Below are positions 1 through 64,000 of a DNA stretch of 64,000 nucleotides, piece after piece. The first letter of the stretch is position 1. The number at the start of each line of letters is the position of its first letter. The position numbers were made by a program, and so were the translations under genes. The stretch spans positions 68,444,300 through 68,508,299 of the forward strand of contig CM049314.1 in assembly GCA_026874595.1 (NCBI GenBank), written 5' to 3'. This DNA comes from Sipunculus nudus (Eukaryota > Annelida > Sipuncula > Golfingiida > Sipunculidae). The notes below the pieces were generated by a model that was given only the letters and a program-made list of their open reading frames with translations, did not search any database and had not been told where the DNA came from.

Positions 1-740
1 GTAATTCAAGCAGATGTTCTTCTTGTAAAGAATTAGAAACTGCGGTACTCACAAAATTGATAATAAATGATGCACAAATGCCAATTTATCAATTGTAAAG
101 ACTTACAATCTTTGTAGCTGTGTGTAGACAGGTTAGAAAATCTTAAAGACAACTTTATGCAACACATAACACGTTAGGTGTCATAATTTTTAAACGGTAC
201 TTTATGGAGAATTAATGCCCTGTATTTGTACTTATTCCATTAATAGATGCAGAGGTTTAGTTGAACAAGGAAAGAGTATGGCGGAGGAGCAGCTGTTGTA
301 GTAAATAACCATAATTTGTACACAGAGCATTTTCTATACTTTTAAGTCCAACCTTTTGAAGCAATAAAAATTATTTATAATCCTTTGTTTCATGCCCAAT
401 ATATAAGTACAACGTACTGCAGTTTCTAACATAATATCACAAAATGATGCAAATATCCTATTGTTATGCAACAGATGAAACTGGATAATCTAAACTTAAA
501 AATTAAATTTCAAGAATTCTAGTCATTAATTATCAGTTCAAAGAGATGATGTACACATCATTTAATACTTCCATTAAACATAAAACCTGTGAACTGAGAG
601 AAAGCATTCATAATATATGTTAATGATATTATTACTAATTATCAATAATATTTAGTCTCAAATAATTACTAACCTCTTTAAAAGAGCTCTGAAGAAGAAA
701 AGCCTTTTAACCAGATCTGCTTATGATTATTAACATAAGA
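1..740. other. 3' flanking DNA of the glypican gene
   Basis: AT-rich sequence downstream, in the minus-strand sense, of the likely poly(A) signal. I see no exon, RNA gene, SINE head or clear tandem repeat here. It may contain the start of the next intergenic region. Confidence 0.4.
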
Positions 741-746
741 TTTATT
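741..746 (-). terminator. Likely poly(A) signal AATAAA of the glypican transcript
   Basis: The plus strand reads TTTATT, which is a perfect AATAAA on the minus strand about 195 nt after the stop codon at 944-942. A moderately GT-containing stretch (minus-strand TCTGGTT) lies 20-35 nt further on, as expected for a cleavage region. It is the first perfect hexamer after the stop. A more distal site outside the window cannot be excluded. Confidence 0.45.
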
Positions 747-941
747 TTCTCTGGGGCATATATGACAAAATGTCTTTCTCATCATAATGATACAAGACGA
801 AAAAGTATCAACTGCCTGACTGATTGATAAATTACATATCAACTATCCTGCAAACACAACAACAACTTTAGGTTCGTTAAAAAAATATAGATGGCACTAC
901 GATGGCACAGATCTGAACATGACCTCTAAGGAGGTTAAAGG

Positions 942-1150
942 TCAACGGTGAAAACCTAAGATGCCCACCAACAATGTCACGATAACAAGGACTTGTGAAT
1001 ATTGTATATGCGTTGCAGCGCCCCCTGGATTTTGATGCAGATTGCTGTTAGGTCGCACAGTGCTGTAGGGTGGACCTCTGTCTTTGCTTACAAACTCAAA
1101 CCCGTCGTTGTCTCCGATTTTATCCTCTGGCTCACTGGGCCTGTTGGGTT
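942..1150 (-). CDS. GPC5: Glypican terminal coding exon: C-terminal stalk and GPI-anchor signal
   Basis: Last coding exon. Its acceptor is a long T run ending TATAG at 1151. The exon begins with two bases that complete an AAA codon with the single base left by the exon at 2608-2437, then 68 codons run to TGA at 944-942. The start of the peptide is charged (SEPEDKIGDNDGFEF). Near the end come small residues PGGAAT, a short spacer HIQYSQ and the hydrophobic tail VLVIVTLLVGILGF with only HR after it. This is the layout of a GPI-transamidase signal: anchor site among the small residues, spacer, hydrophobic tail. Glypicans are GPI-anchored, so an anchor signal straight after a Ser-Gly exon is what the family predicts. 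This part of glypicans is poorly conserved, so the assignment rests on position, phase and signal architecture. Confidence 0.85.
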
Positions 1151-1316
1151 CTATAAAAAAAAAAAGGATTATGTTACTGTAGAGTAGTAATGATACATTA
1201 TCTATTCACATGATACTTATCCCAATACTTAAATCGTGATATGGTACATGATAAGATATATTAAAGAGGTATCAGAATTCAATACTCTTCTTTGCTTGTT
1301 CGCCATGCTGTTGCTT

Positions 1317-1405
1317 CATTTACAATACTATAAATACTACATTATAATACTATAAATATTACACTATAATACTATAAATCCCTGATATTAATACTATAAT
1401 TTGCC
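1317..1405. repeat. AT-rich tandem repeat, unit about 20 bp
   Basis: About four imperfect copies of a unit like AATACTATAAATATTACATT in direct orientation inside the last glypican intron. This is a minisatellite by inspection. Confidence 0.7.
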
Positions 1406-1910
1406 GATGAGGATGCTGTCATCCCCAGTGTTCCTCCGGATTCTCCTTGAAAGATACACATCTAATGACCGCCAAACTCTCCGCAGAGAGATTCCCACCA
1501 GGAGACTGTCCTTAAAATTCTTTCTTAATGCAAGTCCCTGCTCTTATATAAAAAAAATACAATACTGCTCATGTAGCCTCCACTTGGTATTCACTCGATG
1601 AGGTACACCCCCAGTAATGAATAATGAAACAGCCCCTTTAGTTGATTTTGATTGGGCAGTATTTAGCCATATTTTAGATGAATGCTTTATACACGCTGGG
1701 CCACTGACTAAGACAGAGAATGCTGGTGGTAAGTTTGGACTTTTCATAGGTAGGGCATGTACTGTTTAAAGTATCAACACAAGGACATACAGGATGACAC
1801 CAGTACAATACTGACTATATGCACCACAAATTACCTGTGCACCAGTGAATAGTTACAGCATGATTATATCATGGGCTGACATGATCAAGCAATCACTGTT
1901 TTACAGACTA

Positions 1911-2349
1911 AACAAATGACCCATGGGTCATGACACTCAGCTGATTGACTACTTGGTATTTGCTATAGTGTGATACCAGATGCAATTATATGTTTGGTAC
2001 TGGTTGTCCTAAGGACACTGTACAGAAGCCTGTAATTTATCAAAATGAGTTAATCCAAAGAATTAGGGTGATCAATGCATTAGTGTTTCAGATACTTCAG
2101 CTTTTGTAACAAATTTTTAATTATTCTAGGGGGTATTTACGAGCACCATAGCTCAGAGGATATGGGTAACAGAGACCTAATTTCAGGTATCCAAGGAGAT
2201 TTTTCATGGACCACCCTAGATGTTAAGTTTTTAGATTCCAGGTCCAGTGGTTAGGATTTGTGCCCTGCTAATGAACGGCCGGACGGTTTGATGACAGACA
2301 ATGACCCATCACTATAGCCCAGCATGACTGAAAGTCAGCTGAGCTAAAA
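1911..2349 (+). mobile_element. HINE/pearl-like non-autonomous Helitron relative, short copy
   Basis: The left end carries the palindrome TGACCCATGGGTCA followed by ATGACACTCAGCTGA. The right end carries a diverged hairpin (CAGCATGACTGAAAGTCAGCTG) followed by AGCTAAAA. The body includes the family's GGGGGTA, CAGAGACCTAATTTCAGG and CCAGGTCCAGTGG words, shared with the copies near 33.7, 37.2 and 56-58 kb. A left-end palindrome, a right-end hairpin and no obvious terminal inverted repeats fit Helentron-associated elements (HINEs), which include the pearl elements of bivalves. No transposase is encoded. Confidence 0.6.
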
Positions 2350-2436
2350 TTTGCATTTGACTCTGATTATGTAATCATTTTAAAATGGTGGCAATCTATT
2401 AAAAGTTTAACTGTGGTTATAAATAACAACACTTAC

Positions 2437-2608
2437 TCCCTTGTGATATAACATGGGGATTGTACGAGTTATAACCATCCCCGCTTCCGCTCCCACTGCC
2501 AGACAACCCAAAATCACTGTCATCATTGGGGAAGCCATAATCCTTCCGTCCCTTCTGGAAGCCATTCCAGCCGGGGTCATCACCTTGCATGCGCTCTCGT
2601 TTCTGTTT
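2437..2608 (-). CDS. GPC5: Glypican exon with the Ser-Gly glycosaminoglycan attachment cluster
   Basis: Exon of 57 codons plus one base. The acceptor is CAAACAG at 2609 and the donor GTAAGT at 2436. It joins the exon ending at 4378 in phase 0 and passes phase 1 to the terminal exon. The peptide starts with a basic run KQKRER, then a DDPGWNGF stretch, an acidic DDSD, and four consecutive Ser-Gly dipeptides (residues 36-43) followed by DG. Clustered SG next to acidic residues is the standard xylosyltransferase signal, and glypicans carry such clusters close to the membrane, so this is the likely heparan-sulfate attachment region. A second AG six bases inside (2604-2603) would remove Lys-Gln without changing frame. 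The upstream pyrimidine tract is weak. Confidence 0.9.
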
Positions 2609-4377
2609 CTGTTTGATGACACAAGCACATTATATTGTGAATCATTATAACAATTTTCAATGTAAGGCAGCACATTATAGATATCTTATTGAAGTTGAGG
2701 ACAAAGTTGAAGTGTGGCTACAAGTGGTGTCCCAATTAATCAAATATATCCATGATTGTTCATTTTACTTCATAATAAATTAACTTTAACAGATTTTTGC
2801 ATAATCAGTCAAATAATTTTGTATACAAATATACAAGTAAGTCATTTTATCCTGAAAAAAAAATAATATATTTTTAACCTGTTAGAGATATAAGAAAGAC
2901 CACACAAAGTAGTGTACAGCTTAAAATTAACCTTGTGCAGCTGACAATTCAGATGTAAAAGTCAGACTGAATTTATTCTGTCTATATATTTCAGGTAATA
3001 ATTCAATACAGTAAATTTCACAGTCATACAGGAGGTACATAAAATAATTGATTCATAATGGATCATTGGTCATTTTTTTTGTCTTTCATCAAAAAAGTTT
3101 TTAACAACCAGATCAGACCACTAGTGGCTATCTTGTTTGACTAATAAACAATTTTACTGGCAGGTGTGGGTTTGAATCTGACAACTGCAATTATCCCAGA
3201 GTCTAAAAATAAATGTGGTAATTTACAAGATAACCCTGTTTTCTGGTGTATAATTTACTTCTCTGGGAATGGAGATGGCAGGCTGTGTGATTAGAAAAGC
3301 ATTGTGCAGATTAGCTGATTATATTGATTGGTCTTTTCCTTTACAATCAATTAAACAGGTCGAATTTGTATGTTATCAGATTTATAATATTTAATATAAA
3401 AATATATAAATATGTATTTGGACTTTTCCCAAAACAAAATTTTAATAGCTCTTCCCCAGGTGGAACCTTAAAGTCAGGGTGCGACTGATAATAAGGATGG
3501 TTCTTATGTTAGGAATTTTACAGTATATGATTATGCTTGTACATTCAAAGAAGTATATTTGTTAACATCTCAAAAATCTGTCATAAATAAGGAAGGCCAG
3601 ACACAAAGTAAGGAAAACTGGTGCAAAATCTCTTGAACCTATGTATGATTAAAAAATCTTGATCGATACAATTACAGTATGATTAATTTAATCTTTCCAT
3701 GATTTCTGGAGATGATTCCCTTAAGCAGAAGGCCATCAAATTACAAAACACCAATGTGCCTTAATGCACCAAAGTGAGTCTATCCTGAGGGTCCTTCAAA
3801 TTTGGAAAAAAAAAGAAACTAATTACTTGGAATGTTCAATCAATATATGATCATCTACTGCTTTTGTCTTGCAATCATCAAACAAGATTTAACAAATATT
3901 TCCTGGCTGACAGTGGTTTTCTCTAGTTCATGGTCTACACCTGTTCTTTTAGTTTCAATATCAGCTGACAGATGGCAGCATGTGAAAGATCAACCTAGTT
4001 TTGACTCATTTGTATATCTGTTTGCCCTAATCTGATTTTGTGTAACCCTTACAATTGTTTGTTCAAGTATGTGTCCAAGTTATGTCTATAAACAGCCTTT
4101 TTTTTGTAACCTACCCTGTAATGTCTTTGTGTTTTTAAAAAATTCCCCCTGTAATGTCTATGAGTTTATGTTTTGTTTAACTTGCCCCCGTTATGTCTAT
4201 GAGTTTATGTTTTTATAACTTGCCACCATAAAATCTATGCATTTATATTTTTGTATAACTTACCACTGTAATGTCTATGAGTTTATTTTTTGTATAACTT
4301 ACCCCTGTAATGTCTATGATTTTATATTTTTTTAACTAACCCCTGTAATGTTTGTGTGTATATTTTGTATATCTTAC
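2609..4377 (-). other. Glypican intron between linker and Ser-Gly exons (1,769 bp)
   Basis: Phase-0 intron with donor GTAAGA at 4377 and acceptor CAG at 2609. Its donor-proximal 340 bp is a minisatellite copied from the exon-intron junction (listed separately). Apart from that, 2610-4035 is AT-rich and I recognise nothing in it. A short ORF at 3832-4035 on the plus strand has no supporting signal. Confidence 0.8.
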
Positions 4378-4400
4378 CCCCGTAATGTCTATGAGTTTCT
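4040..4400 (-). repeat. Minisatellite of duplicated exon end plus 5' splice site, period 37-40 bp
   Basis: About nine tandem units, the first being the real exon-intron junction of the 4378-4504 exon. Each unit repeats the last exon bases (minus-strand AAACTCATAGACATTAC), a G run and the donor. Unit landmarks on the plus strand (GTAATGTCTATGA or variants) fall at 4382, 4345, 4307, 4268, 4228, 4190, 4151, 4118 and 4079. Donor versions in order are GTAAGA (authentic), GTTAGT, GTAAGT, GTAAGT, GCAAGT, GCAAGT, GGAATT (dead) and GTAGGT; the most distal unit has no recognisable donor. Copying exon sequence together with the splice site into the intron makes a ladder of potential decoy donors. Confidence 0.9.
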
Positions 4401-4504
4401 GTGCTAGCCTCGCCATGACATCAGTGCCTGCCCTGTGACCGCCGGCCACCTCAGGATTCTGTAACTGTTCTGTGATGTTAAACTCTGGTACTGGCTTGGT
4501 ATAA
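4378..4504 (-). CDS. GPC5: Glypican linker exon between the core domain and the Ser-Gly region
   Basis: 127-bp exon with acceptor TTGTTTCAG at 4505 and donor GTAAGA at 4377. Its first base completes a Ser codon with the two bases left by the 60248-60501 exon, giving VGSYTKP across the join, which resembles the GPC5-type sequence after the CWTG motif. The next 42 codons read through an N-glycosylation sequon (NIT) and QNPEVAGG. They then enter a helix-like stretch (MARLAQKLIDITG) matching the place where GPC3/GPC5 proteins have a conserved IIDKL-type helix. The exon ends in phase 0. If its own donor is skipped, translation runs 13 further codons (VRYTKYTHKHYRG) to a stop at 4338-4336. Identification comes from recall of family features, not a search. 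Confidence 0.88.
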
Positions 4505-4555
4505 CTGAAACAACAACAAAAAATTCTAGAATGAGGTTGTTTTTGCAATACAAAA

Positions 4556-5012
4556 CCACTTCTCTCCCCTCCCTATGGGCCTCACATCCCCAAATTTAAG
4601 GAAAAAACTTTGGACTATCTCAAAAGTCACAGCATTCACAAATAATTTCTATTTTTGCTCATTAAACCTTGAAAAATAAGGTCAAGGTCATCAGGTTTCA
4701 AACACTTATGAGATTTGGGTATAAACATTTCATGAGTCAAATTTCATTAAAATATACTGAGAGGTTCAAAAGTTATATGTTTACAAATGATTTCTATTCT
4801 GGCTAATTTGACCTTGATGATCCAGGTCAAGGTAACCAGTTTCAAAACTCATCAAAGAATTGGGTTGAAATAATTAGTGTTTCAAATTTGAGCAAAATGC
4901 GTAGTGGTTCAAAAGTTATCACATTAACATATGAAGATGATGCTGACTGTGGACAGTGCAGCTGATGACAACAGACCAAACACTGCATGTCTCCCCCATG
5001 GGAGGGGTGACA
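4556..5012. repeat. Interspersed repeat with diverged inverted ends and AGGTCA-type motifs
   Basis: It begins near CCCCTCCCTATGGG and ends near CCCCCATGGGAGGGG, which are imperfect inverted ends. Inside are two related ~135-bp halves, each with TTCACAAATAATTTCTAT-like or TTTACAAATGATTTCTATT text, an AGGTCAAGGT motif (near 4680 and 4824) and GGTTCAAAAGTTAT. It lies only about 50 bp from the acceptor of the linker exon, so it may be an old insertion close to that splice site. No protein is encoded. Confidence 0.5.
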
Positions 5013-5377
5013 TAATCAGAGTTCAGAATAAACCAGATCCATAATCAAATTATGACAATTTCAAAGACATGTATAATTGGTTAAGTGGTAAATGTCAGAA
5101 TACATAATATACATAAATCATTAAATGTGTGTGAGATCACTGCACAGAACAGACCTGTTTCATGATCTACAAAGTTGTTGAGCAGATTGACACCAGATGG
5201 CAGTTAATGCCAAGGTCCTTCCATGTAAAACTTCTGATTAACTAATATGACTGCTAGTAAATTACCCTCATGATGTCATGACTGATCTATTTGACTGAGA
5301 GACAAAATTATTCAAATATTTTGGACTGCTTTAAATGCAAGACAGTTTAAAATAATGAATAAAATAATCCAGTGTTT

Positions 5378-5836
5378 TTAAGGTGCCCATTCACCAACCT
5401 TACCAACAATATCTGGCTTCCTGTTGTATATTTGAAAGATCTCAGGGTAATTTTGGTTATGAAAAGTTTTATACAATCTTTGTGAAGAATGCATAAACGT
5501 ATTTTTCAACAGCATATTTGTAAACACAGTAATGTTGACAAACAGGATTAAAATGTAACCTAAGGTGGTAGGTTACAAATATTTGGAGGTAGAAAGGTAA
5601 CTTGATGCAAAACCCCATTTGCAAAGCTCTGGTTTACCAGGCTTGTTGCCTAATGCCATTGTTAAATTTGTTTTGGTGATTTTGGTGGGCCCCAACATAT
5701 TATAAATATGTTGATATAAACAAAACAAGCAGCCTGTATGTGGTGATAAATACATTTCCTGGCCTGTTTGTATATAAAAGGACCAAGGGATTACTTTTAG
5801 TTTATTAAGGTCAGCTAGCTGATCGGGCCCCTTTAA
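5378..5836 (-). mobile_element. TTAA-flanked MITE, copy 1 (459 bp)
   Basis: It starts TTAAGGTGCCCATTCACC and ends with GGGCCCCTTTAA. It is in opposite orientation to the copy at 9922-10380, which has exactly the same length. Shared interior words include the GGTTACA block, the GCAAAGCTCTGG block and GTGGGCCCC/CTGCCAAAATAAT. TTAA at both ends is the hallmark target of piggyBac-type elements. There is no transposase, so it would depend on an element elsewhere. Confidence 0.6.
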
Positions 5837-6034
5837 ATATATCCTGAAATTCAAATAGCCGCATTTACTGAATATAACAATAGTGGAATTTTAAAGAGTC
5901 ATATGCTTGACTTGCAGGTTATGATAATGTAATAGTACTGATAATAAAAAACAAATTCAACATAAACTCCATATTCTGCATATCACATTGTATATTTGTC
6001 CCTTTTAGAAATTGTTATCAAAATGAATGTATTT

Positions 6035-6235
6035 TTTTTTTTGTTTTTATTGGAGGTACCCACCTCCATATTTTAATGCTAGTTAGCTTTACTGTAAGTA
6101 CGTTTATGTACATCTGCAAAATTCCATTCAGGTTTTTTAACTATGTGACAGAGCATTATCACATGCTTACTCTTGTTTTATATCCTGGTACTAACTAGGC
6201 CCAGTGACTACTGCACCTGTGGGGACACTCAGCAT
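6035..6235 (-). mobile_element. SINE-family fragment, copy 1 (tail half)
   Basis: Shares TTAATGCTAG, CATCTGCAAAATTCCATTC, CACATGCTTAC and CTGCACCTGTGGG blocks with the sequences at 28115-28345 and 31110-31465. The last of these has a tRNA-like head, so this is a headless copy. Orientation is inferred from that relationship. Confidence 0.5.
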
Positions 6236-6239
6236 ACCC

Positions 6240-9200
6240 ATAACTTTCATACTTGCAAATCGAGTGTCATAATCATTAGATCATGTAGTTCCACAAACAG
6301 CAATTATGATGAACATTAGTTCCCAGTGAAATTTTGCTTTGGATGTATAACTATACAACATTCTAGCATCTGGATAGGAAAGACCAAATGTTGAATGTTT
6401 AACTCTAGGGTTTATTATCGCTCACTGCTCGGGGCATCCAGGAGCTTGTAAAATAAAAGAGAGTAAAATACAAACAAAAAGTTAATGCAATGTGTTGCAT
6501 AATTATCTTAATAATTAATAAAAGATATGCTAATTATGAAGATACACACTAATAATACATTCATACTAATAATATAATAATAAACTGGTTAAAATTATAT
6601 GTTTTAAAAATGAAAACTCAAAAAAACTGTATGAAATGTCAATCTAAAGATCAAATCTTTTCAACATTCTGAAAAAAAACAAACTTGACAACTTTTATTA
6701 ATATCACTACAATAAAATAATTAAACACCTTATAAGTCTGTAAAAAAATAACATTAATTAACACCAAGCCTAACATAAGTCACAAATATCCTGTAAGGGT
6801 GAATATTTAGTGATGAATACCAAACTTCAGCAGAAAATTTCACTGACATGACGACATGGGGAAAGGATATGAGAACGATTCCTGTCACAAAAAAGGAGCT
6901 CTAAACGAGATTAGCCGAGAGCTTTCAAGATTACTGTGAATTGTGTTTACAGGAAAGCGTCCCTTTGGGATACCCGCCTGTCTGTGCAGTCTTGATTACA
7001 TTGTCTTTTGCAGCATTATAGTCTGTCTCTAGGGCCGGTGTTCAAGGTCATGTAGGGGGCGTGTGGGGCAGCTCCTTCATAAAAACAGGTACATATGCAC
7101 GGAGAATAGCTGGTATCTTTGTTGCACATTTTCGTGCTGATCATATTCTTGGAATACTCAGGTCTAGCAGTTGTCAACATCTATTATTGACTGGACTCCA
7201 AACAGACTTTCAGGAAAAACATGCTGGCACCCACCATGTGACATCCTTATTAAACCAGTCACTCTCTGGCGTTTTGTCAGCCAGCTTGGAAGAGCACGGG
7301 AGACTCGCCCCCAATGGCACAAAGTGATAAATTAGGACCGGGATAATTGCCAAATTAATTCATGGGATCAAAGCCTGATAGATTACTTTTGCTCAGTAGA
7401 CAGTCTGGCGGGCTCGATATATTGTTTGGGATGATTCATCCTGAGACACCAAAGCAGCAGACAATAGAACTTCCTGCTGGTCATTGTGCTGGGAAACAAA
7501 TATTTGACATCTGACATCTTTTCCTCATTATCTGTCTTAGTGTCACGGAATTCATACCCCAAAGTTTCCTCAATGCCAGCCTTTATTTTCTCAATGCCAA
7601 ACTATTTGTAAAGGAATATGGATCACTCCTGCTTATGAAATATAAACAAGAAGGATTACTACTGATTTTTTTGTGTATGTGTTCTTGTGTTCTAATATAT
7701 TGTACAAGATACCTTGGTAAATTTACTTTTTATTTCTGTAAATTATCTCAGTTCTTTTTTTCCCAACTGGAAACCCACTATATATATACAATCCCAATGA
7801 GTGCAAATACATAATTTCATATACATATATTACACAATTAAATATATATGCATTTATCTTATAAAAAAAAATTAAATATTAAAAGTTTACCACAAAATAT
7901 GCAGTTACATTCACATACACCAAACACCTTTATATTCGAAAAAAAAAAAAGAATTTAAATAATTGTCAAGATTTATTGGTAAATAAAATGGTAAATATGG
8001 CCTTATCCATAAGCCTTATTCTTAAGACAAGCATATTACAGATAATATTATCAATCAATATTACAGGCTCTTGTCAAAAAGACTGAGATTTATATTCTTC
8101 TAATATTGAGCCTTAATTATGTCAATAAATGAGTACTTTGATCATCATAAGTATTAACATTTCTCTTTGCTCTCTACTGTGTATTCTAATTATGGTACAT
8201 TGGGTTCTGGTGTATTCTGATTGATGACTACTTGATCAAGGAAGTTTTGTAGGCTTAGAGCCTTCCTAACTCATGATCATGTAAATCAAATTTTAACTAC
8301 AACAGTACCTGTTGTGAGGGGATACCTGTGGGATATTGCCAAAGTGCCCTACATTTCAGGTGTCCCTTGATGAGAGGTAGGGACATATGCAGGTGGGGAT
8401 CAGCAATTAAAAGAAAAGAATTATATGCCTATTAGTAAATAAAATAAAATGTTTTTATGTAAAAATATATAAGAGAAAAATATCAATGTGGGCATCTAAC
8501 ACAAGAAAGCAGGTTTTCTGATGCCATGATTAAAAAAGTCTTTATACAGCTGGTTCATTTATAAACACAAAATTAAATAAATGATGGATCAGGAGTATAA
8601 TTTCATAGAAATAGTTACTATTTACTAAAAGAATTATTCAATAAAATATAGTATTTATAATATTCCTTCATTATATATTCTTTCTGGATAAAAAAATAAA
8701 TGTAAATAAAAGTCACCCTGCAAACCGAACTTGTTTTTGAATTTAAATTTACCATGTGCAAACCTTCAGGTAATTCAGGTGTTTAGTAATAGGCCTGGAA
8801 TTGTGAGGGCCCTTATAATCACTTCAATTATTGGTTCTTTACCTTTGAATCAATTCTCGACTCAATTCTTACTTTTTGAGACCTTAAAAACTAAAAGCAA
8901 TTTGGCCAAAATGAATTTTTGTTCTCTCTCTGTATATGTTTCCAATTGAGTGGTGTGGACCACCAGCAAACAATTAAAGTAGAGTTGGGGCACATATGTA
9001 ACAAATTAAGGGCTCCTACATCATAAAACTGCTCCATCAGATTTGAGAGGACTTTGCAATGGTACAAAAAGAAATGGTTAAAAAAAAAATAATCAAAATG
9101 AATCCATTAGAGGTTAATAATTGTTTACAATTTAATCAATAGCTTGCAAATCAATGCATGGTTTCTTCAGTGCACTGTCACACCCCTATTTATTAGTTAG

Positions 9201-9240
9201 TGCTTGATGACAAAATGAAGGCATTATAGAACAGGTTTCC
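6240..9240. other. Intron stretch, largely unique AT-rich DNA with one less AT-rich block
   Basis: About 6890-7540 is noticeably less AT-rich than its surroundings, non-repetitive and without a convincing reading frame, so it is a candidate regulatory block. The rest is AT-rich with short homopolymers (for example near 7860 and 7940). No gene or RNA was recognised. Confidence 0.35.
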
Positions 9241-9395
9241 TATGAGATTTTTATAGACCTCCCTGGATATTCAGTTACATGTGCCTAGGTTCAACAGTGT
9301 CAAAACATCCTACTCTAAGGTACGGACAGACATAGAGACAGACAGACACTGACCGATCACTATAGCTCAGTTGACTTATGGTCAGCTAAGCTAAA
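9240..9395 (+). mobile_element. HINE-like element, right-end fragment
   Basis: Contains GACCTCCCTGGATATTCA, a run of ACGGACAGACATAGAGACAGAC and the terminal hairpin text (TATAGCTCAGTTGACTTATG...) followed by AGCTAAAA, as in the right ends of the 37.0-37.4 and 56.1-58.0 kb copies. The left part is missing or unrecognisable. Confidence 0.5.
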
Positions 9396-9659
9396 AACTG
9401 TAAATGTGTATCTTTGTTTCAACCATCACTAAAATTAAAAATATATCCTTGTATTTAATATGTATGGTAATAATAATGTCTCCTTAGGGACAATATTCAA
9501 ACATGGGGGGAAACAAATTCTTCCTTTCACACTGAAATAATGTTTATCAGTCTTAGTGACTAATATTTTGTTAAATTAAAACATTGGTATATTTACACAG
9601 AAAGTATTTGATTACATATGTGACAGGAGATGTTCCTAATTTAATAATGGTGTATCTAA

Positions 9660-9860
9660 CAATAATTTTACATCTCCTGTGTGGGCGTACCTGAGAAATG
9701 CCATTTAAAGAAAAAAGAGGAATACTGAGTGTGTGGGAAGGGGGTCACTTCAAAATTTCCCCATATATCCTTAGAAATTTAACATTATTTTGTGATAGGG
9801 CCAATGCAACCTCATCTATCAGAAACCCAGCCAGTGTATCAACCTGATACTATCAAGTGG
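9660..9860. repeat. Dispersed repeat shared with about 62505-62625
   Basis: The text around TTTCCCCATATATCCTTAGAA through CAGTGTATCAACCTGATAC recurs in diverged form at about 62525-62625 (TTTTCCTATAAATCCTTAGGAA ... GTATCAACCTGATA). It is a dispersed repeat of unknown class. Confidence 0.4.
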
Positions 9861-9921
9861 GTGAACTTGCAGTGCTATCTATAATATTTAGAATGAAATT
9901 AAACTGGTCTTCAAGTGCAAG

Positions 9922-10380
9922 TTAAAGAGGTCCAATCACCTTTCTGACCTTTATAAACTAAAGCTAATTCCTTGGAGTTATGATAAAAACAGGCTGGGAA
10001 AACAGGCTGCTTGTTTTGTTTTTATCAATGTGTTTATAATATGTGGGGGCTGCCAAAATAATTTAAACAAAATCAACATGGGCATCTGGCAGCAAGACAG
10101 ATAAGCCAGAGCTTTGTAAATGAGGTTTTGCAACAAGTGACCTTTCTACCTCCATATATATGCAACCTATCACCTTAGTCTACATGTTTTTTTCCCTTTT
10201 GTCAACAGAAGCTGAGTTCATAAAAACTCTGTTGAATAACAAGTTCATACATCCTTCACGGAGGCATATTATATGAACTTTTCACAACCAGAATTACCCT
10301 TATATCATTAATATATACACAGAGAAAGCCAGAAATCATATAAATTCTTTTTCAAATGGTAGGTGAATGGGCACCTTTAA
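9922..10380 (+). mobile_element. TTAA-flanked MITE, copy 2 (459 bp)
   Basis: Ends are TTAAAGAGGTCCAATCACC and, inverted, TTAAAGGTGCCCATTCACC, giving imperfect terminal inverted repeats with TTAA at both edges. The interior matches copies at 5378-5836 (opposite strand), 14878-15259 and 21688-22167. Non-coding. Confidence 0.65.
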
Positions 10381-11154
10381 TGAAAATGTAATATACAAGT
10401 ACAGTATAATGCAAACTAATACATATAAAACTCATACTTAAGATGCAGTGAACAAAGTTTAATGGCAGGGACCAGTATAGACTGAGTTTTTTAATCATCC
10501 GGCCTACTGTCCGTGCTGTGTTAACTCCTCTTTTGAGATGCCCTCGATGTTTTGACAGCGTAGTAGCAGCAAACTGCACTGTAATGGCCTTACACGTGAT
10601 AGGAAAATCTAACATAATTGTGATGTTTTGGAGTCTACCACCCCTGGATTCTGGGGTGTTAGTGTATGAACACGTCTGTTATTGTAAGTTCATCGCTGTC
10701 AAAACAATTACCTGTCCAAGCAGCATGGTATACTTGTAATGGTCTCATACCGGTCGGTAATTATTGTCTGTGGCCTCCAGGTTTGCTGTCGTTATTATGA
10801 GGCATCATTATTTCCAGGCTATCACCGCTGCCCACGCTATGGTGTTATATACTAATAATGTCATTTATAGCTTTAAAGTCAGTGTTCTAGGAATGTGGCT
10901 CCCTCTGCTGGGAAAGACATGTAACTAAGTCAAGAGTATTAAGCAGAAATAAAATTGTTTAATCAATAAATGAAAATTAAAAAAAATTACGAGACTGTGT
11001 GATATTTAAAATTTTAAATTTATAAATTAATATAATATTTATATCATGAGTCTAGCTATGAAAGAACTTATTCTCAAGCGCAGAGTGATTTAATGATTTG
11101 TACTAAAATAATTAGGATGCATGTATTGTATGAAATTACCAAATTTGTTTTTCA

Positions 11155-11520
11155 TGTCACCATCTTTGTCATCATCATAATTATCATATCTATCATCTTC
11201 ATCATCAAAACATAACTGCTGTTATCATCAGCTGTAATCATCATAACCTTTCTCACCAATATCACCATCACCTTTAGTAACAACACAATATACATCTGGA
11301 CAGCATATATTATACACTGTCATCTTCATCATCATATTTTCATTGTCATTATCATCATCATCACTTACACAGAATAATCTTTGTCACTAACCATCATTAT
11401 CCTTATAATCATTACATATAACCATTCTTGTGTCATTACATATCATCTTCGCCTCTTTCATCATCAGTTGATCATTATCATTATCTATGTAATCAGCACA
11501 TCAACAACACTATCACCACT
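11155..11520. repeat. Degenerate TCA/ATC trinucleotide tract
   Basis: Repeated ATCATC, TCATCATCA and CACCATCA words over about 365 bp, heavily interrupted. This is an old decayed microsatellite. Confidence 0.7.
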
Positions 11521-11945
11521 ATATTTGAATGAACATGATGCATATAAAAAATTGCGGTCTGTACATGGTACGGTTAATAGAACACCTTTCTTTGTATGCT
11601 GACAGTGTACTGCTATTTGCAGTGGTTCGATCAACATAAGATATTTTCACAAATCATTTCATGCTAAAGTATAGAAAATAAGTTTTTCAAAGTAACCTAC
11701 AAAAAACTGCTGTTCATGAGTAATTTTCAGTCCCAGGCACCCAATTAAGTTAACTGTACATAGATAATGATCAGGATCCAAAATCATTATCCCACATGCA
11801 TACTAATGTGCATTATTATACATGGTCCTTCAGTCTTTCATAACTACATGGGTTATTATCATCAAAATTCTTGATGATGGCCGTACCTATAGGAATAACA
11901 GATTAAACAGGAATCTTTTGTTCTGCAGGAAATATGGAATTTATA

Positions 11946-12055
11946 CATGTGTTAAAATATGTAATATTATACATTTGTGTTTAAATATGTAATATTATAC
12001 ATTTATGTTTAAATATGTAATATTATACATCTGTGTTTAAATATGTAATATGTGA
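11946..12055. repeat. Minisatellite, unit 28 bp, about 4 copies
   Basis: Near-identical direct copies of a unit centred on TTTAAATATGTAATATTATA. Copies differ at one or two positions (for example CATTTGTG, CATTTATG, CATCTGTG). Confidence 0.85.
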
Positions 12056-13554
12056 ACTGAAAAATGTTTCTACTAATTTGTTTTAAGCCCCACAGGATAC
12101 CTTGCACAAAATATCCTGTGACAATAAAGTTTAATATGAGAACATTTAATAAAGGATTTGGCAAACTATATACACTTAATTTACACAAAGCTGCACAGCT
12201 AATTAAAATTTATTTATTATAATTTGAATTTTTAAATTAATATCAATCCATGACCAAAAATGTCAATGTTAAATAGAAGACTACCATCCCAGAAACTTAA
12301 TATATCATACTGATTTCATATAAACTAAGAAATGGGATAATACAGCGAGACCGCATGCTTCAATAATATCCCAGTGCACTATAAACAGAAAAAAAATCCA
12401 ATACAAGACCATATTTTGGATATAAAGAACAGACTGCAATTTGGATCCTATGACTTATTCAAATTTTATACAATGCTGCTTTATAAATTAGGAGATTGAA
12501 CTTAGAGTGAAAATGTAATAAAGAAATGCCTAAAGTCTAAACCTCATTAACAAACACTAAACTTTTCAAAGAGAGATTACATTTGAGATAATTAAGCAAT
12601 AGACAATGCATGACTGACCTTTTTTTGAAGAAATACCTTGAAACTATACAGTATGAGCAATATTACCTTCAATACAAAAGTCAGCATGGGACCATATTTT
12701 GCTTCTGACACCATATTTTGGAGATTTGGCTAAGCCTTTTACAAGTGATCACAGGTTCTGACCATCAACAGTCTAGAATCAATATTTATTCTCTGGGGCA
12801 AGAAAACCAGATCACCATTTTCACTATAGCAACACCATGTTAGAAGAGCGAGAGCCACAAGATAACATCTGATCTCCGATGGACTAGACCCGATTTGCGT
12901 CAGATGGAAGTCTGGTTTTGGCGATTCATGTGGACGTCCCATATTCCTGCCGTGACTTGAGCCTAAGAGTGCCAGGCGGCCTTGTGATTTACTGTAATTC
13001 GCCAGAATCACGCAGAAAGGAACTAGTCTGCGAGCTCTTTGACTGTATTTGGAACCAGTCATTTTGGCTGCATGGCTTTGGTCATGCAAGTCTACTGGCA
13101 GAAAATGTCTAGGTCTCTCCCCATACTCAGAAATGTTGTTTATTACCAGAAATGTTAATATTTTTTTTTCTCTGAAATATGTGCCATTTTTGTTACTGTC
13201 AAACTATACATGTAAATTTTTTCTTTTGTAAAATATATGCCTTTTTTCCCAAATATACAAATTTTTTAATATGTTCTCTTCCAATGAAAATTATACACAT
13301 GTCAATATTTTTCTTTTTTTTTTTTAATATGATTTTTTCTCCCAAAGTACAAGCATTTTAACATATTCTCTTTACAAAGTGTAAATATTTTCTCAAATCT
13401 ATTTGATTAATTTCCCTTGTACATGGCAGATTTTACATTCTTACAATTACAATTCAGTATCTGCTTTCCAGGAAATAATATAAATGTCACTTATATTCTG
13501 ATAAGTTTATATTTCAATATTGTTCCTGATATGATAATTTAGCTTTCACAAGTA

Positions 13555-13705
13555 ATATCCGAAAAATATAGGAGTTTAATAGTAATTTTCAATCTTTTAA
13601 TATAGGAGTTTACAGAAATTTTCAAACAATATTATATCATAAAAATATAGGAGTTAATAGGAATTTTCAATCAATATAATATTGGAAAAATATAGGAGTT
13701 TTCAC
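13555..13705. repeat. Diverged tandem repeat with AAATATAGGAGTTT core
   Basis: The core AATATAGGAGTT followed by AATTTTCAA recurs four times at 40-60-bp spacing. A diverged minisatellite. Confidence 0.6.
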
Positions 13706-14877
13706 TGCAATATCATGGTTTATGGTAAATAAACATTGACGCTCTATTCTCCAGGCAGCTCATAATTAGATCTGTTTATAATTAGATAAGATGGCTATAC
13801 TTGGATTGCCTGCACCACTTGCATGCATGGTCAGTTTTATAAAAGACAGCAAGATTTCAACAAAAATATATATTTATAGAGCAATATTCATAAAATAATA
13901 AAGGATATATCAGAAACATGACTGTGCTGTGAAATAATATAGAAAATTATAGGAGACAATTTGATCATAGTAAAATAAAGGAAATACAGGAGCGAGGGGG
14001 AGCCTGAAGGGATTATATTATGTATTTTCTGTTATATTACAGTACAGCAGCATCTGGCATGGAAAGTTACTGCTGCGGTAGCCATGTACTGTAAAAGGTA
14101 GATGTAATACACATGTAGTGTAGGTAGTTAACACAACCAGAACTGACAAGACAATCCACTCCACAGAAGAGGTGAAGTCTAAGCTAGATGGCCTGTCCAA
14201 TTGAGTCTTTTTCTTCCAAGTGCAGCAGACATTGACTGGGGGAGTCTGTAGTATAAATACAGAAGGATCACTGTCGCAGACAATTACAGAAGAATTTACG
14301 GAACTCTTATTTGCAAAAGAGGTTAATACACCATGGCAGTAGCCTGGTCAACTTGTCTACAAACTAATTACCTACATGCCAATGGCCGGGAGTCATAACT
14401 GCTACATCCATTTTCTCTGGTATTCCTAGCAGTTGAGATAATTCGGTTCTTCTGTGAAACATGCCAAGCATACTAGAAAAGCCATCATATATCTTATATT
14501 GTCGATAATATAATCTCAATATTGCTATCCTATACAACAATATAATTCACTATTTGAAAAGTTTATAGTGCATGAAAAAAATATAATTGCTATGGAGTTA
14601 TAAATATTGCATCTGTGATCTGCATATGTTTCATCATGTATTTGGTAAACAAATGCAAATTTAACTGACTACAGGTAAAACCAGAAATTAGAGGTTGTTA
14701 AGCAGAGTGCATATACCTCAGCAAAGGGAAAATGATTAGGCTGGAGAAGAGAAAACAATTTATCCAATATATTTTGAAGTGATGTCACTCTAAAATTGTG
14801 TGAAAAAAAGTATAATATCTCTTAACAAACATTAAGAGCACAAAGAGTACATAATACACCTGTCATATATATATGCC

Positions 14878-15259
14878 TTAATTGTGGCCTCTGACCTCAT
14901 ATGCATGGGTTTTTGCCCAGAATTTAATTCAGGTGAGAAACTAAATGTAAATATTGATAATAAGTTTAGGGCCTGCCAAAATAATCCACAAGCACACATT
15001 CAACAAGGACATCTGGTGATTAGTGAAATGAACAAGTGTTTTGTAAAGAGAATTTTGCAACTGGTCACCTTTCACCTTCCCAGCATATGCAACCAAACAC
15101 CTTAGGTTACATGTTTTTTATCTGTTTGTCTACAACTTGTAGACAAACAAGCTCAATTATCCATCACAGAGATGTTATAAGAACTTGTCTTAACCTGTAT
15201 TACCCGAGTTCATTAAAATGTATGCAAAGTAAGCCAAAAATCTACATAGCTGGCTTTAA
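14878..15259 (+). mobile_element. TTAA-flanked MITE, copy 3 (diverged, 382 bp)
   Basis: Starts TTAATTGTGGCC and ends GGCTTTAA. The interior shares GCCTGCCAAAATAATCC, the GAGAATTTTGCAAC block and CACCTTAGGTTACATGTTTTTT with the other copies. It is shorter than the 459-bp copies, so it is internally deleted. Confidence 0.5.
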
Positions 15260-18200
15260 CAAGCAAGTTCCAGGAATTTATGTCCCCCACTAGCAACACC
15301 TGTTGGTGATTAGTGACACTTAAAATGCTGATTCATCATATCAACAATGAAAGATCTTATTGTATTATTATCTTATCAGACAGACACACCAAAACCAATC
15401 CCATCCATGGTAAACATGAAGGCAATCACTGACCCAAATTTAAATAAAATGGGATAAAATTTTTAGGAAAGTTATCACACAGATATGAAAACCCGACGGA
15501 CGGACAGACAAAAGTATGGACAGACAGAAAGATCAACAGACTAACCCAAATCAATGTCCCCGTGTTGAGGAAGCTGGGGAAAAAAATGTACTGAGCAATT
15601 CTGCAGATAAAAATAACTAACTGTTCCTTCTACATGATTCTATATTCCCATTCCTGAGGTAGCTGCAATTCATCCAGCTTGGTGCTTGGAATACTCAAAA
15701 TCCACTTGGGGAGAAATATACAAACATTTCTATTCCAGCAGTAACTTAATCTGAATATTCGTACTGTACTACCCCGCCAAGCAGCAGGTTGCAGGATACA
15801 AAACATCCAGTTTCTTTTTATTGAACCTGAGTTTCTTTCCTTTATAACATCTTGTATTCAGGGTCCCGTTTCTCCAAGAACTCATTAATGATATAGGTTC
15901 CAGATTGCAGCAGTGTCCCATGACAGCTGTAGACAGGTGTCTCCTTGAGAAACTACACTAACTGCTGCCTATTTTTCGCTAAAACAAGAAGAAGAGCATG
16001 ATGCTCCAGATGAAGGGGATTTTTTGACACCTGCACAAAATGTGAGCAGCCTTGGAGCAAATATCCCTGCAAACCACAGACTTTTATAGTAACCAATTTC
16101 ACCACCAGATATCAGCACCCTATCAAAAGCTCCAGGCAGTTCTGTAGATGTACAAATAAGCTTACAATAAAGATGAAGACAGTGCCCGAGTAACTGTTGA
16201 AATGGCTGATACGAGGCCAAGCAGCAGCTCAATCAGCAATATTAAATTGGATATAATCATTGGCTTTTTATTTATTTTTGTTAAGGAGACAATTTAGAAA
16301 TGATTGAGTTAGAGGTGAAATAATCTGAGCTATAATTTTGCAGATGCCAAGACAAGCACTTAGTGTCCAAGATGCAATATATCCAGGACAGCTCCAGATC
16401 TTCTGCACTGATGATAAACTAGAAATCAGACAAGCCAGCAGAGCAACAGCACCCATGACAAACACAGTGAGCACCCAAGCCTGAGCATCCTGATCACCAG
16501 TATTCAGATGGTTTAGCACTTGTCTAGAACTCTCATCACAAATCTTTATTATCATCCTATAGAAAAATGTATAAATATTCAATATTTCTCCTCATTGATA
16601 ACTGGATATTGACACTTGGATCCCTTTTTTTACACTAGTGTACAGGAGTAAGCTAATGATTTCAGTACATACTTTGACAGGTACCATATTTCATTTCAAA
16701 GTGAAGACACTATTTTTTGTGTAAATTCAACATGCTTTGTTTGTGATAAGGTCCCTTTAATCTCAAAAGGGATGGACAGGAACAGATCACATAAAAAGAC
16801 AATTGAGTTTTTTAAGCAAGATATGTTTTACCTCCCTGCAGTTCTACCATTAACTCCAATAACCGAAACAAACAAGAATTCTTGATAGTAATCAAACAAA
16901 ATATCCTAATCAAGAAAAATACAACCTCTATACAAGCCAGTTATCAATATATATGTGATATTGCTGGGAGATATATGATCACTATATATTAGCAACTTCC
17001 AGTAATAAAGAAAAAATGACCTCTATCCAAGACATTTATTGATATATATGGGATCATGCTCAAGGGATATATATATTCTCATTAAATGTAACACAGAAAA
17101 AATGGCAAAGTTATCTGTTCAGATAATCTATTGGGTCAAGGAAAATGGTTACCATGGGAACAAAACAACTGATTGATAAAAAAGATTATCAAGAGGTACC
17201 ATCTACACTCATGAATATTCATGATTCAAGTTTGGTGTTCATTCTTCAAAACATTAATCCACACATGCAGCTATGAAAATTTATACAAGTAATAGAATGG
17301 AATATCAATAATATTGTTATACATAAGTACTTATATCATATTTCTTAAAATTTTACAGGAAAAAGATTATGTAAAACATAGTAAACTGAAAATATTTATG
17401 TGATGTTCTTAGAAAAAATGTTAAATTCACAGGTTAATTACACACAGTTTTAAAATTTGTTTAAGCATTCTTAAAACTCACATAAGTTCAATGTGAATAC
17501 AATTTGCATATATAAAAACTATTTTCACTGATATTAGAGAGATTCCCTGAAAGCAATTTGTTTGAAACCATTAAACAGTGCAGGACTATAAATGATAATG
17601 AAATTACTCTAGCTGATGTCAAGCTAGTATTACAAGCAAGTGGCTTATTAATAATTAATAATAATATTATTATTATTAATGATATTGGTTTTATTAATAA
17701 AATATCATATATATCATATATATATTAATTAATAATAAGGTCCTATGATAAACTTTTTTAATTCAGAAATACAAGGAAAATTGTTATATTAAGCAAATGT
17801 TTGAGAAAAATGTAAAATAGAACATAAATACCTGTATTTCCAAGAAATTAAGTCATCAGGGAAAAAATAAACAGGGGTATAATTGAATGCTGGTGTAATG
17901 ACCTACAATTTTTCCTGAAGGTTAGGGATGACGGCTAAATGCAGGTGTTAGAACGGAAAAATCAGAAGCCATGGAGTAACACACTAATGGCTCTGTGCTA
18001 TAAGCTGTCAATCATGTTGATTGACAGCTATATGGGTTCACACAGCAATGTAAGGTTTTAATACCAAGTATGACTTCATTTGGGAAGATCCTGTTATCCA
18101 AAATACCACGTAGGGCATCTGTTCACATTTTAAGAGCCTTTCCCTAAGCTGTCAGTTTCGGTCTGGCATTTCAAAAGTTTTATAGCTACATTAATTGGAC

Positions 18201-20885
18201 CTTGATGTATATACCTCTCTGATCATTACTACGCACATTGTATGAGGCATCTTTACAGACATATCCTTTGATTATCATCATAACTAAAAAAAAAATATAT
18301 TTACACAATGTTGATAAATGTCAATTTTGTTTGGCAATTTCCTATGGGTTTACAATTTTCCTATTTCAGAGAAATAGGTGCATAAAAAGTACACTCCGCT
18401 CTCACATTTTATACATTAATGACAAATACATCTATAATTGATTTCGGACAAATATTTTTCTTTAATCCAGAGCAAAATCTTAGGGTAATTTGGTATTAAA
18501 TGTAAATTTTAACTGAGAATTAGAGTGACTATGGCTATGTGATCTCAAAGTCTCTCATGTACATAATTTAGTAAAAAGTAATATACAAGGCCTGCATATA
18601 ATGAAAAATTCTTGTTTAATATAATGAAAAAAATAATAATAATAAAAAACTCTTAAAGGAAGAAAATAAGTTCTTAATTCAGTTGTGATGTTATTGTCAA
18701 AAAGAGGGTAAGACTTCAGACTTTCTTTTACAAAATTATATAAATTCTAGTGGCTATTTTGGGATCATGACAACCAGCTACTCATACAAACACATGATGT
18801 TGAATCCTGGGGATGTTATTCCATGAGTCAAAATGACCCCATCATATGTATAATGGTCAACAATTTCAAACATGGCAACACAAACAACAAGGATTTACAT
18901 ACAAAAATCAAACTGAAATCCATGCAGGCATACATCAAAAACCACCCCAGATCTAAAACTGCCCACACATTTACTCCTTTGCATATCATAATGACTTTAA
19001 AATTACAACACTATCCTGTATGATTCATATGTCAAATGTAACATTGTCAAGTCATTTAGAATATAATGTCATGTATAACAAGCAGAAAAGCAAGAAACCT
19101 GTCAAGTGAAAAATGTCTGACTCACAACATCAGTGATGTACAATACTTACCAAATTACCCAGTCATTGAGTACACAAAGAAAAGGGCAAAATATGGGGGT
19201 GTAGGACAATGTATATATGCCAGCACTCTGTCATGTTGAAATGACTTTCATAAACTTGGCTAGTTATGCATATCAATCTGAAACTTTTGTCATAATATGA
19301 ATGTCAAAATATGACCCTTTTCTTTCTCTCTACATGGTGTCCTAAGAGTTTATTGTTACCAAAACTTGTCCAGGGTTCTCACAGATTTCATTACATTTGA
19401 TGTGCATGTAATTTAAGACATGACAACCAAGGATGTTTTATGTTCATATATCACTGAAGAGCTTCTAACCTTCTTGGCACAATAAGAAAACATCTTTGTC
19501 AAAAGTGACAAACATTTTTCTTACCTAAAGTTGAAACTATCATTCAAAGATGGTATTTATTTGTTGCAGTGCTTTAGTATACTGTACCTAAGACAACCCA
19601 TGCCTGAAGTTTCAGGTTAAAGAATTCTGAATTATTTTGTTTGAGGTGATGATTTAATAAATACATATATTTCCTTAAGCATACTGAGATTCATACATGA
19701 TCCAGTATGGATTCATTTTATTATTAGTGATCCGACCAGTATATTAGTAAATCAGGATTGATATCATACTGGCTTCTGTTCAGCAAGTGTTCATGCATGT
19801 TTACTGATCTATATAAATTTTCATTTCTGAAATCTGATTAAATCTGGGTGATATTTCAAATTATCTTCATTATCAAACATTATGGTTGTAAAAATATATT
19901 TGGACACAATCAGTGGTTTCACTGATATGATATGTCACCATATATATTTTATATATATCTGGTAATATTTAAGGTGAAATATATGAATATGATATCTGAC
20001 ATTATTATTCTTCTACAATTATAATTAATATATTTAATATTAATATATTTATTATTATGAGCAAATTTAACATTTTACCTTAAGGTGTTTTAATGACTTT
20101 TTATCTCAATGATAATCAATTTATAATATGCTTTTAAAGCCAAAACCTCATCATATTATCAAAATGTAACTGGTCATAAATTAAATTCTATGATAATAAT
20201 TCCTAAACACTGATAATAGCTGCAAGGAGTTTTACTTTCTTGTTACAAAAAGAAGCAGCACCTTTATTTTTCACGAGAACAGACTGCACAGATGTGCTGT
20301 CAGCAGCAGTCAGCGTTGATTATTTCTTGTAAATACAGCCATAATAACAACCTATGTACTGAACATTACACCAGCGCTGTGTGGAACAGAATGTGGCTGA
20401 AAAACGCGCAGGATGAGGCACGGGCCCTATTTCATTCCTACAGCGGCACCTTTAGCTGCGAGAAGACTGTGGGCGAATAACCAGCTATTATGAACTATCA
20501 CGGGGAATCCTTTGTAGAAAGAAGTGCACTCAGTGACCTGTCTGCCAACATGGTGATCACCTTCTGCGCTTCTTGATTATACTCTCCAGGGGAATATGAT
20601 TTGTTATCGAGGAACCATTTCCCTGAACCAGCTGCTCTGTGGAGATGTGCTGAGCAGCAACATATAAACCCTAAAGACACTCTTCCCATCAGTCAAACCA
20701 GACAGCTCCTTATTTCATTCACTCTTATCAAGACCCACAGTTTGCTGATATCAAAAGTCACTTAATATGGATTTTGAATGATTTTTTGGGTTTATAAAAT
20801 TTTTTGGACTAGTAAATATCAGATAAAGCATTTGATTATGTACATTTAACATTACTTAAATATTTGTGAATTTAAAATTATCTGA
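15260..20885. other. Intron stretch; short ORFs but no recognised gene
   Basis: A HINE-type GACGGACGGACAGACA run lies near 15500. Two minus-strand ORFs of 87 and 104 codons (16232-15969 and 16582-16268) lie side by side in different frames; the second is hydrophobic. I cannot identify them, and no splice or start context supports them. An AT palindromic cluster lies at about 17640-17745. A less AT-rich unique block occurs at about 20240-20700. No SINE head or RNA gene was seen. Confidence 0.3.
17640..17745. repeat. AT-rich palindromic cluster
   Basis: Nested inverted repeats of TTATTAAT-type text can fold into long AT hairpins, with CTTATTAAT at the left edge and TTAATAATAAG at the right. 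It may be a small palindromic MITE or simple AT expansion. Confidence 0.45.
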
Positions 20886-21160
20886 ATTATTTGTATGGGG
20901 ATCTAATCATTCAGGTAAATTCGCAAATTAATAACTTATTTGTAAGTACTGAATTATGTTGATTTTACATAATTGATATTTTATGTGGGTCAATCCTCTA
21001 CTAAAAAGCATGAAAAAATAAACATGTTCATTATTTGTAGGGATCTAATCATGCATGTGAATTTTTGAATTTATAACTTATTTGTAAGTATTATATTATG
21101 TTGATTTCACATTATTCATATTTTGTGTAAATCAATCCTCTACTAAAAAGCATGAACAAA
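20886..21160. repeat. Direct tandem duplication, period about 142 bp, two copies
   Basis: GGATCTAATCAT, AACTTATTTGTAAGTA and TCCTCTACTAAAAAGCATGAA each occur twice at the same spacing, with many differences. An old duplication. Confidence 0.8.
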
Positions 21161-21687
21161 CTATAATTAGTATAAAATCAATACAAATTGGGCAACTTTT
21201 TGAAAATTATTCCTGTATTTAATACTTGTTACAATATTCTAGGTACAAACCACAATGAGACAAGAGGTGCTTTATATTGTGTTCATTTTATTGTTCATTT
21301 TTTACATTTTGTTGCAAATCAGCAAATTCATGGCAGCTACACTTAATGGCTGAATGAAATGTCCATATTTTTTGTAAACCTCCATACATCTTTTTATAAT
21401 GAGTTCTGAAATTTTATGAGTGAAGGGTAAAAAAACACAAACCAAAAAAAAGAAAACTGTTGATAAAAAAGAGTATATCTTTTATATCTGTAAAGGTATT
21501 GACAAAATATAAAAAAGTAGTCTTTCCTTTAAAAAAAGTATGAAGTTGCAGGTAGGATTTAAAATATTAAAAAGTCCAAGCTAAGAAGTCAATTGTCATG
21601 AAATGTTCCTCAAAATAATACATCAATACTTCACAGCAAGATCTCAACTTCTGAAATCTTGGATGCTAAACATTCTTTATGTATATC

Positions 21688-22167
21688 TTAAAGGGGCCTA
21701 TTCCAATATTTAATGTTTGTTAACTAAAGATAATTGTATGAAAGTTATTTACAAACATATATGCCTGATCATGCTGATCCCACCATATGGTCTGTCTGTA
21801 TGTTTTGTTTACACCCATCTGCTTATAAATAACATATGTTGTGGGGGGACCTGCCAAAATAATCCTAACGCTTGCAACCAGAGTTTTGCAAAATGTGTTT
21901 TGTAGCAGTGACCTTTCAACATTTGCACATATATGCAACAATTAAACCACCTTCGGTTACATGGTTTTTAATTTTTATCAATATTGGTCCATGTGCCATG
22001 TAACAGCTTTTAGATAAATATAAGCTCCTGCATCTGTTACAGATGCGTTATACAGCGTTTTGTGGAAGGGAATTACCTACATTTCATTAACATGTACCAC
22101 TTAGCAAAGTTAACAAGAAATCACATAATTCTACAGAAGAGTTAGGTGAATACATGGCTAGCTTTAA
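21688..22167 (+). mobile_element. TTAA-flanked MITE, copy 4 (480 bp)
   Basis: Starts TTAAAGGGGCCTATTCCAAT and ends GGTGAATACATGGCTAGCTTTAA. The interior shares ACCTGCCAAAATAATCC, GCAGTGACCTTTC and CACCTTCGGTTACATG with the other family members. Confidence 0.55.
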
Positions 22168-25100
22168 GAAATCCACACAGAAAAATCTGCCCCCAAACTA
22201 AAATACATAAAGAATGGTGACTGGGTATATTTATAAGTCCCTGTGGCCATGAAAAAGTTTAACTGGCTCTCAATCACTGGATGGCAGGGGGACAGATGAG
22301 AATTTGCTTCTTGTGCAACAAATTGCTTCCATATTCCCTGCAGACAGATCACATGATTTACTGGGACTATAACGCAATAAAGAAATCCTGTCAAAGATGT
22401 TTATTCTTAACCTGGGAATATCTATCTTTTCTGATGTGCCCAAAATTTTCAACTGAACAAAATATATAATGCACTCATGGCAAATATTTGGCAAGAAATA
22501 AATTTATCTATGAAGATCACGTTCAATTTGGATAAAAAGTGGAAGCAATAATTCATATCAAATAAGAAATAACTGGCCTGACCTTTTTAAACCATTTTCG
22601 GAATTTTTGGTTTTGAAGAATTACATAAAGATAATTTTTAGGGTGTCTATATTTTTTATTAACCAAACATTTGTTATTATGATTTATGCATTTTTATTTA
22701 CTGTTAACAAAACTTTCAATAGGAAGAAATATCAGAGTCCAGGATGCTGGGTCAAACTTTGGAAATTTTGAGGGTCCCATAGGGAAGAGAATTGGAAATT
22801 TTGAGGGTCCCATAGGGAGGCAAATTGGAAATTTTGAAGGTCCCATAGGGAGGCGAATTGTGTAAAATTTTGAAAGGTAATGTAAATGGGAATCATTTGA
22901 AAATAATTTTACATAATTAGAAATGGTATTATTATATGATCATTAGAACAAAATGATATATAAGGGTCAGTGGATTGAGGTAGTTAGCAATTGTAAATTA
23001 CTGCCAAAAGAACCACCTTTGTTCCTCTCAGTCCTTAAGACAAAATTAAAGCATCCCATAGATATTTTGAGCATTTCAGATGCTAAGCCCCATGTACCGG
23101 AAAGTTCTGAGATATTTATAAAATAATTGTTTGTTTTCTTGTAAGCTAGTCTCCTTAATCTTTAATAAACAAAAAATTTCTAACAGGTTAGCCAGATCAA
23201 TAATTCCTGGACCATCTAGCTTTTTCATTAATAATAAATCTGCCTCTGCAAGCAGTAAACTTTGTAACCTCCACATCGTGGAAGGAAATAAAAATAAAAT
23301 CTTCCGTTATAATTATAATCCTTACTTTGTATCTAATATATCATCTTGCTTTCCTGAGATCCAACTTGCTTCTAATATTAATTGTCAGGCAATTAATCTT
23401 AAAATATTATATTATCTGCTATCTGTCAAACTTCACTGGTTGTTAATCTTGTGTAAAAGAAAATACAGCGTCCTTCATTCTTGATCTCATAAGTAACTCT
23501 ACAACCAAATATACAAAAGAATCAAAGAATTTTTTAACCTAAAAAGAACTGAATTAAAGCAACTTATAATAACTAAAAAGATGCTAAGAAATAACATTTG
23601 CTTTATTGCATTATAAACCATTACATATTCAAGGAATCTTTGCTTATGTTATAATGCACACATATTGATCCCTTTTTTATTTTATTTAATTGGAAATTGT
23701 TACCATGAGGACAGAACAGCCAGAGTAGAAAAACATTGACATTATTGGCCAGGGTCCCAGGATTAAATATGAATTATAGTGACCAGAGCATAATTAAGGA
23801 AATTGTAAATATCACTTAATATCAGCAATATATTATAAATAAAATATCAACATGTTTATGCTAGGAGAGTCTCTAGAATTTATATAAATAAATGCACCTG
23901 TCAGTATCATGGTCATGTTTATCAATTACAGAATAATTACTGCATTGTCATGCCAATGTTAAAAAGTTTTTAATATGCCTTGATGATTCTGAGCATTAAA
24001 ATAAGAAGTGTCTCCACCATTGCTGCAATATTTTCAATGCTACAGAGGTTAAAATAATCTAAAATATTGCATGGATTACTGAGCCAGTCTATGAAAATTA
24101 ATTTTAATGTATCAATTCCTTTGCTATACCATTAATCCTTGTCTTGTGAGAGCCATACTCTTTCTTGTCAGAGCCATTAATACTCAAAACATGAAATTAA
24201 TTTGAACTGACAACCAGATTTTAATGGCTTGAAGATCATTAAAATCTATGAACTGATTCTCATGAAGAACAGACCATTTATTCATTGATATAACAATACA
24301 TGAGACGGCGTAAACAATATGGGAAAAAATGAAAGTACATCGGGAAAAATATGACTGTGAAGTGTGCACAATACAAATGCTGCATGTGTGACTCATTTGA
24401 CTTTTTTCCTCATTCTCTTAAATAACATGAAACAAATTAAAAATTAAAAGGACTATTCAATTTATGATAATGACTTCTAAAACACCCACAGCATCCTCTC
24501 GTGTTCTGGTTTTGCGCCATTTGCACGAGATCATGTTCAGGCACGTGTTAACGATATCCTGTCATCTCTTTGAAAGCGAAAACATCCTGCAAAAATAGCC
24601 CTAATTGATCTTTAGTCAAGGCTCATTTTCTGAACCCCAATGCATAATTGAGTAAAGTGTAACATAAAAATCATGATATAGCCCTTTGCAAAGCTTTGGA
24701 CTTACAAATAAACCACCCATTTTAACAAGCTGGACACAAAGCCAACCATTACGCAAACATGAGGAAAATACAAAACGACCAAAAAAACAAACAGGGTGAG
24801 GATAACAGACAGCTGATCAAAAAAGACAATAAAAGAGTTTTTTGGTGATATTTTGCACCAAATTGATCATGCTTCAAACAAGTGTGCAGAGCGTCATGTT
24901 TTCCCACGAACTGTCAGCTTATTATGGGTGTGATGTTGAATCATAAGTTTTTTTTTTCATGTTCCTGTTTAGGCCACACCTCTGTTGTCAACATCCATCC
25001 GTAATGGCTATAGCATGTATGATCTTTATATGAAATGGTGTCCAAATTTCAACATTTGACCTATGACATCTGGGTTTCAGGGTGTAGGCAAAATGGCAGC

Positions 25101-28100
25101 CGCCATCAGCGGTTTAGATAGTGGAGAAAGTAAACATGTGAGGGTCTTATAAGGGCACTGAGATGCAACATTTAAGTAGTCACAGGATAGTGTCCAGGTG
25201 AGAATGTACCTATGGAGACAGTTCAACAAGTGGCAAAGTTTATACTGGAAGAATGCTTTTCTTTGGACCATGCCCAAATCCTCAAATTTTAAACAGGATA
25301 TAAAAGATGTTTATGTAAACATCTTTGAGCTTTCTGAACAATTAAGATAATTGTAAATTATATCAGGAGCTTGTTCACCACAGAGATATGGTGCATATCA
25401 TGAGAGTATTTTTTCAAAGTTCAAAGCATTTCATTTTCACAAGATTTCTCGATTTATGCCTGGCAGTTTCCCTGATGAATTTTAAAATTCATGAAAAATT
25501 CTTATTTTTCTCTTTCCCCCACTGGTGTAAAAGCCTGCTTAAAAAAAGCTATTAAGCTATTAAGGTCTTCCAGTAAATCCATTGTTCCTGTTATAAAATA
25601 TCTTTACTTTATATCTATGATATTCTTGTATTATATGAAAAGTCAACAGAACCTTAATTAAGATTGCCTGAAATCTACTGCTAAAGATGTCCAATTTTAT
25701 TTTTACTGAAAGATCATATATGAAGCTAATAAAATAACTAATGATATCTGGTTAAAGCTAGGATAAGTGCTGATTTTTAGCTCTTATGTTTTCCTCTGAA
25801 GAAATGAAAATGAAGAGACAATTAAGCTTTGATCCTTAATTTTTGTTATTCTTGTATTTTTAAAGAGAATAAATAGTTTGTTGTGATCTCTCTCTTTCTC
25901 TCTCTCTCAATTAATACCACTGTCTAGATTGTCAAAAATTACAGCACAGAATGATTATGAATTAATTATTATTCATGAGACATAATATGTTTCTGCATAT
26001 ATTCATAAGGTAATAGAGTATCAAATATACCACCCACAGACAGAAGAACCACTCAGGAGTGATTCACATTCATCTGAATATACAACTGAGGTCACAACCT
26101 TGTAAGAAACTCAGAACATCTGCATAAAGAGGTCATGACCTCTGGGCATGACAAGAATGTGGGAGTAACTAAGAGCAGTCTTCCCTGGCTTTCTGTCAAT
26201 GAAAGAGATATAAAAGAAACCTCTCCACAGATGTGTAGAGTTCAAATGTCATAGTGTCTTTTGTTGCTGTGCCAAGCAGAGCAAGTTTTTGACAAAGTGC
26301 CACACAGGGCCTCACTTTAGGGTATTATAATAAATATTATCCTGCAAAGAGGAGAGTTTCTTTGAAACGCCCTAAGATGAAAGAAACTAAATGTCTAATC
26401 AACCCCTGGGGTGTGCACCAGTTTTTAATGGTATCTTTACTTTCTTCCTAAAGTTAATCATTATCATCACATGGTTTGTGCTGTCATATAGCAGCCATAC
26501 AGACTCTTAGTATGATAAAGTGACATAGGAAAGTATAACTGTAACTTCAACATTGTTTATTCAGGTGGCCATGGATGTCCTATTTCAATAATAACTGAAT
26601 ATAACTATACTAATGGGTAGGCTTTTAATAGACGATATACATATGATGCTAAGCCATAAATCAATGCTGCCATTGTGCAAATCGATTTACCTGGTTTGCA
26701 AACATCCCTTGCAGACATGCTGAAACCAGGAATAGGATACTTGTGTAAGGGAGAATACCAGCTGGTAGATTATGTCAGTAAGAATGCCACTTATTCCCAC
26801 TTGAAATGTGTTTTCTGTACTAAGGTACTGTACTCCAAATGGTCAAGGACTGTGACATCATTTAAAACTTTAATGTTACATGTCATTGCACATACTATTT
26901 TAACACCCATTTATCTCCATGGCAAGAAATGTTTTAAAAACCAGTCATTTTGCATGTGAGAGATATTTAAATCATCTTGGCACTGTTATCTGTTAATTTT
27001 CCTAACACCTGCTGTTTTGATGTTCTGGGTGGGCTGAAAGTATCAGAATGCACCAAATGAATGGTGTTTCAATTCCTTACTTTGCATAAACAGCAAAATA
27101 GCCCACCCAGCTTAGTATACTAATCTCCCTGGAACAATTTATTTAAAGCATAAAATTGGAGGCCATATACAAATACACCAAGTGATGTCAATCTGCCCCC
27201 TACTTTATGTGTAGGTGCCAATCTAAACTCACTATGAGGTAAAATTACAGGGTAAAATATTTGGGTAACTATCCTTTTCTAACACACCCACTCCATGCTG
27301 AATAAACATATAAAATAATGAACAGCTGTACTTTGATAGAGAAAAGGGATAAAAAACTTGATACATGCAACTAAAGGGAGTCACTTAGCTCATTGAAAGA
27401 GGTCATATTTTTTCAAGCTTAAAAAATACTTGTGAGAAAAAATATATGTATCCCCTCAGAGAAAATAAACAATAAGATATCCCTCACTAGCTTAGGTAAA
27501 AACTCCATTTCAGCTGAAAAGGGTTAGGCAGAACATGGTCTTCAGACAGACATAAGAGTTTATACAGCTATTGTTGGGCGGAGATGGTTGGTATGGCCTG
27601 CACCGGCTCTCAGTACAACACCAAACAAACAGAACAATTTAGGCCCCATTTACATTGGCTCATTTGGTAACATTCCAGCACCTGCAATAACACACTGGTT
27701 ACGAAGTGTATTGTGAAATACAATAGCTTTTGCGTTCCTTTTATTCACCAAAACAATGCACTATTTATACCATCAGTCGAAACTTTATCTTCTCTAACAT
27801 ACATCTGAGTGCATATGGAGAAAACAACCTCGGAATCTGAGAAAATTTAAAGAATATTAAAATGGCTAACAAGACGCATCTTTTTATTAAAATTTCCAAA
27901 AACAGGCAGTTATGTACACGTTGAGACAATAGCTGCCTCAGGATATGTGAAATTTCACACTATTATTTTGCTGAACATGACATTGTTTCAACATTCCATC
28001 AGATTTGGTTAAATTTATATCGTACCCACTGTCATTCAGCTTGTTCTGTCGAGCTTTGTACTGCTGTGACTTTATAAATTTCACTGCCTTGCTTAAGTTT

Positions 28101-28114
28101 TTTTTTATATTTAA
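22168..28114. other. Intron stretch, AT-rich; unidentified ORFs
   Basis: Holds the 33-bp minisatellite (22757-22861, listed separately) and a CT-rich tract at about 25885-25910. Plus-strand ORFs at 23131-23484 (117 codons, AT-driven) and 26675-26959 (94 codons) match nothing I recognise and lack promoter, splice or domain support. A HINE-like or satellite relation was not seen. A less AT-rich spot lies at about 24480-24560. Confidence 0.3.
22757..22861. repeat. 33-bp minisatellite, 3 copies, in-frame on the plus strand
   Basis: Three near-identical 33-bp units (GGAAATTTTGAGGGTCCCAT...). Since 33 is 11 codons, one plus-strand frame reads an 11-residue repeat GNFEGPIGRRI-like three times inside a ~54-codon ORF ending at about 22865. 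A related GGGGCCAAAA...AATGGGAATTTG phrase sits near 46460. Confidence 0.75.
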
Positions 28115-28345
28115 TATTTCAAATTTTTGTTGTTGGAGGAAACCACATACATATGTGCATCTGCAGCATTTCATTCCGGTTTCATACTTCATAACAGGGC
28201 AGTATCACATGCTTCCTCATTTTATATCCTAAAATTAACCAGGCCTGATGACTAATGCACCTGTGGGCCCTGGGTGTGTAGAAATCCCCATTGTTGGGTC
28301 ATACATTGAAGGAACCCCCTAAAGGTGCACCCATTTGTGGTAGAA
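28115..28345 (-). mobile_element. SINE-family fragment, copy 2
   Basis: Shares CATCTGCAGCATTTCATTC, CACATGCTTCC, TTTATATCCTA and TGCACCTGTGGG with the copies at 6035-6235 and 31110-31465, and extends further into the body than the 6-kb copy. No tRNA-like head is seen. Confidence 0.5.
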
Positions 28346-30833
28346 TGCACACATTGTATTCAATATAGCACTGGAGGGAATTGTAACAACCTGTATATAT
28401 ATGTATATATATAGAGAGAGAGTCAAAGGCAAAAACTAATTATACCTCCATAATTTCCAATGGTACAAATGGGACAGCAGTAGTAATATCTTTATTCCTT
28501 TAAGCGAACTAGTTGTAACCTATACATAATTTTAACATGTGACATCTAAGTTTGACATGGAAGTACTTGGAGGACAGTGTCCAGGAGATGACCTATCTGC
28601 TGAGAGAGTTTGGTGGCAAGGGGACAAGCATCATTAAAGTTTAGAGTGGAATAACACTTTTTTTTATCACACATGTTATGGTGTGCTTCATGCAGTAAAC
28701 CATAGCTGTGGCAAGTTGTTTAGTTCTTTTTTCAAGTGAAAAAAAAATAAACCTTTGAGTTTTGCAGGTATAGCGATCAAAGTAAAAAAAAGCAGGAACT
28801 ACATCTATGAACCGAAAATCACAAGAGAGCATGGTATATGACATAAATGTTGAAAGAAAACAGGAAATATTTATACCTAAAATAACTGATAAGCCCATGA
28901 TAATATAAGACATCAAAACACACAACATACATTTTAATACACCTAAGTTTGCACAGCTGATTAGGATCTGGCTATTAAATCCATCTGCCTATGGGACACA
29001 GGTGGTTTCCCGTGGCTCCCCAATTATGTACAATGTCTAGACTGGTCTCTTTACCATAAAATCAATAATTTACTATATATGTTCTGAGGTCTTGAACTAA
29101 CACACCTGGGGTTACACTGTCCAGTTTGTTGAGAACTTCCTAAACTACTCTGCACATTGTATGCCGTATGCTGACAACCATCAATCTACACCAGACTTAT
29201 ATCGATCCCATAAAATAAACATTTCACTGGCTTATCGATGAGAGCTGTTGCACCAGCTGAACTCTTATTAACCATGTGGTCAGTGTATAGTCCGTCTTTA
29301 TTGGCATTCATATAATGACAAAATGTTAAAACTACTAGTACATTTCCCATTCTTTGGGAAAGGTCTGCTGGAATTCAGTTGGGTTTGTGAAGGATGACTT
29401 TTCCAAGGGGTGAGTAAACATGTGCTGAGTTTAATGGTGGTCCTAGCTGACATGGGTCAAGTAAACTGAAGTTGTTTTTGATAGATGGCAATGTTATAGT
29501 CCCTTCACAAAATAATATCAAACTTCTCAGAATGTATGCTGGATGCACTTTGCAGTGACATGCACCACTAGAAATAAATTACTGAATGGTTCTGGGACTG
29601 GGCTACAGTATATGCTGATATAACCAGTAGAAATGCATGTTTCAGAGCCTGGGTGCTGTAAACTTGTACCCACTACACTTTTCTGCCTATCAAGATCGAG
29701 AGTTCATCTTTGACAGAAATAATGTCCAAAAGAGGAAGATCATATGAAATCATCTGATTGGATGATACTGGATTTGTGATCATCTGATTGGAGGAAACTG
29801 ATAAGATATGCATTAAATAAATAAATGGTAACAAATTATTTGAGCCACCTCTTTCTCCTTCCAATTTTCTTTAAATCAGAGTCCTTCAGGAACTCTTATA
29901 ACAAAATTATCAAGAAAACTTTCAAGTAGATTTAAGACTTATGTATGTGGCAGATTTTTCCCTTACTATCAATTTCTGAAATAAAACAAAGAACATTTTA
30001 ACAGGTATAAAGGGAAACATGTTACTCAAGGCTAAAGTGTTTCTACATTTACAAAATATCTCATAAAAAAATAACTATTTCTGTTTACAAGGCATATTTG
30101 CCTTTGTGAATTTGCAGAAAAAGCCCACATCTTTGCCAATTTTATCCTCCTTACCCATCAAAGAATGCCCTGAGTAGACAATGTAAGATGTGCAGACTTA
30201 AATCATTGTTCATCTTTAAAGATCAGACACAACAAAGTCCATTAACTTATAAGTAACAATAGTTATATCTTAAAATGTCAAAGCTTGAGCCAGGTAGATC
30301 AAAGGAAAATTTCCAGGAAGGGAAGGATTATAAAGAGAGCTTTCATTAACTAGGTAAAACCAATCTGGAGAGAAGTGTGTCTATAAATGAACATTATATC
30401 CATGGGCTCATTTATATTGAACTGGGTTCATCTTCTTTATTACATTAACCAGGGGTTGGAAGTTAGATATTTCATTTAAATATGCCTCTGTTTGTTTTTT
30501 GAAAAGGAATAAATGTATTTATCTGGAATTAAAATAAATATGTGACTGTTATTGGTTATTGCTAGGTTTCATGGATGCTAGCCCATTTTTCTGTTTACAT
30601 ACATCACAGCTCTTACAGTAAAATATTGACACTAGGACACAAATAGACATTAAGCGGAATGATTTGGAGGTAAAAATAAGTGGATCATTAGGACTGATGA
30701 TTAAACAGGGAGGTAAAGTCAAGTTATATATGAGAGCTACACAAGTCATGAGAAAAGGGATGGATAAATTAATACTGGAATTTGGAAGGTGATAAGACAA
30801 GAACAGGGAATTTGAGGAAAAAATTATATATGT
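28346..30833. other. Intron stretch, no gene recognised
   Basis: A TATATA/GAGAGA tract lies near 28398-28425. A ~30-bp direct duplication containing ATCATCTGATTGG occurs near 29755-29800. Otherwise unique AT-rich DNA with no convincing ORF. Confidence 0.35.
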
Positions 30834-31017
30834 AGAGTGGGACCTGTTTGAATGAACACCTCTCTAATAAGACCACCTGTCTACTGAGACCACCTGTGGG
30901 TGAACTGAAAACATTCAGATAGATTAAAACAGACCTGTCTAATAAGACCACTTGTGAATTAAGACTAACTTTTGGCCAGTCTGACAGGTGATCTTTTAAC
31001 AAAAGTTTCACTGTGTT
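30834..31017. mobile_element. Short MITE, Tc1/mariner- or pogo-like style
   Basis: The left end AGTGGGACCTGTTTGAATGA and the inverted right end CAGTGAAACTTTTGTTAAAA are imperfect terminal inverted repeats, both running into CACCT. The interior repeats a CCTGTCTAATAAGACCAC phrase. About 185 bp, non-coding. The superfamily is a guess from end style. Confidence 0.4.
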
Positions 31018-31109
31018 AAGAAAGAGGAATGTGTCCTGGATAAAAAAAGCACTTTTCAAACTTCCCCACTTGATAAAATAATAAGAGAATGAATACAAGC
31101 AGTTACTTC

Positions 31110-31465
31110 AACCTTTTCCTTGGTGGAGATTACTGCCTCTATTTTTTAATGCTTGCTAAACTATATACTATGTACAGCTGCAAAATTCCATTCCAGTTTG
31201 AGACTGTGGCAGGGGCTTACACATGATAATCGTAGCATCAACCAGACTGTGTACCACTCCTGTAGGACGTTCCCATAACACTGAGGAACCCCCGAAAGGC
31301 CCTGTCACATAGCTGTCATTGAAACCCAACTGTTGGGCACAGCCTCCCCATTAAGCCTGTAGGATGCTCACCCAGGGTGGGGGGGCCAACCCCGAAAAGC
31401 TGAGATTGTAACTCATGATCTCCCGTCTTTAAGCCCTATGCTCTACCCCTAGACCTCAGAATTAA
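31110..31465 (-). mobile_element. tRNA-derived SINE with head, copy 3
   Basis: Reading the minus strand from 31465, a tRNA-like head has an A-box-like TCTAGGGGTAGAGCAT and a B-box-like GAGTTACAATCTC about 30 bp later. The body (TACAGGCTTAATGGGGAGGC ... GGGGGTTCCTC) also occurs at 49381-49669. The tail region (GGAATTTTGCAGCTGTACAT) is shared with copies 1 and 2. The boxes would act as an internal RNA polymerase III promoter in an intact copy. Confidence 0.7.
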
Positions 31466-33660
31466 GCCAGAGAAGATACTGCAACTTGCAATACCCAGCT
31501 CCGCCATCTGATGTCTGTTTGATGCCTTTGAACTATTATAATTAAATTATGTCAGAGCTGATTCAATTTGGTCTTGTCCACTAGTTGGAGGAATCTATTT
31601 TGTACCTAGCTAGCAGGGGAACGAATGGGAAACTAAGTCAATTATCATCAATCTGTGCCTTGATTCTGACAGGGGTGCATTAAGGTACCTGCATGGGTTC
31701 CTAAAAATAGCAGGCATGTGTGGTTTTGACAATTTTGATAGGTTCAATGAAAATGTAAAAATGAAAATGCAATGTTAATTATAATTTTACATATCAGTTA
31801 AAGATCAAAGTTCATCTTTGGATTAATTGAAAGTTTATCAAGTAGTTAGTATAAATGTTCACCTAAAATATTCCAAAGGAAGAAAAAGAAATGAAAAGTC
31901 TATCTGAGAAAAGTTCTCATATCTAATAACTGCACAATGCAAATAAGTACGCCATCTGGTGATTGATCTAGATCAATACACCCACGACCTTGACCAGATA
32001 ATGTGAGCAGGAAGTCACAGAAATGACTTCCTCTCTCTGTGGTCACTGGTTATTATTATGGAAGATGAACACTAGTGTCTGTGGATAATGGACATGGGAT
32101 GAAATGTTGCTGTACTTATAAGCTGTACTAGACCTACATGGACATGATCAGTTGTCCATTCCGGGCATAAAACTACCCATGAATCGGTGCTTTCTTTTAC
32201 ATGGGGGTAGGCATCTGTGATGCTCAAAATCTCATTTGGATGCTTTATTTTAGGGGTCCAAGCATCCCACATAATGTATGTGCTCTGATTTCATGATACA
32301 ATGAGAATAAAGATGAAAGAATTTTCAAACAGTCAGAACAAAAATATTTTCTTGACATTCTCATGGCTTGATAAAACATTTTTTCATGACTTTAAAAATT
32401 TCATGGCTTTAACAAATTTAAGAGCAATCATGCAAACTCTAACAGAGAAACAGCTGGATCCAATTGTATATTTTTACTTTGATCCTCAAAAACAATGTTG
32501 TAAATCTAATCCATAACCGGTCAATCACTTTGCCATAATTAAGACATGGGGGAAATGACTATGATAAAAAAATACCTGAGTAATCTAGTTATCTGAGTAT
32601 TCTTATTTATATAACATCACATAGTGGGTGAAGAAACTGGTCTCAAACTATAAGTGAAAGGCAGAAACATTATCAATAAACTGAATAAATGTGTACAATA
32701 AATAAAAAGTAATTATTTGTCTTAAAATAACAAGCTATACTGATATAGACGAGAAGAATTTTATTGATTAATAATAAACCCTAGTGGCTTAGGCAGAGAG
32801 CTATGATCAGAGCAATTAAAGAAGAAAAGTGGGATAAAATCAATTTAAAACATTCAGTGCATAATTTAAAACTGAGAGCAAAGGGGCAAGGACTGTGCAT
32901 GGAAAGATAACGCCATGAATAGAGTGAAGGCTGGACAGTATTGGTAAGTGGCCGACTCTGAGGCACGATTCCTATCCAGGGATTATGGTGACTACCTTGC
33001 AGTGACACACGGTCACATTTGATGTACCCCACAGAAATCAATCACTATAGAATGAGCACGGACCGAGCCTGTTAATATTGATCATGTGATGGAGAACGAA
33101 GGTGGACTAGATTAGCGGAATCAGTGGTCAGAAGATGAATTCTGTGCTCTCAAACACCCCGCCTCTCCTGCTATAACGTCCCAGTTGCGCATACATCCCA
33201 TCATGCACCAGACGGATGGTATCTGTGAGACTTACCATTTGGTGTTTTGTTTATATCGATGCTTATTAATCTCATAAGTCCAGTTTAAAATCTCTGGTGC
33301 GTCATGTGATATTCCATGTTGTCAAGGTAATCGATGTGTCTGGTCCCTCATGCCATAACATTAATCATCAAAGACGAAATGAAAGTCCATACCCACAAAG
33401 TAGAAGGTTTGGGTCCTTTATGTTAATTCCTATAGACATGCATGAGCGCCATATTATTAAACATACCTTCACCAACTTATAAGCTGAACACTTAAAACTA
33501 ATCAACATTTATACACAGAAATATTCATCTTAAACTTCTTTAAGTCAGGCCCACTTCCAAATTTCAGCAAATTTTCCTTGTTTCTGACAAATACTCTCCA
33601 CAAGACATGGTTGAAATAAATAAATAACATACTAAAATGGGCAGTATAAAACAGACTTAA
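31466..33660. other. Intron stretch, nothing recognised
   Basis: Unique, AT-rich in most parts and a little less so at about 32900-33250. No exon, RNA gene or repeat family was seen. Confidence 0.3.
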
Positions 33661-34255
33661 GCACTTACAAGTGACCAAGGGGTAATGACACTCAGCTAAC
33701 TAGGTAAACATTCACAAAGGGAATTTTTTCAATGTTAAATTTTGAGGGTGGTATCCCTATTCAACTTAAGCGTAGCTCAGAGGATATGGGTAGCAGGGAC
33801 CTAATTTCAGGTTTCCACCACAGAGACTTTTCATTCAGGCCTCCCTGCATGTCAAGAGAGAAGATTCTAGGTACAGTTGTTACAATGTGTGCCCTGTCAA
33901 CAGATGACTGCATCTTGAGAGGTCTCAAAAATAGAGAAAAAATGTGTAAAAATTGAAAAAATACAGGTGGCACCACCAGACTTCAGAAACTGATGAAACA
34001 TTGTATGATCAATATCCATGCAAAGATTCATGGTGACCAATGCATTAGTTATTCAGATACTTGAGCTTTTGTACCAAATTTTCCATTATTCTGGGGGGGG
34101 GGGGGTACTTCAGAGTCCCATAGCTTGAAGAATATGGGTATCAGAGACCTAATTCCAGGTTTTCGAGGAGATTTTTCATGGACCTCCATGGATGTCAAGT
34201 TAGAAGATTCCAGGGAGTGGTTACGATTTGTGCCCTGTTAACAGACAGACAGCAT
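33661..34255 (+). mobile_element. HINE-like element with two internal repeat units, right end lost
   Basis: The left end AGTGACCAAGGGGTAATGACACTCAGCTAA is a diverged form of the family's palindromic start. Two units follow, each with CATAGCTTGAAGAATATGGG/TAGCTCAGAGGATATGGG, CCTAATTTCAGG and a GATTCTAGG/GATTCCAGG phrase, plus the GGTGGCACCACC motif near 33966. It stops at GTTAACAGACAGACAGC without the terminal hairpin. Confidence 0.55.
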
Positions 34256-35939
34256 CCAGATTTGCTTCAAAGAACAAAACTTCATTACAAGCCATATAAC
34301 CTAAAGTTAAGCTATCCAGCAGACAGGACAAGCAGTATGTCACCAATGAAAACTGGACTGTCTATTAATTCACACTTTCATCAAACTTTCACAGCATCTT
34401 CTCAAAAGCAAACAAAGTTACAATTCCTACATATGTAGCCTTTCTTAATACCTCTAAAATATGCTTTGAAATTTGTTTTAAGTTTAAATGTACATTCACA
34501 GCTACGAATAATAATATGATTCATCTAAGGTATTTATATATAACAACTGTTATCTTCTCAAGTGAAATTATAATGCTGACCTATAAAAATCGAACTCACT
34601 ATACTTACAAAGTGAATACACAAGGCTATTCCAAACTTTGGGAATTAAGATTACATTTTCACATATTAACCGTTAATTCATATATACTAAGGATAAATTT
34701 CCCTTGAGCAAATAAAAATGAGCAGTCCTATAATTGCTGCCATTACCCTCGACTGTCCCCGTCAGAGCAGGAGTTTACATTCAGATAAGTAAATTAAAAG
34801 AGCAGGGCACATATAATGTTATTTATAAATCAATGAGCAGGCAATTTGCAGACTAATATAATGTTTCTGATAGGATTGTTGCCAATTCAATTTTCCTTTA
34901 ACTGGATATAAGCAAACATCAAAGGGCTTTCCCTTTGATCAGTAATGACTTTCCAAGACTGCAGGTTATTTGTGAATATATATAAGTATTAATGTACTGA
35001 TTGTCTAGCTCTATCGTTGAATATGTAATCATTGATCACTGAAATATAGATCCTGTGAAGGCATTTCAAGTAGATGGAGTTATCCATATGAATTGCCTGT
35101 TGACTCTATATACATGTATCTCAGGAGGGAATATTTTATTCATTAATTCATATACTTATATATATATATTCCATCATGGGTAACTGCTCATATGAACTCT
35201 CATGAAATTTGAATTTTAAGAGAAAAGACTATTTTAGATATATGACATATATCGCTTATACAAATCTAACTTAAAAATAAGTTTTATTAATATGAAATTT
35301 TAAGAATCCCTTAAATTGTAGGATATCAAATCTTGATTAACCCAAGAATCAAAAACAGAATTTGGTAACTATATAAAGGGATTTTACTGTGGTTGCTTTA
35401 AGTTTATAAAGGTATCCAATTCATGGTATTTGTGAAAGGAGAATTATCATAAAATAAAACATTCCTAAATATGAGGTCCTAAGAAGGCAGATTGAGATTT
35501 AAAAGATTGATATAAAATTAAAATAATAATGATCTTGTATGTTCAAAGATTGCTAATATAAAATATGTCAGATCATTCAAATTATCTGCCATTAATGAAT
35601 AATAATTTCAACTTGTTGGATTTTTCCTTTGGTCCTCAATCATTAAGGAAATTTTTTTAAATATATTTTTTTATTTTAAAAAGTAATGGTTTACTTTGTG
35701 TAGATTTTAAAATGGTGAGATCGATGAAAAGGGAAACCTTGCAATACACTGAAAATAGAAAATAAAACAATTTACCATTTTAATAAATTCAAATAATTGA
35801 AGCCTGTGACCACGGTACATTTTTTTTATGGATTTATCAGATTTGAACTAAATAGGAAGAAGTTTAAACTAGGGACCCATTGATCTCGATGCTCAGCTGC
35901 ATTTGTCTATAAGGATATATGTTTACGAGGTTTTCCAAA
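34256..35939. other. Intron stretch, AT-rich, nothing recognised
   Basis: Contains short TA-dinucleotide runs near 35158 and no supported ORF or repeat family. Confidence 0.3.
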
Positions 35940-36880
35940 ATATTGGTCCTGTGATAAGTTTGAAGCCAACCTGTCGACCAAAACTGGAGTTATCATCCAT
36001 AAACTAATTTGTAAATGGATGGGCCCTGTGACCTTAACCTTTGACCTTATGACCCAAAAATCAAAATGAAACTTCCCCTATTGGCAGGTGCACCAAGTGT
36101 TGATGATGGAAGGACTGAGATGAAAAGTTTGGCTTCAACAATATTTCTATAAAGTAGTGGGTCCTGTGACCTTGACCTTTGATCTCATGACCCCAGAATC
36201 AACAGTTCTTACTTCAGTGATGGGCCATATATAAGTCAAGTTTGAAACCAATATTTCAAACTAAATTGGTGTTATCATCTGGAAACTAATATGTGGATTG
36301 ATGGCCCCCCATGACCTTGACCTTGTGACCCCAAAATCCATCAGTTACTTCCACTATTGGCAGGTGACCAACATCTGGAAGATAGAATGTTTGGGACAGA
36401 AAGTTTGGCTAAAAATACATCAACAATTTTTTTAAAGAAGTGGGCCTTTGACCTTGACCTTTGACCGTTGGACCCCAAAATCCACACCGTTCTTACTTGA
36501 GTGGTGAGTCATATACAAGTTAAGTTTGAAACCAAAATGTCAAACTAAACTGGAGTTATCATCTGGAAACTAATTTGTGAACAGATGGCCCCTGTGACCT
36601 TGACCTTTGACCATGTGACCCCAAATTCATTTATGCTCTTCCCATACTGGCAAGTCAGCTAAATACACAAAATGGAAAGTTTGGGATGAAAAGCTTGGCT
36701 TAAAATGCAGCCATAATCTTTTAAAAAAAGGGAGTCTTGTGACCTTGACCTCTGACCTCATGACCCCAAAATCATATAGGTTCTTGCTTTAGTGGTGGGC
36801 AATATGTAAGTCAAGTTTGAAATCCATGTGTCAATACAACCTGGAGTTATCATCTGGAAACAAAATTGTGTGGGTGAATA
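35940..36880. repeat. Dimeric satellite (about 141-bp half units) rich in TGACCTTGACC motifs
   Basis: Six half units in which TGACCTTGACC or a close variant recurs near 36029, 36169, 36311, 36447, 36595 and 36740. Alternate halves carry CTATTGGCAGGTG or GTTCTTACTTCAGTGATGGGC text, so the true repeat is a ~284-bp dimer of about three copies. The recurring core resembles tandem nuclear-receptor half sites. Known as a common repeat style in molluscs; the functional meaning is only inferred. Confidence 0.8.
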
Positions 36881-37009
36881 GATAGACAGACAGGGTGATA
36901 ACTATATTGCATCCACTTGTGATCAATAAACACACCAGGTTTTAGGACACTAGATGTAATTACAGCTGAGAAACTGATATGATTGTTGTAATTTTATAGT
37001 AAAAAAAAT

Positions 37010-37400
37010 TTTTAAATATTCTTTAAAATAACAAAATATACAGGTGGCACCACCACTTTTCGGGAACTGACAATACTAGTCATGGTCAATATTCAAGGCC
37101 AGATTCATGACAATCCATGCATTAATTATCAAGATATTGGACTTTTTGTATTATATTTTTGATTATTCTGGGGGGGTACTTTCAAGCCCTATAGCTTAGA
37201 GGATATAGGTCGCAGTGACCTAATTTCAGGTTTCCAAGGAGATTTTTTATTGACCTCCCTGGATATTCACTTAGAAGTTTCTAGGTCCAGCAGTTACGAT
37301 TTGTGCCCTGCTAACTGACGACCGGACGCCCGGACAGCCTGACGACGGAAAAAGCGCCATTCCAATACCTCAGTTGACTTACAGTCAGCTGAGCTAAAAA
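37010..37400 (+). mobile_element. HINE-like element, right half with terminal hairpin
   Basis: Begins in the ACAGGTGGCACCACC unit, continues through GGGGGGGTACTTTC, TAGCTTAGAGGATATAGG and CCTAATTTCAGGTTTCCAAG, then a GACGACCGGACGCCCGGAC run. It ends with a GACTTACAGTC hairpin core and AGCTAAAAA at about 37400. Confidence 0.6.
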
Positions 37401-37486
37401 ACACTACTGGTATTCAGTGCATATCTTACCCCATGCGGCAATATGGTGGTTACATGTAAATTTTTTAATTTAGTTTTATAATAACA

Positions 37487-38928
37487 AGGGACCCATGGGT
37501 CACGTCGCTCAGCTGAATTTTGGAAAATATTAGTAACTGCAAAATATTTTATTTTCTTATGGTTTTTCCATGTATATTACCATTTGAAAAGCTAAGAGAA
37601 AATGGCCCGGCTTAAATGAAACTCTGTAAATTATCCAATAATGGACATGAGCTAAAGCATATGGACTGTGTAATAAATGAAACATTTGGCCTGAAAGCAT
37701 TTAGTGATGCACCAAGGGAAAAAATGGGCCTACGGTAAGTGTCATATAAAAGTTCCATTTCATAAACAAATAATGTGTGAAGGTGATTAAGTTTTCAAAA
37801 GGTAAATATACGGCCATATGAGTTAAAAATTAATCCCAAAAAGTTTGACCAATATTCCTAATTTTAAAAACTAGGTTTAACAGTGTTATTCACACCTAGG
37901 CTCCACCAACTTTAAGAGATATGAACGAAATGCTACAAAGTATTTATATCTTCTTAAATCTTGTCAGTGAGCACTTACATTAGGTCCTAATATTTTACCA
38001 TATTTGAATATTAGGATTAAATTCTTGAACATTTTTTTCTTAAAAAAAAATTTCAAAATTGTCCAAGTCTCAACAAAAAGAATTTTTTTAACATTAAAAT
38101 TATAAGCTTTGTCTTGTATATTAGTCCCTGTATATCGAAGCGGTGGGTCAGGGAGGGGTCTCTGTTGTTACTGTTCATCGCTGAAAAAATGTGAAATTAT
38201 AAGATTCATCTTGTTTAGAGTACAGGTCTGTCAACAGAAAGGCTCCCTGTGGTATTTATGCTGGCAGCCTGATCAAGCTCAACAAGAGAGAGGGCTTGCC
38301 CGAGTGATGGGATTACATAACAGCCTGGGGAGCATAGAGAGTTGCATTGAATGACCTACAGTGACCTCAGTGGACTGCTTGACAAGGTAAGGGAATACAA
38401 CAAGAGCCTCCAAACAAATTCAATAACTAGCCTAATTTTGCAGCTTTTATTTTTTCAAATTTAAGATTTTAACAGATTTAATCCTTATGTGTACATGCTG
38501 TGAAAATAACACCCACAGTACTTACAGGAAAAAATCGTGCCGTGGCCAAAGTTGGGCAAAATTTAAGGTACTGATTTTATATTTATGCCAATATTTAAAA
38601 AAAATTTAAAAGATCTTAATCTAATTTTGGGTATACAATTTAATTTTGATTAATTAAAGTTATATTACTGGAAAAAAGTCCATAGGTTTTTAATAAAAAA
38701 TTGAGATTTTTCCTTGATTTCTCAAAGGAACGAAGTTGCAAAGACCCAGTTTTTGGCTTGGTAGGAGATCTTGGGGACATCTAACATTATGCCGAATTTT
38801 GGATTCCTAGGTATTATGGTTTCAAAACGTGCCACATCTACGGACCGACGCACAGACAGACGGACGGACGACGGACAATGGACCACGACTATAGCTCAGA
38901 TGACTTATAGTCAGCTGAGCTAAAAATG
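37487..38928 (+). mobile_element. HINE-like element of about 1.44 kb with a unique interior
   Basis: The left end has the GACCCATGGGTC palindrome followed by ACGTCGCTCAGCTGAA, and the right end has GACGGACGGACGACGGACAATGG, the GACTTATAGTC hairpin and AGCTAAAAA. Unlike its relatives, the middle (about 38100-38390) is not the usual repeat unit. It is less AT-rich and begins after TTGTTTAG and ends before GTAAGG on the plus strand, like a captured or resident exon. It could instead be two fragments of separate insertions. Confidence 0.45.
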
Positions 38929-41504
38929 TACTATTCATCTTACTGCTGTCTGAATTTAGTTGTTTCTAGAGTCTTATAAACAATGTAAAAATCTTAGTAC
39001 AGTCAGTATATTTGGCCAAGAAAATATGCCGGGTAACGTGATAAAGATATAACCGGTATTTCCATATATATGACAGTACACATGAGATATATGTCAATAT
39101 ATTCCTAAGTATTAGCTAGCATATTTCATCTTGAAGCTCTCATATCAGGCACAGCTGAAATGTGCTTTTCTTGAGATGCAGAGATGCCATTCCAAGTAAA
39201 ACCTTGTATCAAGTGGAAGTTATTTTCCATGTTTAAATGACTGGTATATCATGTATGAAACATATTTCAAGAAAAAAACTTGTGAATGCTATCATTTCAC
39301 ATTAACTTAGTTGATTTGCAAACTTTGTTCATCTGATTTGTTACCAGAAATCCTTGTTGGACGTGTCTGTATTCTGAGAGGCCGCCAATTAAAGTTTTGG
39401 CAGGCTACCCATATATCTGTGCTTTCTGACTTGATTTTATACACAGTTCAAGATAATATTATCTAAACTTAATACATATTAGATATCTGAATCAGCCCCT
39501 TTAAGTGGTGATGGCAGGGACTGATGATCTATTACAACTGATGATTGGTTGGCTGATGAAAACAATCCACTGATTGATATCAGACACATATAATGATGGA
39601 AGATACGCTTTTGTAAAATTTATGCAAACAAACATTAGAACAATACCTGTTTACTTACAGATTCACACCTTAGTTTCCTATAAAAACATGTAGGCTATAG
39701 AGTTATTATATATATATATATTAGACAATATGTAGGTCTATACATCAGTTTAGAGGATGTGCCGGTCTATTTTTGATGAGAAATTTCATTCTTCTAATAT
39801 CTGATTATTGATCATGAAATAACTTTTGCAGACACTTCTCAAAAGTGACAAATAAAGGATCATCAGTTATGGATCTATTAATTGTTGATGATTGATTACT
39901 GGTATAACCAAGGAAGCGACTCCCAACATCACCTTTAAGACTGCCAGCTGTGCTATAAGGTTATATTTAGTCAAAAAGGTCTTCCCAGTTGTTTGCTATT
40001 TGGTCAACACAGTTGATTAAGTTTATAAACTTTAACACTATTATTCAATCGCTACTTCATGGACATTCAAATAAGTCAAATTTCATTATTTAAAACTGAC
40101 TATTTCAAAGAGATATTAAGTTTAGTCAAGCAAGTCATTTGAACACTGGTTCATCTGAATTCAATGAAGCCAGCCAGGCTCTGGTGTGTTGCGCAACTCA
40201 AGTGAACAACGCAGTTAAAAGTCAAACATTATTTGAACTGAAGACCCTTGAATTTGTTTAAGTAAGCATCTCAGACACCTTTGTAAGTGCTGCAGAAGCA
40301 TTCATTTGCAGCAACTGACAGAGCTTATATTATATAAATTTGAGGAAAAATACATCAGACATATTTCCCGCATGAATCAATACAAATATCCTTGGTCTTG
40401 GGCCAAAGCAGACATGCTTGGCGTCCTTTTATATTTATTTTGACATTTTGCAGCTCATGAGTATGAAAAATCTATAAAGAGATTCTTTTAAGTTTAAGCC
40501 GAACATGGCTACCACGATCCAAGATCTATAGCTGACATGTCACGTTCCGAACACGAGTCGAGCATGAAAGGCTGGTTGCTACTGAGTGAGGATTTGAACC
40601 AAAAGATGCAGTACAATAAACATATCATAGGGCCTAGGGGTCACTTGTTATGTGCATTGGGCTTTGCTTATATGAAGTTCTGCAAATCCTTCAAACAAGT
40701 GATTAATTAACCTCACATTATACGTTACCCACTGATAATTTTTTTCTACTTAAAGTAACACTATATATATTTGGATCACAAATTATTTACATTTATTCAG
40801 AAAACTGTTTATCTGAAATACCCTACTGCATCACCATGGCAACCCACAGATGGAACAACCCATCATGCTGCCCTATCTTTAGGATTTGAAGAAATCAAAG
40901 AAGCAAGGTCATCGAAGTTCATTCCAGATAGTCTGAACAAGCTCCCAGTATAAATGAGATCCCTGTGCTTCGTAGCTATCTATTTCACCGTAATATAAAT
41001 CTTCCACTTATCCTTACGATCAGTAAATTGGATCAATATTCATAAAACATATCCGATAGTTCATCTTAGACGATGCTGCTACAAGCATCCCACTTATCTT
41101 ATTATGTAATATGGAATTTGATCGATACAGGATTTGTAAAACAGTCACATGATCATAAACCACAGAGCGCAATATAACGCTATTTAATGAGATTTCAATT
41201 GGATGAATATGAAACTGAGAACAGGTTAACTGTAATGAAGTTCACGGGGTTCCATTGTTTTACATCTGCTAGAGAATACTCTTGATTAGCTCTGACCGAA
41301 TTATTTGTGATTTTCTTTATAATTTCATTGACTTCAAGGTTTAGAAATATGAATTTACAAATATGATTAATTAAAGTTAGAACAGAATAAAAATTAAAAT
41401 TCAATCAGTGTTAAAAATGTGAATTATATCACATTTATACTTCACTCAATGTTTTATAACAATTACAACTATAGTATATTTTAAATAATCACAAAAAAAA
41501 CATA
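38929..41504. other. Intron stretch, no gene recognised
   Basis: A (TA)n run lies near 39705-39721. Less AT-rich unique segments at about 40140-40260 and 40840-40960 are candidates for regulatory sequence only. The ORF at 40771-40953 is short and unsupported. Confidence 0.3.
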
Positions 41505-42712
41505 CAGTCGCTCCTGCTTAATTGTATATCGTTTAATTGTATATCCTGTTTAATTGTATAAAATAATGAAAACCAAAACCTTTTCCTATGTCTTCTTAAT
41601 AAAATTCTCCATTTAAATGGATATCTGATAAATGTATATATCAGGTAATTGTATAGTAAATTCCGTTAATCATGCACAAAAATCCTGGATATTCATGTGC
41701 GACAACGGTCTCACGGACTACTGACCGCCCAGTGCTCTAATTAGCCTTTGAAATTGCTCGATCGACAAGTTGGACGGGTTACCTCATGGACCACTGACCA
41801 CTCTTTGATATGACTCGAGCCACCGTCTCAATTGGTTTTCCTCCTTGATTACATGCTTGATTTAAATGTTTGTTAGATGCGTTAACTATATCCCCGGTCA
41901 AACTGTCACAGGGTAGGTTGCATTATAAACACGGGATACCCAATAAACATGGTTTTTTTATTTGAGAGCATTACCTGCCACTCACACTGCGAGGGATCGT
42001 ACTCACAATGGTTTTGATTGGAAGTGATCTCTGGTGAACAGATGACATTTTCCAGAAACTTTTTTTAAGACTATAAACTAACAGGTAAACATGCAGAAAT
42101 TATTTTAAAAAGTTAAAAATGGAAGACAAAAAAAGTGTTATAAAAATAAAAATCTTTTAGGAATCTTGCTAAACATCGTGACCTTTGACACAATCACATG
42201 ATCGTTAAGCTGTCAGCCATTTTGCAGCATTGCTTTTTATAGATGACGTACAGGAACAGGTAAATGCACAGTAATTCTCTATTTCTTTAGTTGAAAAAAA
42301 AAAATAAAATGTTTTATGATAAATCAAAATTCTTGAGGAATCGTATTAAACCTTTGACAACATTATTATATATTCACGTGATCGGTAAGCTGTCAGCCAT
42401 TGACAGTAAGATTGTTTTTTATCAATAATAAAAGAAAACAGGTGAATATACAGTACTGTTGATGTATAAATTATAAACAAATAGAGTATATAAACTAATG
42501 AATTGAAACACCATTAAATGAAAAATTCCAAAACAGATAATTCAGAACCCTCTGAAAATATGAGAAACACATACAAGCCATCCGATAGCAATTTTTAGTA
42601 TTTTTTGTAACGGCTACAGCCTTGAAGATTTTCACCCCGTTTATTTGAATAGCCTGCTTAAATGAATATAATTCATTGACAAATACAATATTCAATTAAA
42701 TGGGACCGACTG
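41505..42712. mobile_element. Pogo/Tigger-like non-autonomous DNA transposon (1,208 bp)
   Basis: The left terminus CAGTCGCTCCTGCTTAATTG and the inverted right terminus CAGTCGGTCCCATTTAATTG are terminal inverted repeats, flanked by TA on both sides (41503-41504 and 42713-42714), the target duplication of the Tc1/mariner/pogo superfamily. The interior has no transposase-like ORF. It includes a diverged tandem duplication of ~175 bp whose copies share AAGCTGTCAGCCATT (near 42208 and 42388) and CACATGATCG/CACGTGATCG. Confidence 0.75.
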
Positions 42713-45700
42713 TATATATATATATTCACTTAATCAATTATCTATCTTATTCTATATTAAACTTCTATTTCTAAAGATGTTTTAAAACAATCAGATCAAT
42801 ATGAAATTTTAAAATGCAGACCTGTGGCTTCTAAACTAGGCTTATTTTAGAACTTTTACATGCAGATCGACTGCTGACTTGCTCAAGTTATAATTGATTT
42901 TGCACCCTGTAAATTGTTTCAAGTGCCACAATGCCAAAAGACATCTGCAGACAGACTACTATTAAACTGGCAATCCGGCGCCTCTTGGAGTTTAAACTCA
43001 CAACCAATGAATCTTATTCAGTGTAGAAAGAAGTTCAGCGCAATTATGTCCGAGTCGTTTATTGGTGCAGCTGTGTCTGAAACAAAAAACACAAGGTACA
43101 CAACTCTCAGAATCCTGTGTTCTAATTACGCCACTTCACGATCCTAGTATTTACCTGAGAACTGCATAAGTCATTGAGAAAGCACTGATGTTCAGCCATT
43201 TTAGTAACTTTTACAGAGGTTATTAGGTAAACAAAGGATATATGATCCACAGTCAGGCTGCAGCTTGTAAGAAAAGCCTCCCAAAGCACGCAATCAGAGG
43301 ACTTGGTTATACCTATAGGATACAGGTTTGAGGCTACATGTAATGGAATGTTTCTGCTTATCTTGCCATTTTCCATGTTATCTATCTATGTTTTGGTTTT
43401 CCTGGCATTTTTCTGTTTTTTTTCCTGGCATTTATTTTTCAGATATTTTTGCCCCTTTTTTAGGTCCTAACAAATATTAACAACACAATTTCCATGATAC
43501 ACCTGATATTCTTTATATTTAATCCAAACTATTCTCCATTATTTTAGATATGGTAACTGTGGACGCCTTTTATTTGAGTTGGTTTCAAATTCATGATCTT
43601 CAAAAAATGAAAATGATCGTAAAAATTAAACCTTTGTGAATAAGACAACCCTTCAATGCAGGTCATTCATTTCGTAGCATCACTGGCAGCTGGTAATTAT
43701 GTTATTCATGCCTGCTGCTATTTGTATTATTGACAGTCAAAAGATTGATCTATTATCTACCACCACTTAACAAAAACTCCACTCATGTCATGTTCAATAT
43801 GAATAATTCATAAAATAATGGATATACACGTAGTATAGCTTACATTTTGGTGAGGCCACAAAAATGGAGCCCCATGATACAATAAGATGGTGAAAATCAT
43901 AAAATTTAACCCCATGATTATGAAGCAAACCACATTATAGGCAGAAAGAAGAAATATATTATTTTATAAGAATAGCAGACTGCAGTGTATAAAATTCTGG
44001 ACAAATAAGTCATACATTTTCAGAAGAGAATGGATTTAAGGTTTCATGCATCCTACTAGAATTCTGGTATCTCCAAAATGGTTTCTATAAAAGAAGACAG
44101 AAAGAAAGAAAAGACTGAAAGAAAAGATGTGTTTAATTAATAATGATTTAGTTTTATTGAGTTTATACAAAATTACAGTTTACAAATTGCAACATTTATT
44201 TTCAAACCTATAATACTACTCAAACAGCAAGTTGTTTTCTTGTTGTGTTCTTGTTTAGGGGCAGATTCTGTGTCAGCTAAGTGAGGTGGATAGCCAATGG
44301 CTCTCTTTTCCCCTACATCTTTTCTCACATTATCTACCCCTGGGTAGTGCATGCCAAAGGTGCCAGGGCCTTGCTGTTGGCTGCAGTGGCTGCTCACCCA
44401 GGCCTGGGTGGCATCTGGTGTGTTTAAAATTCACATCTTAGTTTGTAAATTTTCATGTCCAATTTGAGAAGCTTGATGGCTGACAGCTAGGTATATATTA
44501 GAGTGAGACCTCCCTTCTCTATGTCACAGCTTAATTAAGCACTGGTTAGATAATTTTTCTAGTCCATGACACTCTGTTTATGGGATGTTCTATTGAGTTT
44601 TCAACAGTTTGCTATAGAGACTGTAAAACTTTTATCTAAAGGGACCTTATTAATGAACCAGGTGTATAAAATATACATATAGTGCATGTATTCTCCTCAA
44701 ACTATTGCACCATCTGTGAATATTTTGTTCTAAATAGTTTGCTGTAAGATTGGACCTCTGGTTACAGAGTCTAGTTATGGTATACAGAGGCATGGCCAGT
44801 GTTTACTCCCATACAGAACCATAACAACAGATAAAACACTGGTGCACTGTAGATATTAACCTGTGTGCTGGGATGGTTTTGCTTAGAAATTGTTCAATTC
44901 AGGCAAATGATGTAATAACATGAAATAAAACACATGTTACAAATGAATAGGAAACTTTATGCAAACACCTGTTTAATCTCTCCTGAACCAACCTATATCC
45001 CCAGTGGATCACATATTGAGACATTGCAGTTTTTTCTTGATTCAAAGACAATATGTACCTTCTCTATGAGCCAGTCCATAACCCTGTTCCCATGGCAGCA
45101 CCTGTCCCCATAGCATCAGTGGCTGTAACCATGAGGACAAGTGAGGGCAACACCCAGGAGACAGCTGACAGAGACTGACCAAGCATGTCTCATGTAACTG
45201 TCTGCCTGCAGTCCTGTGGGAGCTGCCACAGCATCTGAGGCTGCAGCCGAAGGCCAATCACCACCTGGGGCAGGAGCCTGATGGCTGTATCAGTGCTGTC
45301 ATCATTAACAGCAGAATAATTAAGTATCACTGACAAAGCTTAATCCATAGGCTTTAAGTAATTTGCACTATATCCATTGATACATTAACTCCATGTACAA
45401 ATGTAACAAATCTTTTATATGAACTTGCCATGTATTGTAGCAATATTTTTATGAAAAAAAAAAGATTTAGTAATATTTATTCCTATAACATTCCTGCAAA
45501 TTACTAAACTGTGGGTCAGTAAAAATAAAAGGAGCACTGCTTCTGAAAGCATGAAACTGACTGCAAAAGGGAAACATGTTTCAACTCAGCTCAATTTGCC
45601 TTGAATTTATTTATTGCATAAATTTTCCAAGCAATACATATCTAGAATAATCTTAACATGTGTTCTGGATGGTTTAATGTAGTTCAGAACACTGTATTTC

Positions 45701-45714
45701 TTTTCTGACAGACT

Positions 45715-46015
45715 TATCAATAACTGTATGGACTCATGTCAGAGCCACCAATTATCATATTGGTCTAGCAATGACTGTATGGTTTGTTGTCAGAGCCATC
45801 AATTATCATATGCAGTAATACTTTTATATACAGACTGTTACTCTACCAATGTACTAGTGCAAACCCTAACAAAGGCCTTGTGCACTTGGGGATGCACTTA
45901 AAAGATATGAATGAGTGTATGGTTTGTTGTCAGAGCCGTCAATTATCATATTGGTCTATCATTCAATGACTGTATGTTTTAATTGTTGTCAGAGCCATCA
46001 ATTATCATATAAACC
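45715..46015. repeat. Diverged repeat with GTCAGAGCCATCAATTATCATAT core
   Basis: The phrase GTCAGAGCC(A/G)(C/T)CAATTATCATAT occurs four times, twice followed by TGGTCTA, with ATGACTGTATGG-like text before most of them. Spacing is irregular because of an inserted ~100-bp segment. A looser relative (TTGTCAGAGCCATTAATA) lies near 24165. Confidence 0.7.
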
Positions 46016-47268
46016 CCTCTGCATCATCAAAATATCAGTTGAAATATAGAGACCATCAATGTGATAAAGCTTCATGTCAGACAGGCAACACTGAAAGCTT
46101 CTGATGCATCCAGCAAGATCATCCCTTGGAGCATCATATGATGACTTGAGCAGCAACAAATCCTGAGCCAGACAAGACCAGATGAAACAGTTTCAGGTTT
46201 GCCTTGGGCTCTGCTGGAGGCTCTGGGGATCAGACTGGCCATGGAACAAGGATGGTTTGATGTATGTAACAAGATGACTTATCTAACACATGGTTTATAA
46301 AACTAATTACTGATGATCAATAAACCAGCCCTTGCCAGGGGACCGACAACATCTGGACTAGCCCTGTTCCTACTAGAATTCACCATAGCTGTAGCTTTTA
46401 TTATGTCCCAAACATCTCCATGATCACAGGGTTTTCAAAAGGAATAGTTAGGGGCACTGGGGCCAAAATGTTGCCACTCGAATGGGAATTTGTAGCACCC
46501 AAAGGGGAAGTTATATGTGTTTATAATTTTTATGGGTTTTGTGAAACTATTTTTTTTCATTTTTCATATCATTTTATCATTAGAAATTTTCTCATTATAT
46601 GATTAATTACTTGATCAGAGTAAAATCTATAAGGGTCAGCTGTCAGCATAATGGGCTAGTTTTTTAGATAGACAGCAATGGTCAGTAAAAGATAAAAGAA
46701 CCCACTTTTAACCACTCAGTCCATCTGATTGGATGCACAGACCTGAGCTCCAAGAGCTTTAACTCCACATTCCTGATAACCCTGATTCCTGTGGACATTA
46801 AAACAAATCCTGACAATTAATCCATGGATTAAAGCTGAAGGAAATCATTTTATTTATAATTTAATTTCCATTTAAATCTTAGAGAGTGGCATTTTACTTA
46901 AGGGTATCAATCAACATTACTTTGAATTGATTTTGTTTATTTACTGGTATATGGACAATAGTTATCTTTGGCTATTTCAGATTTTTTGTCATGGTAAAAG
47001 AGACAAGACAGGGCCAGAGAATTCTTTGAGTAATTTTCAAATTAAATTTACCTTTTAGTATAATTGTAACTTATGATTATATTATATATAATTATAAATC
47101 TAGCAACAAATGTACATTTCAGGAAATATGCTGTAGAAATCTGGTGGTCATTTCAAATGCAAATGATGTACGTTAAAATTATATATAATTATACTGAATA
47201 ATAAATAATTAATCAAAATAAATCACAGAACAAAATTCCAAGACATGTATTCCTAAGATTTATTTAAA

Positions 47269-47541
47269 ATTGTGAGGTCCTTTTAGAATATTAAACGCAT
47301 CATTTTTATCATTAAAAGGCAGAAGGCTGGTCAGCAAGCCCTGTGCTGCACCAGCCCTGCTGTAGTTAAATGGTTGTCTGATCAATAACTTGGTCTGGCT
47401 GTAGGCTGCAGCAAGCTGGCATGTGTAGTCAGCCATGTCTATTGCACTGCGCACCGGTTCCTTGGAACACAGGAGTTCGGGGCTATCACTATGTATAATC
47501 CATTCTCTATATCTTGTAATTGTTTGCTTCTCTGACCTCCT
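47269..47541 (-). other. Possible alternative terminal exon inside the glypican intron
   Basis: Minus-strand open frame after an acceptor-like TTTTTGGACAG. Splicing the upstream glypican exon (phase 2) to the G at about 47541 keeps the frame open for about 90 codons to a TAA at about 47269-47271, where the stop itself overlaps an AATAAA (TTTAAATAAATC). The peptide has mixed composition, including CQLAAAYSQTKLLIRQPFNY, and no hydrophobic GPI tail. A transcript using it would encode a glypican lacking the Ser-Gly region and anchor. There is no family homology I recognise, and ORFs of this length do occur by chance here. Confidence 0.2.
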
Positions 47542-47954
47542 GTCCAAAAATTTTCTTTTGCCGCATGAAAAGCTTAAAAAAACTGCAAAACGTGAAAGCG
47601 AAGCATACTCGCCACGGGTAAAGTTGTCAAAAAACCCATGGCATTAATTTTATGGCTGCCATTAGGACATATCTAATGCATGAGCTATAATGCAGCCATT
47701 TGAAAGTTTAATGCTCCTTAGATTGACTGCTTATAACTTGGTTGAACTTTTTAATGCATCTTAGAGAATAAGCTAGCTTATGTTGGCTGTTGTATGGACA
47801 GTCTTATATATCAGTTAAATGAATGAAAGTATAACATGCTCTGTTGTTCCAATCATTTTTTATTTAATCCAACATACACAAACAATTAGTTTATAATAAC
47901 AAAAGGTCATTTTCTGGTAATAATATTGATCATTCGGAAACATCATCCCTTGCA

Positions 47955-48035
47955 AAATGGCCTGTCCAAAACATCCTAGTAAGGAATATCCTAGTCCGGA
48001 ATGTCATAGTCCGGAACTTCCGTGTCTGAAACGTC
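47955..48035. repeat. 15-bp tandem repeat with CCGGAA core
   Basis: About five imperfect units of the type CCTAGTCCGGAATGT (AAGGAATATCCTAGT, CCGGAATGTCATAGT, CCGGAACTTCCGTGT, CTGAAACGTCCTACA). Confidence 0.7.
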
Positions 48036-49380
48036 CTACATTCAAATAATTATTGTGTTGATTTTCTCTCTTTCTTTCCCAAATAATTATTTGTTATTTA
48101 ATCAGTGGTGGACATAAACTTTCCTTAATGGTTAATGTATCTTGAATTTGAAAACAAATCTGGCAAGCATGATAATCACAAAATTTAAATGTACAAAAAA
48201 ATTTCCAATATACATTTATATTAAAGACACAAAGAAATTTTAAGCAGTGTCACACTAGCATGAACTAGGGGTTTCTGTAATTATATAAGTTATGGAAAAT
48301 ACCAATGGAATTGCCAAATTAATGGTTTAATTATAGAAAGAATATTTTGCATGGAAAACAATGAATCCTAGATAATACCACTTGAAATATCTGGTAATCT
48401 CAAATTTGACCCATGATGTGTTTCCAACAATTTCAGCAACTGCTTGTCAGTTAACTGTTTCAGGATAAAATATACATGGAATTTGGAGCAAAGGTTTCAT
48501 CATTCTAAGTACTGAAACATACTGATAGCACACTCTGCAAGCCCTGGACCATATAAAATGGAAAATATAGGATTGGCAGAAAATTGAAATGGAAATTGGA
48601 TTTGAGTGAAATGGAAGTTTACTCCCATGCCCTGAGCAGGCCTCTGGAACTGCCAGCAACAGAAACAACTCAAATACTCACATGACCTGGTATAAAGGTA
48701 TAGAATAGTAAAATTTCCATCGGTACATATTGTTTAAATGATTCTGTTTTCAAAATAAATAAAAAAAAGGAATTAATTAACTTTATCCGCTAGAACATAA
48801 TAATAAAATTATCACGATGCGCTCTGAAATTTCTGTTTTAGAGAACCAGTTTACAATGGGACACTCACACTGAATGCACTACTGGCTTTGTAAAATACAT
48901 ATATGCAATATATTTGGACAAATAAACCTGTGAAGAAGTCAGTCTTACATCACTTCACATATTCACCAAATGTAGACAAATAAATGCAACACACAGTCCA
49001 GCAGTCAAAATTCCACTTGGTATTCGGCAAAAAGTTAACGGGAAGATCCAAATGTACAGAATACTGTGTGGCTGACCTGTCATAACAAGTTGTTCCCTGA
49101 ATACAATAAACAGCCACAGCAAGCAGGGGAATTTAGAATAAAGGACCTCTCCAGAAGTGTCACAACCCCCTGGTGGTGATTTGCATAAATCAATTATGAG
49201 TAGGTTCCAGTCTATGTCTGGGTGTCATCATGAATGAATTCACACACTGCCCTCTGATGTCCCAGGTGTATGTGTGGTATACAAGTCACATGGCATGCTA
49301 ATCTGTTAAAATTCTATGGCATTGTGAGAGGTTCTTTTAATCCTTCTATGACCCAGGTATAGTAAATAACATATGCTGAC

Positions 49381-49669
49381 CAGCTTCTGTGGCTCAAGGG
49401 TGGAGCACACGATTCAAAGCTGGGAGGTCATGAGTTCAAATCTCAGGCATGGCAGTGAGATTTTTACAATCACCCCCGACACAGTGTGAGCACTCTGTAG
49501 GCTTATTTGGAAGGCCGTGCCCCACAGCCATGTATCATTTCAAAAGAGTGTATCTTTGGGAGGTTCTTCGGTTTTATGACCCCGCAATGGGAATGATTAC
49601 ACACACTTGATCTACAGGTGCAGCAGGACCGGGGCTTGGTTGCATGACACCAGGAAATAAAATAAAATG
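49381..49669 (+). mobile_element. tRNA-derived SINE, same family as the 31-kb copy
   Basis: The head begins near CAGCTTCTGTGGCTCAAGGG with A-box-like TGGCTCAAGGGTGGAGCAC and B-box-like GAGTTCAAATCTC. The body has TGTAGGCTTATTTGGAAGGC and GGGAGGTTCTTCGG, matching the 31110-31465 element on the other strand. It ends in an AAATAAAATAAAAT tail. No ORF, as expected for a SINE. Confidence 0.75.
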
Positions 49670-50639
49670 ACAGGAAGTGAGTACTACCGCCCTGTTACAT
49701 AGTCCAAAAGTAAAATGAACTCTGCAAATAAAAAATACTTAGCTTAAGAATTAGATACTGTTAATTAAGACATTAGACCAATTTCTTAGGTTATAATAAC
49801 TACTGATATAAATGTGAATTTGCCTCAAAGCTTTTGGTGGGTATTGAACTTATGAACTAATGCTCAGAAGCAACACATTGATCACAAGGGTTGTTTTCAT
49901 TTTGTTTTCACTTTGCATAAATTACTAAGTTTTTTTCCTGCCAGAGTAACACAAAAAAATTTGTCACCTGTGAGCCAATTTAATGGGTCACTTGTTAAAT
50001 TAACTTATCAGCTGAACGTCATGACCAATGGGTCACTTGTTTTAACTGGGTATCAGCACGATATTCTGCTGTGCTGTGTTAACCAAACAAATGTAAGTGA
50101 AGGTGACTGGACAGAATGAGTCATTGCATTCATACTGGCAACAGGTTGAAGATTAACAGTTCCGTTCCATCCAGTTGTCTAAGCCCGCTTCTGCGGTGCA
50201 CTAAGCTCTCTGACAGAGTGAAGAATTACATGTCGGGAGCGATCTATCACGAACGAGAGTAACACGCATGACAATCCCTGTCTGTGATCTGGTCTGATCA
50301 AACAAAGCCATAACGATATTGATAAAACATACACTGTGTGTTGTGAGCTTTTATCAACCAAACCACATGTAAACAGTGTCTGCAGAAAATGATTTCCCCT
50401 TTGCATTTTTTTCCTATAGAACAAAAGATGACAAAAATAAATTTCCCCAACGAATGAAATTCACGAACAGCAAGAGTAGCTGCAAATCTATACTTGTGTA
50501 CGAAAGGGTTTCTCAGACACCAGAGTACCGCAACCATCGCAAATGATTAAGGCCAAAATGTAAGCACAAAAAATATGGACGAAACTCCAAATTATGGACA
50601 CTGACCCAGTAGGACATTGTTTGATTGTTCATACATGAG
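49670..50639. other. Intron stretch, nothing recognised
   Basis: A short direct repeat of AATGGGTCACTTGTT occurs near 49982 and 50027. The rest is unique sequence with no supported gene. Confidence 0.3.
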
Positions 50640-51954
50640 AGGTTTCAAAACTCTGAATTAAAGTTTAATCAAAAAGCTTCAAGTAATCAAAATAGTGAAT
50701 CAATATGACACAATCCTGCAATATTTGTGTGTAATAGAGATGTTATCAACCTCTGAATAGTGTTTTGTGATACACCCAGAGGTGCCCGTATTAGACAGGA
50801 TCACAGGATATATATATCATATGTTTCATGACACAGCCTAAAATGTCCGTAACATAAGAACCTGAATCCATATTTCATGACATAGCTTATAGAATTTACA
50901 TAATAGAGAGGATAACTGTCTTTTGAATCCATGTTTCATGAACAGCCTATAGTGTCTGTAACATAAGAACCTGAATCCATTTTTCACGACATAGCTTATA
51001 AAATTTCCATAATAGAGAGGATAACTGTCTTTTGAATCCATGTTTCATGAACAGCCTATAGTGTACATAACATAAGAACCTGAATCCATGTTTCATGACA
51101 CAGCCTATATAGTTTCAATAATAGATAGTATAACTGCCTTTGAATCCATGTTTCAAGACACAGCCTATATAGTTTCAATAATAGAGAGGATAACCGTCTT
51201 TGAATTGATATTTCAAGACACAGAATAAAGTGTCCATAAAATAAGAACCTCTAGAAATCCATGTTTCATGACACAGCCTATAAAGTTTAATAAAAGAGAG
51301 GATAACCGCCTTTTGAATCCAATTTTTCGTGACACAGCCTAAAGTGTCTGGAACATAGGAACCTGAATCCATGTTTCATGATACAGCCTATAAAGTTTCC
51401 ATAACAGAGAGGATAACTGCCTTTTGAATTCATGTTTCATGACACAGCCTAAATTGTCTGTACCATAAGAACCTGAATCCATTGTTTTATGACAAAGCCT
51501 ATAAAGTTTCCATAATAGAGAGGATAACCGCCTTTTGAATCCAATTTTTCATGACACAGCCTAAAGTGTCTGGAACATAGGAACCTGAATCCATGTTTCA
51601 TATCACAGCCTATAAAGTTTCCATATCAGAGAGGATAATTAACTGCCTTTTGAATCAATGTTTCATGACACAATCTAAATTGTCTGTAACATAAATATCC
51701 ATGTTTCATGACACAGCCTATAACCTTTCCATACATGAGAGGATAACGGCCTTTTGAATCCAATTTTTCATGACACAGCCTAACGTGTCTGAAACATAGG
51801 AACCTGAATCCATGTTTCCTGACACAGCCTTTATTGTTTCAATAATAGAGAGGATAACTGCCTTTTGAATCCATGTTTCATGACACAGCAAAGTGTCTGC
51901 AATCATAAGAGAGGTTATCAACCTCTGTTTCAATGTTTCACATAACACATTTTC

Positions 51955-52192
51955 AGGCCTGGATAGCTGAGTGGTAAAATGCTTGGCCCTCTCTGCTGGC
52001 AACCAGGGTTCCATACCCAGTGTGGCTAATGGCTATGAGAGTGAATTGTAGTGGCTCATGAAAGGTTGGTGGCTTCCTCCGAGTCCCCTGGTTTCCAACT
52101 ACCAAATGCCAACATCCTAGCCATAGAGAATGCCTCATCTTAGTTATTATAACTAGTTGTACAATCCATGTTAATAAATAAAGTTTATTTTT
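51955..52192 (+). mobile_element. tRNA-derived SINE, second family
   Basis: The head GCCTGGATAGCTGAGTGGTA has the A-box TAGCTGAGTGG, then a B-box-like GGTTCCATACC about 40 bp later, both expected of a tRNA-type RNA polymerase III promoter. A ~150-bp body and a tail AATAAATAAAG plus T run follow. The flanking word CATTTTC occurs on both sides and may be part of the target-site duplication. It lies inside the 110/111-bp satellite, so it inserted after that array formed. Confidence 0.8.
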
Positions 52193-52344
52193 TTTACACC
52201 CTCATTTTCCATAATAGAGGGGTTGAGATCCTTGGAAACAATGTTTAAAAGTTGTACAATCCATGTTAATAAATAAAGTTTATTTTTTTTACACCCTCAT
52301 TTTCCATAATAGAGGGGTTGAGATCCTTGGAAACAATGTTTCAC
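52155..52344. repeat. Perfect tandem duplication, period 95 bp
   Basis: The SINE tail plus following satellite (starting AGTTGTACAATCCATG) is present twice in direct tandem, at 52155 and 52250, identical over at least 92 bp including an eight-T run. It is very recent or an assembly artefact. Confidence 0.9.
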
Positions 52345-52420
52345 AACATATAAATCAATCTTCATTCTCCTTAAAACAGGGATTTCCAAACTCGGAATAA
52401 ATATTTCACATTGTACCTAC

Positions 52421-55400
52421 TAGAGTCCACAATGAAGATGCTCATTAATATGAAGTGTCACTCTCTGATGCCTGTGATTCTTGGCTGAGATAAACATAGA
52501 TGAAAACATATCCACCTTGGCAGTTATTAACACAAATGAAAACATATCCTCCTTGGTCAGGTAATAAACATAGATGAAAACATACCCTCCCTGACAGAGA
52601 AGATAAAGTATTTGAAAACTTACACCAATGAGAGTTAAAAATTCAGCAATGTCTTGATAGAAACTCAATTACATTTCCATTAATCAAAATATAGAAAACC
52701 TAAGAAAGCTACTCTGGCACAAACTGAATCTAATTCCTAAGCTGAATGTTGAAGCCATAAAATGATGCAAAATTTTGTTAAGCTATTAATAAGCATTTAC
52801 AGAATAAACTTGATTTTTAGCTTTAATGGACAAATTATATATAATATTGCATAAATATTTTAAAGTGATTGAAATCTAGAATTCTGATTTTATTTATTTT
52901 TTTCAACAAGCCTGACATGTTTTGTTTATGTTCTGAGATTATTTCCATATAATGACTCAGTACAATGACTTAATGATTGTGGCCAAAATTTTCTTAGAAA
53001 ACCTGGATTCAGATTCTGGGAACACAGTCCTTTCAAAGACATCTTCATGAGAGGACCCAATATCAATCACAAACTTTTTTTCTGGGTAATTGGAGCCACT
53101 TTCTCTAAAATAATTAGGTTAACAGTTGCTGTTTCTAAAGAAAATCTTTAATTGCTTTTAAGATGAGACTGCTGGTAATGCCCCATTGTTTGAAACAATT
53201 CACTGGGTGATTATGTACGGCAGTGAGTCATACAGCTCACGGAAACACTTGGTGTCGATTTACGACATTTAACTAATTTACCATCTTTTCTGAACGGAAG
53301 GATCATATTTCATGAAATTTTAAACAATTTTCAAGCAAAACCTGATAATCATAAGTGAATTTTCTTTTCTAAAATATTACAATCAGCTTAAATCTCAAGA
53401 GGCATTTACATCATTTTAGTAACAGCTGGTTAATTTTCTATCTTTGAATGTTGAATTTAACAATATTAAACAATTTCTTGCATGAGGCGTTTTAATCAGT
53501 AACTTGAGACTATGATCAACTAATTAAGATTAAGTTTTAAAGAAGAGAAATCTAGTTGGGTAAAGATTTACTAATATATGAAGCTGATCTAAGCTTAGAG
53601 ATAATCCCTTCCCCAAACCTCTTTGGGCCACAGGTAGGTGTTCAACTGGCAAAATAATGCACAGGTGTGGTATGTCTGTGCATCAGACGCAAGTAATCTG
53701 TTGTTTACACACACAGCAGCACCTCAGGGTCAGCTATGTCATGGCTCATACAAACGCACTTGAAAATGACGAAATAGCATTTGAAAATGACAACGTATTA
53801 TACTCGAAACTATTTATTCTGTTGCCACACCATTTTATGAAAGTTGCGTTCAGGATTAACTGTCATGACTAATATTTCAGATACAAGGTTTACTACAGGA
53901 TTTGAACTAAATAAGATGAAGAAACACGCATGTGATGGGTAACGCTGATTATTATGCAACCAGAGAATGCTGATTAACTTATTCTTCTCTACAATAATAA
54001 TACAGGCTGCATGTGTATATATACAATATTGGGGAGCAGTAAAATTCTATAGATTAGTCAATATACTGGTTAAAAATAGGTCACAATGACATAGTTTAAA
54101 ATATGAAGGTAGATCACAAATAGATCATGGTCTGAGAGAGGAACTGCTTGTAGCGCAACGTGTGTGCCAGCTATAATCTTAAAAATTAAACTCTACTGCT
54201 ATTTTATTTACAACTAAAACTGTATGCAAAACATTCATATAATATTCAAAATCTTGTCTATATTTGCTCTGTTGGTCATTGCAGATGTATAGCATTTAAT
54301 TTAAATGTCAAAAACAAAATCTTATGGATTATATATAACATTTAGGCAAGATATTATAAAGGTTAATATTTCCATTGAGTTTCATCAAAATCCATCATGT
54401 TCCCCAGCAATTTAACAAGGCAACACGTCAAAGAAGCCTGTTAACCTCTGACCTCAATAAATATATGTATATTTTGCCTAGAATCGAACTCTGGCAAGAC
54501 AATAATCTATTGCTAAGAATATGGTAATTTTCATGAAAATCCATCAAAGCACTCGTAAGTTATCATGCCAACACTAGACATTAATGGATGGAGAGACCAT
54601 GCATAGGTATACCATAAAATGTCACGTCTATGATGGGCGAATACAAAGGCATTGTACATTATGTTAAGAAATTATCAACTTGGTTGATAATTATTGAATA
54701 TTACTGGCCCAAGCAGGATATATACTCTCTCCAAGTATGACTACGCGTGCTGGGATAAGTCAGGGAAACTACCTCTGATGTTTTGCCAACAGGAAGGACA
54801 TTAATACATTGATTATGTACCTTTGGCAGACAGAAATGATGAGGCCACTATGGGCTAAAATATTAATCTAAAGATGAATTTCTAGCAAAAAAAAATTAAA
54901 ATTAATGAGCAGCCACTGCAAGCTTCAGAAAACAATTAATGAACCACTTGGGACAGTTCCAGTTGAATCAAGTTTTAAGAGGATTTGCCCGACTCAAGAA
55001 AATAAGCCATAACTGATGTCATACCCCCCATCTATCAAATCAAATCCAGACACATATGCATGAGTATAAAACATCAGACTGCCCTAAAATATATATGCAT
55101 TTTTTAAAACTGCATGGAAATCACATTTAACTCATCTGTATGGGATCTCATGTCAGGAATCAAGATATAATACTGGACATATGTCAGGACATTAAAGTGA
55201 CAAGGTTGATATACATCATAACATTAATAATTAATGCTGCCCAGTTCACATATTTCTAAAAGGTTGGTATTAATTTGCCAAATTCCAAAATGTTAGAAGC
55301 TCAAACCTGCCACATAATTTTAAAAGAGGACATCCTTGGGGATTGAAACACACTAAATCAGTAGAATCTTTTGCCCCACTAAAGTAGAACTTTTAACTAT

Positions 55401-55440
55401 TAAAGAATTACTTTGATGTGGCACAAGTACATGTAGACAG
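52421..55440. other. Intron stretch, no gene recognised
   Basis: A ~45-bp diverged repeat (AAACATAGATGAAAACATA...CCT) recurs three times at about 52488-52600. Less AT-rich unique segments at about 53160-53280 and 53600-53780 are possible regulatory blocks only. Confidence 0.3.
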
Positions 55441-55469
55441 TATTATATATATAAGTCAAGGCCAAGATC

Positions 55470-55655
55470 CTGCAATCTGGACCAATCAGCAATTGGTCCA
55501 GACCAAATCCTATTCGGGATTCAGTCCAGCCTAAACCCTGATCGGGATTTGGCCAGGACCAGATCACTGACAATACAGATTTGGTCTGGACCAATCACCA
55601 ACTGGTCTGGACCAATTCCTGATCATACTACATACATACATACATACATATATAA
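55470..55655. repeat. GGACCAAT-rich inverted repeats followed by (CATA)n
   Basis: A perfect hairpin, TCTGGACCAAT (55476-55486) and ATTGGTCCAGA (55492-55502) around CAGCA, is followed by several GGTCTGGACC near-palindromes up to about 55614. A CATACATACATACATA microsatellite starts near 55626. Confidence 0.75.
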
Positions 55656-56123
55656 ATATACAAGAGTAGATACAAAACTTCATTTTAGCCAGCTAGGATA
55701 AGCTGATGGAACAATGATGGATTCTAAGTTGTATTAAAAAAATAATCCCATTAGGATAATCACGTGACCTGTCACTGATCATAACAGAAATAATGGAAAA
55801 ATGAAATACTAAAATAACCCCCACAAATGGCGCTCCTCACGGGTGCCATGGAAACCATTCTTTTCTCTCATGCAAGTGAGGAATTAACAAGGGAAAATAT
55901 ATCTGTGAAACAAAGGAAATAAGCCAATAACAGTATTCCGCAGGGGAATTCGGAAGGCCAGCGGGAGCTGTTCTCTCTAACCCAACATGGCTGACTGACT
56001 CTAATGAGACTATTCTATATTTGGTTGCACTGCTGCTCTACGAGTTCCAGACTTTATCAAAGACGGGTTGATCACCTTTAGAGTTCAAAAAAGGTCACAT
56101 TTGTTCTAAAAGACTAAAACATA
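55656..56123. other. Intron stretch, nothing recognised
   Basis: Unique sequence without ORF, repeat or RNA signal. It is slightly less AT-rich around 55830-55990. Confidence 0.3.
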
Positions 56124-57988
56124 ACAAGTGACCCATGGGTCATGACGCTCAGCTGACTGGGAAGAGATTTGCAAAAGGAAATTTTATCACCTGAATGGTA
56201 GTATATAACAATTCAACTGAAGCATCAAACAGATTAAACAACAGGCTGAAATTGTGTCTGTATTAATATATCTCAAAAATAGAGAAAAAATGTTTAAACT
56301 TTAAAAAAAAATACAGGTGGCTCCACCAGTCTGCAGAAACTAATAAAAACACTTAATGGTCAATATCCATGCAAAGAAGCATGGTGGTCTCTGGATTTGT
56401 TGTTCAGATACTTCAGCTTTTGTATCAAATTTTCCATTATTCTGAGGGATACTTTTGAGTTCTATAGCTTGAAGGATATGGGTAACAGAGACCTAATTTC
56501 AGGTTTCAACAGACACTTTTCATGGGCCTCTTGCATGACAAGAATGAAGATTCTAGGTCCAGTTGTTACAATTTGTACCCTGTTGACAGATGTCCACATC
56601 TTTAAAGGTCTCAAAAATAGAGAAAATAATTAGTAAAAATTTGAAAAAAAATAGAGTTGGCACACACAGTCTGCTAAAACTGATGGAACATGTCATGATC
56701 ATTATGTATGCCAAAAATCATGAGCATCAGTGTTGTAGTTATTGAGATACTTGAGTTTTTGTATCAAATTTTTCATTATTCTGGGGGGTATTTTGGAGCC
56801 ATACAGCTTAATGGATATGGGTAACAGAGACCTAATTTCAGGTTTCAATGGAGACTTTTCATAGGTCTCCCTGTGTGTCAAGAATGAAGATTCTAGGTCC
56901 AATTTGAACCCTATTGACAGATAACTACATCCTTTACAGTCTCAAAAATAGAGGAAAAAATTGTAAAAATTTGAAAAATACAGGTGGAGCCACCAGTCTG
57001 CAGAATCTTATGAAACATCTCATATGTATGCCAAAAATCATGACTATCAGTGATGTAGTTAATCAGATATTGAAGTTTGTTTATAAAATTTTTGACTATT
57101 CTGGGTGGTACTTTGGGGTCCCTTAGCTTGAAGGATATGGGTAACAGAGACCTAATTTCTGGTTTCCATGGGCACTTTTCATAGGTCTCTCAGAATATCA
57201 AGAATGAAGATTCTAGGTCCAGTCTTTACGATTTGTGCCCTGTTAACAGATGTTCACATTTTTAAAGGTCTCAAAAATAGAGAAAACAATTTGTAAAAAA
57301 TCGAAAAATACAGGTGGTGCCACCAGTCTGCAGAAACTGATGAAACATCTCATGATCAATATGTATGCCAAAAATCATGACCATCAGTGATGTAGTTAAT
57401 GAGATATTGAAGTTTTTGTATGAAATTTTTCACTATTCTGGGGGGTACTTTGGGGCCCCAAAGCTTGAAGGATATGGGTTACAGAGACCTAATTTCTGGT
57501 TTCCATGGAGATTTTTTATAGGTCTCTTAGAATGTCAAGAATGAAGATTCTAGGTCCAGTCTTTACGATTTGTGCCCTGTTAACAGATGTCCACATTTTT
57601 AAAGGTCTCAAAAATAGAGAAAAAAATTCGTAAAAAATAAAAAAATATAGGTGGCGCCACCAGTCTGCAGGAACTGATGGAACATCTCATGATCAATATG
57701 TATGCCAAAAATCATGACCATCAGTGATGTAGTTAATGAGATATTGAAGTTTTTGTATGAAATTTTTGACTATTCTGGGGGGGGGGGGGTACTTTAGCTC
57801 GAAGGAGACCTAATTCCAGGTTTCCAAGGAGATTTTGCATGGACCATTCTGGATGTAAAGTAAGAATATTCCAGGTCCAGCGGTTATGATTTGTGCCTTG
57901 TTAACGGACAGACGGCCGGATGGCCGGACGGATGATGGACAAAGAGTAATCGCTATAGCTCACATGACTTACAGTCAGCTGAGCTAAA
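56124..57988 (+). mobile_element. Full-length HINE/pearl-like element with about 4.5 internal repeats
   Basis: The left end is AAGTGACCCATGGGTCATGA followed by CGCTCAGCTGA, containing the 14-bp palindrome TGACCCATGGGTCA. The right end has a CCGGATGGCCGGACGGATG run, the GACTTACAGTC hairpin with CAGCTG flank, and AGCTAAAAA at about 57988. Inside, TTCTAGGTCCA landmarks at 56549, 56890, 57212, 57550 and 57867 define direct units of about 317-341 bp, each with GGTGG(C/T)(G/A)CCACC-like and GGGGGGTACTTT phrases. Internal tandem repeats between conserved ends are typical of bivalve pearl elements. Non-coding; mobilised, if at all, by an autonomous Helitron relative. Confidence 0.75.
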
Positions 57989-58369
57989 AATTTGCATTGA
58001 AACAAATTTTTTTCAAATAATTTAAGTGATATGTAATAGAGTTAAATTATAACAGCTGTTTTATAATCAGGCATTCCCACTTGTGATTAAATGCTCAGTC
58101 ATGCAACGAACCATTTTGTAAGATGCTCTTGCATAGAAAACCCATAAACTTGTTAATATTATACATTGTTCCTGGGCAAGAGTTCCACCTTGACAAAGGA
58201 AAATCACCACAGCAGTAATTTTCATCTGCTAAGTCTCCTGTACCTTTTTCAGTTTACATACATAATATAAAAAAATAATTGACTGAACCAATTTTCTTTA
58301 TGATTGTATAAGAGGAAGACTTTCAATTCAACCTGTGACCTTTCTGTTGTATATGAAGAAGATAACTAG
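57989..58369. other. Intron stretch, nothing recognised
   Basis: AT-rich spacer between two mobile elements. No feature was seen. Confidence 0.35.
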
Positions 58370-59550
58370 AATACGGGTAGTCGACAAGCGACTACGTGTA
58401 TCCGCCTAAATCAGAGTGGAACAGGTGAAGTGAGGCATGGATTGTGTGGCAAGGGGAAATAGAGTGAAGTGTTGCATATTAGCATGGATGTCTGCAGCCA
58501 AATTGTGTATGTAGGTTGCGCCACCTACCACAAAAACCAGAAAGCCGTCCAAGTTGAATACATATGCAAAATTTAAGGCAGATAGATCAAACCAATACAT
58601 GTATATGAGTGATTTTAGCCCACGACATACAAAGAGATGGACGCTGTGCAAAAATGGTTGCAGGTGACGCCACCAGTTTTGCGTATGATAAAGAGCTATG
58701 AGAGAACTATAAACATGCAAAACTTTGGCCCAATCGGTCAAACGGTTCCCAAGATATGAGCTTGGATGTCTGCTGCATAAACTAGAATGTAGGTGGCGCC
58801 ACCTGTCATAAAATCGAAAAAGCTATCCAGGATGTATAAACCTGCAAAATATTTAGCAGATATGTCAAACCACTGCCGAGATATGAGTGATTTTATCCCA
58901 TGGCAGACAAACAGACAGACGCTGTGCAAAAGTGGTTGCAGGTGGCGCCACCATTTTTAGTGTATTTTATAAATTAGCTATCCAAGGGCTACATTTGTAT
59001 AAAATTTTTAGCCTGATCAGTCAAACGGTTTCCAAGATATGAGCTTGGATGTCTGCAGCATAAACATGAATGTAGGTGGCGCCACCTGTCATAAAATCAG
59101 AAAAGCTATCCAGGATGTATACGCATGCCGAATTTCAGGTGAATAAGTCCAACCAATGCAGAGATATGACTGATTTTATCCCAAGGCAGATGAACAGATG
59201 GACACTGTTCAAAAATGGTTGCAGGTGGCGCCACCATTTTTTGTGTATGTTATAAAGCTATCGAAGGGCTACATTTGTGTAAAATTTTTAGCCTGATCGG
59301 TCAAACGGTTCCCAAGATATGTGGGTTTATGTGTGGAAACAGACGCACAAACGGACGCAGTGTGCAGAGGAAAGGTCAGAGGTCAAAACAAAATCAGGGC
59401 GCAGCAGTTCACATGTGACCCAAACATAATCCCGAGTTTTGTAAAATTCCGCCCAGCGGTTACGGAGGAGTTCTCCGGACACCAACGCTGCCGCCGCGGC
59501 CAGCTGAAAACATAGTATCCGCAAAACTCTGTTTTGGCGGATACAATGAT
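58370..59550. mobile_element. Repeat-bearing non-autonomous element with GGTGGCGCCACC core
   Basis: The edges carry inverted GTATCCGCC (58398-58406) and GGCGGATAC (59536-59544). There are local hairpins at both ends: GTAGTCG/CGACTAC around ACAAG at 58377-58395, and GTATCCGC/GCGGATAC at 59515-59544. The interior is a ~280-bp dimeric tandem repeat in which the palindrome GGTGGCGCCACC or a close variant recurs near 58512, 58662, 58791, 58938, 59074 and 59219, together with GGTCAAACGGTT(C/T)CCAAGATATG. The right part (59400-59510) is GC-rich. The class is uncertain; a Helitron-like or foldback origin is possible. Confidence 0.6.
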
Positions 59551-60247
59551 ATATATTTTCACAACAATAGTGTATCTGATGGGAGACATTAGAGTACCTT
59601 TGACAAACCATTTACCTTTCCACATAAAACAAATCTGAAACTTGCTCTAGACTTGGTGATTTGATCTATTTCAAATTTGGGAAATATTTGAAATTTTGAC
59701 CATTTCTTGGACATTCTATTGAAGAAACACTGTATAAATACTGTACAATTTCTGTCTGGCTGAAGTGTCAATTTCTGCTGGGAGGCTGAGTGAACCAAAT
59801 TCACAGACAAAATATCCTTAGCAAAAATTATATCCATTAATTGCCCTGCAGTCTAGGACATTCCAATTATCACAGAGGTTTGGTAACTTTTCTTATGTTA
59901 ATTGTTGCACAATTCTGTCAAAGTATATTTTTACCATTCAGAAAAACACACCTGCTTGGAAAGTGACCTGAACTTCATAGACTGAAATTTCTTTGGCCAA
60001 AATTATATCCTATGCAATGTACAGTTAGGACATTCCAATTGCCACAGAGGTTCTTGTATCATCACCCAATATTAACTGCAGCATAATTATGCCTAAATTC
60101 CTGAATGGAAACCATGTAGGCAAGTTCCAAGACCAAAACATCCTCAACTGTAACAATTTAGTATAACCAAAAGGCATATCCCCATATTTCAGGAAGGAAA
60201 ATCTTTCCAGCTCTTATTTATTCAAATAAAAGAAAACAGACACTTAC
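59551..60247. repeat. Intron sequence next to the core exon, with a ~175-bp diverged duplication
   Basis: AAAATTATATCC followed about 25-30 bp later by AGGACATTCCAATT(A/G)(T/C)CACAGAGGTT occurs near 59825 and again near 60000, so this segment is a diverged tandem repeat. No coding evidence. Confidence 0.6.
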
Positions 60248-60501
60248 CTCCCGACTTTTTCACCAGTCCAGCACTGTTCTTTGTGGGATTTGAACTTGGC
60301 ACTTTTGCACATCTGGTCAGCCAGTTGGCTAAAGAAACTGCGTGACTTTTTGAGAGTTGTTAAGAACTCCTTCAGGTTTTTACTCAACGTGGTGTTAACT
60401 TTGGCAATGTTCATGTATTTCACCGATGTCTCCAGCTGGGCTGCATCTCTCGTCGTCTGTTTTAGCTGTGATGTTTTAGGATGACCACATCTTGTTACAA
60501 C
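60248..60501 (-). CDS. GPC5: Glypican exon: C-terminal part of the Cys-rich core domain
   Basis: 254-bp exon with acceptor ATATTTGCAG at 60502 and donor GTAAGT at 60247. It begins in phase 0 and ends in phase 2. The 84-residue peptide starts VVTRCGHPK, matching the conserved glypican segment where a Cys-Gly(-Cys) and Pro-Lys follow the long helices. It then has the NTT glycosylation sequon, a helix-like KNLKEFLTTLKKSRSFFSQL, a Cys in QMCKS, and QCWTGEKVG, the conserved Cys-Trp motif; CWTG rather than CWNG favours the GPC5-like side. The order of RCG, the L-x-x-L-K-K-S-R-x-F-F helix, MC and CW fits glypicans of the GPC3/5 (dally) branch. These Cys normally form core disulfides. The protein acts at the cell surface as a heparan-sulfate co-receptor for morphogens such as Wnt, Hh, BMP and FGF (family knowledge). 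Confidence 0.93.
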
Positions 60502-61968
60502 CTGCAAATATATATATACACAACCCCTGTAATAAACCCATATCTGTATACTGGTATATGTAAAACTAAGTCCGCAGTTTATGACTGGCACAATTTATCA
60601 ATTCATCAGCTGATCCAAGTGAATCCATACAATTGATAAATCAGACAAGTATATTTACAAACAAAGTTATTATAATTGTACTTAACATGTTTATATATAT
60701 TTTGCATTTTATTCAAGAGATCTATCTGCAAATATTAGCTAACTTCTTGCCATTCAAATTACATACAGTTTTGGGAATATATATGGTCTTATCAGTGCCA
60801 CAAATGGAGTGTTGGACACTCTCTGATGTTAACTTCAGTGACAAGACTAACATATGGTAAAAATAATGGAGAAACATTTTTAATTCAAAGTTACATTATT
60901 TCTCACTTACATTTTACTTAACATCTGATTAATTAAAACAGTTATATTTATCAAAAGGACCTGCCTGACAGTCTACCAAACTACTTTAGTTTTAATTTTC
61001 TCCTTTCCAAATTTGAAAGCCAATGTCTAAGGAAATATACAAAATATCTAATATATCAACAGTATTATATTTCATAATGACAGCATCTGAATTATGCAGT
61101 TAAACTCTCCAGTTGGTGACAGAATGTTAATAAGGGGGTTATTTTGATCAATTCAGTATTATCTGGTTAAACACTGAAACCAGTACATGGCAATTATAAA
61201 GGTCACCTGACCAGTGTTCAAATATACCAAGACCTAGTAGACAAACAACAATTATACTGAAATGTCTGGACAAATAGCACAAAGCACTGAAACAGTAACC
61301 CTACAACAGTAACTCAATAATCACCAAGGATATCTGAGACAGCTTGTCAAGGTCAGGCATAAGGTCAAATGACTCAGGAACAAGGTCAAATGACAACTGT
61401 GCATCAGGCTTCATGGGCTGTTCTATATAGCTGAAGGTAGTTGGGCATACCATTAAGTCTGGGTGTCATGTGACCTTGGTGATCCAAATGAAGAATGTCA
61501 AGATTAAACTTTCTCTACCTATGATCTGTAACAATTAAGTGACCTTGACCAAGGTCACACTAATGCATTTATCACAAAATGTGGTTGCCTTTTTGTTTGT
61601 GAGGGATTTATTTTGGTGAAATTCGAGAATGGGATATAATTGTTCTCAGCCTATTTTGTACCGAGGAAGTTAAAATATGAACATGTAGGACACAGGCCTA
61701 TAGCCTTATACAGGACTGCCACCAAATGCAAGATGTCTACCGCCGCTGTAAATGCGTCAATTCTCTCTGGACAAATACTATCAGTTGTTGATGTTATAGG
61801 TGCTTGATGCTTTCCAGAATGTTTTTTTTTTCATTACAGGCCTTTTGACATACAACATTATGTGAACATTGGTTTGTTAAAACAATAGGAAATATTTTTA
61901 TTTAGTTTCCTTTCTAAGGGTAACAGATCCTATCGTGCTATAACCCCAGTTAGCCCTTTGGTGGGCCG

Positions 61969-62003
61969 GCGACGCAACAGAAACCTGAAACCTGTTGCGT
62001 CGC
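61969..62003. repeat. GC-rich perfect hairpin
   Basis: GCGACGCAACAG (61969-61980) and CTGTTGCGTCGC (61992-62003) form a perfect 12-bp stem around an 11-nt loop. GCCG before and CGGC after could extend it past a 3-nt bulge. It stands out against AT-rich surroundings. It may be the end of a mobile element or a structured intronic RNA element. Confidence 0.8.
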
Positions 62004-62504
62004 TGTCGGCGGCTAATCGCGAATATTAAACCCTCGGGAATAAGCTGCCATTTTATCGAGGATTACAAGGGGATATGATGCATCTGCAGATTCGTCACAA
62101 ATGAATTAGTTATCAAACCTAAAAAACAAGTTTGTAAATTAACAAAATAATTTGTGGATGGTATCGCAACCTTCCCATACAAACATTTAATGGTCAAAAC
62201 ATCAGTTATTAGACAGGTTTTAATACAATGACTATAACAGTTTACAATGAGTTAGGTATTGTGGGATTTATTTTTATTTTATAATTAACATAAATATTAT
62301 TGTACTTTGAATTCACAGAGTCTGATGCAATCACGAAAAATGAAACCTTTTAAAAACATTCAAAATTAAGAAATTGTGAAATTTCAGCCTCGTGAATATG
62401 AAGCCAACCAAAGTAATTTTGGTGAATTCTGGGTAAGATTTGTTTGTATTGTGGCCTCAAAAATGCCAGTTATTACCTTGAAGTGTAAAGAATGATACAA
62501 AGTA

Positions 62505-62625
62505 TGCCAACAGAACTCAGGTGGTAACTTTCCATATTTTCCTATAAATCCTTAGGAATTTTATATTTTTTCTTGAAGGGTCTATTGCAGCACCCTCTAC
62601 CAGACACTATGTGTATCAACCTGAT
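62505..62625. repeat. Dispersed repeat shared with 9660-9860
   Basis: Diverged copy of the same text (CAGGTGGTAACTTTCCATATTTTCC ... GTATCAACCTGATA), class unknown. Confidence 0.4.
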
Positions 62626-64000
62626 AAACTCACCAAATGACAAACCTGTCCCTTACCATCCTGGCTCAAATTTCATGTGACCCATCATAATGTATAAGTA
62701 AAATGTTAGTTATAAGTATGTATATCATATATATCTCTTCACTCAATTAATATTATACTATCATTTACTTCCTCACACTGGTGATGCACTGTTATATATA
62801 ATCTGATGGGTTTTTGCTACAATAGCGGTACTGTATAAAATATTTATCTGAATAGATATATCCCATTAAGTGCATGATAATATGACAAAATGTTATAGAT
62901 AAAGTTTTTTCCTTTATGATGGAAATATCCTGTATGATCGAAAATAACCTTGATGAGTGTATGATAAATGTCTGCACAACAGTTATCTATCGATTATTTA
63001 TCTGCAATTAACAAATAGGAAGTTTTCTGACAAGTGCTCATAAAATATTTAGTAAAACTCGCTGAAAAGTATAAGCTTATATATTAGTATTGTATTATTT
63101 TGATAAATATCAACATTTCTAACTTGCATTAATGTCACTGCTGAACTGGATATCCCATTCTGCAGCAAGTATATACCGGTATATACTGCACTAATTAATT
63201 CTATATAAAACATGAATATTTATTAGTCAAAATGATTACCAGTTTGTTACAGTTAAGAGTCATATCCTTATGACCACATTTTATCATAACGATAACGAAT
63301 ACGGAGTCTTGCCTTTGATTATAAAAGCTGTTCCATAAAACATTTTATGTTGCGCAACAATGGCAGTGGTAACTGCAAGTCTCGGTTACATGTCCTGGTT
63401 ATTAAGTGCATTTCTCAAGCCGGTCCATCACATGCTCATTAAATCTGGATACCAGCTATCTCTAAATATAGCGTTCTGCTTTGAACAACTTTTAATGAGC
63501 CTTTGCGAGACCATCCTAGAGACTCGACCATAAAGATGACATGAAACTAACTTCGTCAGACGATAATCACATACTGTGCAATACACATCATACAACGAAC
63601 AATAAAAAGACAAGCCATAATTAATGTTGCCATCCATATCTGCCGATTGTCCTTTATAAACATGTAATAACTTTGGTCTAGCTCTTTTCCTTTTCCCGTC
63701 CTTGAGATTCTGATATTAACTACTCAGCTAAGATTTAAGTCAGTTGTTTTATAAATATTTTTGGACATAAACCACCTATAATGTTTACTAATGTTATTTC
63801 TTCATCTGTAAGCCTATTTCATTAGAAAATAAATTAAAAAATGAAATAAATGAATATGTAAAAGATTACTCAATGATTTTTATAATTAATTCCATCAAAA
63901 AAGTAGGAGTATATGTTTTCACTTATGTTTGACTGTCATTTTAAAGGTCGACATGGTTGTACACCTTTATCTGCTGTCGCTGTGTCACTCACTTGTTGCT

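Follow-up and report, generated by a model that had tools for sequence, protein, structure and literature searches.

A tandem array built on the 5' splice site of a predicted glypican exon, of the kind described as mirages in amphioxus genes

Boundary minisatellites in known genes

Minisatellite-like tandem duplications that extend across an exon/intron boundary have been described in cephalochordates, where they are called mirages (PMC3087553). Their units are 10-72 bp long in Adh3 (Canestro 2002, as reported in the citing paper, PMC3087553), and splice signals are retained in many units but not in all of them (PMC3087553). The number of units can vary between haplotypes, e.g., BflGb6 has six in one and three in the other (PMC3087553). 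The Adh3 data and the RT-PCR of globins are reported to suggest that mirages leave splicing undisturbed, and boundary minisatellites have been proposed as a route to new introns (PMC3087553). The lancelet PGBD5 also has boundary repeats, and the paper describing them cites troponin C (PMC3902484).

Here, we describe an array in a predicted glypican gene, found in a stretch of DNA of 64 kb (the window). By its structure, it is of this known kind, i.e., a mirage, and it is probably of little harm to splicing. A limited literature search on glypican intron minisatellites returned no prior description of this array, and among the matches listed there was no closer precedent than PMC3087553, PMC3902484 and PMC2812944. 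In the parts of the sources available, an intronic minisatellite of abalone (PMC6905558) is not described as spanning an exon boundary, and no such span is described for the intron repeats of an earthworm metallothionein (PMC12783039).

The predicted gene and its repeated exon boundary

The gene is encoded on the minus strand, and four of its exons were delimited as follows.

60248 to 60501, minus strand: upstream glypican exon A, from the PF01153 match of its open reading frame, with predicted boundaries read off the sequence.
4378 to 4504, minus strand: glypican linker exon B, 127 bp, predicted from splice signals and phase.
2437 to 2608 (alternative start 2602), minus strand: exon C, with an SGSGSGSG motif resembling glycosaminoglycan-attachment sites, from the open reading frame and its frame.
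943 to 1150, minus strand: predicted coding exon D, with a C-terminal hydrophobic tail, from the open reading frame and its frame.

Ten open reading frames were submitted to Pfam, and the one spanning 60501-60248 was the only glypican match (PF01153, E 6e-11, 42.3 bits); those of exons B, C and D, taken singly, gave no Pfam match (for exon B, at E up to 0.1). Exon A ends in ...CWTGEKVG/S with the donor AG/GTAAGT (in donors, the slash marks the exon end). Exon B has the acceptor TTTCAG, the donor GTAAGA, phases compatible with exons A and C, and a 3' end reading ATT ACG GGG. The four exons can be spliced in silico into one open frame that has no stop when the authentic donor is used with either acceptor of exon C (the stop codon of exon D was excluded from this frame test), and the joined protein contains NPEV, the SGSGSGSG stretch and the hydrophobic tail. 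We infer that exon D is the final coding exon and that its tail is GPI-signal-like. The two candidate acceptors of exon C, six bases apart in a repeated AAACAG (2603-2614), lead to KQKRER or KRER and give nearly the same Pfam score (71.7 versus 71.0 bits).

Membership in the glypican family is indicated by the joined exons A-B-C, which score 71.0 bits against PF01153, above the curated cut-off of 26.4. Residues 1-169 align with positions 328-493 of the profile, and this alignment spans the exon B/C junction. Nine sequences of solved structures matched at E up to 0.1, and all nine are glypicans (best Glypican-2, E 0.0017); two of them, both Glypican-1, cover the B/C junction, and the other seven end before the repeated stretch described below. 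When the linker region was searched by itself, two unrelated proteins and a single weak match to Glypican-2 (E 0.51) were returned; this match ends before KLIDITG, the last seven residues encoded by exon B.

The array extends on the minus strand from 4398, inside exon B, to about 4053 in the intron. The scores given below for its donors come from a PWM of approximate human frequencies, used in place of the MaxEntScan scoring proposed originally, and from duplexes with the U1 5' end computed with ViennaRNA.

4362 to 4398, minus strand: unit 1, the final 21 bases of exon B and 16 intron bases, with the predicted authentic donor GTAAGA (G at 4377).
4324 to 4361, minus strand: unit 2, with the weak donor GTTAGT (G at 4340) and an in-frame TAG reached from donors further down.
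4285 to 4323, minus strand: unit 3, decoy donor GGG/GTAAGT (G at 4302; PWM 9.53, U1 duplex -10.3).
4245 to 4284, minus strand: unit 4, decoy donor GTG/GTAAGT (G at 4263; PWM 9.85, U1 duplex -9.1).
4207 to 4244, minus strand: unit 5, GC donor GTG/GCAAGT (G at 4223).
4168 to 4206, minus strand: unit 6, GC donor GGG/GCAAGT (G at 4185).
4136 to 4167, minus strand: unit 7, short, exonic part 21/21, broken donor.
4092 to 4135, minus strand: unit 8, donor AGG/GTAGGT (G at 4114; PWM 7.76, U1 duplex -9.7).
4053 to 4091, minus strand: unit 9, degenerate and doubtful, without a donor (13/17 exonic columns).

The original prediction of about nine units of 37-40 bp, each made of the exon end and a donor, is confirmed with corrections. 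Eight units are clear and the ninth is doubtful. The donor-anchored spacings are 37, 38, 39, 40, 38, 39, 32 and 44 bp (the anchor of unit 9 was placed by hand), and the exon-end part recurs throughout, with donors missing from unit 7 and from the doubtful unit 9. TRF independently reported a period of 39 with 6.6 copies at 4146-4398, and also a period of 75 with 3.1 copies.

The claim that the end of exon B is itself a unit stood. Unit 1 matches the consensus of units 2-8 at 20/21 exonic and 13/16 intronic positions, and the exonic parts of units 1 to 9 match this consensus at 20/21, 17/21, 20/21, 20/21, 14/21, 19/21, 21/21, 18/20 and 13/17 positions, respectively. When the exon 21-mer was shuffled 2000 times, keeping its composition, and compared with 388 intron bases, the best match was 16/21. 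For exons A and C, the other two with an intron downstream, the exon end matches its own intron at no more than 12/21 and 13/21 positions, respectively. Seven exon boundaries were compared with the window, and tandem repetition was found solely at the donor boundary of exon B; the other matches were of 15 bp for the exon A donor region and of 19 bp for part of the array (at 871-889), both with E 0.006. The idea that a repeat merely landed beside the exon can be ruled out, given the match of 20/21 and the fact that none of the 2000 shuffles exceeded 16. Identity between pairs of units 1-8 ranges from 63% to 89%, and for units 2-8 it averages 79% in exonic and 71% in intronic columns.

The window contains other repeats. 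A tandem array of ~290-bp units lies at 35956-36870 and includes TGACCTTGACCTTTGACC words, with exact copies at 36449 and 36595. Two arrays with units of ~337 and ~283 bp (56271-57782 and 58476-59321) contain all five copies of the palindrome GGTGGCGCCACC present in the window (57650, 58792, 58941, 59075 and 59224). There is also a complex array with nested periods of ~50-60, 110 and 219 bp (50821-51910), and a 95-bp tandem duplication at 52155-52341 which, because its copies match at 100%, is either recent or an assembly artefact. The TGACCTTGACC-rich repeats of the window are reminiscent of mollusc genomes.

Origin of the array

We consider it likely that the array is a mostly neutral, mirage-type minisatellite seeded from the 5' splice site boundary of exon B. 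A stretch of ~38 bp straddling this site would have been duplicated in tandem, probably by slippage or unequal exchange at the short A-rich homologies at both ends of the unit, and the array would then have grown to eight or nine units within the intron. The A-rich edges suggest slippage. Unit 1 would have been kept by coding and splicing constraints, leaving the intronic units to drift. The original prediction left open whether the array was seeded from coding sequence or had co-evolved with it, and seeding is the likelier origin because the intronic consensus, read by eye, still encodes KLIDITG, because the single exonic difference of unit 1 (ACG instead of ACA, both Thr by eye) is synonymous, at a third position, and because the alignment to the glypican profile crosses the junction. 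The residue-level test of this direction is weak. The score of A-B-C against PF01153 falls from 71.0 bits to 67.5 when KLIDITG is deleted and to 66.4 when it is masked with X (losses of 3.5 and 4.6), and all eight permutations of KLIDITG score below 71.0, by a small margin for the best of them (67.1-70.7). These scores weakly favour the view that the exon end predates the array. When the eight units are ranked by their mean identity to one another, unit 1 comes third; it is thus not outstanding as a master copy, which neither proves nor excludes its role as the source.

The reverse order, with a minisatellite present first in the intron and an exon later extended into it, would make the last seven codons of exon B repeat-derived. 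It could account for the authentic donor sitting inside the repeat, for the T found at donor position +6 in all seven units 2-8 where unit 1 has A, and for the seven of nine solved glypicans whose matches stop short of the repeated stretch. The 3.5-4.6 bits that KLIDITG adds to the profile match and the preserved frame with a sole, synonymous difference argue modestly against it, and we regard this order as unlikely.

Donor strength and the consequences of decoy use

The authentic donor (4377, GGG/GTAAGA) has a PWM score of 7.91 and a U1 duplex energy of -9.2. Donors of units 2-8 are GT in four of seven cases (units 2, 3, 4 and 8), GC in two (5 and 6) and broken in one (7). The weak donor of unit 2 (4340, GGG/GTTAGT) has 5.28 and -6.4, and a GT site at 4052 (ATT/GTAAGG), outside the clear units, has 5.96 and -4.8. 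Two GTAAGT decoys had been expected at about 4307 and 4268 and to be better than the genuine site. The G of the donor lies at 4302 in one and at 4263 in the other, and their advantage depends on the measure: both exceed the authentic donor by the approximate PWM, whereas by U1 duplex energy it is beaten by 4302 and 4114 and about tied, not bettered, by 4263. It is plausible that decoys outscoring the authentic donor by PWM make splicing noisy; competition for U1 snRNP and length-polymorphic splicing, also suggested originally, are hypothetical. Among the intronic units, donor position +2 is substituted in three of seven (C, C and G) and is one of the more variable columns (4377-4092); T at +6 is uniform in these seven, against A in the authentic donor. 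The units are too few to claim selection against decoys.

Use of the decoys at 4302 and 4263 would lengthen exon B by 75 and 114 bp, to 202 and 241 bp. Both extensions are multiples of three, and the extended frame nevertheless hits the TAG of unit 2. The six GT or GC decoys (units 2-6 and 8; the 4052 site was left out), combined with the two acceptors of exon C, gave a premature stop in all 12 combinations, 146-396 nt before the C/D junction and ahead of the glycosaminoglycan motif and the tail. Under the distance rule commonly applied to nonsense-mediated decay, transcripts whose stop lies far enough upstream of the last junction are degraded. Given these distances, decay is predicted for the decoy transcripts if exon D is the last one, and any decoy product that survived would lack the attachment motif and the tail. 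Under the seeding scenario, the authentic donor would most likely still be used in most transcripts, and the array would for the most part be a by-product, either neutral or of slight cost, whose decoys, when used, yield transcripts with premature stops.

The decoys could instead be functional, with the U1 sites at 4302 and 4263 diverting a regulated share of splicing to stop-containing transcripts; the result would be less glypican, or a core that is secreted and has neither heparan sulphate sites nor an anchor. Their scores relative to the authentic donor (PWM 9.53 and 9.85 versus 7.91; duplexes -10.3 and -9.1 versus -9.2), the in-frame TAG within the extended exons, and the fact that two of only 18 GT sites with PWM of at least 9 on the minus strand of the 64-kb window lie in the array are all consistent with this. 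Against it, the cited mirages are reported with normal splicing, and in the predicted RNA structure the authentic site (mean unpaired 0.51-0.53) is slightly more open than either 4302 or 4263 (0.38-0.40). We regard a regulated role as improbable. Even less probable is that a mirage outside the cephalochordates, with decoys stronger than the genuine donor, acts as a length-variable switch in which the number of units sets the share of transcripts that decay or encode a glypican devoid of anchor and heparan sulphate. The suggestion that spare donors buffer donor mutations is hardly credible, and for the haplotype at hand largely refuted, because, even with a GT or GC donor kept in six of the seven intronic units, all 12 decoy/acceptor combinations stop prematurely and none gives the full protein.

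We make no claim that folding hides the decoys and lets the authentic donor win, since the differences in openness are small and 4185, with its GC donor, exceeds the authentic site in openness (0.62-0.63). Between 4377 and 3990 there is one AATAAA poly(A) signal (4287) and no ATTAAA.

Relation to amphioxus mirages and other arrays

The array offers a natural experiment on the choice that the spliceosome makes among near-identical 5' splice sites, some of which outscore the real one. If the host is not a lancelet, this structure would not be peculiar to cephalochordates. As in the mirages of amphioxus Adh3, BflGb6 and BflGb9, the true boundary is one unit of a tandem array that spans it, and splice signals are found in many units but not all (here four GT, two GC and one broken). 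The unit of ~38 bp falls inside the 10-72 bp range given for Adh3. In contrast to the amphioxus Adh3 and globin mirages, the host gene here is a glypican; the units are also less alike (63-89% identity for units 1-8, versus 81-100% in BflGb6). The glypican units were read from one haplotype. The imperfect tandem repeats of the lancelet gene PGBD5 similarly coincide with or overlap splice sites, but their units are longer and, in the cited scaffold, fewer (two of 60 bp and three of 108 bp; 7 and 6 units in another assembly; PMC3902484). The variable internal tandem repeats of human segmental duplications (PMC2812944) are comparable in unit length (~30 bp on average) and in that some lie at exon-intron boundaries. 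They alter the exon/intron structure among paralogues, whereas the glypican array appears to lie inside an existing intron.
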